This document shows, one piece after another, positions 1 through 64,000 of a DNA stretch of 64,000 bases. Made by a program: the position numbers and the translations under genes. Source of the stretch: Lentilactobacillus buchneri (GTDB taxonomy: Bacteria; Bacillota; Bacilli; Lactobacillales; Lactobacillaceae); assembly GCF_018314255.1 (NCBI RefSeq), contig NZ_CP073066.1, positions 1,240,001-1,304,000 on the forward strand, given 5' to 3'. Numbering within the stretch: the stretch's first letter is position 1; the number at the start of each line of letters is the position of its first letter. The notes beneath the pieces are model-generated. The model was not told the DNA's origin, did no database searches, and was given only the letters and a program-made list of their open reading frames with translations.

Positions 1-63
1 AAAAGTAAGTCAAAGAATTAGCTCGACTTTTTTATCCCATTTTCTTAGGAGAATTCATGCTTA

Positions 64-79
64 TGTTTCACGTGAAACA
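64..79. other. parS: parS site (perfect palindrome)
   Basis: TGTTTCACGTGAAACA is a perfect 16-bp palindrome matching the Firmicute ParB-binding consensus TGTTNCACGTGAAACA. It lies just downstream of gyrA next to the terminator hairpin. In the family, ParB (Spo0J) loads at such origin-proximal sites to drive chromosome segregation and SMC loading. Confidence 0.88.
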
Positions 80-112
80 AAAAGTCGGTGAGAATTAAAT
101 CTCATCGACTTT
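76..112 (-). terminator. Terminator of the gyrB-gyrA transcript
   Basis: Read on the minus strand, a 13-bp stem (81-93 with 100-112, loop of 6) is followed by a short T-run. It lies 16 bases after the gyrA stop codon. Confidence 0.7.
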
Positions 113-127
113 GTAATTAGCTGAATA

Positions 128-2680
128 TTAATTATCTGAATCTGAGTTTTGATCCGCATTGGTACCGGAATCATCACTTGCTTGTTCTGAATCAGATGAC
201 TGATCTTTTGTGTCATCCTCTGAATCATCCTGCTTCTCAACCTTAGCCATGGTTGCAACTTTAGCGCCATCGGTCATTCTGATCAAGTGAACACCGAGAG
301 TTGCCCGCCCCGTTTGAGAAACGTCCTCAACACTGAATCGAATCATGACACCCTGATCTGTGATCAGCATGATGTCTTCCTCACCGTTAACCGTTGTCAA
401 ACCGGCAAGCGGCCCATTCTTTTCAGTGATGTTGGCAGTCTTAATTCCTTTACCGCCCCGACCCTTAATTGGGTATTCAGCAGCTGGGGTGCGTTTACCA
501 TAGCCATTTTCAGAAATGATAAAGACCTCACTGTCAGGTTTCAAGATATCAGAACCGACCACATAATCGTTCTCACGTAGTCTAACACCCCGGACACCAG
601 TAGCTGATCGTCCCATTGAACGAACATCGGCAGCATTGAAACTAACTGCGTAGCCACGGTGAGTTCCAATGATAATATTTTGATCCTCACTAGCAATCAG
701 AACGTTGCTAACCTGATCATCATCCTTGAGGTTAATGGCTTTCAGACCATTACTACGGATGTTGGCAAAGTCAGACACTGGGGTGCGCTTAACGGTTCCC
801 ATCAAAGTGACAAAGAAAAGATCCTTTTCAATATCGTTATTCTTATCGGAGACGTTAATCACAGCCTGAATTTTTTCGTTATTGCCAATGTTCAACAGGT
901 TAATCACTGGAATACCCTTAGCAGAACGGCCGTATTCGGGAATTTCATAACCCTTCATCCGATAAACTTTACCGGCATCGGTGAAGAACAACAGCACATC
1001 GTGGGTTGAAGTTGAAACTAAGTGTTCTACGAAATCATCGTTGTGAACACCCATTCCTTGAACACCACGACCACCACGATTTTGGGCTTTAAACTCAGAA
1101 GTTGGTAACCGTTTGATGTATCCGTTATGCGTTAGAGAAATGATCACGTCTTCTTCTTCGATCAGGTCCTCATCTTCAAGACTCAGAACTTCACCCACCA
1201 AGAGTTCAGTCCGTCGTGGATCGCCAAATTTGTTTTGGATCTCCAATAATTCTTGATAAATGATTTCATTGACCCGTTCACGACTGGCAAGAATCGCTTT
1301 GTATTCTTCAATGTCCTTCATCAATTGATTGTATTCTTTATCAATCTTTTCGCGTTCCAAACCGGTTAACCGAACCAGACGCATGTCCAAGATCGCTTGA
1401 GCCTGCTTGTCATCCAGACCAAAGCCTTCGATTAATTGGTTCTTGGCAACGTCACCGGTCTGTGAACCACGGATAATTTTGATAATTTCATCAATGTGGT
1501 CAAGGGCAATCCTTAACCCTTCGAGGATGTGAGCCCTGGCCTGAGCCTTGTTCAGCTCATACTTGGTCCGTCGTTGAATAACTTCAACTTGGTGCTCCAG
1601 ATAATAGTTCAAAATTTCTTTCAAACTCAAAATCTTTGGCGTGCCTTTGACAATTGCCAACATGTTGAAACTAAATGAAGTCTGCATCAGGGTTAATTTG
1701 TACAAATTGTTCAAGATGACTTCGGCACTTGCATCCCGACGAACATCAATCACAACCCGCATTCCTTCACGGTCAGACTCATCATTAATATCCGTGATGC
1801 CTTCAATCCGCTTATCGCGGGCTAATTCAGCAATCCGTTCAATTAACTTGGCCTTGTTGACCATGTAAGGTAATTCGGTGGCAATGATTCGCTGTTTGCC
1901 GCCGGCTTCCCCTTCAATTTCAACTTTGGCGCGGACAATAATGGTTCCCTTACCGGTTTCATAGGCTTTCCGAATACCGGATTTACCCATGACAACGCCG
2001 CCGGTTGGAAAATCAGGTCCTGGCAAAGCCTCCATCAGATCTGCTGTCGTGGCATCGGGGTTCTTCATCAAAACATGAATGGCACTGATGACTTCGGACA
2101 AATTGTGAGGTGGAATATTGGTTGCCATCCCTACGGCAATTCCTGACGCACCGTTGACTAACAGGTTCGGGAATCGTGACGGCAAAACGCTTGGTTCACG
2201 TTCAGTCCCATCATAGTTGGGCTGGAAATCGATGGTATCTTTGTTGATATCACGCAGCATTTCCATCGCAATCTTGCTTAACCGGGCTTCGGTATAACGC
2301 ATCGCTGCAGCGCCATCACCATCAACTGAACCAAAGTTTCCGTGACCATCAACTAACATGTAACGGTAGCTAAAGTCCTGAGCCATTCGAACCATTGACT
2401 CATACACGGCGGTATCGCCATGGGGATGGTACTTACCTAAAACATCGCCGACAATTCTGGCTGATTTCTTATAAGGCTTATCGGGTGTCACACCCAATTC
2501 ATGCATATCATACAAAATACGACGATGAACCGGCTTTAAACCATCACGAACATCGGGCAGCGCACGGGCAACAATGACACTCATGGCGTAGTCAAGAAAT
2601 GACGTTCGCATTTTTTTAGATAGATCAACGTTGGTCACTCGACCAGCAATTGGTTCATCATGGTTATCTTTATTCGCCAA
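128..2680 (-). CDS. gyrA: DNA gyrase subunit A
   Basis: Catalytic DNA-breaking and rejoining subunit of type IIA topoisomerase; with GyrB it introduces negative supercoils. The N-terminal winged-helix region holds the active-site tyrosine in [11 protein letters not shown] (about Tyr129). The quinolone-determining stretch reads [13 protein letters not shown], with Thr in the position of E. coli Ser83 and Glu at that of Asp87. A GyrA-box-like RGGRG lies in the C-terminal beta-pinwheel, followed by an acidic Asp/Ser-rich tail. I start at a TTG at 2680 because the strong GGAGGT sits 6 bases before it; the ATG at 2695 is followed immediately by that Shine-Dalgarno. This gives 850 residues, normal for the family. 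It is last gene of the dnaA-to-gyrA cluster. Confidence 0.97.
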
Positions 2681-2713
2681 ATTATTTACCTCCATTCATG
2701 GGTTTCGGTGGCA

Positions 2714-2729
2714 TGTTTCATGTGAAACA
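2714..2729. other. parS-like site between gyrB and gyrA
   Basis: TGTTTCATGTGAAACA matches the parS consensus except for one base in the centre (CATGTG instead of CACGTG). It sits in the 74-bp gap between gyrB and gyrA. Confidence 0.6.
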
Positions 2730-2754
2730 TTTTCTGCTTAGTTATTAAGCAGCT

Positions 2755-4698
2755 TTAAACATCAAGATTTTCCACAAACGTTGCGTTATCTTCAATAAAC
2801 TCGCGTCGTGGTTCCACCTTGTCGCCCATTAACATCGAGAAGACCTTATCTGCTTCGGCCGCATCGGAGGATTCAACTCTCAACAGATGACGGTTTTCGG
2901 GATTCATTGTGGTGTCCCACAATTGTTCAGCATCCATTTCTCCTAAACCTTTGTATCGTTGAATCACGGGTTTTGGTGATGGCTGCAGGGTTCCTAAGAA
3001 TGCATTCAAATCATCATCGGAATCAATGTAACGTGACATCTTCCCTTGACGGACTTGATACAACGGTGGCTGGGCAACGTAGACAAAACCGGCATCAATT
3101 AATGGCCGCATGTAACGGTAAATCAACGTTAACAACAGCGTTTGAATATGGGCACCATCAACATCGGCATCGGTCATGATGATCAGCTTATGGTAATTAA
3201 TCTTTGATAAATCAAAGTCCTCACCAAACCCGGTTCCCATGGCAGTAAATAATGAACGAATTTCTTCGTTGGCTAAAATTCGGTCCATACTTGCTTTTTC
3301 AACGTTTAATATTTTTCCACGAATTGGCAGAATTGCCTGGGTCAGCCGTGATCGGCCCTGCTTAGCGGATCCGCCGGCTGAATCACCCTCGACGATAAAC
3401 AGTTCAGAAATTTTAGGATCCTTACTGGTGTTATCGGCTAACTTACCAGGCAGGTTGCTGATTTCCAAGCCACTCTTTTTCCGGGTAACTTCACGGGCAC
3501 GTTTAGCTGCTGAACGAGCTTTTGAGGCCAGCATCCCACGATCAACAATTTTTCTGGCCATCTTAGGATTTTCCATCAAGAACTTGGTGAAATGATCACT
3601 GAAAATGCGGTCAGTCACCGTTCGAGCATCTGAATTCCCCAGCTTGGTCTTCGTCTGGCCCTCAAACTGTGGGTCTGGATGCTTGATGCTGACAACAGCC
3701 GTCGTGCCTTCACGGACATCTTCACCGGAAAGGTTTGGTTCGTTGTCTTTTAACAGCTTGTTCTTACGGGCATAATCGTTAATGACGCGAGTCAAGGCTC
3801 GCTTAAAGCCTTCTTCGTGAGTCCCACCTTCATAGGTATGAATATTATTAGTGAAGGTCATTAATGTATTGTGATAATCGTTGGTATATTGAATCGCCAC
3901 TTCAACGGTAATTCCGTTCATGACACCTTCAACGTAAATTGGTTCATCCAACAAGGTTTCTTTACTGTTATCCAGGTATTCAACGTAATGTTTGATCCCG
4001 CCTTCGTACATAAAGTCTTGTTCAGTCGGCTTTTCCGGACGCAGGTCAAGAACAACAATCCGTAATCCCTTGTTCAAAAATGCCAACTCGCGTAGTCGGG
4101 CTGTTAAGACTTTAATATCATAAGTAGTGGTCTCCCGGAAGATATCAGGATCCGGCAGGAAATGAACCTTAGTACCATGGAGATCATCCGAAACTTCACG
4201 GACGACTTTCATCTTGGTCTTGACGTGACCACGACTGAAGTCCATGTAGTAAACTTTGCCGTCACGGGTAACTTCAACGTCCAGTTCAGAGGACAGGGCG
4301 TTAACAACTGAAGCACCCACACCATGCAGGCCACCAGAAACTTTGTATCCGCCGCCGCCAAATTTACCACCGGCATGAAGAATTGTGAAAACGGTTTCTA
4401 GGGCAGGCTTGCCCGTCTTCTTTTGAATATCAACCGGAATTCCACGACCGTCATCAGTAACGGTAATGCTGTTGTCTTTTTCAACGGTAACGGTAATTTT
4501 GGTGGCAAATCCAGCAAGCGCTTCATCAATCCCGTTATCAACGATTTCCCATACCAAATGATGAAGTCCTTGTGAACTGGTCGTTCCAATGTACATCCCG
4601 GGACGTTTTCGAACAGCTTCCAGTCCTTCAAGAACTTGAATTTGGCTGGCATCATATTCATGCGCTAATTCTTTTTTGGTTTCTTTTTCGTCGGCCAT
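2755..4698 (-). CDS. gyrB: DNA gyrase subunit B
   Basis: ATPase subunit of DNA gyrase. The GHKL ATP-binding fold opens the protein ([34 protein letters not shown]), followed by the transducer domain and the TOPRIM domain with [13 protein letters not shown] and the DADVDGAHI metal-binding motif; the C-terminal QRYKGLGEM motif is present. The 647 residues match the short GyrB form without the proteobacterial insertion. AAGGAG precedes the ATG by a normal distance. It lies between recF and gyrA on the same strand, as in most Firmicutes. Confidence 0.98.
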
Positions 4699-4713
4699 TT
4701 TGATTCTCCTTCA

Positions 4714-5832
4714 CTATTTTGCCAAAGTAACATTACCTTCACTAATCCGAAAAATACGTGGATTGGTTAGTAACTCCTGCTGAACGCCACTTAAACTGGT
4801 GGTGGTTAAAAATGTTTGAACCTTATCTTGAATTGCGGTTAATAAGTGCGTTTGCCTGAAATCATCAAGTTCAGAAAGGACATCGTCCAATAATAGAATT
4901 GGATATTCATCCGTTTGTTCCTTCATCAGGTCAATTTCAGCTAGTTTGACCGAAAGCGCGGTTGTCCGCTGCTGACCTTGGGACCCAAATGACTGAACTT
5001 CTTTGCCGTTAATCACAAAATGCAGATCATCACGCTGAGGTCCAATCAACGTGGTGGAACGCAAAATCTCTTTGTCTTTAATCGCAGCAAAATGCTTCAG
5101 TAGACTCTGATAAATCGACTCGACTGATCCTAACTGGTCAGCCTCTACCGTGGTGTGATAGTCAAAGGCCAACTGTTCTTTACCTTGTGAAATTTCAGAA
5201 TGAACGTTTTGGGCAAATTTTTCCAGCTGTTTAAGTAGCTGAAGTCTTTGATAAACAATTTCTGCACCATAAGCAGATAACTGATCGGATAGCACATCGA
5301 GATATACCCGATCCTTTTGGCGTTTATAATGCAAATCTTTCAAATACCGATTTCGCTGTTTCAGTATCTTTTTGTATTGAGTGGAATTGTACAAGTAGCG
5401 ATTGCTCATCTGGGCAAATTCCATGTCCATGAACCGCCGGCGAACTTGTGGTGCTCCTTTAACGATGGATAAGTCTTCGGGAGCAAATAAAATGACGTTC
5501 AACTGACCGATGTAGGTGGACAACTTAGCTTGTTCCAAATGGTTAACCTTTGCCCGCTTCCCTTTTGAACCTAAATCCAGTTCAATCGGAACCGTTCCAA
5601 GCCGCTTTTGCAGGCGACCTTTAATTTGGGCCGTCTGACTGTTCCAGTTAATCAATTCTTTTTCGTTATTGGTTCGGTGACTGCGGGTGAGTGCCAAAAC
5701 ATAGATGGCTTCCAATAAATTAGTTTTACCCTGGGCGTTTTCACCAAGAAAGACGTTGATCCCATCGGAAAATTCGAGCGTTTGATCAACATAATTACGA
5801 AAATTATGCAGTTCAATTTCGGTTAGCTTCAT
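4714..5832 (-). CDS. recF: DNA replication/repair protein RecF
   Basis: SMC-like ATPase that helps load RecA at gapped DNA behind the fork. The Walker A motif is GENAQGKTNLLEAIY near the N-terminus; the ABC signature is FGSQGQQRTTALSVKLAE and Walker B is YPILLLDDVLSELD toward the C-terminus. At 372 residues it is full length. The start codon overlaps the stop of the upstream S4 gene by four bases (ATGA), implying translational coupling in the dnaN-yaaA-recF-gyrBA cluster. Confidence 0.97.
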   Translation of the reverse strand: MKLTEIELHNFRNYVDQTLEFSDGINVFLGENAQGKTNLLEAIYVLALTRSHRTNNEKELINWNSQTAQIKGRLQKRLGTVPIELDLGSKGKRAKVNHLEQAKLSTYIGQLNVILFAPEDLSIVKGAPQVRRRFMDMEFAQMSNRYLYNSTQYKKILKQRNRYLKDLHYKRQKDRVYLDVLSDQLSAYGAEIVYQRLQLLKQLEKFAQNVHSEISQGKEQLAFDYHTTVEADQLGSVESIYQSLLKHFAAIKDKEILRSTTLIGPQRDDLHFVINGKEVQSFGSQGQQRTTALSVKLAEIDLMKEQTDEYPILLLDDVLSELDDFRQTHLLTAIQDKVQTFLTTTSLSGVQQELLTNPRIFRISEGNVTLAK

Positions 5833-6059
5833 TCATTTCCCTGCTTTGAGCGAATAAAAAATAAGCCAACGTCCGGAACTTCGACATGATCACCGTCATA
5901 CAGCTTCCGACCACGGCGATTGTCAGGCTCGTCATTGACATTAACTGTTGTCTCTCTTAAAAACCATTTGGCTTGGCCGCCACTGGCAATAATCGATTCT
6001 TCTTTGAGTAATTGTCCAAGAGTGATATAAGGACTATCAATGAAAACATCTTTTTTCAC
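5829..6059 (-). CDS. yaaA: S4-domain RNA-binding protein YaaA/RlbA
   Basis: Small S4-like RNA-binding protein of the dnaN-recF interval, with the typical pattern TLGQLLKEESIIASGGQAKWFL followed by VNVNDEPDNRRGRKLYDGD, i.e. the two S4 helices and the basic beta turn. Its exact RNA target is not established in the family. I choose the GTG at 6059 (76 residues), since AGGTGG lies 8 bases upstream; a GTG at 6071 overlaps that Shine-Dalgarno. It overlaps recF by 4 bases. Confidence 0.88.
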   Translation of the reverse strand: MKKDVFIDSPYITLGQLLKEESIIASGGQAKWFLRETTVNVNDEPDNRRGRKLYDGDHVEVPDVGLFFIRSKQGNE

Positions 6060-6071
6060 AATTTCACCCAC

Positions 6072-6362
6072 CTTTTTACTCCTTCTATTATACCTCTTTG
6101 TTTACTAAAAGTACACGTCAATGACGATTCTTGGGCATTATGAGCCGTTTTGAAGATTTTTGATATTTTTGCATCAAAATGGCAAAAACTGCTAAAAGGT
6201 GCCTATATGGACTTCTAATGAAATGACGATCATTTTTTAGGATTCAAACATTATGTAAATGTGATTGCAGCATTTTTGAAAGAAATCGATAGCAAGCAAC
6301 TCATTTTGGTCAGAAAAAAACAACTCCCAGCCTGTGGAAGTTGTTGGCGAATCGATATTTAA
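6072..6362. other. Intergenic region between yaaA and dnaN
   Basis: About 290 bases without a convincing ORF on either strand. The dnaN-proximal end holds the dnaN terminator; the rest is AT-rich and probably carries a promoter for the yaaA-recF-gyrBA group, but I could not pick one hexamer pair with confidence. Confidence 0.5.
6314..6346 (-). terminator. Terminator downstream of dnaN
   Basis: On the minus strand AACAACTTCC pairs with GGGAGTTGTT across a short loop and is followed by a run of T. It separates dnaN from the yaaA-recF-gyrBA block. Confidence 0.7.
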
Positions 6363-7502
6363 TTAAAACGTTCTGATTGGCGTAATCAGCTGAACAAAAC
6401 TGTCACTGTCCTCGGTTGGTGTGAGGGTAAATGGTCGCAGAGCAGACGTGAAATCAATGTTAATTGTCGCCTGGGTGAATGACCGTAATGCGTCTTTCAT
6501 GTAATCAGGATTAAAGGAAATCTCCAGTTCATTACCTTCTAATGACTTGGGCTCAAGGTCTTCTTCAACATTTCCGACATCAGGAGAATTACCGTAAATA
6601 GTAACTGTCTTTTTGTCAGGATCAATCGTGATTTTAACCACGTTATTTCTGGATTCATGTGAAAGCAGAGAAGCCCGTTCAATTGCAGCTAGTAATTCAG
6701 GTGCTTCAAATGAGATCCGAGTGTCATGTGAATCTGGAATTAACCGAGTGGTGTCAGGATAGTTTCCTTCAAGCAGTCGTGAATAAAACAGGGTGTTGCC
6801 GATGACAAACAGGGCTTGATTTTCGGTAACCGATAAAGACACTTCGTCTTGTCCATCATCAATCATCTTGGATAATTCAGTCAAACTCTTTCCAGGAATG
6901 ACGAAATCATATGAACCATTGATCGGGGTTTCAAGAGTAACTTTCCGTTGACTCAAGCGGTGGCTGTCAGTTGCGACGGCCATAACGTGGTTATCGGAAA
7001 TGACAAAGTGAACACCTGTTAAAATCGGCCGACTTTCCTGATTGGAAACTGCGACGACCGTTTGACTAATAATCTGTTTGAAAAGATCAGCGGCCAAAGG
7101 AATTGAGTCGTTCGTTTGAATTTCAGGAAGGTGTGGATAGTTATTGGCATCCAAACCATTGATAGTAAATGATGATTGACCTGATGTAATCATCGTCTGG
7201 AAGTTTTCGCCAACCTCTAGAGTTATGGTGTCTTTAGGCAATTTCTTGACAATTTCAGTGAAGAATCTGGCAGGCAACACAATGGCACCTTCGGATTCAA
7301 TAACTAACATATTGTCTGGATCATCGGCTTTTAACGTGGTTTCAATGGAAATATCAGCGTCACTACCGGTTAGTACCAGACCGTCAGGACCTGCTACAAT
7401 TTTGAGTCCTGTCAGAATAGGAATGGTGGTTTTGGTAGAGATTGCTCTTGAAACGGTGTTTAACCCTTTTGTGAATGCTGTTCGACCAATGGAAAATTTC
7501 AT
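6363..7502 (-). CDS. dnaN: DNA polymerase III beta subunit (sliding clamp)
   Basis: Ring-shaped processivity clamp that tethers the replicative polymerase to DNA. Three clamp-fold repeats span 379 residues, opening with MKFSIGRTAFTKGLNTVSRAIS and ending with the hydrophobic LITPIRTF tail typical of the protein. GGGAGG lies 10 bases before the ATG. It follows dnaA after a 189-bp gap that carries DnaA boxes, so its transcription is probably influenced by DnaA. Confidence 0.98.
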   Translation of the reverse strand: MKFSIGRTAFTKGLNTVSRAISTKTTIPILTGLKIVAGPDGLVLTGSDADISIETTLKADDPDNMLVIESEGAIVLPARFFTEIVKKLPKDTITLEVGENFQTMITSGQSSFTINGLDANNYPHLPEIQTNDSIPLAADLFKQIISQTVVAVSNQESRPILTGVHFVISDNHVMAVATDSHRLSQRKVTLETPINGSYDFVIPGKSLTELSKMIDDGQDEVSLSVTENQALFVIGNTLFYSRLLEGNYPDTTRLIPDSHDTRISFEAPELLAAIERASLLSHESRNNVVKITIDPDKKTVTIYGNSPDVGNVEEDLEPKSLEGNELEISFNPDYMKDALRSFTQATINIDFTSALRPFTLTPTEDSDSFVQLITPIRTF

Positions 7503-7691
7503 ACTTTAATCGACCTCCCGGAAAGTGTAATTATATATTAATTAATAAAAGAAAAGAGAAGTAACAGTAGGGCATGTGGATATTGTGGATAACTTTTCAC
7601 AAGTGGCCTGTCCCTAACGATTAACCTGTGGATAAGACTGTGCACAACTTATTGACTTCTCGATGATTTATCCACAATCGATTATATCATT
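7503..7691. other. oriC: oriC, dnaA-dnaN side (DnaA boxes and AT-rich unwinding region)
   Basis: Three perfect DnaA boxes (TGTGGATAA at 7584-7592 and 7627-7635; TTATCCACA at 7668-7676), near-matches at 7575-7583 and 7639-7647. A very AT-rich stretch (about 7525-7560) adjoins the box cluster and is the likely unwinding element. The arrangement resembles the incC/DUE part of the bipartite Bacillus subtilis origin. Confidence 0.88.
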
Positions 7692-9041
7692 TTAGTTCAG
7701 GGCACTTTTGATATCCGCGATTTCTTTTCTTAAGTCGGCATCAAGTTTGATGATTTCGGCAATTTTATCGCAAGCGTGAATAACGGTCGTGTGATCCTTG
7801 CCGCCAAATTCCTTGCCGATTTTTGGCAGCGAGTTACTGGTCATTTCCCTGGAAAGGTACATGGCGATTTGTCTAGGCATCACAATGGACTTCATGCGCT
7901 TTTTGCCCTTTAAATCATTAATGGAAATGTGGAAGTAGCTGGCGACTTTATTTTGGATATCAACGATTGAAAGCTGGCGGTTATCTTGGCTCAATTTGAG
8001 GCCACGAAGCGCTTCATAAACCAGGTCAGTCGTAATCGGCTCATCTTTTAATTTGGAATAGGCTTGAACCCGCGACAAAGCGCCTTCAAGTTCACGCACG
8101 TTGGAATCAATTTGGCCGGCAATATAGGACAAGGTGTCGTTTGGAATGACCAGGTTATCCAACTTGGCCTTATTTTTGAGAATGGCAATTCTGGTTTCCA
8201 GATCCGGCGGGGTGATATCGACTGGTAGACCCCAAGCGAACCTTGATACCAAGCGTTCTTGGAGCTTGGGGATCTCTTGAGGAACCCGATCGGATGTGAG
8301 GACGATTTGTTTATCGTTATTGTAGAGATCGTTAAAAGTATGGAAGAACTCTTCTTGGGTTCCTTCTTTTTGGGCAAAGAATTGAATATCATCAACCATT
8401 AAAATGTCGACGTCTCGGTATTCACGACGAAATTCTTCGGTGCGGTTGGTCTGAATGGCGTTGATGAAATCGTTGGTGAAGGCTTCACTGGTGACATACT
8501 TAACGTTGGTCTCGGGATGATCTTCAAGGCGCTTATTGCCGATAGCCTGCATCAAATGGGTCTTACCCAAACCGACGCCACCATAAAAGAACAGTGGATT
8601 ATAAAGCTTGCCGGGTTCTTCGGACACAATTAAAGCAGCGGCATGGGCCATTTGATTGCCCTTGCCGATAATAAAGTTATCAAATGTGTAATTGGGATTA
8701 AGATGATTTTCCTTACTAAATGAAAACTCATCGCCGTCCTGATCTTGGCTGGCATTGTTATCCACAGGCTTTTCTTGGGCTTCTTTATTAACGTCCGAAT
8801 CCAGAATAAACTTTGGCTCGATATTGCCTTTAGTGATCACAAAAGCATACTCTATCAAGTTTGGTGCCAATTGTTCTTTCCAATAATCCCGATGCAATTC
8901 AGAAGGTAAAGATAAAGTGAGTGTGGATCCATCAAAGCTGATCGGCTTGACTGGTTTGATCCAGGTATCATATGTAAGATCAGTGGTGTTGCTGCGAAAT
9001 TGTTCGCTTAACTTTTGCCATAATGAATCCTTATCTAACAC
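7692..9041 (-). CDS. dnaA: Chromosomal replication initiator DnaA
   Basis: AAA+ initiator that binds DnaA boxes and melts the origin. Order of domains: N-terminal DnaB-interaction domain (DSLWQKLSEQFRS), a variable acidic linker, the AAA+ core with Walker A GGVGLGKTHLMQAIG and Walker B VDDIQFFAQKEGTQ, and the C-terminal HTH with the DnaA signature GKDHTTVIHACDKI. The GTG at 9041 follows GAGGGG by 9 bases and gives 449 residues, the family length. A longer open frame to 9251 only reads through the origin DnaA boxes and was not used. Confidence 0.97.
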   Translation of the reverse strand: MLDKDSLWQKLSEQFRSNTTDLTYDTWIKPVKPISFDGSTLTLSLPSELHRDYWKEQLAPNLIEYAFVITKGNIEPKFILDSDVNKEAQEKPVDNNASQDQDGDEFSFSKENHLNPNYTFDNFIIGKGNQMAHAAALIVSEEPGKLYNPLFFYGGVGLGKTHLMQAIGNKRLEDHPETNVKYVTSEAFTNDFINAIQTNRTEEFRREYRDVDILMVDDIQFFAQKEGTQEEFFHTFNDLYNNDKQIVLTSDRVPQEIPKLQERLVSRFAWGLPVDITPPDLETRIAILKNKAKLDNLVIPNDTLSYIAGQIDSNVRELEGALSRVQAYSKLKDEPITTDLVYEALRGLKLSQDNRQLSIVDIQNKVASYFHISINDLKGKKRMKSIVMPRQIAMYLSREMTSNSLPKIGKEFGGKDHTTVIHACDKIAEIIKLDADLRKEIADIKSALN

Positions 9042-9400
9042 TACGAATTCCCCCTCTGTTTTTAGTCGTGTAACGAAACGCAAATTAATTTTAGCATTCC
9101 CCAGAAAAGTTTTCCACAGGCAAAAACAGCCTGTGCATAATTGTTTCACAGGGGTGGATGAAATGGATAACTCCCCTGTGGATAAGTGGATAAGGTCGTT
9201 GGAATTTGGTGTAATGAACAGGCAACTGTGGATAACTAAAGCTGACAACAACGGCTTTATTCACAAAAAAGTTGATAGAATCCACATCCTGTGGATAACT
9301 TTTGGAACACGGTGTGAGCTTGTGGATAACCTTGTGCAAATCTCTAAAATCAGCTATGATTATTTCTGCGGTTATCCACACTAATTGTTCATGAAACAAA
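9042..9400. other. oriC: oriC, upstream of dnaA (DnaA box cluster)
   Basis: Five perfect 9-mers: TGTGGATAA at 9177-9185, 9227-9235, 9290-9298 and 9321-9329, and TTATCCACA at 9372-9380. Near-matches are at 9110-9118, 9132-9140 and 9185-9193. Four of the five point the same way. Together with the cluster on the other side of dnaA this forms a bipartite origin. Open frames across this stretch are by-products of the box repeats. Confidence 0.92.
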
Positions 9401-9546
9401 TTTTAAATATTTTTTGAAATGTGCGATCATTCAAAAGACTATTCCATTAATGAACAAATTATGTTAATATATTTGGGAAATGCATTTGAACATAATTGTA
9501 ATTAAATGCTTAAACGCGACTTTTACAGTTAAAGGAGGAATTCATT
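9401..9546 (+). promoter_or_regulatory. rpmH leader and promoter region
   Basis: AT-rich 146-bp stretch between the last DnaA box and rpmH, carrying the promoter for rpmH-rnpA and a clear AAAGGAGG Shine-Dalgarno at about 9531-9538. TTAATATATT near 9463 resembles an extended -10 but no convincing -35 partner was found. Confidence 0.5.
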
Positions 9547-9681
9547 ATGAAGAGAACTTATCAACCAAAGAAACGTCATCGCGCTCGCGTTCATGGCTTT
9601 CGTAAACGTATGAGTACCAGCAATGGTCGTAAAGTGTTGGCTCGCCGACGTCAAAAAGGTAGAAAATCATTGTCTGCATAG
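9547..9681 (+). CDS. rpmH: 50S ribosomal protein L34
   Basis: 44-residue, very basic ribosomal protein of the large subunit. The sequence begins [18 protein letters not shown] and continues [17 protein letters not shown], the conserved L34 signature. AAAGGAGG lies a normal distance before the ATG. It is too short for most ORF callers but its position between oriC and rnpA is conserved in bacteria. Its stop codon overlaps the first base of the following terminator. Confidence 0.98.
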
Positions 9682-9707
9682 ACCACTGACCATTCAGTGG
9701 TCTTTTT
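9681..9707 (+). terminator. Terminator/attenuator between rpmH and rnpA
   Basis: GACCACTGA (9681-9689) pairs perfectly with TCAGTGGTC (9694-9702), loop CCAT, followed by TTTTT. Placed here it would lower rnpA and yidC transcription relative to rpmH. Confidence 0.82.
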
Positions 9708-9740
9708 CATTTATTTTTCAAAAGTCTGTGGAGATGGATC

Positions 9741-10106
9741 ATGCGAAAATCGTATCGAGTAAAAAAAGAGAGTGAATTTCAAGAAGTCTTTGAGACTCAT
9801 AACTCTGTTGCAAATCGTCAATTTGTTGTCTATTCTTTGGATAAACCCAATCAATTACATTTTCGCGTCGGTATTTCTGTTGGTAAGAAGATCGGTAATG
9901 CGGTACATAGAAATTGGGTCAAGCGAAGAATTCGTCAGTCCTTGTTGGAATTAAAGCCTTATCTTCGTCAGGACGTGGACTTTATTGTCATTGCCCGTCC
10001 GGCTGCTGACCAGATGTCGATGAGTGATGTCAAGGCAAGTTTAATTCATGTGCTCAAGTTAGCTAAACTAATCGATCCCAACTATGATAGTGAGGAAAAA
10101 AGTTGA
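9741..10106 (+). CDS. rnpA: Ribonuclease P protein component
   Basis: Protein subunit of RNase P that matures the 5' end of tRNA precursors. 121 residues with the RNR motif region visible as GISVGKKIGNAVHRNWVKRRIRQSL and the N-terminal basic MRKSYRVKKESEFQEVF. GGAGAT lies before the ATG. Its stop TGA (10104-10106) overlaps the TTG start of yidC, so the two are probably translationally coupled. Confidence 0.97.
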   Translation: MRKSYRVKKESEFQEVFETHNSVANRQFVVYSLDKPNQLHFRVGISVGKKIGNAVHRNWVKRRIRQSLLELKPYLRQDVDFIVIARPAADQMSMSDVKASLIHVLKLAKLIDPNYDSEEKS

Positions 10107-10939
10107 AAAAGAGAATAAAGAAATTACTAGTATTACTATCATTAGTAAGTTTGACGGTAGTACTTTCCGCATGTAGTAACGCACCAATAACCAATCACAG
10201 TACGGGCATTTGGGATGGCTGGGTTGTTTTGAACTTCTCGCGGGCCATCATCTGGCTGTCTAAATTCTTTAGCGACAACTACGGAATGGGAATCATTATC
10301 TTCACCATTCTTGTCCGGATCGTGATTCTGCCATTGATGATTTACCAAACCAGAAGTATGCGTAAGACTCAAGAAGTCCAACCGCAGCTGAAGGCATTGC
10401 AGAAAAAATATTCATCAAGAGATGCAGAAACTGTTCAGAAGCTTCAAGCAGAGCAAAAGAAGCTGTATGCCGAAGCAGGCATTAACCCGCTTGCCGGCTG
10501 CCTGCCATTGATCGTTCAGATGCCAATTCTGTTCGCCTTGTACCAAGCAATTTGGCGAACCCACATTTTGAGAAGTGGAACGTTCTTCTGGCTGCAGCTT
10601 GGTCATCCGGATCCATACTTTGTCTTGCCGATCCTAGCTGCCCTGTTCACCTTCATTTCTTCGTGGCTGGCAATGAAAGGTCAGCCTGAATCTAATTCAA
10701 TGACCACGATGATGACGGTCGGAATGCCATTCTTCATTTTGATTATGGCTATTAGCCTGCCATCAGCCCTGTCACTTTATTGGGTGATCACCAACGCGTT
10801 CCAAGTAGGTCAAACCCTGGTTATCCAAAATCCTTGGAAGATCCGTCGCGAACGTGAAAATAAACAACGCGAAGAGCGTGAGAAACAACGGGCAATTAAA
10901 AAAGCCATTAAACGTGCCAAGAAGAGTAAACGTAAATAA
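10103..10939 (+). CDS. yidC: Membrane protein insertase YidC/Oxa1 (SpoIIIJ type)
   Basis: Inserts and folds proteins in the cytoplasmic membrane, with or without SecYEG. A lipoprotein signal peptide ends at the lipobox LSAC; five hydrophobic segments follow, including the conserved helical hairpin region and PLAGCLPLIVQMPILFALYQ. The C-terminus is a long Lys/Arg tail (REREKQRAIKKAIKRAKKSKRK-like) that can contact ribosomes. The start is TTG, with GAGG upstream inside rnpA. 278 residues is usual for the Gram-positive form. khpB/jag normally follows directly but here is 5.9 kb away. Confidence 0.95.
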   Translation: MKKRIKKLLVLLSLVSLTVVLSACSNAPITNHSTGIWDGWVVLNFSRAIIWLSKFFSDNYGMGIIIFTILVRIVILPLMIYQTRSMRKTQEVQPQLKALQKKYSSRDAETVQKLQAEQKKLYAEAGINPLAGCLPLIVQMPILFALYQAIWRTHILRSGTFFWLQLGHPDPYFVLPILAALFTFISSWLAMKGQPESNSMTTMMTVGMPFFILIMAISLPSALSLYWVITNAFQVGQTLVIQNPWKIRRERENKQREEREKQRAIKKAIKRAKKSKRK

Positions 10940-10945
10940 TTAGCA

Positions 10946-10978
10946 AGCAGCGTGATCATTTGATCACGCTGCTTTTTT
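10946..10978 (+). terminator. Terminator of rpmH-rnpA-yidC
   Basis: AGCAGCGTGATCA (10946-10958) pairs with TGATCACGCTGCT (10961-10973), loop TT, then TTTTTT. Confidence 0.88.
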
Positions 10979-11036
10979 GTTGAACGATCCATATTCAGGT
11001 ACACTAAGGTCAACAGTTAGTTAAAGGAAGTTGACG

Positions 11037-12164
11037 ATGAAAACAATTGTAATTGCGACCGATTCATTTAAAGGCAGTGCCAGCTCACAGGAAGTGGCGG
11101 AGAATTTGCAACGGGGACTTACGGCGGCCAATCCCAGTCTTAAAATCAAAAAAGTACCGCTGGCTGATGGGGGTGAAGGCACCGTAACAGCCATTGTCAA
11201 CGCGACTAAGGGCCACTTAATATCGACGCGGGTGTCTGGACCTACCGGCAGTCAAATCGACGCTAAATGGGGTCAGATTGACGATCAAACGGCAGTGATC
11301 GAAATGGCTGCAGCGGCTGGATACACGCAGGGCCAAACGACAGATGTTGCTGTTCGGTCCACTTATGGTGTAGGGGAACTCATTGAAGCGGCACTGGATC
11401 ACGGCGTCAGCAAAATCCTTCTGGGACTTGGTGGTAGTTCAACCAACGATGGTGGCGTTGGCATGGCTCAGGCTTTGGGTGGTCATTTTTATGATCGAAA
11501 CGGTTATGAGATCTCCCGTGGAATTGGCGGACTCAAAGACCTGGACAAAGTTGATTTGACCCAGATTGATCACCGGATGTCCACAGTTCAAATGATCGGT
11601 CTTTCTGATGTCGAGAATCCACTGACCGGCCAATTGGGTGCTACACGGATATTTGGGCCACAAAAAGGGATTCAAGATGAACAGATTGCGGATTTTGATG
11701 CCCGGCTGCAACGACTGGCGCGACTGACTGCTGCTACTGTGGGGAAGGACCTTTCACAGGTACCAGGAGCTGGAGCAGCTGGCGGTTTGGGATTTGGCGT
11801 CCTGGCCTTTCTAAAAGGCAAGTTAACGTCAGGAATTGATGAAATCATGAAGTTGGTGGACTTAAAGGCGATGCTTTGTGATGCTGATTGGGTCATTACC
11901 GGTGAGGGGCGGATTGACTCACAAACCCTCAGCGGCAAATTGCCAATGGGGGTTGCCAAACTGGCTGATTCGGCCAAAGTTCCGGTAATTGCCGTTGCCG
12001 GGAGTTTGGCCGCCGATATCCAACCATTATACGATCAAGGATTTGACTTGATTGTTTCCACCACGACCCGTCCGCTGACCGTTCAAGAAGCGATTCACCA
12101 AGCTCCTCAATTGATTGAGCAGACTGGTTTTCGAATTGGGAAGCTGATTCAGCTCATCAACTAA
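11037..12164 (+). CDS. glxK: Glycerate kinase, GlxK/GarK type
   Basis: Phosphorylates glycerate with ATP, feeding the lower glycolytic pathway. The GlxK family signature is seen in MKTIVIATDSFKGSASS at the N-terminus, PLADGGEGTV, the glycine loop LGLGGSSTNDGGVGMAQALG, GAGAAGGLGFG and TGEGRIDSQTLSGK. I choose ATG 11037 because GGAAG ends 6 bases before it; a TTG at 11031 is too close to that site. 375 residues is the normal size. It is a single-gene unit between the yidC terminator and a strong bidirectional terminator. Whether the product is 2- or 3-phosphoglycerate cannot be told from the sequence. Confidence 0.93.
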   Translation: MKTIVIATDSFKGSASSQEVAENLQRGLTAANPSLKIKKVPLADGGEGTVTAIVNATKGHLISTRVSGPTGSQIDAKWGQIDDQTAVIEMAAAAGYTQGQTTDVAVRSTYGVGELIEAALDHGVSKILLGLGGSSTNDGGVGMAQALGGHFYDRNGYEISRGIGGLKDLDKVDLTQIDHRMSTVQMIGLSDVENPLTGQLGATRIFGPQKGIQDEQIADFDARLQRLARLTAATVGKDLSQVPGAGAAGGLGFGVLAFLKGKLTSGIDEIMKLVDLKAMLCDADWVITGEGRIDSQTLSGKLPMGVAKLADSAKVPVIAVAGSLAADIQPLYDQGFDLIVSTTTRPLTVQEAIHQAPQLIEQTGFRIGKLIQLIN

Positions 12165-12197
12165 TGAGATCCGGACGTTTGATTTAGCGTCCAAACT

Positions 12198-12252
12198 TAA
12201 AGCGGGGCCAAGGTATCAGTCGAATACACTGATGCCTTGGCCCCGCTTTAAT
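12198..12252. terminator. Bidirectional terminator, glycerate kinase and DJ-1-like gene
   Basis: A 17-bp stem AAAGCGGGGCCAAGG with CCTTGGCCCCGCTTT, extended by ATCAGT/ACTGAT in the loop arm, flanked by A-rich and T-rich ends. It serves the two convergent genes. Confidence 0.85.
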
Positions 12253-12260
12253 ATATTTAT

Positions 12261-12938
12261 TTATTGCACGTTTTCAAGTAATAGCCGAGCGACAGCCCGT
12301 GGTGAGAATGGATTTTGGCCAGTAATCAAGTGACCATCTTGAATGGCATACTCCTTGTAAGCCCGCTTCTTTTTGAATTTACCACCGCGCTTTTCAACTG
12401 CTTGATTATTCAGAAAGGGAACCACTGATTTTTTGCCGGCGATGATTTCCTCTGCAGTTGTGAAACCAGTGATTGACTTGCCGGCAATTAAATAGCGACC
12501 GGCATCGTCCTTAATGTTGAGTAACCCTGCAACTCCGTGACAAACGGAGGTAATGTATCCACCGTTGTCGTAAATTGACAAGGCGATTTGCTGGAGAGCC
12601 CGGTCATTTGGAAAATCCCACATCACTCCGTGGCCGCCAGTGTAGTAGATTGCCAAATAATCGTCGGGATTAATTTCATTTGGCCGCAGTGAGTTGGTCA
12701 ACGCCCGTTTTTGAAAATCCTCAGTTTCATAGAATTTTATGATCGATTCGTTAGTGTATTTCATACTGCGTGGATCAAGTGGCACAAAGCCGCCCTTTGG
12801 ACTGACATAGTCGACGTCAATCCCAGCCTTCTGAATTGTTTCGGCAAATTCAGTTGCTTCCCCCAACCATAAACCGGTGGGATCGTTCGTGCCTTGATAA
12901 CGGGTAACATTCGTTAAAACAATCAATACTTTTTTCAT
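12261..12938 (-). CDS. DJ-1/PfpI-family protein (Hsp31/glyoxalase III-like)
   Basis: 225 residues of the type-1 glutamine-amidotransferase-like fold. The nucleophile elbow is SVCHGVAGLL (Cys about residue 132) and an N-terminal WLGEATEF supplies the conserved glutamate of the Hsp31 subgroup; YYTGGHGVMWDFP is also typical. Such proteins act as glutathione-independent glyoxalases, deglycases or chaperones; the precise activity is not decidable here. It overlaps the ArsR-type regulator upstream by 4 bases (ATGA), so the two form one operon. A reactive-carbonyl stress role is inference. Confidence 0.85.
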   Translation of the reverse strand: MKKVLIVLTNVTRYQGTNDPTGLWLGEATEFAETIQKAGIDVDYVSPKGGFVPLDPRSMKYTNESIIKFYETEDFQKRALTNSLRPNEINPDDYLAIYYTGGHGVMWDFPNDRALQQIALSIYDNGGYITSVCHGVAGLLNIKDDAGRYLIAGKSITGFTTAEEIIAGKKSVVPFLNNQAVEKRGGKFKKKRAYKEYAIQDGHLITGQNPFSPRAVARLLLENVQ

Positions 12939-13273
12939 GATTTGGTCTCCGTTTGATGAATGATTGCTGTGACGTGATCCAGAAGGGTTTTTAGTTCATC
13001 AATTTCCTTGATGTCATGGGACAGGTAGTAGAAGTTCTTGGTTCCTTCACTTCTGACGGCCACTAAATGGGCATCTTTCAAAATTTTCAAATGGTGGGAA
13101 ACTGCCGGTCTCGATAAGCCAGTGACACTGGTAAGTTCAGGAACTTGCAGCCCCTCACAAGAATTGGTTTTTAACAGGGAAATGATAATTGCTTGCCGTT
13201 TTTGGTCCCCTAAAGCAGTTAAGAAACTGCTGACATTGGTAAATTCAGTTTGAATTTGGTGTAAATCAGCCAT
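12935..13273 (-). CDS. ArsR-family winged-helix repressor
   Basis: 112-residue regulator with the ArsR/SmtB winged helix: SFLTALGDQKRQAIIISLL, then the recognition region VTGLSRPAVSHHLKILKDAHLV and the wing VRSEGTKNFYYLS. It has no CVC or similar metal-binding motif; the only cysteine is about residue 39, so it may sense something other than a metal. ATG 13273 is chosen because GAGAGGAACT lies just before it; a start at 13294 has no ribosome site. First gene of a two-gene operon with the DJ-1-like protein, and divergent from the oxidoreductase at 13439. Confidence 0.9.
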   Translation of the reverse strand: MADLHQIQTEFTNVSSFLTALGDQKRQAIIISLLKTNSCEGLQVPELTSVTGLSRPAVSHHLKILKDAHLVAVRSEGTKNFYYLSHDIKEIDELKTLLDHVTAIIHQTETKS

Positions 13274-13294
13274 CGTAAGTTCCTCTCGGTTCAT

Positions 13295-13358
13295 ATTTTT
13301 AAACCATTAAACCATTTTATTTCTCAGCCGTCAACGAATTGGCATTAAACCGTCTTAC
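13295..13358. promoter_or_regulatory. Candidate operator repeats in the divergent intergenic region
   Basis: The short motif TTAAACCA or TAAACCA recurs at about 13299, 13306 and 13410, close to the ArsR gene start and just before the divergent gene. These are candidate binding sites for the ArsR-type regulator; no footprint evidence exists. Confidence 0.3.
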
Positions 13359-13387
13359 TTGACGTCCGCTGAATTGTGATTTATGAT
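13359..13387 (+). promoter_or_regulatory. Sigma-A-type promoter of the oxidoreductase gene
   Basis: TTGACG (13359-13364), 17-bp spacer, TATGAT (13382-13387); about 50 bases before the start codon. Confidence 0.7.
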
Positions 13388-13438
13388 TTGGACACCATTC
13401 GTTCAAAAATTTAAACCAATAAAGTGGAGCTAGTAATA

Positions 13439-14449
13439 ATGACAAAAATGATGAAAGCTGCCCAGATCCAGCATTTTGGGCAGCAGCAATTAGAGATCGC
13501 GGACGTGCCGATTCCAACAATTAGGGATCATGACGTGTTAGTGAAAGTTGCTGCGGCAAGTATTAATCCGATTGATTTAAAGACCCGCGATGGCAAACTT
13601 AAAATGCTGTTGAAGTATTCGATGCCATTGAGATTAGGGAGTGATTTTTCTGGGACAGTTGTTCAGACGGGAACATTGGTGAAGGACTTCAAGGTTGGTG
13701 ATGAGGTATATGGTCGGGTACAGAAGAATCGGATCGGAACTTTTGCCGATTATTTGGCGGTGGATCAGGGTGATATTGCCCTGAAACCGGCCAACTTATC
13801 ACTGGTGGAATCCGCAGCACTGCCGCTGGTTTCGCTGACCAGTTACCAAGCGTTAATTGACTTGATGCACGTTAAGCCTGGAGATAAAGTCTTGATTCAG
13901 GCGGGGTCCGGTGGGATTGGGACAGTTGCGATTCAACTGGCCAAGTCATTGGGAGCCTTTGTGGCAACGACCACCAGCGCAAAGAATACGGGTTTGGTCA
14001 GGCAGTTGGGGGCCGATCAGGTCATCGACTATCATCAAACGGCATTTGAAGATGTCTTGTTTGATTACGATGGCGTGTTTGATACACTGGGTGGTTCACA
14101 ATTAGCTAACGCGTTTCAAGTCGTGAAACCCCGCGGCAAAGTAGTTTCAATTTCGGGTCTGCCAAATCGGGCATTCGCCCAGCAGGCTGGCCTGCCAATG
14201 TGGAAACAACTGGCGTTTTCCCTGGCTACAGCAAAAATGAGGCGACTGCAGCGCCAATTTCAGGTTGGCTATGAGTTTTTATTCATGAAACCTAGTGGGA
14301 CCCAATTGTCCAAGATAACCAAAATGGTCGAACATGGGACCCTTCAGCCGGTCATTGATCGGGTGGTGCCGTTTTCCGATATCCAATCTGCTATGGATTA
14401 CTCCGCAGCCGGCCGGTCCGTTGGAAAGATTGTTATTAAAATGGCTTAA
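13439..14449 (+). CDS. NADP-dependent MDR-family oxidoreductase (quinone reductase-like)
   Basis: 336-residue medium-chain dehydrogenase/reductase of the zinc-independent quinone-oxidoreductase branch. The N-terminal GroES-like domain carries AASINPIDLKTRDG; the Rossmann fold has the AGSGGIGTVAIQLAKSLGA nucleotide loop. The catalytic zinc cysteines of alcohol dehydrogenases are absent. Start ATG 13439 is 9 bases after GGAG; the longer frame from 13424 begins inside that site. Divergent from arsR/DJ-1 and driven by its own promoter. Substrate unknown; reduction of quinones or enals is plausible. Confidence 0.85.
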   Translation: MTKMMKAAQIQHFGQQQLEIADVPIPTIRDHDVLVKVAAASINPIDLKTRDGKLKMLLKYSMPLRLGSDFSGTVVQTGTLVKDFKVGDEVYGRVQKNRIGTFADYLAVDQGDIALKPANLSLVESAALPLVSLTSYQALIDLMHVKPGDKVLIQAGSGGIGTVAIQLAKSLGAFVATTTSAKNTGLVRQLGADQVIDYHQTAFEDVLFDYDGVFDTLGGSQLANAFQVVKPRGKVVSISGLPNRAFAQQAGLPMWKQLAFSLATAKMRRLQRQFQVGYEFLFMKPSGTQLSKITKMVEHGTLQPVIDRVVPFSDIQSAMDYSAAGRSVGKIVIKMA

Positions 14450-14465
14450 CGGGTAGAGTTCAAAC

Positions 14466-14505
14466 AAAAAGACAGCGATGAGATTGTGCTCATGGCTGTC
14501 CTTTT
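14466..14505. terminator. Bidirectional terminator, oxidoreductase and SDR gene
   Basis: AAAAAGACAGC-ATGAG pairs with CTCAT-GCTGTCCTTTT around a short loop, between convergent genes. Confidence 0.7.
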
Positions 14506-14529
14506 AAATTACAATCGTTTTCGATTATC

Positions 14530-15300
14530 CTATTGATATCTCATGCCACCATCCACTAGAATTGATTGGCCGGTGATATAAGCGGCATCAGGGGATGCAA
14601 ACCACGAAACGACTTTGGCAACGTCTTCTGGTGTCGCTTCTCTGCCCAGTGAGATTTCACTGAGGCAGTTTTTTTGTTGTTCAGCGACAGAGATTCCTTT
14701 GATTTCAGCGGTCCGTTTGTCGATGCCGTCTCTTAGAGGTGTTCTGACAATTCCTGGATCGTAAGCGTTAACGGTGATTTGGTCCTTTGCCAATTCCTTC
14801 GAAGCTGCTTGAGTAATTCCCCGAACGCCAAACTTTGAAATCGAATAAGCGCTTTGCAGAGCAGATGCCTCAACACCGGCCAGGGAGGCCGCGTTAACGA
14901 TTCGACCACCGTGACCCTGTTTTTTGAATTGTTCGGCCGCCGCCTGGGTTCCCCAATAAGTTCCTAATAAATTGACATCCAATAATCGCCGGATGTCTTT
15001 TTCCGCGGAATCAACAATTTCGTTGATGAAAGCCACCCCGGCATTATTGACGTACACGGCAAGCTCACCAAGATCGGCAACCGCTTTTTGCACTAATTCA
15101 AAGACCCGTTCGCGGTCAGCCACGTCGATATGATACGATTTGGCAGTGTAGCCGTCGTTAGTCAAGTCTGCGGTTACCTTATCAGCTGTTTCCCCATTGA
15201 TATCTGCGACTGCAATCGCGAACCCATCTTTTGCCAGTCGATGAGCGATGCCTTCTCCGATTCCTTGTCCTGCGCCAGTTACAATTGCTAATTTTGCCAT
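14530..15300 (-). CDS. SDR-family reductase, acetoin/diacetyl reductase-like
   Basis: 256-residue short-chain dehydrogenase/reductase. TGAGQGIGEGIAHRL is the cofactor loop, NNAG is conserved, and the catalytic Ser-Tyr-Lys set is visible in NAASLAGV and YSISKFG. The overall pattern, with VDGGMRYQ at the C-terminus, resembles the acetoin (diacetyl) reductase/2,3-butanediol dehydrogenase group, but SDR substrate assignment from sequence is weak. GGGGTGG lies just before ATG 15300. The gene sits behind a full T-box leader, which is unusual for an SDR. Confidence 0.87.
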   Translation of the reverse strand: MAKLAIVTGAGQGIGEGIAHRLAKDGFAIAVADINGETADKVTADLTNDGYTAKSYHIDVADRERVFELVQKAVADLGELAVYVNNAGVAFINEIVDSAEKDIRRLLDVNLLGTYWGTQAAAEQFKKQGHGGRIVNAASLAGVEASALQSAYSISKFGVRGITQAASKELAKDQITVNAYDPGIVRTPLRDGIDKRTAEIKGISVAEQQKNCLSEISLGREATPEDVAKVVSWFASPDAAYITGQSILVDGGMRYQ

Positions 15301-15340
15301 GATTGCCACCCCAAATTTATAATTTTTTATTCATTAAATG

Positions 15341-15600
15341 AAAAAACGCTTCTGCAGCCAATGCTGCAGAAGCGAATAACACTTTACCATTCTGATTTAT
15401 TTGACGATTACTCGTCAAACCTTGATAACCATCGAAAGTCGATGGTGTGTCTGCTAACGGGGACTCATCCGTCTGCTGCTCGTTATTGACTCACAACAAC
15501 CAATCATCGGCCATCTTCATTTAAGTTGAATATTGGCTTCCATCAGCGCCAACTCTCTGATAGACAACTTCAAACTACTCACCGATTCATTTTGTTTAAC
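15341..15600 (-). ncRNA. T-box leader before the SDR gene (specifier ATG, probable tRNA-Met)
   Basis: On the minus strand: Stem I with the GAGTAG loop-E bulge, the AGAGAGTTGGCG and GATGGAAGCC pattern, a specifier loop at 15512-15514, a T-box bulge AGAATGGTAAAGTG (15393-15380), and a strong terminator (stem 15347-15358/15363-15374 with T6). Aligning the specifier loop with the Trp and Val T-boxes in this window places ATG in the codon slot: AA-R-NNN-R-CC. TGGT in the bulge fits a tRNA with discriminator A. GAT (Asp) is the alternative register. Confidence 0.85.
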
Positions 15601-15623
15601 AAATTATCATTTAATTAAAATTG

Positions 15624-15652
15624 AATATAGCGCTGTTTTTTTTATTTGTCAA
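15624..15652 (-). promoter_or_regulatory. Promoter of the SDR T-box transcript
   Basis: Minus strand TTGACA (15652-15647), 17-bp spacer, TATATT (15629-15624). Confidence 0.75.
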
Positions 15653-15662
15653 ACCATTTTGA

Positions 15663-16616
15663 TTAATCTGCCGAATGCGGATTGTCTTTTTGACTGACCG
15701 GATAGCTCATCACATCGGCATCGAGAATATCGTATTTCTCCATCAAATTGTGTTCAACTTTTTCACCAATTGCATAGGCTGTTTTTAAATCGGTGTCATC
15801 ATCCAGATAGATGCCGATTTTCATGACAATTTGATCTCCGAGCCACCGTGGCTCAATCCCTTCAATTCCGAGGACCCCAGGGATGGCACTAATGGTCTCA
15901 CTATAACGTTGAATATCTTTTGGATCAAAACCTTCACTCAATCTCATAATGGTTGTTCTAAAAATACTAATTGATGAGTGGAGAATCAGGCAGCCGACAA
16001 TCAAAGTTGCCACTCCATCCAGCCATTGGGCCCCCAGGTAGGCACCGCCAATGGAAAGAAATGTTCCAAAGCTGGTCCAGGCATCACTTTTAAGGTCTTG
16101 TCCGGAGGCGGTGAGAGCTTGATTTTTCAGCTGAATACCCTTGGTTTTATTGAACCGGGCCAAGATGCCAATGATCATGGCTGCAATGATGCTGACGCCC
16201 AGCGACCAGTCATTCGGTCGAATGGTGTGACCAGCCAGGAATCGCTGGACAGCAAAAACGCCGTCAACAAAAATTTGGATACTGACTGCAAACATGATTG
16301 TCGCAGATAAAAGTGCGGCAATATTTTCATACTGCCAGTGGCCCATCACGTGATTGGAGTCCGGTGGGCGCTTGGACATTTTCAGGCCAATGATTAAAAT
16401 AGCTGCACCACAAACACCGGTGAGGTTATTCAGCCCATCGGCAATCAAAACGGTAATTTGTGCCAAATACCCAATGATCAGTTCGGCAACCATGATGGCC
16501 GAGTAGGCACTCAGGTTGACCCAGGTGATCTGCGAGGCTTCCTGAAGCTTGCTAAGTCGGTGCTGACGGTCGATTTGAATGTTTCGGCCGGCGTCATATT
16601 GATTTGTGTTTGCCAT
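15663..16616 (-). CDS. Cation diffusion facilitator (CDF) family transporter
   Basis: 317-residue membrane protein expected to export divalent metal ions (Zn, Mn, Fe or Co) in exchange for protons. Four to six hydrophobic segments precede a cytoplasmic C-terminal domain. The metal-site motifs are LIADGLNNLTG (an Asn replaces the second Asp of the usual HxxxD/DxxxD pattern) in helix 2 and SDAWTSFGTFLSIGGA in helix 5. Start ATG 16616 follows GGGAAG by 7 bases. It is transcribed alone between the SDR leader and khpB. Its substrate is not determinable. Confidence 0.88.
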   Translation of the reverse strand: MANTNQYDAGRNIQIDRQHRLSKLQEASQITWVNLSAYSAIMVAELIIGYLAQITVLIADGLNNLTGVCGAAILIIGLKMSKRPPDSNHVMGHWQYENIAALLSATIMFAVSIQIFVDGVFAVQRFLAGHTIRPNDWSLGVSIIAAMIIGILARFNKTKGIQLKNQALTASGQDLKSDAWTSFGTFLSIGGAYLGAQWLDGVATLIVGCLILHSSISIFRTTIMRLSEGFDPKDIQRYSETISAIPGVLGIEGIEPRWLGDQIVMKIGIYLDDDTDLKTAYAIGEKVEHNLMEKYDILDADVMSYPVSQKDNPHSAD

Positions 16617-16871
16617 TTTATCACTTCCCAAATCGAAAACCTAAAGCAGCCGTCACTATAGATTGATGTCGATTCAGACGAAACCATCTTTCTTAAAAAA
16701 GCTACTACACCCCATTATATCGACTTTGTAGTGAGATGGTAGTTTGATGCTTTGAAATGTGACAAATCATTTAAAGTTTGCGTTTAGTTTCCGTTTTTCG
16801 CAACAAACCGTTTAATAATGCGCGTTTTTATGCTATTATTAACCAGTTAATTCAAATAAAGGGAGTTCATT

Positions 16872-17582
16872 ATGACAATTTACTCTGGAAAAACCATCCA
16901 AGACGCCGTAGAACAGGGTTTAACCGCACTATCACTCACTTCGGACCAAGTTGAAGTTACCGTTATTCAACAACCTAAGAATGGATTTTTAGGTTTCGGT
17001 CGCAAACTTGCACAGGTTGAACTTGTCAGTAAAACTAACACTAAACAACAGACAAACCTTAATAAATCAACTAATCAGCCGGTTTCAGAATCAAAACAGC
17101 ATGAGGAAGAAACTGAAAACGCCGTTGACATTGAAGAAGTTTCCCAAAAACTTGCCAACTATTTGAACGATGTTTTAGAAGCAATGGGCTTCTCGTTCAA
17201 ATTGAAGCTCGATTTAAAGAATCGGCATTCAATCTATATTGACATTGATACTGACCAGGAGAGCCGCTTAATCGGCCGTCATGGCCGCACGATTAATGCG
17301 CTCCAAAACTTGTCACAGATTTTTATTAATCGACTGGGTGCCAACAACGTTACCGTTGAGTTGGATACCGCAAACTACCGTTCCAGAAGAAGCGAGTCGC
17401 TGGTTCAACTGGCCGATAAGACTGCTCGGAATGCCATTGCCAACGGCAAGCCAGTCTACTTGAACCCAATGCCGGCATTTGAACGCAAACAAATTCATAA
17501 TGCTTTGGCTGACAATGATCACGTGATGACGTATTCAACCGGCAAAGAACCTCATCGTGTCATTGTCGTTGCACCAAAATAG
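16872..17582 (+). CDS. khpB: RNA-binding protein KhpB/Jag (EloR)
   Basis: 236-residue regulator of cell elongation and RNA metabolism in Gram-positives. Domains in order: N-terminal Jag_N (KTIQDAVEQGLTALSL, FLGFGRKLAQVEL), a polar linker of about 60 residues, a KH domain with DTDQESRLIGRHGRTINALQ, and an R3H domain with RNAIANGKPVYLNPMPAFERKQIHNAL. AAAGGGAG lies before the ATG. In most Firmicutes it follows yidC directly; here a 5.9-kb accessory island separates them, so it needs its own promoter (TATTAT at about 16834 is a candidate -10). Confidence 0.95.
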   Translation: MTIYSGKTIQDAVEQGLTALSLTSDQVEVTVIQQPKNGFLGFGRKLAQVELVSKTNTKQQTNLNKSTNQPVSESKQHEEETENAVDIEEVSQKLANYLNDVLEAMGFSFKLKLDLKNRHSIYIDIDTDQESRLIGRHGRTINALQNLSQIFINRLGANNVTVELDTANYRSRRSESLVQLADKTARNAIANGKPVYLNPMPAFERKQIHNALADNDHVMTYSTGKEPHRVIVVAPK

Positions 17583-17595
17583 TTCTCAAAATCAA

Positions 17596-17624
17596 TTGAC
17601 AAATGCATTGCTTTAAAATATTAT
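17596..17624 (+). promoter_or_regulatory. Strong sigma-A-type promoter upstream of mnmE
   Basis: TTGACA (17596-17601), 17-bp spacer, TATTAT (17619-17624). Transcription would start near 17631, giving a leader of about 150 bases before mnmE. Confidence 0.8.
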
Positions 17625-17662
17625 GTAGGTAATCATTCTTATCTTAACTAGGTAAAGTAGTC

Positions 17663-17712
17663 AAAGTGCTTTATCCATGCTATCTTTTTTGGCATGGAGT
17701 GGCGCTTTTTTT
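17663..17712 (+). terminator. Terminator-like hairpin inside the mnmE leader
   Basis: AAAGTGC (17663-17669) pairs with GCGCTTT (17702-17708) and CCATGC (17675-17680) with GCATGG (17692-17697), followed by T7. It lies downstream of the mnmE promoter, so it would end a short RNA of about 80 bases or act as an attenuator. Confidence 0.55.
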
Positions 17713-17780
17713 GTGCTTTTAGATAAGTTTTGTGGTTAAATTAGAACACTATTCAATTATTCGTGGAGGGAAGCTTAATC

Positions 17781-19175
17781 ATGGTTTTAACAACAACAGA
17801 ATTTGATACGATTGCAGCGATTTCAACACCACCTGGTGAGGGCGGGATTTCGATTATCCGCATTAGCGGTGAAGAAGCACTTGATGTTGCAAAAAAGCTC
17901 TATCGTGGTAAAGACCTTGATAAAGTTGCCAGCAACACCATTAATTATGGCCACATCATTGATCCGGATACCAACGAAGAGGTCGATGAAGTAATGCTCT
18001 CCGTGATGAGAGCCCCTCACACTTATACTGAAGAGGATATTGTTGAAATTAACTGTCATGGTGGGATTGTTGCCACCAATCGGATTCTTCAGTTGGCACT
18101 GAGTCACGGTGCCAGAATGGCCGAGCCTGGTGAGTTTACCAAACGGGCATTTCTCAACGGCCGAATTGATTTGTCACAGTCTGAAGCCGTCATGGATCTG
18201 ATTGAAGCCAAAACTGACCGTTCAATGAAAGCGGCGATTAATCAATTGGATGGTAATCTATCGCATTTGATTAAACATTTACGCCAAGATATTCTCGACG
18301 TGCTTGCCCAAGTAGAAGTCAACATCGACTATCCTGAGTACGATGATGTTGAAACCATGACTAGTAAATTGTTGCGGGAAAAGGCGACCGATGTCCATGC
18401 GCGAATTGTGCAACTGCTGAAGACTGCCAAACAAGGCAAGATCTTACGAGAAGGTTTGGCCACTTCGATTATTGGTCGGCCCAACGTCGGTAAGTCCAGT
18501 TTGTTGAACAATTTACTTCATGAAGACAAGGCAATCGTGACCGATGTGCCCGGTACTACCAGAGATGTCCTTGAAGAATATGTCAATGTCCACGGCGTGC
18601 CATTAAAATTGGTTGATACGGCCGGAATTCGCGATACGACTGACAAAGTTGAAAAAATCGGTGTTGATCGTTCCAGAAAAGCCATTAATAGTGCCGATTT
18701 GGTGCTGCTGGTGCTTAACGCCAGTGAGCCATTAACCGATGAGGACAAAAAGTTATTGAGTGCCACTCAAGACAAACAGCGGATCATCATCCTCAATAAG
18801 ACTGATTTACCAACCAAAATTGATCAAGACCAAATTAAGTCTCTAGCTGACGGCCAGAACGTTATTTCGACTTCAGCGATTAAGGCAGACGGGTTGACGC
18901 AGCTGGAAGAATTGATTGCCAAGATGTTCTTTGATGAAGGAATTGAAAGCAGTCAAAACGACATTATGGTCACCAATGCCCGCCACATCGGTCTGTTAAA
19001 TCAAGCCAAACAGGCTTTGGAAGACGTTGTCAAAGGATTGGATGATGGCATGCCGGTTGATTTGGTTCAAATTGACATGACTCGCTGCTGGGATTTCTTA
19101 GGTGAGATTACCGGCGACAGTTACCAAGATGAGTTAATTGATCAGTTATTCAGTCAATTCTGTTTAGGAAAATAA
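17781..19175 (+). CDS. mnmE: tRNA modification GTPase MnmE
   Basis: With MnmG it installs the cmnm5 group on wobble uridine 34 of certain tRNAs. 464 residues: N-terminal tetrahydrofolate-binding domain ([22 protein letters not shown]), helical domain, the inserted G domain with [28 protein letters not shown] and NKTD, and the C-terminal catalytic Cys motif CLGK. GGAGGGAAG lies 6 bases before ATG 17781; a start at 17763 would sit inside it. mnmG follows 33 bases downstream. Confidence 0.98.
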
Positions 19176-19177
19176 CC

Positions 19178-19193
19178 TGTTTCACGTGAAACA
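19178..19193. other. parS: parS site (perfect palindrome) between mnmE and mnmG
   Basis: Second perfect copy of TGTTTCACGTGAAACA, between the mnmE stop and the mnmG ribosome site. Confidence 0.88.
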
Positions 19194-19208
19194 TTTGGAG
19201 GAAAAACA

Positions 19209-21140
19209 GTGAAAAGTTTACGAGTTAGCGATGTTAAACAAAAATATCGCGGCCAAGATTATGATGTCATTGTCGTCGGCGCCGGTCATGCAGGCTGTGA
19301 AGCGGCTTTGGCTGCCGCCAGAATGGGCAACAAGACCCTCTTGCTGACCATTAATTTGGATATGGTGGCATTTATGCCATGTAATCCATCCGTTGGTGGC
19401 CCTGCCAAAGGGACAGTTGTCCGCGAAGTTGATGCTTTAGGCGGCGAAATGGGCAAGAATATTGATAAGACATACATCCAAATGCGGATGTTGAACACCG
19501 GTAAAGGACCAGCAGTTCAAGCGTTGCGTGCACAAGCTGATAAACATGCCTATCACGCCGAGATGAAACATACGATTGAAAAAGAACCCAATTTGACTTT
19601 GCGTCAGGGAATTGTTGATTCCTTGATTGTTGAAGACGGTGTTTGTAAAGGGGTTATCACCAATACTGGCGCTGAGTGTTATGCCAAGGCAGTTGTCATC
19701 GCTGCCGGAACCGCTGCTCGTGGAAAGATTATCATTGGCGAGTTGATGTACGCTTCTGGACCTAACAACTCACAACCGGCTGAAAAACTTTCAGGCAACT
19801 TGGAAGCGCTCGGTTTTGATTTGGAGCGTTTCAAGACTGGAACCCCACCGCGAGTTGACGGGACAACGATTGACTACTCCAAGACAGAGGAACAACCTGG
19901 CGATGAGAAACCGCACCACTTTAGTTTTGAATCTTCTGATGAGAACTACCTGGCAGTCAAAGACCAGCTATCCTGCTGGTTGACCTACACGAATGAAACG
20001 ACCCACAAGATTATCCGCGATAATCTTGATCGGGCACCAATGTTTACTGGTGTTATCGAGGGAGTCGGTCCCCGTTATTGCCCATCAATTGAGGATAAAG
20101 TGGTTCGTTTCGCTGACAAGAGCCGCCACCAACTATTTTTGGAGCCTGAAGGCAGAAAAACCGAGGAATGGTATGTCGATGGCCTGTCAACTTCGATGCC
20201 CGAAGAGGTCCAGCAAAAAATGATTCATTCAATCGTCGGCATGGAAAATGCCCAGATGATGCGGCCCGGCTACGCAATCGAATACGATATCGTTGCACCC
20301 TATCAACTGAAGCCGACTTTGGAAACCAAAGTTGTCAAAAACCTCTTTACAGCCGGTCAAACCAATGGAACATCAGGCTATGAAGAAGCTGCCGGTCAAG
20401 GGCTGATTGCCGGCATCAACGCTGGTCGTCGCGCACTTGGCAAAGGGCCATTTGTCTTAAAACGGAACGAAGCATACATCGGCGTCATGATTGATGATTT
20501 GGTTACCAAAGGGACCAAAGAACCATACCGTTTGTTAACCAGCCGAGCAGAATATCGTTTATTGTTGCGGACTGACAATGCCGACATGCGTCTGACAGAA
20601 AAAGGCCACGAGATTGGCTTAATTTCTGACGAGCGCTACGCTAAGTTCTTAGCTAAGAAAAAGGCCATTGAAGCTGAATTTGATCGTTTGAACACCATTC
20701 GGATTAAGCCGTCAGATGAAGTGAACCAGTTTGTTCAGGAACACGGTGACAAACCGTTGCAAGACGGGGTACTGGCATCAATCTTTCTGCGCCGACCATA
20801 CGTCGATTACCAGACATTGATGCGGTTCATTCCCCAAGCAGAGACAAAGCCTGATCGTCACGTGATCGAGCAAATTGAAATTCAGACCAAATATGCCGGC
20901 TATATCAAGAAAGCCGAGCAAAGTGTTGAAAAGATGAAGCGGATGGAAGCTAAAAAGATTCCAGACCGGATTGATTACGATGCAATTGATGGCATCGCTA
21001 CCGAAGCCCGTCAGAAACTGCAGAAAATTCATCCTGAGACAATTGCCCAAGCATCCCGAATTAGTGGTGTGAACCCTGCCGATATCGCGATTTTGAGCGT
21101 TTATATTCAACAGGGGAAGATTAGTAAGCTGGCTGAGTAG
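19209..21140 (+). CDS. mnmG: tRNA uridine 5-carboxymethylaminomethyl modification enzyme MnmG
   Basis: FAD-dependent partner of MnmE. 643 residues, start GTG with TTGGAGGA before it. The dinucleotide fold is [21 protein letters not shown]; also seen are the family signatures [22 protein letters not shown] and [10 protein letters not shown], the FAD-binding [19 protein letters not shown], and the C-terminal helical domain that contacts MnmE. The usual next genes rsmG, noc, parA and parB are not here; a terminator and a convergent efflux gene follow. Confidence 0.98.
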
Positions 21141-21152
21141 TTTTAAAGTCTA

Positions 21153-21184
21153 ATGAACCGCTCTACCACTTTGGCTGCCGGTTC
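21153..21184 (+). terminator. Imperfect hairpin after mnmG
   Basis: GAACCG pairs with CGGTTC around a 20-base loop with GC/GC inner pairing. It may contribute to mnmG 3' end formation, weak without a T-run. Confidence 0.35.
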
Positions 21185-21215
21185 TTAAATATGATCATTT
21201 AGTCAACAGCACAAT

Positions 21216-21256
21216 AAAAACGGCTGAGAGCAAATTTTGCTCCCAGCCGTTTTTAT
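21216..21256. terminator. Bidirectional terminator, mnmG and Bcr/CflA gene
   Basis: AAAAACGGCTG-GAGCAAA pairs with TTTGCTC-CAGCCGTTTTT, between convergent genes. Confidence 0.85.
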
Positions 21257-22458
21257 TAACTGAGTGAGCGTTGCCTATTATGAATAGTACTGAAAAGAAA
21301 TAAACTCAACCCCATACATCCCATAATTGCCACTGACATTGGCAGATAGGTCCCAGTCCCCATCAATCCGACCAACGGTGACATGATCCCGCCAATTGCA
21401 TTTTGCGACAAGCCCAACATTGCTGAAAGACCACCGTTGTTATGTAATGTCAGGTTCATGATAATTGAAGTGGTTAATGTAAATAACATTCCAAATTGAG
21501 TAACCGTTAAGAACACTAAGATGATCACCAGCAGGAGATTGTTCAAGAATAAGGCGCTCAATGTTAGTAAAACAGAGGTTATAAAGGTGGATGTCAAAAT
21601 AACTTTGGTTTGACCAGCTTCACTAAAGTGTCCCGCCAAGGCCCCTGGAATGACTGAGCCAATGGCGATCCCGATGCCATTCAATGCGTAGAGTAGGCTG
21701 AAGTTTTGAACTGACATGTGGAAGAAGTTCTGGAATACAAATGATGAAGCAGAAATATAGCTGAATAGACCACCGGAGACCAATCCAGTTGCCAGTACCA
21801 GGCGGACAAAGCGCGAGTTTTTCAATAACTTAAACATTTGGCCAATTGATTTCCCCGGACTGCCAGAAATTCGTTTCTCTTGAGGTAAGGTTTCCTTAAT
21901 TCCCAGCCAGAGTGCCAGGACTAAGACAAATCCAATGACTGCTAACAGGATGAAAATTCCCTGCCACTCGACATAGCGGATCATAAAGCCGCCAATGACT
22001 GGTGAGATGACCGGGAAGATCCCATTGACCGCTGATAGCATCGAGTAAAATTTGGTTAGCAGAGGCCCTGAGAACATATCTGAAGCGATTGCCCGGGAGA
22101 GCACCTGCCCACTTGCCCCAGCCAGACCCTGAATGAACCTTAAGCCGATCAGCAGATAAACTGAACTGCTGTAGGCGATCATCAAGGATACCAGACCAAA
22201 GATGAAAAACCCGATCATCAACGGCTTCTTGCGCCCATATTTGTCACTTAATGGTCCAGAAATCAGCTGCCCCAGGGCTAACCCGATGAGACAGGCACTT
22301 AGGCTCAGCTGAATGAGTGAAGGCTGGGCGGATAGGTCACGGGTCATTTCGGGAAGGGCCGGTAAATACAGATCGATTGACAGCGGTCCGGTTGCACTGA
22401 TCGTTCCCAGAATAAAGATCAGCCAAATTTTATTTCCTAGTTTTAGGTTTGTGTTCAT
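21256..22458 (-). CDS. Bcr/CflA-type multidrug efflux MFS transporter
   Basis: 400-residue 12-helix drug:proton antiporter of the DHA1 branch. The motif-A region is LISGPLSDKYGRKKPLMIG, and the N-terminal SATGPLSIDLYLPALPEM is the Bcr/CflA hallmark; FIQGLAGASGQVLSRAIASD lies at helix 4. AGAGGTAA precedes the ATG. The ISL3-type element is inserted only 20 bases upstream of the start, separating the gene from a promoter-like sequence now 1.5 kb away, so present expression may depend on the IS. A second paralogue lies at 59.9 kb. Confidence 0.9.
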   Translation of the reverse strand: MNTNLKLGNKIWLIFILGTISATGPLSIDLYLPALPEMTRDLSAQPSLIQLSLSACLIGLALGQLISGPLSDKYGRKKPLMIGFFIFGLVSLMIAYSSSVYLLIGLRFIQGLAGASGQVLSRAIASDMFSGPLLTKFYSMLSAVNGIFPVISPVIGGFMIRYVEWQGIFILLAVIGFVLVLALWLGIKETLPQEKRISGSPGKSIGQMFKLLKNSRFVRLVLATGLVSGGLFSYISASSFVFQNFFHMSVQNFSLLYALNGIGIAIGSVIPGALAGHFSEAGQTKVILTSTFITSVLLTLSALFLNNLLLVIILVFLTVTQFGMLFTLTTSIIMNLTLHNNGGLSAMLGLSQNAIGGIMSPLVGLMGTGTYLPMSVAIMGCMGLSLFLFSTIHNRQRSLS

Positions 22459-22469
22459 GTTGTTACCTC

Positions 22470-22477
22470 TATTTCAC
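22470..22477. repeat. Target-site duplication, left copy
   Basis: TATTTCAC directly left of the IS; the identical 8-mer is at 23947-23954. An 8-bp duplication is usual for ISL3-family elements. Confidence 0.88.
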
Positions 22478-23946
22478 GGTTCTTCGTCAACTGTTGTTGG
22501 TGAACAAAATATTGGAGTTCTAATCACTTGGTGATTAGGGCTCTTTTTGTATGAACTCGAAAAGCGAACAGCACTCTTAGCCGGAATCTGAAGAAGTTTC
22601 GGTAACCAAATCCAGTGCGCTTAATGACTTTAATCTTGTTGTTTGAACCTTCTAATGGCCCGTTGGTGTAGTGGTGGGTGAAAGTGTTGCCAATTTCATC
22701 ATGATGAGCCGCCAAGGTTTGGAGGGCTGCCAACATCTCTTCCGAGCACCCCTGCAGGTGGTGAAAGGCTTGATTATAGTTGGGCCAGTCGCGGTTTTTG
22801 ATGGTTTCACGTAACCGATTCATCACGTCGTAAGTTTGCTTGAGCTCGGGATCAATGTCCAGTAAAGCATCAACCACATCCGTGGCAGTTGCCGGATAAG
22901 GGAAGTTTGTCCACTTACGGAAAGCCTCGTAGTTAAGGTGATTGGCCGGCGTTAATAATAGTTTCCAATAGCGTTTCAAGGCGTGATACTGGCGTGAGGA
23001 AGTGGCCAGGGTTTTCATGAGACGCACTCGCGTCTTATTAAAAGCCCGGTTTAAAGCGTTAACCAGGTGGAAGGGATCGATGACAACGATGGCGTTCGGG
23101 AAGATCTGCCCAACCAATTTGGGATAGGTATAGTTCATATCGGTAACGATAATTTTCACATTTTCTCGCGCGGCTTGGTCATAATGTTGGAAGTACTTTT
23201 GAAGCTGATAGATGGTTCTAAAGGGCAACAGGTCAATCAATTCGTGGGTTTCCGCGTCCATAAATTCAAAGCTCATCGCGTCGGTGGCGCTCTTAGTACT
23301 TTTAACTTCGTCCATGAGGAGAACTTTGGGTAAGTAGTGCCAGTTGGTTTGAAAGTCGTGTTCAGCGCGCAAGAGCTGCCGACCAACGAATGAATCCGAA
23401 GTGGACAATTCATTGGCAATGTGTTTGAGGCTCACTGGTTCCGTTAACTTCTCTAAACATTGTTTCCGGGTTGTATTTGAAATCGTGCAGTGCTTCGGCA
23501 CTGCACTCGTCTGCGCCAGGAAGTTGGTATGACAAGCCTTACAGTGAAAGTTTCGCCGATTGAGGCATAGGATAACCGTGCTGCCCAATGTTTTAGCGAA
23601 TCTAATGGTGGTCTTCCGCCAACCATAGCCAATGATCTGGTGATCATTAATAACCCCACAATTGCGGCAGGCCTTGGGAGAATAGTTCAGTGATCCATTT
23701 AATCTGATTACCCCATCATCACCTATTTTGCCATTCTCAATTTTTAAGTGTTCATCATCTATTCCTAACAACATTTTCGTAGTATCATTTGACATAGGGC
23801 ATTTCCTTCTTTCTCTAAAATCTTCGTGGTTGTTGGTTTTGATGAACGGACAGGAAATGTCCGCTTTTTTTATTCTAATGAAAAACAAAAAATCTGTCAT
23901 CAGTAATAGATAAAAATCTATTACCAACAACAGATATTGTAGAGCC
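22478..23946 (-). mobile_element. ISL3-family insertion sequence, complete
   Basis: A 1469-bp element with imperfect terminal inverted repeats: the left end begins GGTTCTTCGTCAACTGTTGT and the right end, reversed, GGCTCTACAATATCTGTTGT, sharing CTGTTGTTGGT. It is flanked by the perfect 8-bp direct repeat TATTTCAC, so the boundaries are firm. It encodes one transposase. The duplication is undamaged, which suggests a fairly recent insertion. Confidence 0.92.
22524..23795 (-). CDS. ISL3-family transposase
   Basis: 423-residue DDE transposase. An N-terminal zinc-binding segment has CRNCG and CLNRRNFHCKACHTNF; an HTH region follows; the DDE core includes LLMDEVKSTKSATDAMSF, VTDMNYTY, VVIDPFHLVNALNRAF and the C-terminal GPLEGSNNKIKVIKRTGFGYRN that is diagnostic of the family. 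ATG 23795 follows AAGGAAATG; the upstream extension has no ribosome site. It looks intact and potentially active. Confidence 0.95.
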   Translation of the reverse strand: MSNDTTKMLLGIDDEHLKIENGKIGDDGVIRLNGSLNYSPKACRNCGVINDHQIIGYGWRKTTIRFAKTLGSTVILCLNRRNFHCKACHTNFLAQTSAVPKHCTISNTTRKQCLEKLTEPVSLKHIANELSTSDSFVGRQLLRAEHDFQTNWHYLPKVLLMDEVKSTKSATDAMSFEFMDAETHELIDLLPFRTIYQLQKYFQHYDQAARENVKIIVTDMNYTYPKLVGQIFPNAIVVIDPFHLVNALNRAFNKTRVRLMKTLATSSRQYHALKRYWKLLLTPANHLNYEAFRKWTNFPYPATATDVVDALLDIDPELKQTYDVMNRLRETIKNRDWPNYNQAFHHLQGCSEEMLAALQTLAAHHDEIGNTFTHHYTNGPLEGSNNKIKVIKRTGFGYRNFFRFRLRVLFAFRVHTKRALITK

Positions 23947-23954
23947 TATTTCAC
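23947..23954. repeat. Target-site duplication, right copy
   Basis: TATTTCAC immediately after the right inverted repeat of the ISL3-type element. Confidence 0.88.
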
Positions 23955-23973
23955 AAGCGGAGTCATACAAATT

Positions 23974-24002
23974 ATGATACAGTTTGATTGCAATATGAGC
24001 AA
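23974..24002 (-). promoter_or_regulatory. Displaced promoter of the Bcr/CflA gene
   Basis: Minus strand TTGCTC (24002-23997), 17-bp spacer, TATCAT (23979-23974). Before the IS inserted this would have been about 45 bases from the efflux gene start. Confidence 0.5.
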
Positions 24003-24036
24003 TAAATTAGGGTTCTGTTAATTAAGCGCGAAAAAG

Positions 24037-24064
24037 TTGTTCTGGCGGGTAAATGTGATAAAAT
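24037..24064 (+). promoter_or_regulatory. Candidate promoter of lepB
   Basis: TTGTTC (24037-24042), 16-bp spacer, TAAAAT (24059-24064). Confidence 0.45.
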
Positions 24065-24138
24065 TAATATCGATTGTGTAAGCTAATCGTTATGGATAGT
24101 ATGCATAGCTAATTGTGTTGTTCACAAAGGAGCTTAAG

Positions 24139-24726
24139 ATGAAAGTATTTAAAGAAATTATGAGCTGGGTAATCCCCATCTTGGTTGGGCTGCTGGTTGC
24201 CCTATTGATTCGCCAGTTTGTCTTCACGTTCGCCCGGGTGGATGGTCCTTCGATGGAACCCAATCTCGTTAATAAAGAGCGCTTGATTGTTTGGCGGCAT
24301 GCCAAGATTAAGCATCTGAGCGTCATCGTTTTTGATGCCCATGGTGAAGATCCAACGGCTACCAAGCCTAAAACCGACTATGTTAAGCGGGTGATCGGCC
24401 TACCTGGCGATACCGTCTCCAGTAAGAACGGCAATATCTACGTGAATGGAAAAGCTGTTCCCCAGAAGTTCATTAGCATGAGCGAACGGACGACTGGAAC
24501 CGGCAATTGGAATTTGAAATCATTATCCAAGAGCTGGGACAAAAATACCAATGCCACCAAGGTTCCCAAGGGTGAGTATTTCGTCCTTGGTGACCATCGA
24601 AGCGTCTCAAATGACGGTCGTTATTGGGGCTTTGTTCCAAAGAAGAAGATTACCGGCGTAGCAAAGACCTTCTTCTGGGAAACCAACAAGACCAAACGAA
24701 CTAACGTTAACAGTCTAGGCTATTAA
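24139..24726 (+). CDS. lepB: Signal peptidase I
   Basis: Membrane-anchored serine protease that removes signal peptides from secreted proteins. 195 residues: one N-terminal transmembrane segment (WVIPILVGLLVALLIRQFVF), then the catalytic serine in DGPSMEPNL (about Ser38) and the catalytic lysine in YVKRVIGLPGD (about Lys83); the box-E motif LGDHRSVSNDGRYWG is present. AAAGGAG precedes ATG 24139. Its likely substrates include the secreted proteins encoded later in this window. It lies alone next to the IS. Confidence 0.95.
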   Translation: MKVFKEIMSWVIPILVGLLVALLIRQFVFTFARVDGPSMEPNLVNKERLIVWRHAKIKHLSVIVFDAHGEDPTATKPKTDYVKRVIGLPGDTVSSKNGNIYVNGKAVPQKFISMSERTTGTGNWNLKSLSKSWDKNTNATKVPKGEYFVLGDHRSVSNDGRYWGFVPKKKITGVAKTFFWETNKTKRTNVNSLGY

Positions 24727-24735
24727 CGATAACTT

Positions 24736-24784
24736 AAAAATCTCACTAAAAGATTAATTACGCAATCTTTTCGTGAGATTTTTT
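24736..24784. terminator. Bidirectional terminator, lepB and phosphoglycerate-mutase-like gene
   Basis: AAAAATCTCAC-AAAGATT pairs with AATCTTT-GTGAGATTTTTT. Confidence 0.8.
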
Positions 24785-25421
24785 ATTCATTGTAGGAAAT
24801 AATATGCGGCGTGTCGGTCACGTCCAGCTGGGTAATGCTACCGTTACGGGGCTGCTTAACAACTGTTGCATCATCAGTATATAAAGTCGCCAGGTTTCTC
24901 AGAAAAGTTCCATGTGAAACAACCAAGGCGTTCTGACCGTCTGTCAGTTCAGATTGAATATGTTCGACTGCACTGTTGATTCGACTCTCGAGGTGAGCAG
25001 AAGTCTCGGCTTTGTGAAATGGATCGGCGGCATGCATGAAATCACGCATTTTGAGGAGGCCATATTCTTCGATCAAGTCCTCTTGATTACGATGTCCCAG
25101 CGGTCCGCCAATCATGTTCCATGTTTGGATACTGTCGATTCCCTCAAATGAGCCAAAGTAAATTTCGCGAACGTCCAGGGACACTTCTCGAGAAACGCCA
25201 CCCGAAGCATGATTATTTGCCAGAATAATGTCTAAAGTATGAATCGCCCGCATCATATCGGAACTGATTGCCAAATCAAAATGGACATCAGCAAGTTTTT
25301 CCCCAGTTGCCTTTGCCTGGGACTCGCCCTTTTGAGTCAATGGTGAGTCCACCCAGCCTTGCATCCGCCGAAATTGATTGAGTAACGTTTGACCATGGCG
25401 CACAAAATAAATGGTTTTCAT
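24783..25421 (-). CDS. Histidine phosphatase / phosphoglycerate-mutase-family protein
   Basis: 212 residues with the RHG motif FVRHGQTLLNQ at the N-terminus (phospho-accepting His), the second catalytic region IYFGSFEGIDS and the C-terminal SHGTFLRNLATL. The family includes cofactor-dependent mutases and broad phosphatases; this length and composition favour a phosphatase rather than glycolytic GpmA. AAAGGA precedes ATG 25421. A parS-like 16-mer is embedded in the coding sequence. Confidence 0.85.
   Translation of the reverse strand: MKTIYFVRHGQTLLNQFRRMQGWVDSPLTQKGESQAKATGEKLADVHFDLAISSDMMRAIHTLDIILANNHASGGVSREVSLDVREIYFGSFEGIDSIQTWNMIGGPLGHRNQEDLIEEYGLLKMRDFMHAADPFHKAETSAHLESRINSAVEHIQSELTDGQNALVVSHGTFLRNLATLYTDDATVVKQPRNGSITQLDVTDTPHIISYNE
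24906..24921. other. Degenerate parS-like sequence inside the histidine phosphatase gene
   Basis: AGTTCCATGTGAAACA differs from TGTTNCACGTGAAACA at two positions. It may be chance. Confidence 0.3.
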
Positions 25422-25777
25422 GTTGAATCCTTTCAAATGTTTTCTGTATCCAATTATATAAGAAATCTTGATAAACAACACCCCTATCTAATCGTTTCTG
25501 GAACTTCACAATTTCGTCACACTTATTTAAGGCTGAGTTAAGTTGGCAACCATAATATAAAGACAATCAATTTTGAAAGATAAATTGGTTTACAAGTGAA
25601 TTTACTCCTCCAAAGTATAAAACTTGATTATCTTACGTCTCCCCCAAGAAGTAAGATCCCCTCTAATATGAATATGATTTGTAGCAACGCCTGGGCCTTA
25701 GTACCGGGCGTTTTTTGTGGTTTGCCCACAATTGGGATTATAATAAAGATAATATTGAAACGATTGGAGTCAGTAAA
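25422..25777. other. Intergenic region with a possible small RNA before kptA
   Basis: About 355 bases without a convincing gene. The plus strand ends in a clear hairpin AACGCC...GGCGTTTTTT at 25686-25716, upstream of the kptA ribosome site, so some short plus-strand RNA or attenuated leader probably ends there. No known riboswitch pattern was recognised and no good promoter pair was found. Confidence 0.4.
25686..25716 (+). terminator. Terminator-like hairpin before kptA
   Basis: AACGCC-GGG and ACC-GGGCGTT arms with a T6 tract, about 60 bases upstream of the kptA start. Confidence 0.6.
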
Positions 25778-26326
25778 ATGGATCATCAATTAACCAGGTT
25801 GAGCAAGCGTCTGTCGTACGTCCTCAGACACCATCCGGACAAAATTGGCATCCAGTTGGATCGATATGGACGAGTGGACTTACAAACCCTCATCCAAAAA
25901 TTTAACCAGCACTTTGGGACACCAATTAGTGAGAAAATCATTCGAGAAATTATGAAAGATAGCGACAAACAACGTTATGCGATTGAAGGTCACACGATTA
26001 GGGCGCTATACGGCCACAGCATCCCCGTAGATCCACTGACGCCACCCGTTGAACCTCCAGAGAAGCTGTACCATGGAACGACTCATGCGGCTGCCAGATT
26101 CATTGTCGACGAAGGATTAAAAAAGATGGACCGGGATTTTGTTCATTTATCCGCAAATCCCCAAATGGCGATTCAGGTGGGGAAACGGCGTGATCCTCAT
26201 CCTGTGATTTTTGAAATTGAAGCAAGAAAAGCCGCGGCTTCAGGACTGTTATTTTATCCAACCGAAAGTGGCATTTGGTTGGTGGATTCAATGCCGGCTA
26301 AGTTTCTAAAGATTATCAATCAGTAA
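25778..26326 (+). CDS. kptA: RNA 2'-phosphotransferase Tpt1/KptA
   Basis: 182-residue enzyme that moves an internal 2'-phosphate from RNA to NAD+, releasing ADP-ribose 1'',2''-cyclic phosphate. The N-terminal winged-helix part has LSKRLSYVLRHHPDKIG and the C-terminal ADP-ribosyltransferase-like part has LYHGTTHAAARFIVDEGL and VHLSANPQMAIQVGKRR, giving the conserved Arg-His-Arg-Arg set. TTGGAG precedes ATG 25778. Bacteria lack the fungal tRNA-splicing route that makes 2'-phosphates, so its role is open. Confidence 0.93.
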   Translation: MDHQLTRLSKRLSYVLRHHPDKIGIQLDRYGRVDLQTLIQKFNQHFGTPISEKIIREIMKDSDKQRYAIEGHTIRALYGHSIPVDPLTPPVEPPEKLYHGTTHAAARFIVDEGLKKMDRDFVHLSANPQMAIQVGKRRDPHPVIFEIEARKAAASGLLFYPTESGIWLVDSMPAKFLKIINQ

Positions 26327-26348
26327 TGATATTTTAGTGGAGGTCAAT

Positions 26349-26510
26349 ATGAGTGATCAGGCAGATGAGAAAGAACCGAAGCCAACTAAGATTCGCCGGC
26401 CGATGCAGGGCAACTGTCCAAAGTGTCATCGACCAATGTCTATCAGTTACGGCTTGAACAGGTGCCCTAACTGCGGGTTTATATTCAAGTCGAACTTTAA
26501 GGTTGAATAG
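26349..26510 (+). CDS. Small zinc-ribbon protein
   Basis: 53-residue protein with two CxxC knuckles, NCPKCHRPM and RCPNCGFIF, forming a single zinc ribbon; the N-terminus is polar and basic. TGGAGG lies 6 bases before the ATG. It begins 22 bases after kptA and is probably co-transcribed with it. Function unknown; nucleic-acid or protein binding is plausible. Confidence 0.75.
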   Translation: MSDQADEKEPKPTKIRRPMQGNCPKCHRPMSISYGLNRCPNCGFIFKSNFKVE

Positions 26511-26536
26511 GGTTGATCAGATTCATTGAAGAAGTT

Positions 26537-26585
26537 CGCAAGGTCAATTGGTGAGCGGTTTGCGTTCATTGATTGCCCTTTTTTG
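26537..26585 (+). terminator. Terminator after kptA-zinc ribbon
   Basis: An imperfect stem AAGG-CAAT...TGA with TCA...GATTG-CCTT, followed by T6. Confidence 0.5.
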
Positions 26586-26772
26586 CTGCCTAAATTTTAC
26601 AAAAGTCCCAAGGATTTCTAAAGATTATGCGGCTTCCTTCCCAATTTTAACTAATTTAAGTCCCAATTAAGCTTGCCCCGATATTCTAGCAACATCAAGT
26701 ATGAAGGGAGGGCAACTGAAATAGGTTCCAGATCAAACCAACAAACGTTAAATTGAAAGGAAGTTATCATCC

Positions 26773-27249
26773 ATGAAAATTAAAAAATATTTAGTCACAT
26801 TTGGGGCTGCAGCCGCAATGGTTGCCCCAACATTTCTGAGCAGCGTCGTTGCCAATGCCGATGCAGTTCAACCTCAACGACAACAACAAGGCCACAAACA
26901 AGACAATGCCAAGGCCGCTAAGCAGGTCGGCGGTAAAAATCTGTCCCAGCAACCTCGTGAGACAGGCAGTCAGTATACCAATGACAATTCTGGCTACAAT
27001 GTGACCGTCAAGGCAACCAACCTCATTAATACTTTGCACTACAATGTTAAAACGTCAACGGATAGTGGCGCCTCCAGTGCTGATCCATTTTCAATCAGTA
27101 TCTACAAAGATGGTGAACTATACAAAACGATTAGTTCATCCACTGGCACATTGAGCGGTAGCCTGTGGGTCGGTTCCGGAACCTACTCAATTAAGGTATA
27201 TACCAGCAGCGCTGCCAGTCACTGGACAGGCGGTCTGGCAACATCATAA
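26773..27249 (+). CDS. Small secreted protein of unknown function
   Basis: 158 residues. A signal peptide (KIKKYLVTFGAAAAMVAP then SSVVANADA) should be cut after ANADA. A Gln/Lys-rich segment (PQRQQQGHKQDNAKAAKQ) follows, then a compact Ser/Thr/Tyr-rich beta-type domain of about 90 residues ending HWTGGLATS. No anchor motif (LPxTG), transmembrane helix or SLAP module is seen, so the product is probably released or loosely bound. GAAAGGAAG precedes the ATG. I do not recognise a family. Confidence 0.75.
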   Translation: MKIKKYLVTFGAAAAMVAPTFLSSVVANADAVQPQRQQQGHKQDNAKAAKQVGGKNLSQQPRETGSQYTNDNSGYNVTVKATNLINTLHYNVKTSTDSGASSADPFSISIYKDGELYKTISSSTGTLSGSLWVGSGTYSIKVYTSSAASHWTGGLATS

Positions 27250-27525
27250 TCAACTGGATTTTCGAGAATAAAGTTTTCATTTTGGTCAAATGAAACGATT
27301 GTGGGAGTGGGACGCGAGGCGTTTTGATCCCAGAGTTTAAGTGAAGAAACGAGTTATTCCTGTTTTGGGAATGACCCGTTTCTTTGCTTAAATGGCCGGG
27401 ATCAGCCGATCAGCAAGTAGGCTCACAGGCCTTGACCTCACAACATCAAAAAATTAACTTTGACATTTCGTCAATTCGTTATATCATAAAACCAGCCAAG
27501 TAATTTGTGTCTAATTGAATAAAGT
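27250..27525. other. Intergenic region with a dispersed palindromic repeat
   Basis: 275 bases between the secreted protein and the TPP riboswitch, mostly occupied by the repeat at 27305-27411. The remainder is AT-rich and presumably holds the riboswitch promoter. Confidence 0.6.
27305..27411 (+). repeat. Dispersed palindromic repeat family 1, copy A
   Basis: About 107 bases beginning GAGTGGGACGCGAGGCGTTT and ending GGCCGGGATCAGCCGATC. It folds as a long hairpin (AAGTGAAGAAACGAG with CGTTTCTTTGCTT). An inverted second copy is at 34979-35084, about 88% identical by eye. Confidence 0.85.
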
Positions 27526-27600
27526 AGTCTGGGGTGCCCTAAACGGCTGAGATAAATACCCATTGAACCTGATGCAGTTAGGACTGTCGAAGGAAGAACG
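27526..27600 (+). ncRNA. TPP riboswitch (THI element)
   Basis: The conserved core is complete: GGGGTGCCC, CTGAGA, TACCC, GAACCTGATGCAGTTAG, CTGTCGAAGGAA. It precedes a terminator and the salvage operon, so thiamine pyrophosphate binding should cause early transcription stop. Confidence 0.95.
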
Positions 27601-27651
27601 AAATTTTTTTGTGTGAGCAAATAGATATAAAGTCGATTCAACTTTTAATCT

Positions 27652-27696
27652 GTTCCCTCTTTCTTCGAGGCTTTGAAGAAAGGGGGATTTTTTGTT
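27652..27696 (+). terminator. Expression-platform terminator of the TPP riboswitch
   Basis: CCCTCTTTCTTC pairs with GAAGAAAGGGGG, followed by ATTTTTT; 40 bases before the first gene. Confidence 0.85.
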
Positions 27697-27736
27697 TCCA
27701 AACCATAGATGATCAAATAATTGGAGGGAGTCGAAG

Positions 27737-29014
27737 TTGACAGATAAACAAGCGTTACTTCAGGCAGTTGATGCGCACCAAAATCAACTGTTAGCGTTAT
27801 TGGACCGGCTAATTTCATTTGAAACGATGTCACCACCTGCCCGCAACACAGTGGCAATTCAACGTTTTCTTGATGATGAATTAACCAAAATTGGATTTAA
27901 GACTAAGCAAGAAGCTTTTTATGATGGCGATGAGCTGCTCTCGGCTGAGAAACCGGGGACTGATGCAGCTAACTATCATAGTTTGCTGTTGAATGGTCAT
28001 GTTGATGTGGCTACCGTTGATCGTCAGAGTTGGCACACCGATCCGTTCAAATTAGTCCACGAGGGTGATCTACTCTACGGGCGGGGTGTCAGTGACATGA
28101 AAGGTGGTATCTCAAGCTTTGTGTACATCTTTTCACTGCTCCAACAGCTTGGGATTGACCTGCCTGGAGATTTGCGGTTCCAATCTGTCGTTGGTGAAGA
28201 GGCTGGAGAAGCCGGAACCAAAACCTTACTGAAAAATGGTGAAACGGCTGATTTTGCAGTGGTTGGCGATACCAGCAACTTGAAATTTCAAGGTCAGGGA
28301 GGCGTCGTGACCGGCTGGATTACACTCAAGAGTCCCCACATTTACCACGATGGGAACCGAGCAGCAATGATTACCACTGGCGGTGGCCTGAAAGCGGCCA
28401 ATATGATCGAGAAAATGATGGTCGTGATTCAGGCTTTGGAGAAATTGGAACAGTACTGGGGGATTACAAAGCGTTATCCTGGGTTTGCCCCGGGAATCGA
28501 TACAATTAACCCCGCTTATATTGAAGGGGGGTTACATCCGGCTTACATTCCGAGCGTCACGAAATTATGGATCACCGTGCATTTTTACCCAAATGAAAAT
28601 GTTGATGATATAACCCATGAAATCGAGGATCAAGTCCTTGCTGCGGCAAAAGCCGACCCTTGGCTGCGGGATAATCTGCCCACCTTTCCTTGGGGCGGTG
28701 ATTCGCTATTAGTCGATAAAGGCGAGGTGTTCCCGTCACTGGAGCTAGACCCCGACCATCCAGGGATGAAGGCACTTGAGAGCAGTTTTGCCGAAGTGGC
28801 CGGTAAACAACCAACCTTGGGGATGTCACCGTCCGTATCAGATAGCGGTTGGTTTGGTTACTGCCATATTCCAGCGGTTGATTTTGGACCGGGAACCATG
28901 GAACAAGCTCATAGTGATAATGAAAGTCTTAGTTTTCAGCAATTATTAACGTATACCAAAATTATGGCCGCATTCATTTATGATTGGTGTCATTCAAAAG
29001 GAGAAAAATCATGA
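27737..29014 (+). CDS. ylmB: M20-family metallohydrolase, probable formylaminopyrimidine deformylase (YlmB)
   Basis: 425-residue member of the ArgE/DapE/ACY1/CPG2 group. Metal ligands are seen in LLNGHVDVATVD, GRGVSDMKGGISSF, VVGEEAGEAGT and the C-terminal MEQAHSDNESLSF. Position behind a TPP riboswitch and before a YkoE-type transporter supports YlmB, which removes formyl from N-formyl-aminomethyl-pyrimidine made by thiamine breakdown, allowing salvage to HMP. A TTG start lies 8 bases after GGAGGGAG. Overlaps the next gene by 4 bases. General M20 dipeptidase activity is the alternative. Confidence 0.85.
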   Translation: MTDKQALLQAVDAHQNQLLALLDRLISFETMSPPARNTVAIQRFLDDELTKIGFKTKQEAFYDGDELLSAEKPGTDAANYHSLLLNGHVDVATVDRQSWHTDPFKLVHEGDLLYGRGVSDMKGGISSFVYIFSLLQQLGIDLPGDLRFQSVVGEEAGEAGTKTLLKNGETADFAVVGDTSNLKFQGQGGVVTGWITLKSPHIYHDGNRAAMITTGGGLKAANMIEKMMVVIQALEKLEQYWGITKRYPGFAPGIDTINPAYIEGGLHPAYIPSVTKLWITVHFYPNENVDDITHEIEDQVLAAAKADPWLRDNLPTFPWGGDSLLVDKGEVFPSLELDPDHPGMKALESSFAEVAGKQPTLGMSPSVSDSGWFGYCHIPAVDFGPGTMEQAHSDNESLSFQQLLTYTKIMAAFIYDWCHSKGEKS

Positions 29015-29559
29015 AAAAGAAATTTCGCTTACAGGATGTGATTCTGTTAGCCATTGTTGCAATCGTTTTTGGTGCCATCTTTGTCGGGACAGATTATCTG
29101 TATAATTTCCTGGCAGTTGCCATTGGACCATTCTCAAACGAGGCACTGTTTGGCCTTTGGATTATGGCCGGACCATTGTCGATTTACTTGGTAAGGGTGC
29201 CGGGAGCGGCAATTATTGGTGAAGTATTAGGTGCCGCTGCAGAGGTCATTTTTGGCGGAACCTTTGGTGCTAGTGCACTTATTTCTGGAATTGTGCAAGG
29301 AATCGGAAGTGAGCTTGGGTTCACGCTGTGGGGATACAAGAACTGGGGTTGGCCGGTACTAACTACCTCAGCGGTTACGACCACCGTCGTTTCCTTTGGA
29401 TATGAACTGTTCCGTCTGGGTTATGTCCATTATCACCTGCCAATGATCTTGGCATTGTTCTCAGTCCGTCTGATCTCCGTGTTCTTCTTCGGGGCTGTCT
29501 GTGTCCGAGCAATATTCAAGATGCTCAGCCGCTCGCAAGTGCTCAGACAAGTTCAATAG
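29011..29559 (+). CDS. ykoE: ECF transporter S component, YkoE-like (thiamine pyrimidine)
   Basis: 182-residue integral membrane protein with about five or six helices (LQDVILLAIVAIVFGAIFVG, AAAEVIFGGTFGASALISG, SELGFTLWGY and others). The glycine-rich helices and TPP-riboswitch control match YkoE, the substrate-binding subunit for hydroxymethylpyrimidine. AAAGGAG precedes ATG 29011, which overlaps the ylmB stop (ATGA). The usual partners YkoD and YkoC are not adjacent, so it would need a shared ECF ATPase/T module encoded elsewhere. Confidence 0.88.
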   Translation: MKKKFRLQDVILLAIVAIVFGAIFVGTDYLYNFLAVAIGPFSNEALFGLWIMAGPLSIYLVRVPGAAIIGEVLGAAAEVIFGGTFGASALISGIVQGIGSELGFTLWGYKNWGWPVLTTSAVTTTVVSFGYELFRLGYVHYHLPMILALFSVRLISVFFFGAVCVRAIFKMLSRSQVLRQVQ

Positions 29560-29575
29560 AATATATGAAAACTAA

Positions 29576-29620
29576 AGGGATTGCGGCAAAATGATCAGTT
29601 TTGCCGCAATCCCTTTTTTC
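29576..29620. terminator. Bidirectional terminator, ykoE and trpG
   Basis: GGGATTGCGGCAAAA pairs perfectly with TTTTGCCGCAATCCC around a 7-base loop, T6 after. Confidence 0.9.
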
Positions 29621-29623
29621 GGT

Positions 29624-30232
29624 TTAACGAGCTGTAGTCGATACTTTAGCGATCTTGACGATTGTTAGAAAATTGTTGATAATCTGTTTTCCCACTTCTG
29701 GATCAGTCATGATTGATTCTGGATGGAATTGAACGCCATAGACCATCTTGGCTGGATTGCTGATCGCCATGATTTCTCCGTCATCAGTTACCGCGGTGAC
29801 ATCCAAGCTATCGGGAACCGTTGTTGGATCAACGATGAGTGAATGATACCTGGCTGCTTCAAAATGACGTGGGCAGTCCGCGAAGAGTGGATCGTCTAAG
29901 GAAACTTGGATATTTGAGGGTTTCCCATGCATTAACTTGGGGGCGTGCACTACTTTGGCCCCCAAAGCTTCTGCGATGGCTTGATGTCCAAGGCAAACGC
30001 CAAAAATCGGGACCTTGCCGAGGAATGCGTCTAAGATCGCCGGCATGTTACCAGCATCTTCTGGGCGGCCGGGTCCGGGGGAGAAAATGACGCTTTCAGG
30101 ATTTGCTTTCATTAAATTTTCAACGGTGATGGCATCGTTTTTCACCACTTTGATCTCTTCAGAGGTCTGGGTGCCAATCAATTGGTATAGGTTGTATGTG
30201 AAACTATCGTAGTTATCAATTAGATAATGCAT
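29624..30232 (-). CDS. trpG: Anthranilate synthase component II (glutamine amidotransferase)
   Basis: 202-residue class I amidotransferase that supplies ammonia to the partner synthase. DNYDSFTYNLYQLIG opens the protein; PGPGRPEDAG is the oxyanion region, FGVCLGHQAI holds the catalytic cysteine and GVQFHPESIMTDPEVGK the His-Glu pair. It overlaps trpE by 17 bases, implying coupling. PabA is nearly identical in sequence; the Trp T-box upstream favours TrpG. It may serve both pathways. Confidence 0.9.
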   Translation of the reverse strand: MHYLIDNYDSFTYNLYQLIGTQTSEEIKVVKNDAITVENLMKANPESVIFSPGPGRPEDAGNMPAILDAFLGKVPIFGVCLGHQAIAEALGAKVVHAPKLMHGKPSNIQVSLDDPLFADCPRHFEAARYHSLIVDPTTVPDSLDVTAVTDDGEIMAISNPAKMVYGVQFHPESIMTDPEVGKQIINNFLTIVKIAKVSTTAR

Positions 30233-31694
30233 CGCAAACGCCTCCCTTGGCTGCTGTTTCCTGCAGTGCCGTCACAATTGCTCTGGCTTTGTTGTTAAAC
30301 TCCTGGTATTCATGTTTGGGGATGCTGTCGGCGACAATCCCGGCCGCACTGCGGACGACTAAATCGTCACCTTTCCGATATGCTAATCGAATCCCAATAC
30401 ACATATCGAGGTCACCATCAAAACCCAGATAGCCTAGGCAACCACCATAAAGGCCGTGTTTGTTGTTTTCCAGTTTGCCAATAATCTGCATTGCAGAAAT
30501 TTTGGGCGCACCGGAAAGGGTCCCCGCTGGGAGTAATGAATGAATGATATCAATTGACGAAACGTCCGGATCGACTTTACTTTCAACCACGGAACCCATG
30601 TGCATCACGCTCGAGAACTTCAGCAGGTTCCGATACGCGGTCACTTTGACCGATCCAAATTGACTGATGCTTCCCAGATCATTTCTTCCTAAATCAATCA
30701 GCATATTATGTTCTGATAATTCTTTTGGATTGTGTTGTAGTTCGTCGGTAAAAGCGTCGTCTTCAATCTGATTTTTCCCTCTCCTTCTGGTGCCGGCCAA
30801 CGGATACGTGAATAATGTTTGGCCTCGTTTGGTAATCATGGTTTCCGGTGAAGCACCGATTGTTTCAAAATCGTTGTGGCGAAAATAAAATTGATACGGC
30901 GATGGGCTTTCTTTGAATAAAGTTGGCGTGGCAGCAAACAGCGAACCGGTCATTTTGGAATGTTGCGGATTGGAGAGCTGGACTTGGAAGATGTCGCCAT
31001 CGACAATGTGATGTTTTGCTTCTGCGACCTTTTCCTCGAATTCGCTTAAAGAGAACTGCAATTTGAATGGTGTCATTGTAAATGGGGGGAGCGGCTGTTG
31101 CTCATGGACTTGCAGAATTTCCTCCTTCAGATTGGTTAAGCCACTTATTACCGATTCATATTGCGTCGTGAGCTGATCGGCAGGGATCACTTGAATTAAC
31201 GTGACCATTTTGGTCGTGTGATTATAAGCAATGACCCGATTAATGAGCACCAGGTCGACATCATTGAGTTTCATTGGGTCACTGACGGCTGGTAAATCTG
31301 CGGTAGTCGCATAGCGAGCGTAGTCGTAACTGAAGTAACCGACGAGCCCGCCTGAAAATGGCGGCATGTGTTTCAGTTTTGGCATTCGATTGTCCGCCAA
31401 AATCCGTTCCAGAACAGGCTTTAAATCCGTTGTTTCATGTGAAACATTGCCTTGCTCATCCGAGCGGGTTAAGACGCCGTTTCGATAAGTGATGGTCATC
31501 GTCGGATTCAATCCGATAAATGAATACCCGTCTTCCTGCTTCTTCGGTTTTCCAGTTAGTAAGAAGCATGGTGCATCTGGTTGATCGAATCGTTGCGTCA
31601 CAGCGATAGGGTCAAAGTCCTGCATTGCAAAATTAATTGAAATTGGTATAGCTGAAAAATCCTTTGTATATTGTTTAAGTTGGTCTAGATTCAT
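30216..31694 (-). CDS. trpE: Anthranilate synthase component I
   Basis: 492-residue chorismate-using enzyme making anthranilate, first step of tryptophan synthesis. The C-terminal catalytic part is clear (GRNDLGSISQ, MHMGSVVESKVDPD, PAGTLSGAPKISAMQII, GIRLAYRKGDDLVVRSAAGIVADSIP split across the domain). The N-terminal Trp-sensing motif, normally LLES, reads LLTG here. GGAGG lies before ATG 31694; the ATG at 31709 overlaps it. Control by a Trp T-box argues for TrpE over PabB. The rest of the trp genes are not in the window. A parS-like site lies in the coding region. Confidence 0.88.
   Translation of the reverse strand: MNLDQLKQYTKDFSAIPISINFAMQDFDPIAVTQRFDQPDAPCFLLTGKPKKQEDGYSFIGLNPTMTITYRNGVLTRSDEQGNVSHETTDLKPVLERILADNRMPKLKHMPPFSGGLVGYFSYDYARYATTADLPAVSDPMKLNDVDLVLINRVIAYNHTTKMVTLIQVIPADQLTTQYESVISGLTNLKEEILQVHEQQPLPPFTMTPFKLQFSLSEFEEKVAEAKHHIVDGDIFQVQLSNPQHSKMTGSLFAATPTLFKESPSPYQFYFRHNDFETIGASPETMITKRGQTLFTYPLAGTRRRGKNQIEDDAFTDELQHNPKELSEHNMLIDLGRNDLGSISQFGSVKVTAYRNLLKFSSVMHMGSVVESKVDPDVSSIDIIHSLLPAGTLSGAPKISAMQIIGKLENNKHGLYGGCLGYLGFDGDLDMCIGIRLAYRKGDDLVVRSAAGIVADSIPKHEYQEFNNKARAIVTALQETAAKGGVCDALSN
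31431..31446. other. parS-like site inside trpE
   Basis: TGTTTCATGTGAAACA, identical to the 2714 site; one central base off the parS consensus. Confidence 0.55.
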
Positions 31695-31845
31695 GATGGT
31701 GTCCTCCATTACTTTAGTGTGTTTTGCTAAATGCTAAAGTTGGATTTGCCATCGTTTTCTTGATGTTTTCATGAAATGTTCCTCCATATTTGGGTATTTG
31801 CTGGATTGCGTCATCCTCTGATTGACATATTTTTCACGCATGTCG

Positions 31846-32042
31846 AGGAGCACGTTTGTTAAGCCTTTGTGTGCTCCCTTCTGCTTTGAAAATACGCTCC
31901 GACGGCCGGGTGAAACCCTGCCTAGCCTACTTGGCGACGGGCCAGAGGCTAACTTCTAAGTGCACTTTAATTAAAGTTCCAAACCCAGGAACTTCAATCA
32001 AAGTACCCTTAGAAACCGCCTCTCCCGGCCCTCGTCGCGCTC
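31846..32042. repeat. Dispersed repeat family 2, copy A
   Basis: About 197 bases starting AGGAGCACGTTTGTTAAG and ending CCCTCGTCGCGCTC, lying between the trp T-box terminator and trpE. An inverted copy is at 37788-37949. Copy A carries a 38-base insertion after ACGCTCCGA that copy B lacks. Inner dyads (CACTTTAATTAAAGT) predict strong secondary structure. Confidence 0.85.
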
Positions 32043-32046
32043 TAAA

Positions 32047-32087
32047 TAAAAAATCCGCCCCAAATGTTTTCACATTAAGGACGGATC
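32047..32087 (-). terminator. Expression-platform terminator of the trp T-box
   Basis: Minus strand ATCCGTCC-TTAATGT pairs with ACATTTGGGGCGGAT, then TTTTTT. Confidence 0.85.
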
Positions 32088-32345
32088 ATTCCGCGGTGCC
32101 ACCTTTGTTTAATTGATCGAAAAAGACAGTCCACCATTCAGTAGAGTCACTCTTTTCCGTCAACTACGCTTAGCAAGGGACCAACATCCCTCCGACAACT
32201 GACGTATGCCAACACGTTTCTTCGTACTCGATCACTTTCGGAAGAACCCTCGGTGGTCCATTTAACTGCTTGCGTTCGGCCGCATTCTCAGCAATAGCGA
32301 CTCTCTTGACGTGCACAACAATCTTGATCTCCACTTCAATGGTTT
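32047..32345 (-). ncRNA. T-box leader of trpE-trpG (specifier TGG, tRNA-Trp)
   Basis: The T-box sequence AAGGTGGCACCGCGG is at 32105-32091 on the minus strand. The specifier loop has TGG at 32260-32258, followed by A and the Stem I arm CCAC. The antiterminator bulge reads TGGC, which pairs with the GCCA end of tRNA-Trp (discriminator G), unlike the TGGT of the other two T-boxes here. Uncharged tRNA-Trp should switch trpEG on. Confidence 0.95.
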
Positions 32346-32372
32346 ATTTAGGACGGTATTTAATTGCCATTA

Positions 32373-32401
32373 AAATTACGCTCTTTATGAGAAGATGTCA
32401 A
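32373..32401 (-). promoter_or_regulatory. Promoter of the trp T-box transcript
   Basis: Minus strand TTGACA (32401-32396), 17-bp spacer, TAATTT (32378-32373). Confidence 0.7.
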
Positions 32402-32427
32402 GAAAATTCATAATTTAAACTTTGGGG

Positions 32428-32456
32428 TTGACACATCTTGGAATTCATTATATGCT
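32428..32456 (+). promoter_or_regulatory. Promoter of the aroF-aroB leader transcript
   Basis: TTGACA (32428-32433), 17-bp spacer, TATGCT (32451-32456). The -35 boxes of this and the trp promoter are only 26 bases apart, back to back. Confidence 0.75.
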
Positions 32457-32496
32457 CTATGCAATTAAAATTTAACTTTCTTAGGAGATTCTAATC

Positions 32497-32550
32497 ATGA
32501 TAAAAATTAATTCAAAAATTAATCGATTTTATTACTATTGGTTCGTTTAG
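32497..32550 (+). CDS. Aromatic-rich leader peptide of the DAHP synthase operon
   Basis: A 17-codon ORF after TTAGGAGATT: MIKINSKINRFYYYWFV. Phe11, Tyr12, Tyr13, Tyr14, Trp15 and Phe16 form a run of six aromatic codons. Codons 13-15 (TAC TAT TGG, 32533-32541) are exactly complementary to CCAATAGTA at 32597-32605. The next gene makes DAHP, the first intermediate of all three aromatic amino acids. This is the pattern of classical ribosome-mediated attenuation (trpL/pheL type). Confidence 0.85.
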   Translation: MIKINSKINRFYYYWFV

Positions 32551-32663
32551 TGTTCACACCGGACAGGATGTGGGCACTCACTCACATCTTGTGCGGCCAA
32601 TAGTATTTCATCATGATTACTTACTTCGGTCACACAGTTATTTACCAAATATACTGCGGGACC
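32533..32663 (+). promoter_or_regulatory. Attenuator control stems of the aro leader
   Basis: Stem 1:2 is TACTATTGG (32533-32541) with CCAATAGTA (32597-32605), enclosing an inner hairpin CAGGATGTG (32564-32572) with CACATCTTG (32583-32591) plus CCG/CGG. A downstream segment ACTGCGGGA (32653-32661) is complementary to the 5' arm of the terminator (TCCCGTAGT, 32688-32696; one G-U), so it can act as antiterminator. A third fold, GGTC...CAGT...ATTT with AAAT...ACTG...GACC (32618-32663), could hide that segment. Confidence 0.75.
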
Positions 32664-32685
32664 AATTTTTTTACCCAAAATTCTG

Positions 32686-32728
32686 ACTCCCGTAGTGTTG
32701 TACACACTGTGGGAGTTTTATTTTATTC
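32686..32728 (+). terminator. Attenuator terminator before aroF
   Basis: ACTCCCGTAGTGT (32686-32698) pairs over 13 bp with ACACTGTGGGAGT (32704-32716), loop TGTAC, then TTTTATTTTATT. It lies 36 bases before the aroF start. Confidence 0.88.
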
Positions 32729-32763
32729 AAAAACACGTCAAACACAGAAATGGAGATAATATT

Positions 32764-33780
32764 ATGATTATTGTACTTAAAAACGGACACGAAGACATTA
32801 TTGACGAGATCAAGAGTCGCTTTACCGAAACCAACGAGGTATTTGTTCATAACAACCGCGTGGCAATCCAAGGCGTAAGTGAAGATGGCTTAAATGCTGA
32901 AGAAAAGAATGCCATTGACTTAATCATCGACAACGTTCCCGCCGCTGTTCAGGGGAGCCGCCTCTTTCACCCGGAAGACACCGTTGTTGTGACACCGCAC
33001 AGTCAAATTGGCGGCGATAACTTCACGATGATGGCAGGTCCTTGCTCAGTTGAGTCTGCGGAACATGTCATGAAGATGGCTAAAGTTGCCAAGAGTGGTG
33101 GGGCCACAATCCTTCGGGGCGGTGCTTTTAAACCTCGAACCTCCCCTTACTCATTCCAAGGTCTTGGCGAAGATGGTTTGAAATTTCTTAGAGCTGCCGC
33201 TGACGCTTACGACATGGACGTGTTAACTGAAGTCATGGATCAAGACCACGTGGCAATGGTTGAACAATACACGGATATTTTCCAAATTGGCGCCCGAAAC
33301 ATGCAGAACTTCTCACTTTTGAAGGCAGTCGGCAAGACTCAGACTCCAGTAATGCTAAAACGGGGAATGTCTGCTACGATTGATGATATCTTAAATGCAG
33401 CTGAGTACATCGCCGCTGGTGGCAACCATAACATCATCATTACTGAACGAGGGATTCGGACATTTGATAACAAATACACCCGCAACACCTTAGACGTTGG
33501 CGCAGTTCCAGTGCTTCAAAAACTGACTCACTACCCAGTCATCGTAGACCCAAGCCATGCCGCCGGCCACACAGAATTTGTGACTCCCGAGGCATTGGCC
33601 GGAGTTGCGGTTGGTGCCAGTGGTTTAGTTGTTGAAATTCATGATGATCCTGCTCATGCATTCTCAGACGGCGCCCAAGCACTTAAGCCAGATGAATACC
33701 GTGCGATGGCTCAGCAGGCATTTGCAATCCGGAAAGTGATCACGACCCCTGTCGAAGAAAAAAGTGAGGTTAAATTATGA
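32764..33780 (+). CDS. aroF: 3-deoxy-7-phosphoheptulonate (DAHP) synthase
   Basis: Condenses PEP and erythrose 4-phosphate in the first shikimate step. 338 residues: an N-terminal ferredoxin-like regulatory domain of about 70 residues (IIVLKNGHEDIIDEIKSRF) and the I-beta-type barrel with AGPCSVESAEHVM, RGGAFKPRTSPYSFQGLG, MLKRGMSATIDD, ITERGIRTFDN and DPSHAAGHTEFV. TGGAG precedes ATG 32764. aroB follows with a 4-base overlap. Transcription appears to be controlled by the aromatic leader-peptide attenuator upstream. The symbol is generic for this type (also aroA/aroG in other species). Confidence 0.95.
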   Translation: MIIVLKNGHEDIIDEIKSRFTETNEVFVHNNRVAIQGVSEDGLNAEEKNAIDLIIDNVPAAVQGSRLFHPEDTVVVTPHSQIGGDNFTMMAGPCSVESAEHVMKMAKVAKSGGATILRGGAFKPRTSPYSFQGLGEDGLKFLRAAADAYDMDVLTEVMDQDHVAMVEQYTDIFQIGARNMQNFSLLKAVGKTQTPVMLKRGMSATIDDILNAAEYIAAGGNHNIIITERGIRTFDNKYTRNTLDVGAVPVLQKLTHYPVIVDPSHAAGHTEFVTPEALAGVAVGASGLVVEIHDDPAHAFSDGAQALKPDEYRAMAQQAFAIRKVITTPVEEKSEVKL

Positions 33781-34859
33781 AAATCATTAAAGTTGATTTA
33801 CCAGATCGTTCATACAATGTCGAAATTGCCCGCGGAATCCTTGGGTGCACCGGTCAGTTGGTGTCCAGTGTTTGGAGCAAGCGCAAAATTGCCCTGGTGA
33901 GTGACAGCAACGTTGCGCCCCTTTACCAGGCCCAAGTCGCTGAGGCTCTAGAAGCTGTTGGCTTCACTGTTCACGAGTACCAATTTCCCGCTGGTGAAGA
34001 ATCAAAATCCGTAGACGTTTTAGCTGACCTTGCCCGGCAAATGGCCGCTGACAGTTTCAACCGCGATGATGGTGTCATTGCCTTGGGTGGCGGTGTGACC
34101 GGTGACCTAGCCGGTTTTCTGGCAGCGACATACATGCGTGGCATCAGCCTGATTCAGATGCCAACCTCGTTGTTGGCCCAGGTTGACAGTTCAGTCGGCG
34201 GTAAAACGGCTGTTGACTTGGATACCACCAAGAACATCATCGGCTCATTTTACCAACCGGATTTGGTAATTATCGATCCGGACACTTTGAAAACCTTAAA
34301 AACTCGCGACTTGGTTGAGGGGTACGGTGAAATTGTCAAAGTGGCGGCGTTATCCGATGGTGATTTGTGGAACTTAGTCAAATCAATCAACTCACCTGAA
34401 GACATTTTGGCCAACGCTGAAGAATTGAGTATTCATTCGATTCAATACAAAGCAGACATTGTCATGGGTGATGAAAAAGAGGGTGGCGGCCTCCGCCAAT
34501 TGCTTAATTACGGTCATACAATTGGGCATGCTGTTGAAGCGCTCTCTGACGGTGGCCTTCGCCACGGGGAAGCCGTCAGCATTGGCATGATTGCCATGCA
34601 GCAGATTTTTGAAGACAAGGGCTTGGCCTTGACCGGCATCACTCAAGAACTCCGGGAACGTTTAGAAGCGGTTGGATTGCCGGTTACTTCAGATTTATTG
34701 GATTCTGACCAAGTATTTGAAAAGATTAAGAATGACAAGAAGAATCGTGACGGTCATTTAAGTTTGATCTACATTCACACAATTGGTGGACCGGTTATCA
34801 AATCAATTCCGAGTGACCAAGTCAAAGATTTCTTGGCAATTAAGACTGTTAAAGCATAA
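33777..34859 (+). CDS. aroB: 3-dehydroquinate synthase
   Basis: Second shikimate enzyme, NAD+ and metal dependent, turning DAHP into 3-dehydroquinate. 360 residues; key stretches are YQFPAGEESKSVDV, ALGGGVTGDLAGFLAATYMRG, MPTSLLAQVDSSVGGKTAVD, NIIGSFYQP, GYGEIVKVAAL and the metal-binding RQLLNYGHTIGHAVE and LRHGEAVSIGM. It overlaps aroF by 4 bases (ATGA). The operon ends with a parS-like site directly at its stop and a dispersed repeat. Confidence 0.97.
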   Translation: MKIIKVDLPDRSYNVEIARGILGCTGQLVSSVWSKRKIALVSDSNVAPLYQAQVAEALEAVGFTVHEYQFPAGEESKSVDVLADLARQMAADSFNRDDGVIALGGGVTGDLAGFLAATYMRGISLIQMPTSLLAQVDSSVGGKTAVDLDTTKNIIGSFYQPDLVIIDPDTLKTLKTRDLVEGYGEIVKVAALSDGDLWNLVKSINSPEDILANAEELSIHSIQYKADIVMGDEKEGGGLRQLLNYGHTIGHAVEALSDGGLRHGEAVSIGMIAMQQIFEDKGLALTGITQELRERLEAVGLPVTSDLLDSDQVFEKIKNDKKNRDGHLSLIYIHTIGGPVIKSIPSDQVKDFLAIKTVKA

Positions 34860-34875
34860 TGTTTCATGTGAAACA
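34860..34875. other. parS-like site after aroB
   Basis: TGTTTCATGTGAAACA; begins with the base right after the aroB stop codon. Confidence 0.6.
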
Positions 34876-34978
34876 ATTTAAATGCAGATTTATTTCTAAT
34901 TGAGGTTGGGACATTAATTGCTACGGCGGCTTTCATTGCCACTTTGATTGCCACTGTTATATTGATAAAACGTGCAAC

Positions 34979-35084
34979 GATCGGCTGATCCCGGCCATTT
35001 AAGTGAAGAAGCGAGCCATTCCAAAACAGGAATAGCTCGCTTCTTCACTTAAATTCTGGGATCAAAACGCCTCGCGTTCCACTC
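34979..35084 (-). repeat. Dispersed palindromic repeat family 1, copy B
   Basis: Inverted copy of the element at 27305-27411. Its core AAGTGAAGAAGCGAGC and GCTCGCTTCTTCACTT form a nearly perfect stem of more than 20 bp. It fills much of the 299-base gap between aroB and the next gene; the rest holds a promoter and AAAGGAGGG. Confidence 0.85.
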
Positions 35085-35158
35085 TCTTTTTGTTCCCTTT
35101 TTCAAAAAAGCGTAAACTAGTATTGAGATGAATTTTAAATGTAAAAGGAGGGATCTCA

Positions 35159-35941
35159 ATGGCTAAGCCACGTCCACGTGAACAAACCTATGAATTTACT
35201 GATAAACCCTCCTACCGTGAATGGCTGATTGAGACTGTTCGAGCGGCGCTGCCCGATGGCTTGGAACTGGCCGCCAGCAATTATGCCCGCTCCACGGCCA
35301 GTTCATACTGGCTGATTAAGGGGTATGACGATCATGATCAAGTTTTCTGGCTGACACTTCGGATTGCCACTCATCGGCTTTGGCTGCAGAACGCCCACCA
35401 AATTGAGGTATTGTGGGAAGAGCCGGGGACCTTTGGTGATTTATTTAATGCGGTGTCCAACAGTCTTCACCCAGTGGCGGTCCAAAACGCAAAATTTACT
35501 TTGAGTTCGCTGGACATTGCTGTGTTGAACTTGCTGATCGCTCTTGAACACCACAAATTGATTTGGTTCATTAGAATGGTTCCAGACATCGCCAAGGCAC
35601 ACAAAGATAAGTTGTTCGATTTAAAGAGCGACTTCCTCGATTGCCAACTATTGCTGGGCGACCGGAACAATGCGAATAATCTGTTACTACCAGTTGATGT
35701 CCCAGCGTTTCAGCATCAATTAGCGACATATTTTGGCGAAAATCTCTTATTCTCACAATTTACCAAACATTCATTGCTTAAACTCTTACCCACCAACCAA
35801 TGGATCCAGCCAATGCTTGATGAGCAGGGAAATGATGGTGAATGGGAAGATGAGGTTAGAACCGCGTATGGGCAGGACTTTGTCGAATTATGTCAGCGTG
35901 AGTTGAAGCATCAAGCAAGAATATATAAGAAAACCACCTAG
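35159..35941 (+). CDS. Conserved-looking cytoplasmic protein of unknown function
   Basis: 260 residues, no signal peptide or transmembrane segment. It is rich in Trp and aromatic residues (SSYWLIKGYDDHDQVFWLTLRI, HRLWLQNAH) in the N-terminal half, with a more helical, Leu-rich C-terminal half (NLLIALEHHKLIWFIRM, HSLLKLLPTNQW). An AAAGGAGGG precedes the ATG at a suitable distance. It is expressed alone, convergent with the atypical response regulator. I do not recognise a family and give no function. Confidence 0.8.
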   Translation: MAKPRPREQTYEFTDKPSYREWLIETVRAALPDGLELAASNYARSTASSYWLIKGYDDHDQVFWLTLRIATHRLWLQNAHQIEVLWEEPGTFGDLFNAVSNSLHPVAVQNAKFTLSSLDIAVLNLLIALEHHKLIWFIRMVPDIAKAHKDKLFDLKSDFLDCQLLLGDRNNANNLLLPVDVPAFQHQLATYFGENLLFSQFTKHSLLKLLPTNQWIQPMLDEQGNDGEWEDEVRTAYGQDFVELCQRELKHQARIYKKTT

Positions 35942-35981
35942 CCTTTGAATGGCCAAGTGGTTGTTGATGTCCGATTAACGG

Positions 35982-36707
35982 TTACTGGACGTGAGATTGC
36001 TGGTTGCCTTTATTCTTAAATAAATATCCAAATCCCCTGATGGTTGTTAGCATCTGGGGATTTTTTGGTTCGATTTCGATCTTTTTGCGCAGGTTACTGA
36101 TATGGGTGTCAATAATTCGCAAGGTCGCCCCGGTGGTGTTACCCCATACTGCCGAGGCAATCTGGGTTCGGCTGAGAACGGTGTTGGAATTGCTGACAAA
36201 GAATAGAAGCAATTTATATTCGATTGGACTTAAATTGAGCTTTTGGTGGCCGTTATTAACTTCAAATTTACTCAAATCAATCTTCAAGTGACCGACCACC
36301 AGACTTTCCGACTCCTGACTCTGCTGTGTCAGCTGGAGATTGTCTTTATTTTGATAGACCCAAATTTTTTGAACAATTCTGGCGACAATTTCACTTGGTG
36401 ATTCGTCATAAATGTAATCATCCAAATGATAATCCAAAAAATAGGAACAAATCGTTTCCACGGACCGTGGCTGTTTATCCAGCAGCAAGATTGGCCCGGC
36501 AATTTGACTGCGGAGAATCTGCAGTTCCGAATCGTTTTCCGGCAGTTCAGTTGTGTCTAAGTCCCAGACGACTCCGGAAACTTGTTGAAGCAGATGATCA
36601 AGGGGTTCAAATGAGATTCTGGTATTAATTTGAAAGGCGGCAAGTAGTTTCTCAAGCTTATCCGCCAGCTTTAAGTTCTGGCTGATCAATAAGATTTCCA
36701 ATGGCAT
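35982..36707 (-). CDS. Atypical OmpR/PhoB-family response regulator
   Basis: 241 residues. The C-terminal winged helix is ordinary (LNLSPIEYKLLLFFVSNSNTVLSRTQI, VDTHISNLRKKIE-like, TIRGFGYLF). The N-terminal receiver is degenerate: the acidic pair near residues 9-10 is Ser-Gln, and the phospho-acceptor region reads VVWDLDTTELP. No histidine kinase is adjacent. It is divergent from pstS, suggesting that it controls phosphate uptake as a PhoP stand-in. GGAGGAAG precedes ATG 36707. Regulation may be by something other than phosphorylation (inference). Confidence 0.85.
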   Translation of the reverse strand: MPLEILLISQNLKLADKLEKLLAAFQINTRISFEPLDHLLQQVSGVVWDLDTTELPENDSELQILRSQIAGPILLLDKQPRSVETICSYFLDYHLDDYIYDESPSEIVARIVQKIWVYQNKDNLQLTQQSQESESLVVGHLKIDLSKFEVNNGHQKLNLSPIEYKLLLFFVSNSNTVLSRTQIASAVWGNTTGATLRIIDTHISNLRKKIEIEPKNPQMLTTIRGFGYLFKNKGNQQSHVQ

Positions 36708-36780
36708 CCGGTCTTCCTCCATATTAGTTAAATTGTTTACATCTTAAGTTATGCCATACTTTTTGATAAAAATGGCCGGT

Positions 36781-36819
36781 TTTACGTTACTTTTACATAA
36801 ACGAAACTCGATATTTACA
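36781..36819 (+). promoter_or_regulatory. Pho-box-like direct repeats upstream of pstS
   Basis: TTTACG at 36781, TTTACA at 36792 and TTTACA at 36814 lie on an 11-bp register (one degenerate unit at 36803); a further TTTACA is at 36736. B. subtilis PhoP binds TT(A/T/C)ACA repeats with 11-bp spacing. It is the probable site for the divergent regulator. Confidence 0.6.
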
Positions 36820-36894
36820 TGCTGTTGTTATATTAACAATGTACTTAAATGAGTACTAAAAAAACTTGGGTTTTCATTAGGAGGAAATCGAATT

Positions 36895-37788
36895 ATGAAA
36901 AAAAGATCCTTTTTTTCAACTATCGTAGCAGTAGCAGCTGTCGGAGTTTTACTTGCGGGGTGTGGTTCGTCCAGCAGCTCTAAGTCAAAGAAAAGCTCAG
37001 CTGATTCGAATGTCAAGATCACGGCGGTTGGTTCAACTGCTTTGCAGCCATTAGTTGAACAAGCAGCAAGCAATTATCAAAAAGCAAATAAAGGGGTTAA
37101 CATTTCTGTTCAGGGTGGCGGTTCTGGAACTGGTTTGAGTCAAGTTCAAACCGGCGCGGTACAAATTGGTAACTCAGATATCTTCGCTGAACAACAAGAT
37201 GGGATTAAAGCAAAAAAATTAGTTGATCATCAAGTTGCCGTTGTTGGAATGACACCAGTTGTTAACAAAGATGTCAATGTCAGCAATTTGACCATGGCAC
37301 AATTAAAGGGCATTTTCACTGGTAAGTATACTAACTGGAAGCAGGTTGGCGGCAAGAACGAAAAGATTACCGTTGTGAACCGTGCGCAAGGTTCAGGTAC
37401 GCGTGCCACATTTGAATCAGCCGTCCTTGAGGGTGCCAAAGCAGTTAAGGCCCAAGAACAAGATTCAAACGGAACTGTTCAAAAGATTGTTTCAAGCACA
37501 CCAGGAACGATCAGTTACTTGGCCTTCTCATACGTTAACAGCAAGCTCAAGGCATTGTCAGTTAACAATGTAAAGCCAACTGATGCCAACGTAACCACCA
37601 ACAAATGGAAGATCTGGTCATATGAACATATGTACACTAAGGGTCAACCAAACAAAGCAACTAAGAAGTTCCTGAACTACATGGATTCAAGCAAGGTTCA
37701 AGACAGCTTAGTTCAAAAACTTGGTTACATCAGTATTCATGATATGAAAGTAACGAAGAATGCAAGTAATGCCGTCTCTGAAAAATAG
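36895..37788 (+). CDS. pstS: Phosphate ABC transporter, substrate-binding lipoprotein
   Basis: 297-residue extracytoplasmic phosphate receptor. Signal peptide with lipobox LLAGC, then a Ser/Lys linker and the periplasmic-binding fold. The phosphate-contact segments GSTALQPLVEQAA, GGGSGTGLSQVQTGAVQIGNSD and RAQGSGTRATFE are well conserved in PstS. AGGAGG precedes the ATG. A Pho-box-like array lies upstream. Downstream, a 375-base stretch filled with repeat copies separates it from pstC, which may make pstS mRNA more abundant than pstCAB. Confidence 0.96.
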   Translation: MKKRSFFSTIVAVAAVGVLLAGCGSSSSSKSKKSSADSNVKITAVGSTALQPLVEQAASNYQKANKGVNISVQGGGSGTGLSQVQTGAVQIGNSDIFAEQQDGIKAKKLVDHQVAVVGMTPVVNKDVNVSNLTMAQLKGIFTGKYTNWKQVGGKNEKITVVNRAQGSGTRATFESAVLEGAKAVKAQEQDSNGTVQKIVSSTPGTISYLAFSYVNSKLKALSVNNVKPTDANVTTNKWKIWSYEHMYTKGQPNKATKKFLNYMDSSKVQDSLVQKLGYISIHDMKVTKNASNAVSEK

Positions 37789-37949
37789 AGCGCGACAAGG
37801 GCCGGGAGAGGCGGTTTCTAAGAGTACTTTAATTGAAGTTCCTGGGTTTGGAACTTTAATTAAAGTGCACTTAGAAGTTAGCCTCTGGCCCGTCAGAGCG
37901 TATTTTAAAGGCAGAAGGGAGCACAAAAGCACCTAACAAACGTGCTCCT
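37788..37949. repeat. Dispersed repeat family 2, copy B
   Basis: Inverted relative to 31846-32042; starts at the last base of the pstS stop codon (GAGCGCGACAAGGGCCGGG) and ends CGTGCTCCT. Lacks the 38-base insertion of copy A. Inner dyad CACTTTAATTAAAGTTCC predicts a strong hairpin just after pstS. Confidence 0.85.
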
Positions 37950-38015
37950 GGAGAGGCGGTTTCCAAGGACACTTTAATCAAAGTGCACTTAGAACTCAGT
38001 CTCATGGCTCGAACC
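37950..38015. repeat. Dispersed repeat family 2, partial copy C
   Basis: GGAGAGGCGGTTTCCAAGGA and onward repeats the first part of copy B in direct orientation, then diverges after GTGCACTTAGAA. It is a tandem partial copy. Confidence 0.7.
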
Positions 38016-38165
38016 AAGTTTTCACTAGGTAATCTTCACGCACCATTAACTCTACAAACTAAACACAAAACCAACGAAGGCTGAAGGCAAATCAAATGCC
38101 TCCAGCCTTCCTCAAGTTAAGGTACTCATTTAAAATTCATTCGACTAAATTATAGGAGGTTAATC
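38016..38165 (+). promoter_or_regulatory. pstS-pstC spacer: hairpin and pstC ribosome site
   Basis: After the repeats, GAAGGCTGAAGGCA pairs with TGCCTCCAGCCTTC (about 38077-38115) to make a strong hairpin without a T-run, probably an mRNA stabiliser or attenuator. TAGGAGG before pstC follows. Confidence 0.5.
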
Positions 38166-39089
38166 ATGGATGAAATCAAACATGATCTTCAAAACCCATC
38201 AAAAGCGACGCACGAAGACTTATTCGGCCGCGGGATTACGTATCTCTGCATCGGCTTCGTCAGCTTGCTGGTTATCTCAATTCTGTACTTCATTACCACC
38301 CGTGGGTTAGCGACCTTCACAACGAACCATGTCAGTTTATGGAAATTCTTATCTGGCACCAACTGGAATCCGGCCCTACTGGACAAACACGGTAATCCCC
38401 AGATCGGTGCGCTCCCAATGATCGTCACTTCGTTTAGTGTCACGGTACTCGCCGCAGTAGTTGCAACCCCATTTGCACTGGGGGTGGCCTTATTCATGAC
38501 CGAAATTGCGCCGGAGCGGGGAACCAAAATTCTCCAACCGGTCATCGAACTGTTAGTGGGAATTCCTTCAGTTGTCTACGGGTTCATCGGGCTTTCAGTT
38601 ATCGTGCCACTGATCCGTCACTCATTTGGCGGCACTGGTTTTGGGATTCTTGCCGGAACCTTGGTCCTGTTCGTCATGGTGCTACCAACCATTACGTCAC
38701 TTTCAGTTGACAGTATTAAAGCTGTGCCGATGTTTTATCGGTCTGCGTCATTGGCGTTAGGAGCTACCAGATGGCAAACCATTTATAAAGTGGTGCTGCG
38801 ATCAGCCACTCCAGGAATTTTAACCGCCGTCATCTTCGGGATGTCACGGGCATTTGGTGAAGCCCTGGCCGTTCAAATGGTTATTGGTAACGCTGTTCTC
38901 ATGCCTCATGGCTTATTAACACCATCGTCAACTTTAACCAGTCAATTAACGACCGGAATCGGAAACACCACGATGGGGACCCTGCCAAATAACGCTTTAT
39001 GGTCACTAGCTTTGATTCTGCTATTGATGTCATTAGTCTTTAACATCTTAGTCAGAGTAATCGGAAAGCGAGGGAGCCTGAAAAAATGA
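38166..39089 (+). CDS. pstC: Phosphate ABC transporter permease PstC
   Basis: 307-residue permease with six helices and a cytoplasmic N-terminal stretch. The EAA-type loop that contacts PstB is seen as YRSASLALGATRWQTIYKVVLRSATPGILTAV. Other family segments are IELLVGIPSVVYGFIGL and GMSRAFGEALAVQMVIGN. AGGAGG precedes the ATG. It overlaps pstA by 4 bases (ATGA), so the two permease subunits are made together. Confidence 0.95.
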   Translation: MDEIKHDLQNPSKATHEDLFGRGITYLCIGFVSLLVISILYFITTRGLATFTTNHVSLWKFLSGTNWNPALLDKHGNPQIGALPMIVTSFSVTVLAAVVATPFALGVALFMTEIAPERGTKILQPVIELLVGIPSVVYGFIGLSVIVPLIRHSFGGTGFGILAGTLVLFVMVLPTITSLSVDSIKAVPMFYRSASLALGATRWQTIYKVVLRSATPGILTAVIFGMSRAFGEALAVQMVIGNAVLMPHGLLTPSSTLTSQLTTGIGNTTMGTLPNNALWSLALILLLMSLVFNILVRVIGKRGSLKK

Positions 39090-39973
39090 ATTCTAAAACG
39101 AGTAATAACATTGCCACTGGTGTAATTTATTTTCTGGTTGCCTGTGTTTTGGCGATTCTGGTCTTCCTGCTCGGCTATATCTTGATTACTGGGATTCCCC
39201 ATGTATCATGGCACTTCCTAACGTCGGCAGCACAATCGTTCGCTGCTGGCGGCGGCATTCGGGATCAATTGTTCAACTCGATGTACCTGTTGGTCCTCAC
39301 GTTGATCATTTCGTTTCCAATTGCCTTGGGTTCTGGGATTTATCTTTCAGAATACGCCCCTGACAACTGGGTAACCGGCGTAATTCGAACTGCCGTTGAA
39401 GTATTGAGCTCATTGCCATCAGTTGTTGTTGGGTTGTTTGGCTTCCTATTGTTTGTGGTTAATTTCCACATGGGCTTCTCAATTTTAGCTGGGGCGATTG
39501 CCCTGACATTCTTCAACTTACCGCTTTTAACCAGAAGTATTGAGGAATCACTCCAGGATGTTTCCGAATTACAGCGTGAGGCGGGGCTATCACTGGGTTT
39601 ATCACGTTGGAAAACCATCACCGGGATTGTTTTGCCAGCCGCATTGCCTGGTATTTTGACCGGAATTATTTTAAGTGCCGGCCGGGTATTCGGTGAAGCC
39701 GCTGCCTTGATTTATACCGCTGGACAAAGTGCGCCGACGGTTAATTACGGTGACTGGAATCCGATGGACAGTGCCAGTTTCCTGAACTTTATGCGCCCAG
39801 CCGAAACCTTAGCGGTGCATATTTGGAAGGTGAACACTGAGGGGGTTACCCCTGATGCGGCTTCCATTTCAAGTGGGGCATCAGCCGTATTGATCGTTGT
39901 GATTTTACTGTTCAACCTATTGGCCCGCATGCTGGGACGTTGGTTGTACAAACGCATGACAGCAACGAAGTAG
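39086..39973 (+). CDS. pstA: Phosphate ABC transporter permease PstA
   Basis: 295-residue second permease subunit. EVLSSLPSVVVGLFGFLLF matches the PstC/PstA motif, and the EAA loop is LQREAGLSLGLSRWKTITGIVLPAALPGI. Followed by RVFGEAAALIYTAGQS. Six hydrophobic segments. It overlaps pstC and ends 9 bases before the first pstB gene. Confidence 0.95.
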   Translation: MNSKTSNNIATGVIYFLVACVLAILVFLLGYILITGIPHVSWHFLTSAAQSFAAGGGIRDQLFNSMYLLVLTLIISFPIALGSGIYLSEYAPDNWVTGVIRTAVEVLSSLPSVVVGLFGFLLFVVNFHMGFSILAGAIALTFFNLPLLTRSIEESLQDVSELQREAGLSLGLSRWKTITGIVLPAALPGILTGIILSAGRVFGEAAALIYTAGQSAPTVNYGDWNPMDSASFLNFMRPAETLAVHIWKVNTEGVTPDAASISSGASAVLIVVILLFNLLARMLGRWLYKRMTATK

Positions 39974-39982
39974 GAGATTATT

Positions 39983-40777
39983 ATGCAAGAATATGACTAT
40001 AATAAAACGCACATTATCGATATTCCGTTAGAAAAAGCGATGACCACCGAAAACCTGCAGGTGTTTTATGGTGACAACCACGCCATGCACGACGCCACCT
40101 TACAATTTCCCCGACATCGCATTACCGCTTTGATTGGGGCTTCCGGATCCGGTAAATCGACCTATTTACGCTGTCTGAACCGGATGAACGACCGGATTGC
40201 GACCGTTCAAGGAAAAATTATGTATCGGGATATGGATATTAATTCAAAAAAGATTAACGTCTATGAAGTTCGCAAGCATATCAGTATGGTGTTTCAGCGT
40301 CCCAATCCGTTTGCCAAATCGATTCGTGAAAATATCACCTTTGCTCTCAAACGCAATGGTATCAAGGACAAGCAAGAGCTTAATAAACGCGTTGAGGAAA
40401 GCCTGAAGGCCGCCGCTCTTTGGGATGAGGTTAAAGATGATCTTGATAAAAGTGCCTTGGCCTTATCAGGCGGTCAGGCTCAGCGGCTTTGTATCGCCAG
40501 ATGTGTTGCAATGAAGCCGGATATCCTCCTCTTAGACGAACCGGCAAGTGCGCTGGATCCAATTTCCACTGCCAAAATTGAGGACACCTTAATGGAACTT
40601 CGCAAGAATTACTCCATTATTATTGTGACCCATAATATGCAACAGGCGTCACGAATCGCGGACTACACCGCATTCTTCCACATGGGCCATGTTCTGGAAT
40701 ACGACGTGACTGAGAAAATATTTACGACACCACAAATAAAGGCAACCGAAGATTATATCTCCGGGAACTTCGGTTAG
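39983..40777 (+). CDS. pstB1: Phosphate ABC transporter ATPase, PstB1
   Basis: 264-residue ATP-binding subunit. Walker A is [19 protein letters not shown], the signature is LSGGQAQRLCIARCVA, and Walker B is ILLLDEPASALDPISTAKIEDTL, all diagnostic of PstB. GGAGATT precedes the ATG. The signature has QAQ where PstB2 has QQQ. Two tandem pstB genes are common in lactobacilli; each could pair with PstCA. Confidence 0.95.
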   Translation: MQEYDYNKTHIIDIPLEKAMTTENLQVFYGDNHAMHDATLQFPRHRITALIGASGSGKSTYLRCLNRMNDRIATVQGKIMYRDMDINSKKINVYEVRKHISMVFQRPNPFAKSIRENITFALKRNGIKDKQELNKRVEESLKAAALWDEVKDDLDKSALALSGGQAQRLCIARCVAMKPDILLLDEPASALDPISTAKIEDTLMELRKNYSIIIVTHNMQQASRIADYTAFFHMGHVLEYDVTEKIFTTPQIKATEDYISGNFG

Positions 40778-40788
40778 GAGGCTGAACA

Positions 40789-41544
40789 ATGCCAAAAATC
40801 ATTACGAGTAAAGATGTCCATTTAAGTTATGGACCCAAAGAGGCGCTCCATGGCATTAGTTTGGACTTTGAAGAACACGATATCACAGCTTTAATCGGCC
40901 CATCCGGCTGTGGGAAGTCGACTTATCTGCGTTGTCTCAATCGGATGAACGATTTAATTAAAGGGGTCACGATTACCGGATCGATGAAGCTTGAAGACGA
41001 AGATATTTACGCCCCCGGAACAGACATTGTTGACCTGCGAAAGCGGGTTGGCATGGTGTTCCAACAGCCCAATCCGTTCCCATTCAGCGTCTATGAAAAT
41101 GTCGCTTATGGACTGCGGCTGGCTGGTGAGAAGGATAAGCACGTTTTGGATGAGCGGGTTGAAACCAGCTTGAAGCAGGCAGCGATCTGGGATGAGGTCA
41201 AAGACCACCTTTACGATAATGCCCTGTCATTTTCAGGTGGTCAGCAGCAGCGAATCTGTGTTGCCAGAGTGCTGGCAGTTCAGCCCGAAGTGGTGCTGTT
41301 GGATGAGCCAACGTCCGCTCTGGATCCAATTTCAAGTGCCAAAATTGAGGATACTTTGTTAAATATCCGCAACCAATACACCATCATCATCGTGACCCAT
41401 AACATGCAGCAGGCCTCACGAATTTCAGATAAGACCGCCTTTCTCTTGAACGGCGATCTGGTCGAATTCAGCAAGACCGAGAAGATGTTTATTCACCCCG
41501 ATGATGAGAAGACCAGCGATTATTTGAACGGAAAGTTTGGCTAG
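40789..41544 (+). CDS. pstB2: Phosphate ABC transporter ATPase, PstB2
   Basis: 251 residues. Walker [20 protein letters not shown], signature [16 protein letters not shown], Walker [24 protein letters not shown]. It is a clear paralogue of the preceding gene, starting 11 bases after it with TAGGAGG before the ATG, so probably a duplication followed by divergence. phoU follows 14 bases downstream. Confidence 0.95.
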
Positions 41545-41558
41545 GAGGAATAGAGACG

Positions 41559-42299
41559 ATGAGAGAATTATTTGACGACGAGTTAAAAAAGCTCCACGGC
41601 CGGTTTGTGGAAATGGGCCTGACGATCAGTGAACAAATTTATAAATCAACTACGGCATTTATTGAGCATGATAAAAAAGCCGCCCAAGAAGTCATCGATG
41701 CCGACGAGGAAACCAATTCAGATGAAATGAAATTGGAAAAACAGGCTTTGAGCTTGATTGCCTTACAACAGCCGGTTGCGACCGACTTTCGGGTAATCAT
41801 CAGTATTTTAAAAGCCAGTTCTGATTTGGAACGAATTGGTGATCATGCGGTTAGTATGGCTCGCGAAACTATTCGTGTAAAAGGTAATCCCCGGATTCCC
41901 AAGGTTGAAAAGGCCATTGCCAAGATGACCGAAGAAGTCCGAGATATGTTGGAGAGTGCATTGGATGCTTATGTGAAGAGCGATGCCGACGCCGCTAAAA
42001 AGTTATCCGACAATGACGTCAAAGTTGATGAACAGTATCTGTTAATTAGGGATGAAATTACCGAGGCCGTGCAATCAGATACCGCAACGATCGCGGCCAG
42101 CTCCAGTTACTTTATGGTGATTAAACTTCTTGAACGAATTGGTGATCACATCGTCAACCTGGCGGAGTGGATTGTTTATTCGGCTGCCGGCCAGATTGTC
42201 GAACTGAATCCTGGCAAATCAAATCCTGAGCTGGTTGACAAACTATACTCTGAGGCAATTGTGAAGGATAAAGATAAGGGCAAGGATTCTTCGAAATAA
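41559..42299 (+). CDS. phoU: Phosphate signalling complex protein PhoU
   Basis: 246-residue all-helical protein made of two PhoU repeats, each with the metal-binding E/DxxxD-type motif (ASSDLERIGDHAVSMA and KLLERIGDHIVNLAEW). In the family it links the Pst transporter to the PhoR kinase and lowers uptake at high phosphate. Here no PhoR lies nearby, so the partner is uncertain. TAGGAGG precedes the ATG. It ends the pst operon, and a bidirectional terminator follows. Confidence 0.95.
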   Translation: MRELFDDELKKLHGRFVEMGLTISEQIYKSTTAFIEHDKKAAQEVIDADEETNSDEMKLEKQALSLIALQQPVATDFRVIISILKASSDLERIGDHAVSMARETIRVKGNPRIPKVEKAIAKMTEEVRDMLESALDAYVKSDADAAKKLSDNDVKVDEQYLLIRDEITEAVQSDTATIAASSSYFMVIKLLERIGDHIVNLAEWIVYSAAGQIVELNPGKSNPELVDKLYSEAIVKDKDKGKDSSK

Positions 42300-42332
42300 G
42301 GGATTTAAGTTGAGATGAAATAAATCCAAATT

Positions 42333-42377
42333 AAAAGGTCAGGGCATCATTCTGGTGAATGATGTTCTGACCTTTTT
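42333..42377. terminator. Bidirectional terminator, pst operon and oxidoreductase
   Basis: AAAAGGTCAGGGCATCATTC pairs with GAATGATGTTCTGACCTTTT around TGGT. Confidence 0.88.
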
Positions 42378-42406
42378 GCGTTTCAGTATTTCTGTTTATC
42401 ACAATC

Positions 42407-43321
42407 TTACTTGGCAATCACAATTCGGCCGGCGTGCTTGGAGTCCAGCAGTTGATGGCCCTTAATGACCCCGTCGAGGGTAAATGGTAGCTTGTAACCG
42501 ATACGAATTTTGAGTTTGCCTGCCGCCATCAGTTTTAACATGGCATTCAAAGCATCATCATCCGAGATTTCCTGGGTTGGGTGAATGTGATTGAAATGAA
42601 CCGTTTTATCGGTTGGCGCATCGTTGTCGGCAACACTGGCGACAATTCCGTCATCTTTAACGATTTTGACGTCACTTTCGGCGCCGTTGCCGTTTAATGC
42701 AGCATCAATCACGACATCAGCTGTGTCTGCCAAAACTTCTGCTGGATCTTCCTGGTCGTAAGCAACGTATTGATCAACGCCCAATGATTTGACATATTCT
42801 TCATTTTCGCTGGAACCGATGCCGATGACTTTGGCACCAACATCCATGGCAATTTGGGCGGCAAGTGAGCCAACCCCGCCAGAAGCCCCCTTCACGACAA
42901 CGGTTTGGCCGGCTTGAACTTTGCCAAACAGGTGAACACCTTTATAAGCGGCCAGACCGGGAGTCACAATCCCAGCTGCGGCTAGATAGGGAACACCACT
43001 GGGGATTAAGACGGTATTGGAATCCTCGCCAATTGAATATTCAGCGTAGGAATGATGGCCGTGAGCGACAACCCGATCACCAATATCAAAACCAGTGACA
43101 TCTTCGCCAACTTTTTCAACAAAGCCGGCCACGTCTCTTCCGGGGATGATTCGGTGGTCGACTGGTTTGAATTGACCAGCTCGCTGTAATGCTTCAAAGT
43201 TATTTAAGTTGAAGGCTTCCGTTTTGATTAAGATCTGATTGGATTTGATTTCGGGGGTTGGGACTTCATACTCCTGAAACACCTCGGGACCGCCATTTTT
43301 TTCGTAACCGAATGCTTTCAT
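42407..43321 (-). CDS. NADP-dependent MDR-family oxidoreductase
   Basis: 304-residue quinone-oxidoreductase-like MDR enzyme without zinc ligands. TEAFNLNNFEALQRAGQF and GRDVAGFVEKVG are in the GroES-like part; VKGASGGVGSLAAQIAMDVGA is the nucleotide loop. It ends KHAGRIVIAK. AAAGGAG precedes ATG 43321 (the TTG at 43324 is less likely). It is a paralogue in function class of the gene at 13439 but only distantly similar. Substrate unknown. Confidence 0.85.
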   Translation of the reverse strand: MKAFGYEKNGGPEVFQEYEVPTPEIKSNQILIKTEAFNLNNFEALQRAGQFKPVDHRIIPGRDVAGFVEKVGEDVTGFDIGDRVVAHGHHSYAEYSIGEDSNTVLIPSGVPYLAAAGIVTPGLAAYKGVHLFGKVQAGQTVVVKGASGGVGSLAAQIAMDVGAKVIGIGSSENEEYVKSLGVDQYVAYDQEDPAEVLADTADVVIDAALNGNGAESDVKIVKDDGIVASVADNDAPTDKTVHFNHIHPTQEISDDDALNAMLKLMAAGKLKIRIGYKLPFTLDGVIKGHQLLDSKHAGRIVIAK

Positions 43322-43582
43322 CAAAATCGCTCCTTTGTTTGTATTTATACAAACTCAGTGTAATTCATATGCATGTGAAAGCAATTAATTTGAATGAGAG
43401 TTGTCTGGTTCGGCAGTTCTTTTCATCAGCGCCTCATTAGTGTAATTAATAGGGCATTTTTTGTTTGTCGGTCAAGTGACGGGTTGGCATGGGAAAATTC
43501 CTTTCTTTTGAGAGATGATTTATTCATTATCCCCTCTCTTAAAAGTTGTCTCTGGGATCAGCTTACATCCAGTAAAGGCCAT

Positions 43583-43768
43583 TCATCTTTCTGTAACCAA
43601 ATTTGTCAAAATAATCGCTGCAACAACCGCAATGATTACAAGAAATAGACCAATTAAAATGGACCACCCTGATCCAGAATAAACTGCATTTGACGGGAAG
43701 TTTGCCAAATAAATCATGAAACTGCAATTAATCGCAAATTGAATCAACCATAGTATCTTCTTGTGCAT
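43583..43768 (-). CDS. Small two-helix membrane protein
   Basis: 61 residues with two hydrophobic stretches (ILWLIQFAINCSFMIYLA and WSILIGLFLVIIAVVAAIIL) joined by a short polar loop and ending in NLVTER. AGGAG lies 9 bases before the ATG, which supports translation. No family recognised. Confidence 0.6.
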   Translation of the reverse strand: MHKKILWLIQFAINCSFMIYLANFPSNAVYSGSGWSILIGLFLVIIAVVAAIILTNLVTER

Positions 43769-43796
43769 ACTTCATTTCTCCTATCATCAATAAGAA

Positions 43797-43856
43797 AAGT
43801 CCTCAACAATTTGTATCTGTTGGGGCTTGGGTGTTCATCCTATCAGGACTTTTTGG
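43797..43856. terminator. Hairpin with T-runs on both strands
   Basis: AAAAGTCCT pairs with AGGACTTTTT across a loop that itself contains CAACA/TGTTG, giving a branched fold upstream of the small membrane protein gene. Confidence 0.5.
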
Positions 43857-43979
43857 CACTTTGACTATATCATATCAGGGGGAAATGCCCCCTAACAATC
43901 ATTACACGCATTAAAAAAAGTTACGTATTTGGGTCAATGAAACATCCATACGAAGCAACTGTTGTCCTTAAGTATCTCC

Positions 43980-44297
43980 TTATTTGGTTCCAATCACAAA
44001 CCCTTGATGCATATTGCCAGTGTCATATTGATCGGACCACTGGAAGTTAGTCAGGTAGATGCCGATGACGTATTCCTTTTGACGTTTAGCAGCAGTATAG
44101 CCGTTAGCCACTAGAATTGCCTTAATTTTTGCTAACCGCTGCTGGTTGGTTAACCGGTTTTTGACATTCAAAAAGTCATCCATTGCCTTGAAAGTAGCTA
44201 CATTATTAACAATCTTATCCTTAGGTTCACGAAACAACGCATACCGACTTAATGGCTTGGAAACGGTACTATTGGGAAACAGTGATAAAATATCACG
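43980..44297 (-). pseudogene. Probable gene remnant
   Basis: An open frame of about 105 codons (QLTRDILSLFPNSTVSKPL, then YALFREPKDKIVNNV and KEYVIGIYLTNFQWSDQYD at the C-terminal end), with no ATG and no ribosome site; an in-frame TGA lies just upstream. A TTG at 44237 gives 85 residues but has no Shine-Dalgarno. The stretch reads like the C-terminal part of a longer protein. I do not recognise the parent family. Confidence 0.35.
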
Positions 44298-44412
44298 CGT
44301 TAACTGATGGTATTTGGATTGAAGTCAATATTTGAGACAGATTTTAAGGGACATTCAGAACGGCGTTTAAGTGTGTGATGGATTTAACATATCGCGAATG
44401 CAAGGCGCCAAA

Positions 44413-45600
44413 CTAGTCTCCTGCCTTCGTCGACGAATGCGCCTTAATGGCCCGGTTAATCAAAAATAGCGAACCAAGCGAAAGAACTGCAAAAACAACC
44501 GATCCAATACTGATTCTATCCAGGCCAACAATGCCCACTAAACTCGAAGCCGTCGCGGATCCCAGGGAAATACCAAAATTGAAGAAAATTGAACTCAGGG
44601 ATGATGCAAAGACCAGCGACTGTGGGTATTCTGATTCTGCCAGATTTAGGAAATGAATTTGAACCGGTGAATTGATGATTGTCACAATCAATGTCAGGAT
44701 CAGCATGATGGCCAGACCGACAATTTTACTGTGTAATGCAAATGGAAAAACTGCCAGTAAGAGGATATCGACAACGTAAAAGAGCGGTACCTTTTGCAGG
44801 CTGTTTGGTTTTTCGGCCAGCATTCCTGATAGCCGATTACTGATGATACTCATAATCCCGATGATGAACAACAGCCAGTTCAAACTCTGGGTACTGAAGC
44901 CCATCGACGTGGTGAGCAGCGGGCGAATATATGTGTAGTAGCCGTACATGGTTGCGGCCGTGAATAAGACCAGGAAGACACCGTAATAGATTCGGGGATC
45001 CAATAAAATTGTCAGCTGATTTTTGATGGTGCTGGTTGTCTGCTTAACTTTCTTTGGCAGGATTTGTGTTAACAATATAAAGGTCAGAATGCTAATAACC
45101 GAAATTCCCCAGAAGGTGTAACGCCAACCGAAGCTTGTGCTGACGGCAACGCCGATTGGCACCCCAAAGACTGACGCAATGCTGAAGCCGGCAAAGATCC
45201 AAGAAACCAGTGAAGCCCGTTTGTCCCGTGGTGCAATTGTGCTGGCGAAAGTCATGATCAGTGAAATGATTGACCCGGCTGTCGTTGCGGTGATGATTCT
45301 GGAGGCCATCATGGTTAGGTAGCCAATTGAAAGGGCACTGAGTGTGTTACCAATCAAAAAGACAATCATTAGGGTTAACAGGGTTTTATAGCGACTGTAC
45401 CGACTTGTTAGGATTGTGACAAATGGTGTACTGACGGCGTAAACCATCGCGAAGATGGTGACCAAGTAACCCATGGTTGAGATTGGCGTGTGAAATTGGG
45501 CCGATAAATCCGGCAGAATCCCGACAACAATGAATTCGTTGCACCCCAACATAAAGGCAACGAGGATGAATACTAATGATTGAACTTTATACTTAGTCAC
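44413..45600 (-). CDS. MFS transporter, AraJ/sugar-efflux type
   Basis: 395-residue 12-helix permease. GCNEFIVVGILPDLSAQFHTPIS is typical of the AraJ/NepI arabinose- and nucleoside-efflux group, followed by the loop TSRYSRYKTLLT in the motif-A position, and ITATTAGSIISLIMTFAS. GGAGGG lies 7 bases before GTG 45600. Substrate (sugar, drug or nucleoside) cannot be set. A parS-like site lies in the divergent region upstream. Confidence 0.85.
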   Translation of the reverse strand: MTKYKVQSLVFILVAFMLGCNEFIVVGILPDLSAQFHTPISTMGYLVTIFAMVYAVSTPFVTILTSRYSRYKTLLTLMIVFLIGNTLSALSIGYLTMMASRIITATTAGSIISLIMTFASTIAPRDKRASLVSWIFAGFSIASVFGVPIGVAVSTSFGWRYTFWGISVISILTFILLTQILPKKVKQTTSTIKNQLTILLDPRIYYGVFLVLFTAATMYGYYTYIRPLLTTSMGFSTQSLNWLLFIIGIMSIISNRLSGMLAEKPNSLQKVPLFYVVDILLLAVFPFALHSKIVGLAIMLILTLIVTIINSPVQIHFLNLAESEYPQSLVFASSLSSIFFNFGISLGSATASSLVGIVGLDRISIGSVVFAVLSLGSLFLINRAIKAHSSTKAGD

Positions 45601-45624
45601 TTGCAGACCCTCCAATGGTCAAAT

Positions 45625-45640
45625 TGTTTCATGTGAAACT
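45625..45640. other. parS-like site, two mismatches
   Basis: TGTTTCATGTGAAACT; central base and last base differ from parS. Confidence 0.4.
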
Positions 45641-45737
45641 TCCTCTCAAATCATAGCACAAGCAACCACAGTGTGTGGTTATAATCCCAAGTTAAGACAG
45701 ATTTTTTGATAGATGTTGTCTGTCCATGGAAATGGTA

Positions 45738-45752
45738 ATGAAAACGTTTGTA
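45738..45752 (+). promoter_or_regulatory. Candidate cre site before the PTS gene
   Basis: ATGAAAACGTTTGTA matches the CcpA-binding consensus WTGNAANCGNWNNCW at all but one fixed position, about 100 bases before the PTS gene. Confidence 0.5.
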
Positions 45753-45849
45753 GAGGTGCTTTCAGGCAAGAAATTCTGTCAATCTTCTTGCATCTGTGAC
45801 GAAAACTTGTAGAATGGTTCGAAGTGACTATTTTGAGGAGGATATGCAT

Positions 45850-47049
45850 TTGTTTATCACAACGATTAAAAAGACCCAAAAAGGATTTCTCGGATTCATT
45901 AACTTATTGGCTGATATCTTTGTTCCAATCATTCCCGCAATCGTGGCGGCTGGTTTGCTAATGGCACTTCACAATGTTTTAGTGGCGCCCCACCTATTTA
46001 TGACTGCTTCTTTAGTTGCTGCATACCCTCAGTTTAAAGGATTTGCGGCGTTTATTAATGTCTTGGCTAACGCACCGTTCGCATTTTTACCGGTCTTAAT
46101 TGGATTCTCAGCCACCAAGCGCTTTGGTGGGAATCCATACTTAGGAGCTGCCATGGGGATGATGATGGTGTCGCCCGCCCTTGTAAGTGGCTACGATGTG
46201 AGCAATGCGGTTGCCAATCATTCACTTGGTTATTGGCACATTTTGGGGATGCCAGTCGCCCAAGCAGGCTATCAGGGATCCGTCATTCCAATGTTGGCGG
46301 TGGCCTGGCTGCTGTCAGTCATTGAGAAACAGTGCCATAAAAGACTTCCAGAAGCACTTGATTATACATTTGCACCACTCATTACGATTTTATTGACTGG
46401 AATTTTGACCTTTATGATTGTTGGCCCAGTTATGCGGGATGTCAGCGATGGCTTAACCAACGGTTTATTGTGGTTGTACCAGACTTCGGGGGCCTTTGGA
46501 ACAGGCGTCTTAGGCTTGTTCTATGCACCTTTGGTCATTACAGGCCTGCATCAGAGTTTTCCAGCAATCGAGACCCAGCTAATTGCTAACGTGAAACAAA
46601 CCGGTGGCAGTTTCATTTTTCCGATTGCGTCAGTATCAAATATTGCTCAGGGTGCTTCGGCACTAGCGGTTTTCTTTTTAACTAAGGATAAGCAACAGCG
46701 GGGACTGGCGTCATCAGCTAGTATGTCCGCTTTGCTGGGAATCACGGAACCGGCAATGTTTGGGATTAATCTTAAGTTAAAGTTCCCATTCATCGCCTCA
46801 ATGATCGGTTCGGCTGTCGCCTCAGTTTATTTGGGACTTACCCATGTTTTGGCAGTCTCACTAGGCTCTAATAGTGTTTTGGGATTCATTAGTATTGCGA
46901 CCAACGCCATCCCGGCATTCTTGATTAGCATGGTCATTGCTTTTGTGGTTAGTTTCTCATTGACTTACGTTTATGGTCGCCGTCAAGAAGTGAGCGACCT
47001 GCTGGGTAAGGATGACAAGGATGCTGGCGAGGCGATTGTGGCTGACTAA
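45850..47049 (+). CDS. PTS EIIC protein of the sucrose/glucose superfamily, lacking IIB
   Basis: About 399 residues of sugar-translocating EIIC: ADIFVPIIPAIVAAGLLMAL opens the domain, then GMMMVSPALVSGYDVSN, FYAPLVITGLHQSFPAIETQ and LLGITEPAMFGINLKLKFPF (the substrate and GITEP motif). In relatives the first 90 or so residues form EIIB with a phosphorylated cysteine; here that domain is missing. The TTG at 45850 is 8 bases after AGGAGG; ATG 45844 is only 2 bases after it. Sucrose or trehalose is the likely substrate class. A partner EIIB and IIA must come from elsewhere, or the gene is a remnant. Confidence 0.8.
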   Translation: MFITTIKKTQKGFLGFINLLADIFVPIIPAIVAAGLLMALHNVLVAPHLFMTASLVAAYPQFKGFAAFINVLANAPFAFLPVLIGFSATKRFGGNPYLGAAMGMMMVSPALVSGYDVSNAVANHSLGYWHILGMPVAQAGYQGSVIPMLAVAWLLSVIEKQCHKRLPEALDYTFAPLITILLTGILTFMIVGPVMRDVSDGLTNGLLWLYQTSGAFGTGVLGLFYAPLVITGLHQSFPAIETQLIANVKQTGGSFIFPIASVSNIAQGASALAVFFLTKDKQQRGLASSASMSALLGITEPAMFGINLKLKFPFIASMIGSAVASVYLGLTHVLAVSLGSNSVLGFISIATNAIPAFLISMVIAFVVSFSLTYVYGRRQEVSDLLGKDDKDAGEAIVAD

Positions 47050-47348
47050 TGAGTGAGCGAGTAGTCGGCATCACATAATAAGTAGAATAATGCCCCCTCA
47101 ATTCAGACGGATATACAAAAATTCAAAACGAGCCTCATTACAACATCCGATTTTACTTCACTTCTCAAAGCCCTGGCTTGCTAATTTAACGGGGTATCGA
47201 TTGTATAATCGTTCGTGGTTCATCTCGGCTGGGATCAAAGGTGAGCAGGGGCTAATTAATTATTGAAAATGATTCATCGCTAATTAAAGCCACCAGTGGA
47301 TTGATCGTCCATTGGTGGCTTTTTATGGTTTGCTGCATTCAAGTATCT
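47050..47348. other. Intergenic region between EIIC and pyruvate oxidase
   Basis: 299 bases with no ORF supported by a ribosome site. It holds the bidirectional terminator at 47286-47322. Confidence 0.6.
47286..47322. terminator. Bidirectional terminator, EIIC and pyruvate oxidase
   Basis: AAAGCCACCAGTGG pairs with CCATTGGTGGCTTT, followed by TT. Confidence 0.8.
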
Positions 47349-49097
47349 TTAACTGTTGCTTTCTTCTTTCAGCAAGGTTGAAAGAGCTGGTTGATCAAAC
47401 AAATTTGATTGCTTGGTATAAGTGTCAATGGTTGCTTGATCGAATTGGTCGGGATCGATTGGCATGAAGCTGGTATCAACTGGATCCTGGTTCTTGACCT
47501 TGGCATCGATTAAGATTGGCTTGGTGTTGCCATTTGCTTGGAGTTCCTTAATTTTTTCGAATGCGGCCTTCAGCGACTGCCGATCGGTGACTTGGATGCC
47601 AATCGCACCCATGTCGTCAGCAAAGCCGGCCCAATTGGCACCAATGAAGTGGATACCATATGGTTCCTGGCTTGCAGTGATCTTTTCATGCTGAATGTAA
47701 CCGAATGCGCCGTTTTCAAGAACGACATTGATGATTGGCAGCTGATATTGCACTTGAGTCAGCAGATCCTGCATCACCATTGAGAAGCCACCGTCACCAG
47801 AAATGCTGAAAACCTGGCGATCTGGGTAACTCAATTTACCGGCGATACTTGCTGGTAAGGCGTAGCCCATCGTTCCAAACCAAGCTGACATACTGAACTT
47901 TTGGTCCTGGTTAAATGGTAATTGGCGGATAGACCACATTAAGTTGTTACCAACGTCGAGGCCAAACACCGCGTTGTCATCACTATTTTCCTTGATGGCC
48001 CGGATAACTGCTTCCGGTGCTAAACCATCATGTTCATCGTCAGCGACTTTATTCAACCAGGCATCCCAGTTCTGCTTATCCTTTTGAGCAGCCTTCAGGA
48101 ATGGGGTTGGGGCTATTGGTTCTTTTTCATTTAATTTGGCCAGGAACGGTTTGGCATCGGCTAAAACAGTCAGGTCAATGTCATGCTGTTTCCCTAAATC
48201 TTCAACGTTATTGTTGATTTGAACAAATTTGATCCCCTTGGGCAGGAAACGGCTGAATGGGTAATTGGTTCCTGCCAGGATAATTAAGTCGGCTGCCTGA
48301 GTTACCTCAAAGCCCGGCTTGGTTCCCAGACGTCCCCGCGATCCCATAAAGTTGGGATGATCGGTCGGCATAACCCCGGTTGCCGGAGCGGTGGTGAGCA
48401 CCGGCACACTGAATCGTTCTGAGAAGGCAACGACTTCATCTCGAGCATCTTTCAAGCCAAGGCCTGCCCATAAGACGGGATGCTTTGCTTGTTTGAGTAA
48501 ATCATAGACTTGGTCGACAGCGTTTTGGTCAACATTCACGGTGGTGGCCGGTTTTAAGACTTTGGCAGTTTTATAAGGTTCAAAATCAATTTCTTCACCC
48601 GATAGATTATCCGGAATGATTACAACTGCCGGGCCCTTGGTCCGATAGGCATAGCGAATAGCCTCATCCATCACGTAGGGAATTTGTTCCGGATTGGTGA
48701 CTTGTTTATGAAAATCAGTTAAGTCAACAAACAACGGATCCTGGTCCATTTCTTGGAAGAAATAGGTATTCATAATTGGCGTTGCTGATTGACCCACGAT
48801 TGCAACCACGGGTGCATGATCCATCTTGGCATCATATAATCCGTTGAAGAGATGCGTTGCCCCAGGACCAGCAGAGCCAAAGCTGACACCGACTTTACCA
48901 GTCAATTTGGCGTCGGCGGTTGCGGCGAGGGAGCCAACTTCCTCATGGCGAACCTGAATGTATTTAATTTTGTCACGTTCCTGATAGAGACCGTCAACGG
49001 TGTTATTGATTGAGTCAGCGGTGATCCCGTACAAATGGTCAATATCCCAGCTTACCAGTACTTTGGCCAAGGCTTGACCAGCTGTCATTTTTGCCAT
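47349..49097 (-). CDS. pox: Pyruvate oxidase
   Basis: 582-residue TPP, FAD and Mg-dependent enzyme that turns pyruvate, phosphate and oxygen into acetyl phosphate, CO2 and hydrogen peroxide. N-terminal pyrimidine-binding domain with the catalytic glutamate (YIQVRHEEVGSLAATADAK), the central FAD domain with GSRGRLGTKPGFE, and the C-terminal TPP loop SGDGGFSMVMQDLLTQVQ...VVLENGAFG. AGGAGTG lies before the ATG. A promoter and a cre site are upstream, consistent with CcpA control. Acetolactate synthase is the nearest alternative, but the FAD pattern and length fit Pox. Confidence 0.93.
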   Translation of the reverse strand: MAKMTAGQALAKVLVSWDIDHLYGITADSINNTVDGLYQERDKIKYIQVRHEEVGSLAATADAKLTGKVGVSFGSAGPGATHLFNGLYDAKMDHAPVVAIVGQSATPIMNTYFFQEMDQDPLFVDLTDFHKQVTNPEQIPYVMDEAIRYAYRTKGPAVVIIPDNLSGEEIDFEPYKTAKVLKPATTVNVDQNAVDQVYDLLKQAKHPVLWAGLGLKDARDEVVAFSERFSVPVLTTAPATGVMPTDHPNFMGSRGRLGTKPGFEVTQAADLIILAGTNYPFSRFLPKGIKFVQINNNVEDLGKQHDIDLTVLADAKPFLAKLNEKEPIAPTPFLKAAQKDKQNWDAWLNKVADDEHDGLAPEAVIRAIKENSDDNAVFGLDVGNNLMWSIRQLPFNQDQKFSMSAWFGTMGYALPASIAGKLSYPDRQVFSISGDGGFSMVMQDLLTQVQYQLPIINVVLENGAFGYIQHEKITASQEPYGIHFIGANWAGFADDMGAIGIQVTDRQSLKAAFEKIKELQANGNTKPILIDAKVKNQDPVDTSFMPIDPDQFDQATIDTYTKQSNLFDQPALSTLLKEESNS

Positions 49098-49154
49098 AAA
49101 TTAATCACTCCTAAATCTAAAGTGTAATGCTTACTTTTTATAAGTATGTTTAAA

Positions 49155-49183
49155 AATATAACGCCTTTTGAAACTGAGTGCAA
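49155..49183 (-). promoter_or_regulatory. Promoter of pyruvate oxidase
   Basis: Minus strand TTGCAC (49183-49178), 17-bp spacer, TATATT (49160-49155). Confidence 0.65.
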
Positions 49184-49235
49184 CCATTTGGTTCACAAAC
49201 TTTGATTTTTTTGCTTAGAAACACTTGCAAATAAA

Positions 49236-49250
49236 AGAAAACGATTTCAG
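49236..49250 (-). promoter_or_regulatory. cre site upstream of pyruvate oxidase
   Basis: CTGAAATCGTTTTCT on the minus strand matches WTGNAANCGNWNNCW at every position but the first. It is about 55 bases upstream of the -35 box, a position seen with CcpA activation as well as repression. Confidence 0.6.
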
Positions 49251-49351
49251 ATACTTTGTGAAACTTTCCTTCCGGTTGTGGGAACCTCATCAAATGACCT
49301 AACGCTTCGTTTGATATTGAACTGTTTGTCGTTTCTAACGGACTCTCATTG

Positions 49352-50749
49352 TTAGTCATTATTCAAAAATGTTTCATAGTAGTTTGCCGGCTTGAAGAAG
49401 TAATCCGAAACATCGGCATCATTACTGTCAAAATGCTTGACGATTTTAGCATTAGCGTTGTCAGCAGTGGTGTATGAACTGGATCCTGATGATTTGGTGA
49501 TCATTTTGGAAATTGTGAGGGTGATCCCGTTCCCTTTATTGAAGGCCGGTAAATTTGTCGAGAGTTCAAACTGTTCGTGCCAGTGACCATTTTCATAGTG
49601 TGCCTGGATGAAGCCCTCACCAGTCATTGTCCGATAGTAAGGTGACTGAGTTGGATTGATTTGGTTGAGCATTTGCTGAAGATGGGTACCTGAACCAACT
49701 CCACTTTCAAAGCTGGGAGCAAAGTACCAGATACCGTCTTTCAAGGTTGGCTGAGTGTTGGAAAGCTTAAAAATATCATTGGTCGGAACGTAATGCAGCC
49801 AACGGTTCAAATCAACCAGGGAGAGATTATGATTGGGGCCCAAGTTGTTGCCGTAAATACGCGTGATTGGGCCACTGTTGTAATTAGTGACTTGAGCACT
49901 TGGATCAGGAAAATCAAAAGCCCGGCTCCCCAGCGGTAAGACGGTTACTTGGCTAACATCGTAATTGGCGATTGGCTTGGCGCCGTTGGGCAATTTTGAC
50001 AAATCCAAAACCGCCGCAAATGGATTGATTTCTTCCCAATTGCCACTGATGGCTGGGCCGTTAAGAATATCGATCATGGGAACCTTTAGCCATTGATTGG
50101 TTCCATAGTAAACTTTCCGCATCACAATTCGCGCGCCATTATGCTGACCATAGTTCAACATCTCAGGGAGATAAGACCAGTTTTGCTTTAGATATGTCAG
50201 GGCCTGTTTTTGATCATTGAGGGCAGGGGTTGTCGCAAACGGTTTTAGCTCATTTTGATTAACAGTCCCATGAATACGATTCGAAGATGCATACACACCA
50301 GAAGCATCCCATTCGCCGATCCGACTCATACCGCCACGACGATACGGCTGGTTGGAAAGCAGTACGTTGAAGGTGGGGTAGCGATAAAAGCCACCCTTGT
50401 AGTAGGTTCCTTTGATGAGAAAGCCGTGCCAAACATAGCCCTTGATCTTATTGTTGGCATTATGAATGTAGTAATAACTTCCAAAATAATGATTGGTCCG
50501 AATCGTGACCCGCTTGGTTGAATAGAAATTTGTCCGCGGGTAATTTTTTAAATTATGTAACTTTTGATTGTATTTGGCATTCCAAACATAGGCGTTTCGG
50601 TTGGAATTGATCAAAAATGATGTTTTCTTGTAAGACTGATTGGTTGTGATTTTTACTTTAGCATCCACTGTGGTCGGTATTTGCATTGAAACAATGGCGG
50701 CCGTCAGTAGAGATCCGGTTGCGATTAAAAGTGTTAGATGTTTGTTCAA
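49352..50749 (-). CDS. Secreted protein with N-terminal GW/SLAP-like module
   Basis: 465-residue exported protein. Signal peptide LTLLIATGSLLTAAIVSMQI ends near VDAKV. The next 90 residues are basic and aromatic (NRNAYVWNAKYNQKLHNLKNY, FYSTKRVTIRTNHYFG), like the SLAP/GW wall-binding modules of lactobacilli. The large remainder has few recognisable motifs (WSYLPEMLNYGQHNGARI, WYFAPSFESG) and is unassigned. A TTG at 50749 is 8 bases after AAGGGG; ATG 50755 is only two bases after it. Probably wall-bound by charge. Confidence 0.75.
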   Translation of the reverse strand: MNKHLTLLIATGSLLTAAIVSMQIPTTVDAKVKITTNQSYKKTSFLINSNRNAYVWNAKYNQKLHNLKNYPRTNFYSTKRVTIRTNHYFGSYYYIHNANNKIKGYVWHGFLIKGTYYKGGFYRYPTFNVLLSNQPYRRGGMSRIGEWDASGVYASSNRIHGTVNQNELKPFATTPALNDQKQALTYLKQNWSYLPEMLNYGQHNGARIVMRKVYYGTNQWLKVPMIDILNGPAISGNWEEINPFAAVLDLSKLPNGAKPIANYDVSQVTVLPLGSRAFDFPDPSAQVTNYNSGPITRIYGNNLGPNHNLSLVDLNRWLHYVPTNDIFKLSNTQPTLKDGIWYFAPSFESGVGSGTHLQQMLNQINPTQSPYYRTMTGEGFIQAHYENGHWHEQFELSTNLPAFNKGNGITLTISKMITKSSGSSSYTTADNANAKIVKHFDSNDADVSDYFFKPANYYETFLNND

Positions 50750-50809
50750 AGTCATCACCCCTTGCCGACATTATAGAGCAGATGCACGCAGGCCGCCAAT
50801 CTAACAGAA

Positions 50810-50825
50810 TGTTTCATGTGAAACA
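50810..50825. other. parS-like site
   Basis: TGTTTCATGTGAAACA, identical to the sites at 2714, 31431 and 34860. Confidence 0.55.
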
Positions 50826-50936
50826 TCAACATTTACCCACTTTTTACAAATATTTTGCGGGTAATTTACGTCATCCCAGTACACTAAAGTTGAATCAGAA
50901 ATGGCTATCAGGGACTATCTAAAGGATGGTGTGATC

Positions 50937-51038
50937 ATGTCAACAATGTTATACGAAATCAAACATACCCCCAAGTTGGGTTGGGAAATATCGTTTGTGG
51001 TTTTGCTGATACTTGTTGTTCTGATAATCGTTTCATAG
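50937..51038 (+). CDS. Small single-helix membrane peptide
   Basis: 33 residues: a polar MSTMLYEIKHTPKLGWEIS then a hydrophobic FVVLLILVVLIIVS. AAAGGATGG lies about 10 bases before the ATG. It begins 130 bases before the PAP2 phosphatase gene and could be co-transcribed. Could also be a leader or chance ORF. Confidence 0.4.
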   Translation: MSTMLYEIKHTPKLGWEISFVVLLILVVLIIVS

Positions 51039-51066
51039 AAATTATTTCATCTTGGGAGGATTAAGC

Positions 51067-52833
51067 ATGGGAAGTAGACATAGCAGTACGATCTTGAAAA
51101 CGGTTCTGAAAAGCGCCTTTGTGCTGACGTTGACCGGAGCTGCAATTTTGGGTGTTCAAGGTAATGATGTGAAGGTAAACGCCAAGTCGGATACCAGTGT
51201 CTCAAACGAGTTGAATCCGGTTCCAGCTTCATATGGGTATTTCGTCGATCACTATAAGGAGAATGTGAAGACCAACTCGACTCCGGACACCAATCCGGCG
51301 ATCGCGTTGTTCAACAATACCTTTTTAAGTTATTGGAATCCAACTGACGGTACAAAGACGAATCAAAAAGTGCTCCAAGACAATTTGGACAAATCAATTC
51401 AAATTACCAACGGTGCTTCGCAAGCAGAAATTGACCGTTCATACTTAACTGACCGGCGGGACCTGCGATATAACCTGATTAGTGGTTTTGGTCCCTACGC
51501 TCCGGCATTTATCAAGGATACCAACGCTCAGACTGATTTTAATGCCGTTCCCGATGCACCGCTTCCCGCAGGTTCACCCTACAGCTCGATGCAGTGGGCA
51601 GATGAAAACTCAACTCTCGGTTCCGCGGTTAAGCTGGTTGATATTGCAGAAGATTCAGCATGGTCTGGCACAGGGACGCCAAAGGCTTACATCAAATATA
51701 CCCGTCCTTATCGTCAAAGCGATCAAGTCAAAGTTAACCCATACTTGAAGAACGTAATGGCTTCTGCTGCCGCCAACGATTATGATTTCCCAAGCGGCCA
51801 TACAACCGCCGCATTTGAAACCGGTGAAACCTTGGCCTACCTGTTCCCAGAGCGCTATCAACAATTGATTACCCGTTCTTCGGAAGTCGGCTATGACCGA
51901 GTACTTGCCGGACGACACTCACCGTTAGCTGTTATGGGTGGCCGGGTGATCGGAACAGCAATGACAGCTGCGACCTTAAACGATCCGGACAACAAGCAGC
52001 TGATCAGCCAAGCCTACCAGGACACGCAAAAAGATTTGGCCAAGGCTCAGGATAAATCAGCCAAGGACGACTTTAGCGATTACCAAACCAACCTGAAGAA
52101 TTACACCTATCGATTGACCTATGGCTTCTCACCAATTGGTGACACCACTAAGCCAATGGTTGTCCCAAAGGGCGCTGAAGTCCTCTTACAAACCAGATTA
52201 CCATATCTAAATGCTACTCAAAGACGTGAAGTCCTCTACACCACTGGTATTCCATCAGGTTACCCAATGACTGATGATACTGAAGGTTGGGGCCGTTTGA
52301 ACCTCTTTGAAGCTGCTAACGGTTTTGGATCCTTCTTGGACAACGTCACCGTGAACATGGATGCTTCCAAAGGCGGCTTTAACGCAGCCGACACTTGGAA
52401 GAATAACATTTCCGGTAAGGGCGGCTTGACTAAGGAAGGTTCAGGATCCCTGAGCTTGCTTGGAAATAACTCGTACAAGGGCGGTACCACTGTCAAAGCA
52501 GGAACCCTGGCAGCTGAAAATGACAACGCCTTGGGTGACGGCAGTTTGACTTTAGCGGGTGGTAACTTAACCCTCTCTGCCAAGAATGTTGTGGTCAAAG
52601 GTAATTACACGCAAAGTGGCAAAGGCAGCTTGAACCTCAACTCTGGCGACAAGGTTTCCGTATCCGGTACTGCTAAACTAGGCGGTAAACTGGTAGTGAA
52701 AGATGTGAAAGGTCTTAAATCCGGAGTGGTTATTCTTAAATCCAACAAATTATCCGGTAAATTTGCCCATCAATCATTGCCAAAAGGTTGGCATTTAGCC
52801 TATACCACCCATAACGTAAAATTAGTTAAATAA
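51067..52833 (+). CDS. Secreted PAP2-family acid phosphatase with C-terminal beta-strand repeat
   Basis: 588 residues. Signal peptide to about residue 40. The vanadate/PAP2 phosphatase motifs are K206-x6-R213-P214 (KAYIKYTRP), PSGH at 242-245, and R278-x5-H284 (RVLAGRHSPLA). The Asp usually four residues after that His is Ala288. The C-terminal 150 residues (GGLTKEGSGSLSLLGNNSY, GGTTVKAGTLAA, LGDGSLTLAGGNLTLSA) read as the autotransporter-associated beta-strand repeat seen in Gram-negative passenger domains. No LPxTG. GGGAGGA precedes ATG 51067. Likely a wall-associated phosphatase. Confidence 0.85.
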   Translation: MGSRHSSTILKTVLKSAFVLTLTGAAILGVQGNDVKVNAKSDTSVSNELNPVPASYGYFVDHYKENVKTNSTPDTNPAIALFNNTFLSYWNPTDGTKTNQKVLQDNLDKSIQITNGASQAEIDRSYLTDRRDLRYNLISGFGPYAPAFIKDTNAQTDFNAVPDAPLPAGSPYSSMQWADENSTLGSAVKLVDIAEDSAWSGTGTPKAYIKYTRPYRQSDQVKVNPYLKNVMASAAANDYDFPSGHTTAAFETGETLAYLFPERYQQLITRSSEVGYDRVLAGRHSPLAVMGGRVIGTAMTAATLNDPDNKQLISQAYQDTQKDLAKAQDKSAKDDFSDYQTNLKNYTYRLTYGFSPIGDTTKPMVVPKGAEVLLQTRLPYLNATQRREVLYTTGIPSGYPMTDDTEGWGRLNLFEAANGFGSFLDNVTVNMDASKGGFNAADTWKNNISGKGGLTKEGSGSLSLLGNNSYKGGTTVKAGTLAAENDNALGDGSLTLAGGNLTLSAKNVVVKGNYTQSGKGSLNLNSGDKVSVSGTAKLGGKLVVKDVKGLKSGVVILKSNKLSGKFAHQSLPKGWHLAYTTHNVKLVK

Positions 52834-52839
52834 AACTGG

Positions 52840-52868
52840 TTGACATCGATCAGAAATCGTATTAGTAT
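52840..52868 (+). promoter_or_regulatory. Promoter of the brnQ T-box transcript
   Basis: TTGACA (52840-52845), 17-bp spacer, TAGTAT (52863-52868). Confidence 0.75.
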
Positions 52869-52879
52869 TTGTGTCAATC

Positions 52880-53170
52880 AGAAACATTAGAATTTGCTAA
52901 GACAAGGAGAGTAGTCTCTTAGAACTTTTTCAGGGAGAATCGGGTAAGTGAGAACGATTCAAAAGCCTAAGCGATGAAAGTAGCCTTCGAGCGACAAATG
53001 CGAGCGAGTCTGCGAGTGTTTGTTGGGAGCGCCCATTACAGCGCCAGTGTATCGCTGAATTCGTTCGGCCGTACATGGTGAGTCGATAGTTGTGAAGCTG
53101 TCGAGAATTTGGGTGGTAACACGTGCAAACGTCCCTTAAGATCGTATCGATCTTAAGGGACGTTTTTTAT
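52880..53170 (+). ncRNA. T-box leader of brnQ (specifier GTA, probable tRNA-Val)
   Basis: Stem I opens AAGG-AGAGTAG and carries CAGGGAGAATCGGG; the specifier loop reads GAAAGTAGCC with GTA at 52980-52982. The T-box sequence GGGTGGTAACACG is at 53111-53123 and its TGGT bulge fits tRNA-Val. The terminator at 53129-53168 completes it. A Val T-box before a branched-chain amino acid transporter is physiologically sensible. Confidence 0.93.
53129..53168 (+). terminator. Expression-platform terminator of the brnQ T-box
   Basis: ACGTCCCTTAAGATC pairs perfectly with GATCTTAAGGGACGT around GTATC, then T6. Confidence 0.92.
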
Positions 53171-53193
53171 TTGCAATTAAGGAGGTCTTCAAA

Positions 53194-53346
53194 ATGAGAA
53201 TCATGTTAAATCGAAGCAAGTCAGGCGGCATCAGTCGAGTCACCAACAATCAGCATAAAATAATGGGAATTTTAGCGTATATAAATTATGAGGAGCGCTT
53301 AATATGGAAAATAATACAAAGAAATTATCATTTAAACATTATCTAA
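53194..53346 (+). CDS. Possible upstream ORF overlapping brnQ
   Basis: 50 codons starting at 53194 after a perfect AAGGAGG, reading MRIMLNRSKSGGIS and KIMGILAYINYEERL; ten residues are Ile. It ends 43 bases inside brnQ in another frame. The strong ribosome site suggests it is translated and may couple or tune brnQ, which has its own GAGGAG. It could instead be chance. Confidence 0.4.
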   Translation: MRIMLNRSKSGGISRVTNNQHKIMGILAYINYEERLIWKIIQRNYHLNII

Positions 53347-54686
53347 TTATTGGTTCAATGTTGTTTGGGATGTTCTTCGGTGCCGGTAACTTGATTTTCC
53401 CAATTCACTTGGGACAATTAGCTAGTGCTCACTGGATGTCTGCTGGAATCGGGTTTCTGTTAACTGGAACATTATTGCCTTTACTTGCTATTATTGCGAT
53501 TGCAGTTACTCACAGTAACGGAATTTATGATCTCGCCAAACCAATCGGCAGCCGCTATGCGACTTTCTTCATGGTATTGGTTTGTGCGACCCTTGGACCC
53601 TTATTTGCGACACCCCGGACGGCGACAACCCCATTTCAAATTGCCTTTGCCAGCCATTTGAATCCAACGCAACAACCAATGTGGCTGTTGATTTACTCAC
53701 TGATTTTCTTTGGGATCACCTTCTGGGCATCACGTAAACCCACTGGAATTATTAACTCAATTGGAAAAATTTTGAACCCGGCATTCTTAGCATTACTTGC
53801 GATCATTTTCGCGTTTGCATTCATGAGCCCAATCAGCTCAGCTTCAAAGGCCCCAATTACGGATGCCGCTTATCAAAATGGTTCGATTCTCAACGGTTTC
53901 CTGCAAGGTTATAACACGATGGATTGTATCGCCGGGTTACTCTTCGGGATCGCTATCGTTACCGCCATTAAGAGCTTGGGCGCCACTAGTGCCAAAGAAA
54001 TTTCAATGACCACTATGAAATCTGGTGCCTTGGGCATCGGGCTTGAAGCCATTATTTATATCGCGTTGATCTGGTTGGGTGCTACCAGCCTTGGTAGTTT
54101 TAAGTTATCCATTGATGGTGGGATTGCCTTTAACCAGATTGCCAATCATTTCATGGGTATCACCGGTGAAATTCTCTTGGCAATGATGGCCACCTTGACA
54201 TGTTTGACAACTGCTGTTGGACTCTCGACTTCATTCTCAGAAGCATTGCATGCTAAATTCCCATCAATTTCTTATCGAACTTGGTTAATCATCGCCACCG
54301 GAATGTCGTTTGGAATTGCCAACTTTGGCCTTGATACAATTATTGCCTGGTCAACACCAATGCTGATGTTCCTCTACCCACTTGCCATTACCCTGATTAT
54401 TCTCTCAATTGCCTCACCATTGTTCAATCATGACCGTCGGGTATACATCTGGACGACCATCTTTACCATTATCCCAGCGATTTTGGATGCGATCGCCGCA
54501 GCTCCGGCAATTATTTCCAAGTCTGCATTTGCTAGCACAATTTTGAAATTAGATGACTTTCTTCCTGGCGCTTCACTTGGGATGGACTGGTTGTTGCCAG
54601 CCGCCATCGGACTAATCATTGGCTTAGCCATTCACTATATTGGTGCCATGATGGGCGCTAAAACAACTCAGATCGAAAACGACTAA
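53304..54686 (+). CDS. brnQ: Branched-chain amino acid transporter BrnQ (LIVCS family)
   Basis: 460-residue sodium/proton-coupled importer of Leu, Ile and Val with about twelve helices. The N-terminal HYLIIGSMLFGMFFGAGNLIFP is the BrnQ hallmark; FFMVLVCATLGPLFATPRTAT and GYNTMDCIAGLLFGIAIV are also family-typical. GAGGAG precedes the ATG by 8 bases. It is controlled by the Val T-box above. Terminates before a separate antiporter unit with its own promoter region. Confidence 0.95.
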   Translation: MENNTKKLSFKHYLIIGSMLFGMFFGAGNLIFPIHLGQLASAHWMSAGIGFLLTGTLLPLLAIIAIAVTHSNGIYDLAKPIGSRYATFFMVLVCATLGPLFATPRTATTPFQIAFASHLNPTQQPMWLLIYSLIFFGITFWASRKPTGIINSIGKILNPAFLALLAIIFAFAFMSPISSASKAPITDAAYQNGSILNGFLQGYNTMDCIAGLLFGIAIVTAIKSLGATSAKEISMTTMKSGALGIGLEAIIYIALIWLGATSLGSFKLSIDGGIAFNQIANHFMGITGEILLAMMATLTCLTTAVGLSTSFSEALHAKFPSISYRTWLIIATGMSFGIANFGLDTIIAWSTPMLMFLYPLAITLIILSIASPLFNHDRRVYIWTTIFTIIPAILDAIAAAPAIISKSAFASTILKLDDFLPGASLGMDWLLPAAIGLIIGLAIHYIGAMMGAKTTQIEND

Positions 54687-54770
54687 TTTGTCGACACATA
54701 TTCACATAGAACCTAAAACACATATAATAGATTATACACACATAAGTATCATGAGAAAGGAGGTCATGAC

Positions 54771-55985
54771 ATGGCGTTTATCGGTGCCCTGTGTCTGTTA
54801 CTGATATTGACGACACTGGCTGGGCACTTGGCGAATCGAATTGGGATTCCGTCGGTTATCGGCCAGATCCTGGTTGGAATTGTTGTCGGTCCGGCCATGC
54901 TGGGCTGGATTCATTTGGATAATTTGATTAATCTGTTTTCCCAGATTGGTGTCATTATCTTGATGTTTATCGGTGGGCTGGAAAGTAATCTGAAATTACT
55001 GCGAAAATATTTGCGACCGGCAATTATCGTTGCGATTATTGGGGTCATCTTCCCCGTGATCATGATTGGCGGGGCCTGCTGGGCATTCTCGTTCTCGCCA
55101 CTTGAAGCCATCTTTATCGGCGTCGTCTTCAGCGCGACGAGCGTCTCAATCTCCGTTGAAGTATTGCGGGATTATAAGTCCTTGGATACCAAAGAGGGAG
55201 CGACGATTCTTGGTGCTGCGGTTGCCGATGACATTATCGGCGTCATTCTCCTGTCGATTATGATTAGCGTGATGGGGACTGCCGGTGTTAAAACCGGTGA
55301 TTCATCCTCCAATCTTGCTTTGATTTTTATCGAGCAAATTGCCTTTTTTGCCCTAACCTATTTGATGGTCAAGTGGATTGTTCCTTATCTGATGCAGATT
55401 GGCGAGCGCCTGCTCATGGCCTCCAGCGTCACGATTACCTCGATGGTCATTTGTTTGGGAATGGCGTATATCGCTGAAGCCGTTGGCCTGAGCGGTGCCG
55501 TTGGTGCTTTCTTTGCCGGCATCGCCGTTGCCCATACCCCTTATCGAGAGACGATTGAGAATCACATGGAACCGATTGGCTACGCGGTATTCGTGCCAAT
55601 GTTCTTTGTCAGTATCGGGTTAAACATGTCGTTCGCAAATATCGGCAACTCACTGTTATTTGTCGGTGTCTTGACCTTTCTGGCCTGTATCAGTAAACTA
55701 TTTGGCTGCGGGCTGGGCGCAATTATCAACGGCTTTAACCTCAACAGTAGTTACATGATTGGTTCGGGGATGATTTCTCGAGGCGAGATGGGGTTGATTA
55801 CCGCTCAAATCGGTTTCTCCTCTGGACTACTGTCGGATTCGTATTATTCAGATTTGATTCTGGTCATTATTTTGTCAACGCTGATCGCGCCGTTCCTGTT
55901 GAAACATGCAATTCATCTGTTGCCTGCCGATGACAAAGCTGATTTGTCGTTGCCGGTAGAAAATGGTGTGCCGAGTGATCATTAG
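54771..55985 (+). CDS. Monovalent cation:proton antiporter, CPA2 family
   Basis: 404-residue membrane antiporter of the KefB/NapA/GerN type exchanging Na+ or K+ for H+. About twelve helices; FIGGLESNLKLLRKYLRPA, VFSATSVSISVEVLRDYKSLDTKEGATILGAAVADDIIGVI (the double Asp of helix 5) and PMFFVSIGLNMSF are the core. No C-terminal TrkA-N domain, so it is a short form. AAAGGAGG precedes the ATG. Ion choice is not readable. Confidence 0.92.
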   Translation: MAFIGALCLLLILTTLAGHLANRIGIPSVIGQILVGIVVGPAMLGWIHLDNLINLFSQIGVIILMFIGGLESNLKLLRKYLRPAIIVAIIGVIFPVIMIGGACWAFSFSPLEAIFIGVVFSATSVSISVEVLRDYKSLDTKEGATILGAAVADDIIGVILLSIMISVMGTAGVKTGDSSSNLALIFIEQIAFFALTYLMVKWIVPYLMQIGERLLMASSVTITSMVICLGMAYIAEAVGLSGAVGAFFAGIAVAHTPYRETIENHMEPIGYAVFVPMFFVSIGLNMSFANIGNSLLFVGVLTFLACISKLFGCGLGAIINGFNLNSSYMIGSGMISRGEMGLITAQIGFSSGLLSDSYYSDLILVIILSTLIAPFLLKHAIHLLPADDKADLSLPVENGVPSDH

Positions 55986-56031
55986 TTGGCTGATTTGATT
56001 CATTTTCATTTTAAAGAATATTAACTAAAAT

Positions 56032-56077
56032 AAGGAAGTGAGCCATCAGGATGTTCCTGATGTTTCACTTCCTTTTT
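56032..56077. terminator. Bidirectional terminator, antiporter and deoxyribosyltransferase
   Basis: AAGGAAGTGAGCCATCAGGA pairs with TCCTGATGTTTCACTTCCTT around TGT. Confidence 0.88.
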
Positions 56078-56098
56078 GAGTTGTCTTTCTACATATCA

Positions 56099-56581
56099 TT
56101 AAAGAACTTTTTTCTCGGTATATTTTTGCTCGAGGTTGTTGAAATCGTAATCCTTGAGAGTTTGAATATCGTCTTTGCCGTTAAAGAAGGCGGTGTAGCT
56201 GCGGGCCAACATTAGGTTTAATTGACCATTTTCACCAAATTGGACCATGATGACTGGAATGTTGGCCTCGTGGGCTGAGCCGATTTCAAAGATTGTGCCT
56301 GAATCAGGTTCCGTTAAGCCTTCTTCCAGTTGATAATCCAAAATAGCAACGACGACATCCGCTTTATGTACTTGGCGCATATCGGATGCGAAGACGGCGT
56401 CCTGCCATTTGAAGCTGCCGAAGGGTTCGGATTCGAATTGGTGGTCTTGGGGAATGAATATGCCGTCAGCATCGATGGTTGGGTTCTGCTTGAGTAAGGC
56501 AACCACTTGGGCGATGCGATCTTTTTGACCATCACTGAAAAATGGGGATGCAAGGTAGACTTTGTTTTTGTAGGTTGACAT
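56099..56581 (-). CDS. ndt: Nucleoside 2-deoxyribosyltransferase
   Basis: 160-residue transglycosylase that swaps the base of 2'-deoxynucleosides in nucleotide salvage. VYLASPFFSDGQKDRIAQVVALL opens it; ADVVVAILDYQLEEGLTEPDSGTIFEIGSAHE carries the catalytic glutamate, and LMLARSYTAFF is at the C-terminal side. Enzymes of this kind are characteristic of lactobacilli that need deoxynucleosides. GGAGGA lies before the ATG. It is a single-gene unit divergent from the big adhesin. Confidence 0.9.
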   Translation of the reverse strand: MSTYKNKVYLASPFFSDGQKDRIAQVVALLKQNPTIDADGIFIPQDHQFESEPFGSFKWQDAVFASDMRQVHKADVVVAILDYQLEEGLTEPDSGTIFEIGSAHEANIPVIMVQFGENGQLNLMLARSYTAFFNGKDDIQTLKDYDFNNLEQKYTEKKVL

Positions 56582-56768
56582 GGGAAATCCTCCTTATTTT
56601 TAAGTCAATTGTACATGAAAACGGGACAAAAGTCCGCAAGATCCTGTGGTTTAGCGGATTAACTGATTCTCCTTGGTATTTTGAATCCTCCGAAGTTAAT
56701 TGAAATGGTTCGTCCATAACATTACAATGAACATATGGAAATGCGGATTATTTTGGGGGAATGTTTAT

Positions 56769-59402
56769 ATGGTAAAAGACAGAAATGATAATTTAACAGT
56801 TCGTCGTTTGAAATGGGTGATTGTCGGACTAGTGTGCTTGACTTTTGGTTTAATCGCCGGCTTTAACGGTGTTGCTAAAGCTGCTGCGGGTGACACTTAT
56901 ACGCCTGTTGACAACAGTGTTCTAAAGTACAAGCAAAACTTTTCAAATAACGATACCTTATATTCAGGCAATAGTGTCCAATTTCAGTTATCGTTGAATG
57001 TTCCGGGACAGCAGAAGCAGCGACTGCAGAAGGGTGATGAGTTCGTGTTGAACTTTTCAGCTCCTATTTTCAGTACCAATTCTGATGCCGTTACGTTCGA
57101 GTTACCGACAGATACCAGTGCAACGTCATGGCTAACAAAAGATGACTTTGAATTGAGTCATTCGGGCAATCAAATTATCTTAAAGGTCAACACAGATGAT
57201 GCTGCCAAGTTAAACATAATTCAGCAGATGACCGCTGTGGTCAATGGGGTTATTAACACGTCTACAGATTTAAATGGCGTTAAAGTAACTCCTTCCTTTA
57301 AGTTGAATAGTGATCCGGGTCACCCAATTAATTTTGATCCAACCACAATCAATATCTCGAGTAGTTCAGACAATGGGGGTGGACCAAACCCACAGTTTAA
57401 AATGTCACAAGCGCTATTCAATGGCTTTGCCAATTTGACCAACAATATCACTAACAATGGGTGGGTCAACAATGCTGCCGGATTGTCGGTTGGAACTGAT
57501 GAAACGACTCTGAATTATTATCACTATCAGGATGCAATGAGTGTCACGGGGCAAGTCAAGTTTCCAGTTGCTGATAATATGCCTGATTCAATCGATTGGG
57601 TAATTAAACCGGCTGATGGCGATAATCACAAGATTGATCCTTCTGGTGTTCAAGTTTGGGCTGATTCTTATTCAAAGACCAATCAGCCTGCACAATATTA
57701 TCAAATTCCTTCGGGTGATTATACGCTCAAACAAGCTTCTGACGGCAAAGGGATTGAACTGACGCGCCTTAATCAGAAATATTTCAAGCCCGGCTGGACA
57801 ATCAACGTGTTGTTCTATATTGGAACGACAAAGACCGTCTATAGTTTGACGGGTGACGGGGTCAATGGTGCCAAAGACACGGTTCATCTGGTGTCACATG
57901 TTGCTACTACTGGTGGTAATCCAGGAGTGATTGCTGATCACAAGGCATTCTTAAAATACCTGAACCCTGACAGCGTTGGTTACACCCCACAGTTAAAAGT
58001 TAAGCCTGAAAAAACATTTGACCTGGCGAAGACTGACCAAGACGGCTTTATTGCTGGGGATGTTACGTCGCAGGCCTTCATTCGCCAATTTGTGCAAGCC
58101 GCTTATGATAATTATTATAATGTGGCCGATCAATCAAAAGATATCGCTAAAGGCTATACATTCAAGGCGGCATATGCAAATGGATCGCCAGTACTTGATC
58201 CACAGTCCCCTGCGGCGGGTGACTATACTTTGAATATTACCGCGGTAAACAAAGATGGCAATGAATCAGCAACAATTCCAGCCAAATTCCACATTATCAA
58301 TAATGCCAACCCAAGCGAATCTAAAAATATTAATGTTTCCTATGTAGATGTCAATGCCCCAAGCACCAGTTTGGATAGTTTCATACTGTTGGGGAATTCT
58401 CACACACTGAACTCAACCAGTGATATTGGGAGTCAGATCATAAGTAACATTCCTAGTGGTTATCATTATGCAAATGCCAGCGAATTAAAATCTGGCCAAG
58501 CCCAGCCAAGTAATACGGTTACTTGGACGAATCAGGCGCAAAAATTGACTGTCTATGTTGCCAAGGACACGACACCCACCCCAACGCCAACGCCGAAACC
58601 GACGCCCACCCCAACACCAAATCCAAATCCAAATCCAAATCCGTCCCCGACGCCAACTCCAACACCGACGCCCACGCCAAGCCCGACACCCGCACCAAGC
58701 CCGACACCCGCACCAAAAGGGACCGTTGTGTACGCGTTAAAGAAAATTTATCTCTACCAAAATACGACGTTTAGTACTCATGAACGCCGAGCAGGTTACG
58801 TTTCCAAGCCGCGCGTTTACCGGCCGATGTTTGTTGTCACTGGATACGGTCATTCCGCAAATGGTCGCCTTCGTTACCAGGTTCGCGATGTGAACCACTT
58901 AACTAAGAATCGTGGCAAGACAGGTTATATCACCGCACAGTGGGCATACGTTCGTCCAGTTTATTATCAGACGATGCACTCAACCGTGACGGTTATTAAT
59001 CCGCGCGGGGTCAATGCCTATATGTACAAGAATTTGACTGCCAAGACCAGAAACTACAAACAAGGCACGGTTCTTCATGTTACCAAAATTGTTAAGCACA
59101 ATTTGACAACCCGATTCGTACTGACAAACGGCCAATACATTACCGCGAACCGGAAACTGGTCACCATGGATAAACAAGCACAACCCCGGTATATCAAAGT
59201 TAAAAAAGCAATCTACCGTTATCGAGATGTGAACTTGAGTAAGCGCAATCGTCACACTTCCTTCAAGAAGGGCACCAAGATTAAGATCAAGAACTACGAT
59301 TACTCACATGCAAACAGTGTCTCTAATCATGGCGCTTTGAGGTATCACGTTGCCGGCGGGTACATTACCGGAAATACGAAATATGTGAAGATTGTCAAAT
59401 AA
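56769..59402 (+). CDS. Large surface adhesin-like protein with Pro-rich stalk and DUF5776/SLAP-like repeats
   Basis: 877 residues. Signal region ([19 protein letters not shown] to KAAAG) then about 560 residues of Ser/Thr/Asn-rich beta-type sequence resembling MSCRAMM-style ligand-binding domains ([34 protein letters not shown]). A stalk of TP, NP and SPTPAP repeats spans about residues 601-651. The C-terminal 225 residues contain three modules with [36 protein letters not shown] and [15 protein letters not shown], matching DUF5776/SLAP wall-binding repeats. No LPxTG is present. GGGGGA lies 8 bases before ATG 56769. Role in adhesion is inferred. Confidence 0.8.
58570..58720 (+). repeat. Short tandem repeat encoding the Pro-rich stalk
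   Basis: Repeats of ACGCCNACNCC-type hexamers and AATCCA units coding TP, NP and SP pairs. Such tracts readily change length between strains. Confidence 0.8.
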
Positions 59403-59411
59403 CATGAAATC

Positions 59412-59444
59412 AAAAATGGTATTCCACCTTGGAATGCCATTTTT
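59412..59444 (+). terminator. Terminator of the adhesin gene
   Basis: AAAAATGGTATTCCA pairs with TGGAATGCCATTTTT across CCTT. Confidence 0.85.
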
Positions 59445-59491
59445 GTTTTACAATAAAGATTAAAAGAACCTTGATAGGGAGTGGACCAACA

Positions 59492-59950
59492 ATGATTGAG
59501 CATGTTCAAGGAATGAAAGGCGAAAAACTAAATCAAATTGCCCAAATCTGGTTGGATGCCAATCTGGACGCCCATTCGTTTATCAATCCAACTTACTGGA
59601 CCAACTATTACGATGGGGTGAAACGAGAACTTGCCAAAGCCGAACTGTTTATTTACACGGAGGACGGTCAAATTCAGGGTTTCTTGGGAATAGAAGGGAA
59701 CTACATCGCCGGATTGTTTGTCGCCAAGCAGTACCGCGGTCAGGGGATTGGGTCACATCTACTTAGTGCTGCCAAACAAACCCGCTCCGAATTAACGCTG
59801 GCAGTCTATGAGAAAAATTCGCGTGCCTATCACTTTTACATTAAAGAAGGTTTTCAAGAAGAAAACCACGAACTCGATCAGGTTACCGATGAGTTTGCGG
59901 TTAATATGAAATGGACAAAGGATGGAGGTGTCAAAGATGGCAGACAGTAA
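59492..59950 (+). CDS. GNAT-family N-acetyltransferase
   Basis: 152-residue acetyl-CoA-dependent transferase. The acetyl-CoA site is GLFVAKQYRGQGIGSHLLSAAKQ and the C-terminal YEKNSRAYHFYIKEGFQEE is the standard GNAT B motif. Substrate unknown; resemblance to YhhY/YjaB-like small GNATs. AGGGAGTGG precedes ATG 59492. It overlaps the Bcr/CflA gene by 14 bases, so the two form a unit. Confidence 0.85.
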   Translation: MIEHVQGMKGEKLNQIAQIWLDANLDAHSFINPTYWTNYYDGVKRELAKAELFIYTEDGQIQGFLGIEGNYIAGLFVAKQYRGQGIGSHLLSAAKQTRSELTLAVYEKNSRAYHFYIKEGFQEENHELDQVTDEFAVNMKWTKDGGVKDGRQ

Positions 59951-61169
59951 AGTTCAACCAAGAATGGGAAATACCGGTTTTATCATCTTTTTGGCCCTGC
60001 TCAGTGCCTTCGTGCCGCTTTCAACCGACTTGTATTTACCCGCACTTCCGGAGATGACCAAGTTCTTTGCGGTTCCCGAAATTGTGATGAACCTGACTTT
60101 AATTCTATTTTTTGTGTTTTATTCGATCGCCACTTTATTCTGGGGGCCGTTAAGTGATCGATATGGTCGTCGACCGATTTTATTGGTTGGCTTGACCTTG
60201 TACATGTTAGCTAGTATCCTCTGTGGCATTGCGACCAATGCCTATGAAATCATTTTCTTCCGGATTCTTCAGGCCATTGGTGGTGGAGTTGCGACGACGG
60301 TTGCCACGGCGGTCATCAAAGATGTCTTTGTTGGTCGAAAACAGGAAACGACGTTGGCCATCGTTCAGTCGATGGTGGTCATTTCACCTGCGGTCGCACC
60401 GGTGATTGGGTCGTTACTGTTGACGTTTATTTCCTGGCGGGGGATCTTTTTCGCCCAGGCATTGCTGGGACTCTCAGTGATTTATGGTTCGATTATTTTT
60501 AAGGAAACTCATGCTTCAGAACGTGGGACTACCAGCGTCATGAAATCATTTGGCCGGTTAGGTGCACTGCTGATTAATCCCGGTTTTACGGCACTTCTGG
60601 TCACTTTTTCACTCATGTCGATTGTGTCATTATCCTATATTTCCTCATCTTCCTACATTTTCCAAAATACGTTCCACCTCAGCAGCCGGATGTTTAGCCT
60701 GTTCTTCTCGTTTAACGCAATTGGCATGCTGCTGGGGCCACTGGTCTATATTCCGCTTTCCAAGTATATTGACCGGTTTACGATTGTCTATACAGCTTTT
60801 GGGTTCACGATCGTTGCCGGCATCCTAGTCATGGTTTTCGGCCGGATGTCACCGATCGCCTTTGCCTTAACCCAATTTCCAGCAACCCTGGCCAGCAGTG
60901 CGGTCCGGCCACCCGGAACTTATTTGGTATTGAAACAAGAGGAAAACGATAATGGATCCGCCTCTGCCCTGTACAGTGCCGGTGGAACCATTTTCGGGAG
61001 TGTTGGCATGGTGATTGTGTCTTTGGCCGAATCGACGCCAGTGGCCGCAATTGCCTGGATTAATATCGTGATGGGGGGTAATTTGCGCTTCGCTGCTGTT
61101 GCTGTCGATGACCTTTTTGAGAAAGAAGATTGTGGTTTAAGATTCATTCACGCTTGCTGTGTAACTTAA
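59937..61169 (+). CDS. Bcr/CflA-type multidrug MFS transporter with frameshifted 3' end
   Basis: About 410 residues as it reads: SAFVPLSTDLYLPALPEMTKFF, the motif-A loop WGPLSDRYGRRPILLVG and FRILQAIGGGVATTVATAVIKDVF identify the DHA1/Bcr group. A run of six G (61073-61078) near the end shifts the frame: as read, the last helix is replaced by GNLRFAAVAVDDLFEKEDCG and a non-natural tail. With one G fewer the frame gives GVICASLLLLSMTFLRKKIVV and a stop at 61138-61140, a normal helix 12. GGAGGT precedes ATG 59937. Phase variation or a sequencing error are both possible. Confidence 0.85.
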   Translation: MADSKVQPRMGNTGFIIFLALLSAFVPLSTDLYLPALPEMTKFFAVPEIVMNLTLILFFVFYSIATLFWGPLSDRYGRRPILLVGLTLYMLASILCGIATNAYEIIFFRILQAIGGGVATTVATAVIKDVFVGRKQETTLAIVQSMVVISPAVAPVIGSLLLTFISWRGIFFAQALLGLSVIYGSIIFKETHASERGTTSVMKSFGRLGALLINPGFTALLVTFSLMSIVSLSYISSSSYIFQNTFHLSSRMFSLFFSFNAIGMLLGPLVYIPLSKYIDRFTIVYTAFGFTIVAGILVMVFGRMSPIAFALTQFPATLASSAVRPPGTYLVLKQEENDNGSASALYSAGGTIFGSVGMVIVSLAESTPVAAIAWINIVMGGNLRFAAVAVDDLFEKEDCGLRFIHACCVT

Positions 61170-61194
61170 AAATTCAAAGACAGAATGTTCGCAA

Positions 61195-61240
61195 AAAATA
61201 GGAGCCCGGAACAAGAGTGTTGTTCTGGACTCCTATTTTA
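61195..61240. terminator. Bidirectional terminator, MFS and histidine phosphatase
   Basis: AAAATAGGAGCCCGGAACAA pairs with TTGTTCTGGACTCCTATTTT. Confidence 0.85.
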
Positions 61241-61269
61241 AATATTTCATGAACTTGTTTTAAGTGGTT

Positions 61270-62430
61270 TTACTTCAATACTTTAATGGTGGCTGTCTTG
61301 TTGCCAAAGACAGTTTGACTAATTTGATCAGAGTTCATATTCAGAGACTTGGAAGCATTCTTAGGGGTTGAGGTCAACTTAAGATTCATGCCCTTTTTGA
61401 GTTTGTTCAAAGTGGCTTTACTTAACTTAAACACAAAGTTTCCGTTTGAGTTTGCGTTGGTTTTCTTCAAGGTTGATCCCTTTGTGTTTTGCAAGACCAG
61501 TGACGCCCCGGTGGAAGTAGAACCGGAAACCTTGTTCTTGTTCAAATAAAACTTGTTGACCTTGAGGGTGTTCTTTGGAAGTTGCTGCAAAGCTGCTCCC
61601 TTGTTGATGGTATAAAGGATGGTCTTGTCGGTGACATTTGATGGGAAATAGAATTGACCATTCTTATAAGTCACCTTCATGGTTGCTTCATTTCCCCAAT
61701 TAACGAAACCAGGAACCGTATAGTTCTTTTGAGTGGACAACCACTCCGGAATTGACATTCCAGAACTAACCACTAAGACGTTACCGCCGGTTTTTTCAGC
61801 CTTTTGGGCGATATAAGTCAACTCGGTGTTCATTCGATCGATTACTTGAGTTGAGCTTTCTGCTTTCAATGATTCAGGAAGAGTTGGGTCGCTGTATTTA
61901 CCAAAGTCGACCGTTTCGGCAGCGTGGTACGCATCTTGAAGTGCCGGCCAGAAGTCTTTACCAAGCGCTTGTTGAGCTTTGCCAAAGTCTTGTGGGCCTG
62001 AATAAGTACCGGCTGGTTTCAACAGCGGCATGGTGATTTTGTTGACGTCATCGTATTTTTGCCCCTCGAAACTACCATAGCCGCCTTCACGTAAATTGGC
62101 AGTCCAGTTAACTTTCAGGTTGCCGTTACCAGATGACTGCAAGGCATAGGTTGCTGTCCGGAATGTCCGCATGTTATCAGCAGAATAGGCAGCCTTGAAC
62201 TTCAAGCCATAAAGGCCGTAACCCAGTTGATGGGCAACGGAAACCCCGGTATCCGTTAGCGGACTGTCAGCCCAGCCTTGTCCCCGTCCGTTGACGTTGA
62301 ACATGGTCTGACCATGACGGGTTAAATAAATGTTAACTGTCTTGGCGGAAACAGTTTGCGAAGATGTCCCCACCCCAATACTAAGTGCCCCGGCAAATAA
62401 AAGTGCAAACCAAAAATGTGATTTCTTCAT
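61270..62430 (-). CDS. Secreted histidine phosphatase with C-terminal Ig-like domain
   Basis: 386 residues. Signal peptide FWFALLFAGALSIGVGTSSQ ends near VSAKT. The RHG motif LTRHGQTMFNVNGRGQGWADS starts the phosphatase fold; GGYGSFEGQKYDD and VVSSGMSIPEWLS complete the active site, with Ser-Gly in place of the usual Ser-His-Gly in the last motif. The final 90 residues (VSGSTSTGASLVLQNTKGSTL, KKGMNLKLTSTPKNASKS) resemble a bacterial Ig-like or Big-type domain. GGAGGGG lies before the ATG. Likely an extracellular broad phosphatase; the missing His may lower activity. Confidence 0.82.
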   Translation of the reverse strand: MKKSHFWFALLFAGALSIGVGTSSQTVSAKTVNIYLTRHGQTMFNVNGRGQGWADSPLTDTGVSVAHQLGYGLYGLKFKAAYSADNMRTFRTATYALQSSGNGNLKVNWTANLREGGYGSFEGQKYDDVNKITMPLLKPAGTYSGPQDFGKAQQALGKDFWPALQDAYHAAETVDFGKYSDPTLPESLKAESSTQVIDRMNTELTYIAQKAEKTGGNVLVVSSGMSIPEWLSTQKNYTVPGFVNWGNEATMKVTYKNGQFYFPSNVTDKTILYTINKGAALQQLPKNTLKVNKFYLNKNKVSGSTSTGASLVLQNTKGSTLKKTNANSNGNFVFKLSKATLNKLKKGMNLKLTSTPKNASKSLNMNSDQISQTVFGNKTATIKVLK

Positions 62431-62566
62431 GATTGACCCCTCCTAAAAGTATGAACAAATATACCTAAATTTTATCATTAAAGCCTTGTAAACGATACCA
62501 ATATTTGAAAATATTTTTAGATTGTTCGGCTGTAGATTTGATATGATATTAGGTATGGAGGGTCTT

Positions 62567-63634
62567 ATGAAAAAATTCTGGAAAACACTTTTACTGATTG
62601 GTTCCGGTCTATTACTCGTTGTCGGTGCATATGTGGCATACGTTTATCTGACGTATCACCGGGTGCCCGACAACGTTAAACTCAAACCGGTTAACCGGAA
62701 CTCGCAAATTTTACAGACAAATCACCCCTACAAGGCGATGACCTTTAATATTGGCTATGCCGCCTATCCGGATAATTATTCTTTCTTCATGGATGGCGGC
62801 AAATATTCGCGGGCATTTAGTAAATTCTCTGTCTTGAATGACCTCAACGGCATTTATCAAGCTGTCAAACAAGAAGATCCGGCCTTGATGTTCTTCCAAG
62901 AAGTCGATACCGACGGTGACCGTTCATTTCACGTGAATGAAGTCCAGTGGCTAAGGGATCGGATGAATGGTTATTCGAGCGTCTATGCCCAAAACTATAA
63001 TTCGGCCTACCTGTTTTATCCGCTCACCCGGCCAATCGGGAAAGCCAAATCGGGATTGTTGACCCTTGCTCAAGCTAAGATTGCAGATAGTACCCGATAC
63101 CAGCTGCCAATTGATACCGATTTTAATAAATTCATGGACTTGGACCGGGCAATTTCGGTGACCCATATCCCAGTGGCCAATGGGCATCAGTTGGCGGTTA
63201 TCAACCTACATCTCTCAGCCTTTACCAAGAATGCCAAGGTAAGAAAAGCTCAGATCAATAAGTTATTCGCCAAAATGACTACTGAGCAGCAGGCAGGCAA
63301 CTACGTCATTGTTGCCGGAGACTATAACCATGATATGTTGGGTAATAGCCCGGCCGTCTTTGAAACGACCAGTAAACCGATGAATTGGACGCACCCGTTC
63401 CCGGCTGATCAATTGCCAAAAGGATTTAGAATTGCCAAGCAGGGATTAGCCCAGGCAAAAGTGCCTTCAGTGCGGGCAAATGGGACACCGTATCATCCAG
63501 GAAAGACCTTTACGTCGATAATTGATGGCTTCATCGTTTCAGACAACGTGCAGGTTAATCGGGTTCATGTCAAATCGTTAGGGTTCAAAAATTCTGATCA
63601 TAATCCGGAAGTCATGGATTTTAAACTAAAATAA
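62567..63634 (+). CDS. Membrane-anchored endonuclease/exonuclease/phosphatase-family protein
   Basis: 355 residues. One N-terminal transmembrane anchor (LLLIGSGLLLVVGAYVAYVYL) puts the enzyme outside the cell. EEP-fold motifs are MTFNIGYAAYPD, MFFQEVDTDGD (metal-binding Glu), INLHLSAFTK, VAGDYNHDMLG and the C-terminal SDHNPEVMDF with the catalytic Asp-His. It could cleave DNA or phosphoesters in phospholipid head groups or sugar phosphates. GGAGGG lies before ATG 62567. Divergent from the secreted histidine phosphatase; a shared role in external phosphate gain is inference. Confidence 0.88.
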   Translation: MKKFWKTLLLIGSGLLLVVGAYVAYVYLTYHRVPDNVKLKPVNRNSQILQTNHPYKAMTFNIGYAAYPDNYSFFMDGGKYSRAFSKFSVLNDLNGIYQAVKQEDPALMFFQEVDTDGDRSFHVNEVQWLRDRMNGYSSVYAQNYNSAYLFYPLTRPIGKAKSGLLTLAQAKIADSTRYQLPIDTDFNKFMDLDRAISVTHIPVANGHQLAVINLHLSAFTKNAKVRKAQINKLFAKMTTEQQAGNYVIVAGDYNHDMLGNSPAVFETTSKPMNWTHPFPADQLPKGFRIAKQGLAQAKVPSVRANGTPYHPGKTFTSIIDGFIVSDNVQVNRVHVKSLGFKNSDHNPEVMDFKLK

Positions 63635-63706
63635 CCAATCAGATATGGAATACTGCAGATTTGATGTCATAATGAATTTAAGTGCGGACGGCACTTTTGA
63701 ATCCTA

Positions 63707-63853
63707 ATGATTGGGGGAATCAATATAGGGATTTTTCACGTTGGCGATTTTATCTTTGTCGTGATTACTTTTATCATCGTCATTGCGATCGCAGTCGTCC
63801 TAGTATACTTTGGGGTGAAAGCATATAAAGCCTTTATGAGGCATGGTCAATAA
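63707..63853 (+). CDS. Small single-helix membrane protein
   Basis: 48 residues: a short MIGGINIGIFHVGDF then a hydrophobic FVVITFIIVIAIAVVLVYFG and a basic KAYKAFMRHGQ tail, positive-inside. No clear Shine-Dalgarno precedes the ATG, so the exact start is unsure. A terminator follows. Confidence 0.45.
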   Translation: MIGGINIGIFHVGDFIFVVITFIIVIAIAVVLVYFGVKAYKAFMRHGQ

Positions 63854-63865
63854 GAATGGATATAA

Positions 63866-63903
63866 AAAAGGCACGAATCTCAAATTGGGATTCGTGCCTT
63901 TTG
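63866..63903. terminator. Bidirectional terminator near the right edge
   Basis: AAAAGGCACGAATC pairs with GATTCGTGCCTTTT across the loop. Confidence 0.85.
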
Positions 63904-63923
63904 CTTTATTGAATAATGCTATT

Positions 63924-64000
63924 TTACCAGCCAATTTTACCTGTATCCTTGGGAATGGTAACCTCACCATTTTCAACTGCGGTAAACGCGTCGTCAAGCA
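63924..64000 (-). CDS. C-terminal end of a minus-strand gene (partial)
   Basis: The last 24 codons of a gene running off the window: LDDAFTAVENGEVTIPKDTG then KIGW and stop. The 5' part lies beyond position 64000. The tail looks like that of a solute-binding or other exported protein, but this is too short to name. The terminator at 63866 fits its 3' end. Confidence 0.55.
   Translation of the reverse strand, partial: LDDAFTAVENGEVTIPKDTGKIGW

Follow-up and report, generated by a model that had tools for sequence, protein, structure and literature searches.

In the enterobacterial trp and his attenuators, leader codons are paired in an ordered chain of mutually exclusive helices, and each leader senses a single amino acid. 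Aromatic leaders have also been reported before DAHP synthase genes. In the parts of the sources available, aroR of C. glutamicum is a Phe-Tyr-Phe leader located before the DAHP synthase gene, which is ribosome-mediated and is reported to answer Phe, not Tyr (PMC11802643, PMC7356990). The uORFC-13-1 family of Acholeplasma and environmental sequences consists of a uORF with Phe codon(s) and a terminator before aroF; the available text describes at least one Phe codon and one further helix, and the paper notes that similar attenuation has been hypothesised for E. coli aroF (PMC8632094). As far as the accessible text goes, attenuation in Gram-positive Firmicutes is also represented by the S. aureus ilv attenuator peptide, by predicted BCAA leaders in Lactococcus and Streptococcus (PMC5794164) and by hisS/hisZ leaders in bacilli (PMC2965389), all of which belong to different pathways and amino acids. 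A further partly available paper covers the LEU pseudoknot and leaders of actinobacteria (PMC1262725), and aroF or DAHP is absent from the main text of a T-box survey, in the portion available (PMC2494555). Among the papers listed in full-text searches we recognised no account of the leader described here in Lactobacillaceae or Clostridia; the subscription literature is mostly outside this coverage, and a prior description is possible.

We analysed a 64,000-nucleotide stretch of the Lentilactobacillus buchneri genome (the window). An initial annotation had placed a promoter, a 17-codon ORF with its own Shine-Dalgarno sequence and six aromatic codons, paired segments and a terminator before aroF, and all of them were located at the positions it gave. 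The elements upstream and the genes are as follows.

32428..32456, + strand: sigma-70-type promoter, TTGACA-17-TATGCT (TTGACA 32428-32433, TATGCT 32451-32456, spacer 17), 10 of 12 consensus matches
32483..32487, + strand: Shine-Dalgarno AGGAG of the leader ORF (sequence and own-genus rows)
32497..32550, + strand: leader ORF MIKINSKINRFYYYWFV, 17 codons, stop UAG (sequence and own-genus comparison)
32527..32544, + strand: regulatory codons 11-16, F11 Y12 Y13 Y14 W15 F16 (TTT TAT TAC TAT TGG TTC)
32764..33780, + strand: aroF, DAHP synthase of 338 aa (NF006421 and TIGR01361 above cut-off)
33777..34859, + strand: aroB, 3-dehydroquinate synthase (TIGR01357 above cut-off)

The aroF product is 96% identical to the L. 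otakiensis DAHP synthase, the closest named protein among the matches listed. A 260-aa ORF 3' of aroB (window 35159-35941) has no NCBIfam match. The stretch 32460-32763 was predicted to fold at -78.2 kcal/mol, whereas its shuffles averaged -52.2 (z -5.5; 0 of 100 shuffles). Judging from the sequence and its relatives, we consider that this region is probably a ribosome-mediated transcription attenuator (probability about 0.86), which would tune the expression of aroF and aroB to how much charged tRNA-Tyr, tRNA-Phe and tRNA-Trp is available. The initial annotation had proposed this architecture, and it was supported by the ORF, the aromatic run, the exclusive helices and the conservation of the terminator. 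That Phe, Tyr and Trp would all be sensed is read from the codons only.

The leader was compared across 24 genomes of the own genus, 20 of which contain the DAHP synthase gene, and the leader region was present in all 20. The Shine-Dalgarno sequence and start codon were seen in 19 of them, and in the remaining one (G020) a contig edge falls within the leader. AGGAG was found in 18 of the 20 rows and AGGGG in G005, the row of G020 being cut. TTGACA was kept in all 19 upstream regions that are long enough; the twentieth is cut at a contig edge. The stretch CAATTAAAATTTAACTT, at window 32462-32478 and 5' of the leader Shine-Dalgarno sequence, is strongly conserved across the genus.

The ORF length shifts within the genus are multiples of three (+9 in G014, -3 in G021) and keep the frame. 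The aromatic run takes the forms FYYYWF, FYYYWY, FYFYWY, FSYYWS, FSYYWP, FYYYWP, YYYYWF, SYYFWP, AYYFWS and QYYYWS, and the motif [YF][YF]W occurs in 20 of 20 leaders. In G016 and G020, the change of codon 14 from UAU to UAC goes with an A-to-G change in segment 2, and in G007 the change of codon 13 from Tyr to Phe costs one base pair. The run variants, the in-frame length shifts and the tracking of codon 14 by segment 2 together show that codons and pairing are both conserved. Stems retained after loss of the ORF or its aromatic codons, the pattern named beforehand as contradicting attenuation, were not seen among the own-genus leaders: 20 of 20 genomes combine the run and the stems with the ORF, or with as much of it as can be read.

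The segments that may pair in the transcript are as follows.

32492..32501, + strand: start-codon region, pairs with 32610-32619 (pairing in 88.1% of cells, two-sided changes at 4 pairs)
32533..32541, + strand: segment 1 (codons 13-15), TACTATTGG, perfect complement of CCAATAGTA at 32597-32605
32549..32560, + strand: segment A, overlaps and follows the stop codon; predicted -15.6 kcal/mol hairpin with 32566-32578
32560..32572, + strand: 5' strand of hairpin B (pairing in 97.7% of cells, two-sided changes at 4 pairs)
32566..32578, + strand: segment S, pairs with A and has a 7-nt overlap with the 5' strand of hairpin B (folding and comparison)
32583..32595, + strand: 3' strand of hairpin B (B'), overlaps segment 2 (own-genus alignment)
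32590..32598, + strand: part of segment 2 for segment 3, UGUGCGGCC (99.4% of cells paired, no two-sided change)
32597..32605, + strand: part of segment 2 for segment 1, CCAATAGTA (own-genus pairing; full segment 2 is 32590-32605)
32610..32619, + strand: partner of the start-codon region (fixed-column alignment)
32628..32638, + strand: segment 3, GGUCACACAGU; 32628-32636 pairs with 32590-32598
32653..32663, + strand: segment 4, ACUGCGGGACC, antiterminator strand, hidden if paired with segment 3 (own-genus pairing)
32686..32698, + strand: segment 5, terminator 5' arm, ACTCCCGTAGTGT (sequence and own-genus pairing)
32704..32728, + strand: segment 6 (terminator 3' arm 32704-32716, ACACTGTGGGAGT) and T-rich tract (sequence)

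The 9-bp perfect complement between codons 13-15 and 32597-32605, reported before, was confirmed. So was the complementarity of 32653-32661 to the 5' arm of the terminator, where ACTGCGGGA pairs with TCCCGTAGT through 9 pairs including one G-U. The terminator itself forms 13 pairs between 32686-32698 and 32704-32716, followed by TTTATTTTATT. A third fold, which had been thought able to hide the antiterminator, corresponds to the 3:4 helix and is one step of an ordered chain. The 2:3 partner, the A:S hairpin, hairpin B and the pairing of the start region with 32610-32619 were not mentioned in the initial annotation. With the newly found 2:3 partner, the segments are predicted to form the chain 1:2/3:4/5:6 (off) versus 2:3/4:5 (on). 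Within the own genus the helices 1:2, 2:3, 3:4, 4:5 and 5:6 overlap, so they are incompatible as a full set. The antiterminator is exclusive with both the terminator and the helix upstream in the own genus, and weakly so in single leaders of other genera.

Covariation was then quantified in the 20 own-genus sequences. The compensatory changes that had been proposed as a check on the stems were present. On alignment A1, the OFF set had 94.3% of 1020 cells paired and two-sided changes at 17 of 52 pairs; no shuffle of 500 was as high on percentage or on two-sided change, 84 of 500 were for pair types, and slid structures reached 28.9-48.8%. The ON set had 98.8% of 339 cells paired and two-sided changes at 3 pairs, all in 4:5 (98.3% paired over fixed columns); 9 of 500 shuffles reached the two-sided count, 0 of 500 the percentage and 342 of 500 the pair types, with slid controls at 32.0-52.7%. 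The paired percentages are biased upward, as the structures were partly drawn from the same sequences, and the two-sided changes are the better evidence. In the 3:4 helix, 100% of cells were paired and 7 of 9 pairs were invariant. In 2:3, six of eight pairs were invariant, one varied on one side and none on both, so its own-genus support is conservation more than covariation. The start-region helix is broken in G001 (by eye). Counted per sequence, 7-9 of 9 pairs were present for 1:2, 8 of 9 in 19 sequences and 7 of 9 in one for 2:3, 9-10 of 11 for 3:4 and 10-12 of 12 for hairpin B. The corresponding counts for 4:5 (9 of 9 in 17 sequences, 8 of 9 in three) and 5:6 (7-9 of 9) use best-match partners, which biases them toward pairing, and are separate from the fixed-column counts.

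The hairpin A:S, 3' of the stop codon and overlapping hairpin B, was newly identified in this analysis. The early transcript 32547-32590 folds as a 12-pair A:S hairpin at -15.6 kcal/mol, and once B' is added hairpin B wins at -24.4 kcal/mol. On A1 the 12-pair form was paired in 90.4% of 240 cells; 0 of 500 shuffles were as high on percentage and covariation score, while 170 of 500 reached its two-sided pair count and 121 of 500 its pair types. A short six-pair form was paired in 99.2%, with a weak shuffle control (21-226 of 500 by measure). Outside the genus, structures were studied in a sample of 34 of 67 leaders from 16 genera. A stop-codon helix matched by at most 25 of 500 shuffles was found in 20 of the 34, from 10 genera and with differing letters; the other 14 failed this test, two of them having no helix at all. 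Among the 20 passing leaders, S overlapped the 5' strand of B in 16 (by at least 3 bases in 12), and the two were without overlap in L154, L188, L204 and L209. A:S and B are therefore likely to be mutually exclusive in most leaders. Pairing of A with the B loop in a pseudoknot was considered as well and set aside in favour of the alternatives, as S overlaps B in 16 of 20; the case for doing so is weakest in the four leaders without overlap.

These elements suggest the following course of events. With ample aromatic amino acids, the ribosome would reach the stop codon and cover segment A, and hairpin B would form. After the ribosome leaves, 1:2 with B, 3:4 and 5:6 would form, and transcription would stop before aroF. 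A leader that is not translated would take the same OFF fold. When charged aromatic tRNA runs low, the ribosome would stall in the run and mask segment 1 while A stays free. A:S would then form first, B would be delayed and segment 2 would pair with 3. Segment 4 would thus be freed to pair with terminator arm 5, and RNA polymerase would read on. Instead, or in addition, A:S may act as an RNA polymerase pause until the ribosome arrives. Should the start region pair with 32610-32619, a second ribosome would be kept out and the leader limited to one round. The effect of a stall at Trp is the least certain, since a ribosome there would partly cover A.

Equilibrium folding with ribosome masks was used to examine this scheme. 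The finished transcript was OFF in all 8 unforced ribosome states, and at transcript end 32700 the probability of 4:5 was 1.00 in all 8 states, a step without discrimination. Masked equilibrium folding as proof of the switch thus failed. With A:S held, a ribosome on Y13 and the RBS occupied, 2:3 reached 1.00 at ends 32645 and 32700; in the finished transcript it was 0.43, with 5:6 at 0.68. With the RBS free under the same conditions, 2:3 was 0.29 (32645), 0.30 (32700) and 0.00 (finished). Without a ribosome, or with a ribosome at the stop codon, 2:3 was 0.00-0.02. At transcript end 32672, 3:4 won in every case (at least 0.95). Since the equilibrium was always off, the ON state would have to be kinetic and hinge on the order of events. 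In other attenuators, too, the ON state is set by this order.

The distribution of the leader in the family was searched with a covariance model, R1, built from the 20 own-genus cores; the YYW codons make up its first nine columns, which biases the matches toward those codons. R1 matched 55 of 397 Lactobacillaceae genomes in 10 of 40 genera, and in the own genome this leader was the sole copy listed. Its matches also include L004 (Secundilactobacillus hailunensis), L005 (S. paracollinoides) and L009 (Ligilactobacillus ruminis), among 13 sources. DAHP synthase was detected at E up to 1e-60 in 148 of the 397 genomes, 54 of which had an R1 match, compared with just 1 of the 249 genomes without it. 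All 35 R1 matches outside the genus had an in-frame aromatic ORF, so that here too stems without aromatic codons were not seen; the Shine-Dalgarno sequence was clear in 34 and was AGAAG alone in L186. Of these matches 34 lay 5' of aroF-aroB, aroE-aroF-aroB or tkt-aroE-aroF-aroB. The remaining one (L155, G078) carries the leader MTKSTRYYYYWFI before aroC, in the genome without a DAHP synthase match.

We scanned 60 of the 94 genomes that have DAHP synthase and no R1 match, and 31 of them carried an aromatic leader, 29 before tkt, aroE or aroF and 2 tentatively before aroC (g4). About nine stray similar ORFs occurred per ~280 kb, a chance rate of about one per 60 windows of 450 nt. No leader was counted by the scan in the other 29 genomes, of which L207 and L218 begin at a contig edge beside the operon and L203 has a T-box-like motif. 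In total, leaders were found in 85 of 114 examined genomes with DAHP synthase, from 17 of 24 genera (16 without g4); the scan counted none in genera g8, g10, g14, g18, g19, g25 and g34. In L203 (G056, g34) an ORF at 4341 passes the scan but follows the T-box-like motif at 4239 and was left uncounted; a T-box may control the DAHP synthase gene there in place of an aromatic leader. L201 (G072) has two similar RYYWFS leaders, one before aroE and one before transketolase. In Ligilactobacillus ruminis (L009/L191), an RFYYYW-type leader precedes transketolase-aroF-aroB, and the attenuator would then also set the supply of erythrose-4-phosphate. In Secundilactobacillus collinoides (L003), the contig with the leader-controlled DAHP synthase gene carries another one some 11 kb away, with no model match beside it.

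In the 34 sampled leaders outside the genus, a terminator of fixed score was present within 250 nt past the leader stop in 32 (0.00 expected), L153 and L201a failing; a best terminator, taken with no cut-off or control, was found in all 34. The codon run was complementary to a downstream segment in 27 of 34 at no more than 10 of 200 shuffles. By the same threshold 4:5 passed in 8 of 34, a count that rose to 13 of 34 when the region was narrowed, and 2:3 beat the shuffles in 9 of 34. Outside the genus, 1:2 and the terminator thus appear well supported, and the middle of the chain less so in individual leaders.

Across 87 leaders, of which those from other genera were partly selected by the aromatic run, at least two Tyr were found in 87, Trp in 83 and Phe within the best 6-residue window in 85; the four leaders without Trp are three in g6 and one in g4. 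The 87 leaders encode 78 distinct peptides, and the aromatic run persists while the RNA sequence changes. This bears on the possibility that the RNA senses a metabolite or tRNA directly, like a riboswitch or T-box, and that the short ORF is incidental. Much of the signal does lie outside the ORF, with the long invariant stretches GGYCACACAGU and CUGYGGGRCC and a compact fold past the stop. However, the invariant bases each serve two alternative helices, and the aroF strand had no T-box or other match in Rfam up to E=1. At the leaders scanned, those of the 20 loci among them, nothing reached the gathering score of Rfam 15. Together with the persistence of the run, this makes direct sensing improbable, and an assignment of the aroF leader to T-boxes or riboswitches was rejected on the missing Rfam matches at the leaders scanned.

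The codons could also matter through the peptide, with stalling caused by the nascent aromatic chain or by a free amino acid rather than by tRNA shortage. TnaC is an example of such an arrest peptide. In 19 of 20 own-genus leaders two residues separate the last Trp from the stop, as would suit it, but over 83 leaders with Trp this distance ranges from 0 to 7 residues and the flanks vary, so we regard an arrest peptide as very improbable. Nine of the leader peptides had no match to NCBIfam families at E up to 1. Equally slight is the chance that the leader affects only aroF translation or RNA stability and that the hairpin is an ordinary terminator or stability element: for C. glutamicum AroR, one paper speaks of translational control and a review of enhanced transcription, as far as their available text goes, but here a competing upstream segment matches the terminator arm in 20 of 20 own-genus leaders (8 or 9 of 9 pairs, best-match partner), 47 nt separate the end of the terminator from the aroF start, and the Shine-Dalgarno sequence of aroF is outside every helix counted.

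Leaders of this kind were also sought beyond the family at 80 DAHP synthase loci, 5 of which were dropped, leaving 75 with enough upstream sequence. A Shine-Dalgarno-preceded ORF in which 4 or more residues in 6 are aromatic was found between -600 and -60 at 20 of the 75 loci (mean 1.2 and maximum 5 loci in 40 shuffling rounds), and one with at least 5 in 6 at 14 loci (shuffle mean 0.075). Two of the 20 are Lentilactobacillus; the other 18 and Carnobacterium L077, whose leader precedes an ORF that precedes DAHP synthase, make 19 leaders outside Lactobacillaceae. A terminator lay before the gene in 16 of the 19 (0.1 expected) and was not found between leader and gene in L011, L045 and L062. Sixteen of the 19 are from Clostridia, 14 of them with a terminator, and the others from an Acholeplasmataceae MAG, Carnobacterium and a planctomycete MAG. 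The 14 Clostridia leaders with a terminator are of the Tyr/Phe type (L010, L012, L016, L027, L028, L030, L032, L046, L053, L066, L072, L074, L075 and L078), and AEYxYF recurs in five of them. By eye, Trp is present in 2 of the 19. In the planctomycete MAG (L034:2533-2640), an aromatic leader ORF (FFYYCW) and a terminator precede DAHP synthase.

On this basis a broader reading can be proposed tentatively, at somewhat less than even odds. Throughout the family, the leader may be an attenuator in which the supply of Tyr, Phe and Trp is pooled and the ribosome position is read twice, at segment 1 and at segment A past the stop, so that stalled, finished and never-translated leaders would fold differently, with a start codon that closes itself after one round. 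Together with the leaders of Clostridia, it would represent a common, largely unannotated Firmicutes rule for shikimate entry. For the position to be read twice, A:S must form to stop hairpin B from locking segment 2; the four of 20 leaders where A:S and B do not overlap slightly lower the weight of this twice-read, self-closing proposal.

A second RNA element lies divergently, back to back with the aroF leader.

32074..32348, - strand: T-box (RF00230) before trpE-trpG, 83.3 bits, below the 93-bit gathering score

Its specifier would be UGG, judged by eye from the usual position. T-boxes are common in this genome, with 41 matches at E up to 0.001. A TPP riboswitch (window 27520-27612) and a further T-box (52890-53139) were both above the gathering score. 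The back-to-back arrangement makes two RNA sensors of overlapping amino acids comparable at one locus. The locus also lends itself to testing how three amino acids are pooled by one leader and in what way a post-stop hairpin shapes the decision.

In conclusion, our results indicate that 16 genera of the lactobacillus family (17 if the tentative one is counted), in which T-boxes are the familiar device, control entry into the shikimate pathway by leader-peptide attenuation of the classical kind. They also point to aromatic leaders among Clostridia that are as yet unannotated. A ribosome-based switch of this kind is best known from other bacteria, and precedents exist. The design had been called distinct at first, which holds only in part, as C. 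glutamicum aroR and Acholeplasma uORFC-13-1, in the available descriptions, are already aromatic leaders before DAHP synthase. By these partial descriptions, aroR resembles the aroF leader but is actinobacterial with no Trp codon named, and uORFC-13-1, unlike this leader, has no Trp run named. The T-box shares the control of amino-acid genes in the same genome, whereas there the tRNA is sensed by the RNA with no leader ORF. We know of no hairpin in the trp and his attenuators that pairs just past the stop and shares bases with the lock on segment 2. For segments 1-6, the nearest match is the A-F order of the enterobacterial his leader.
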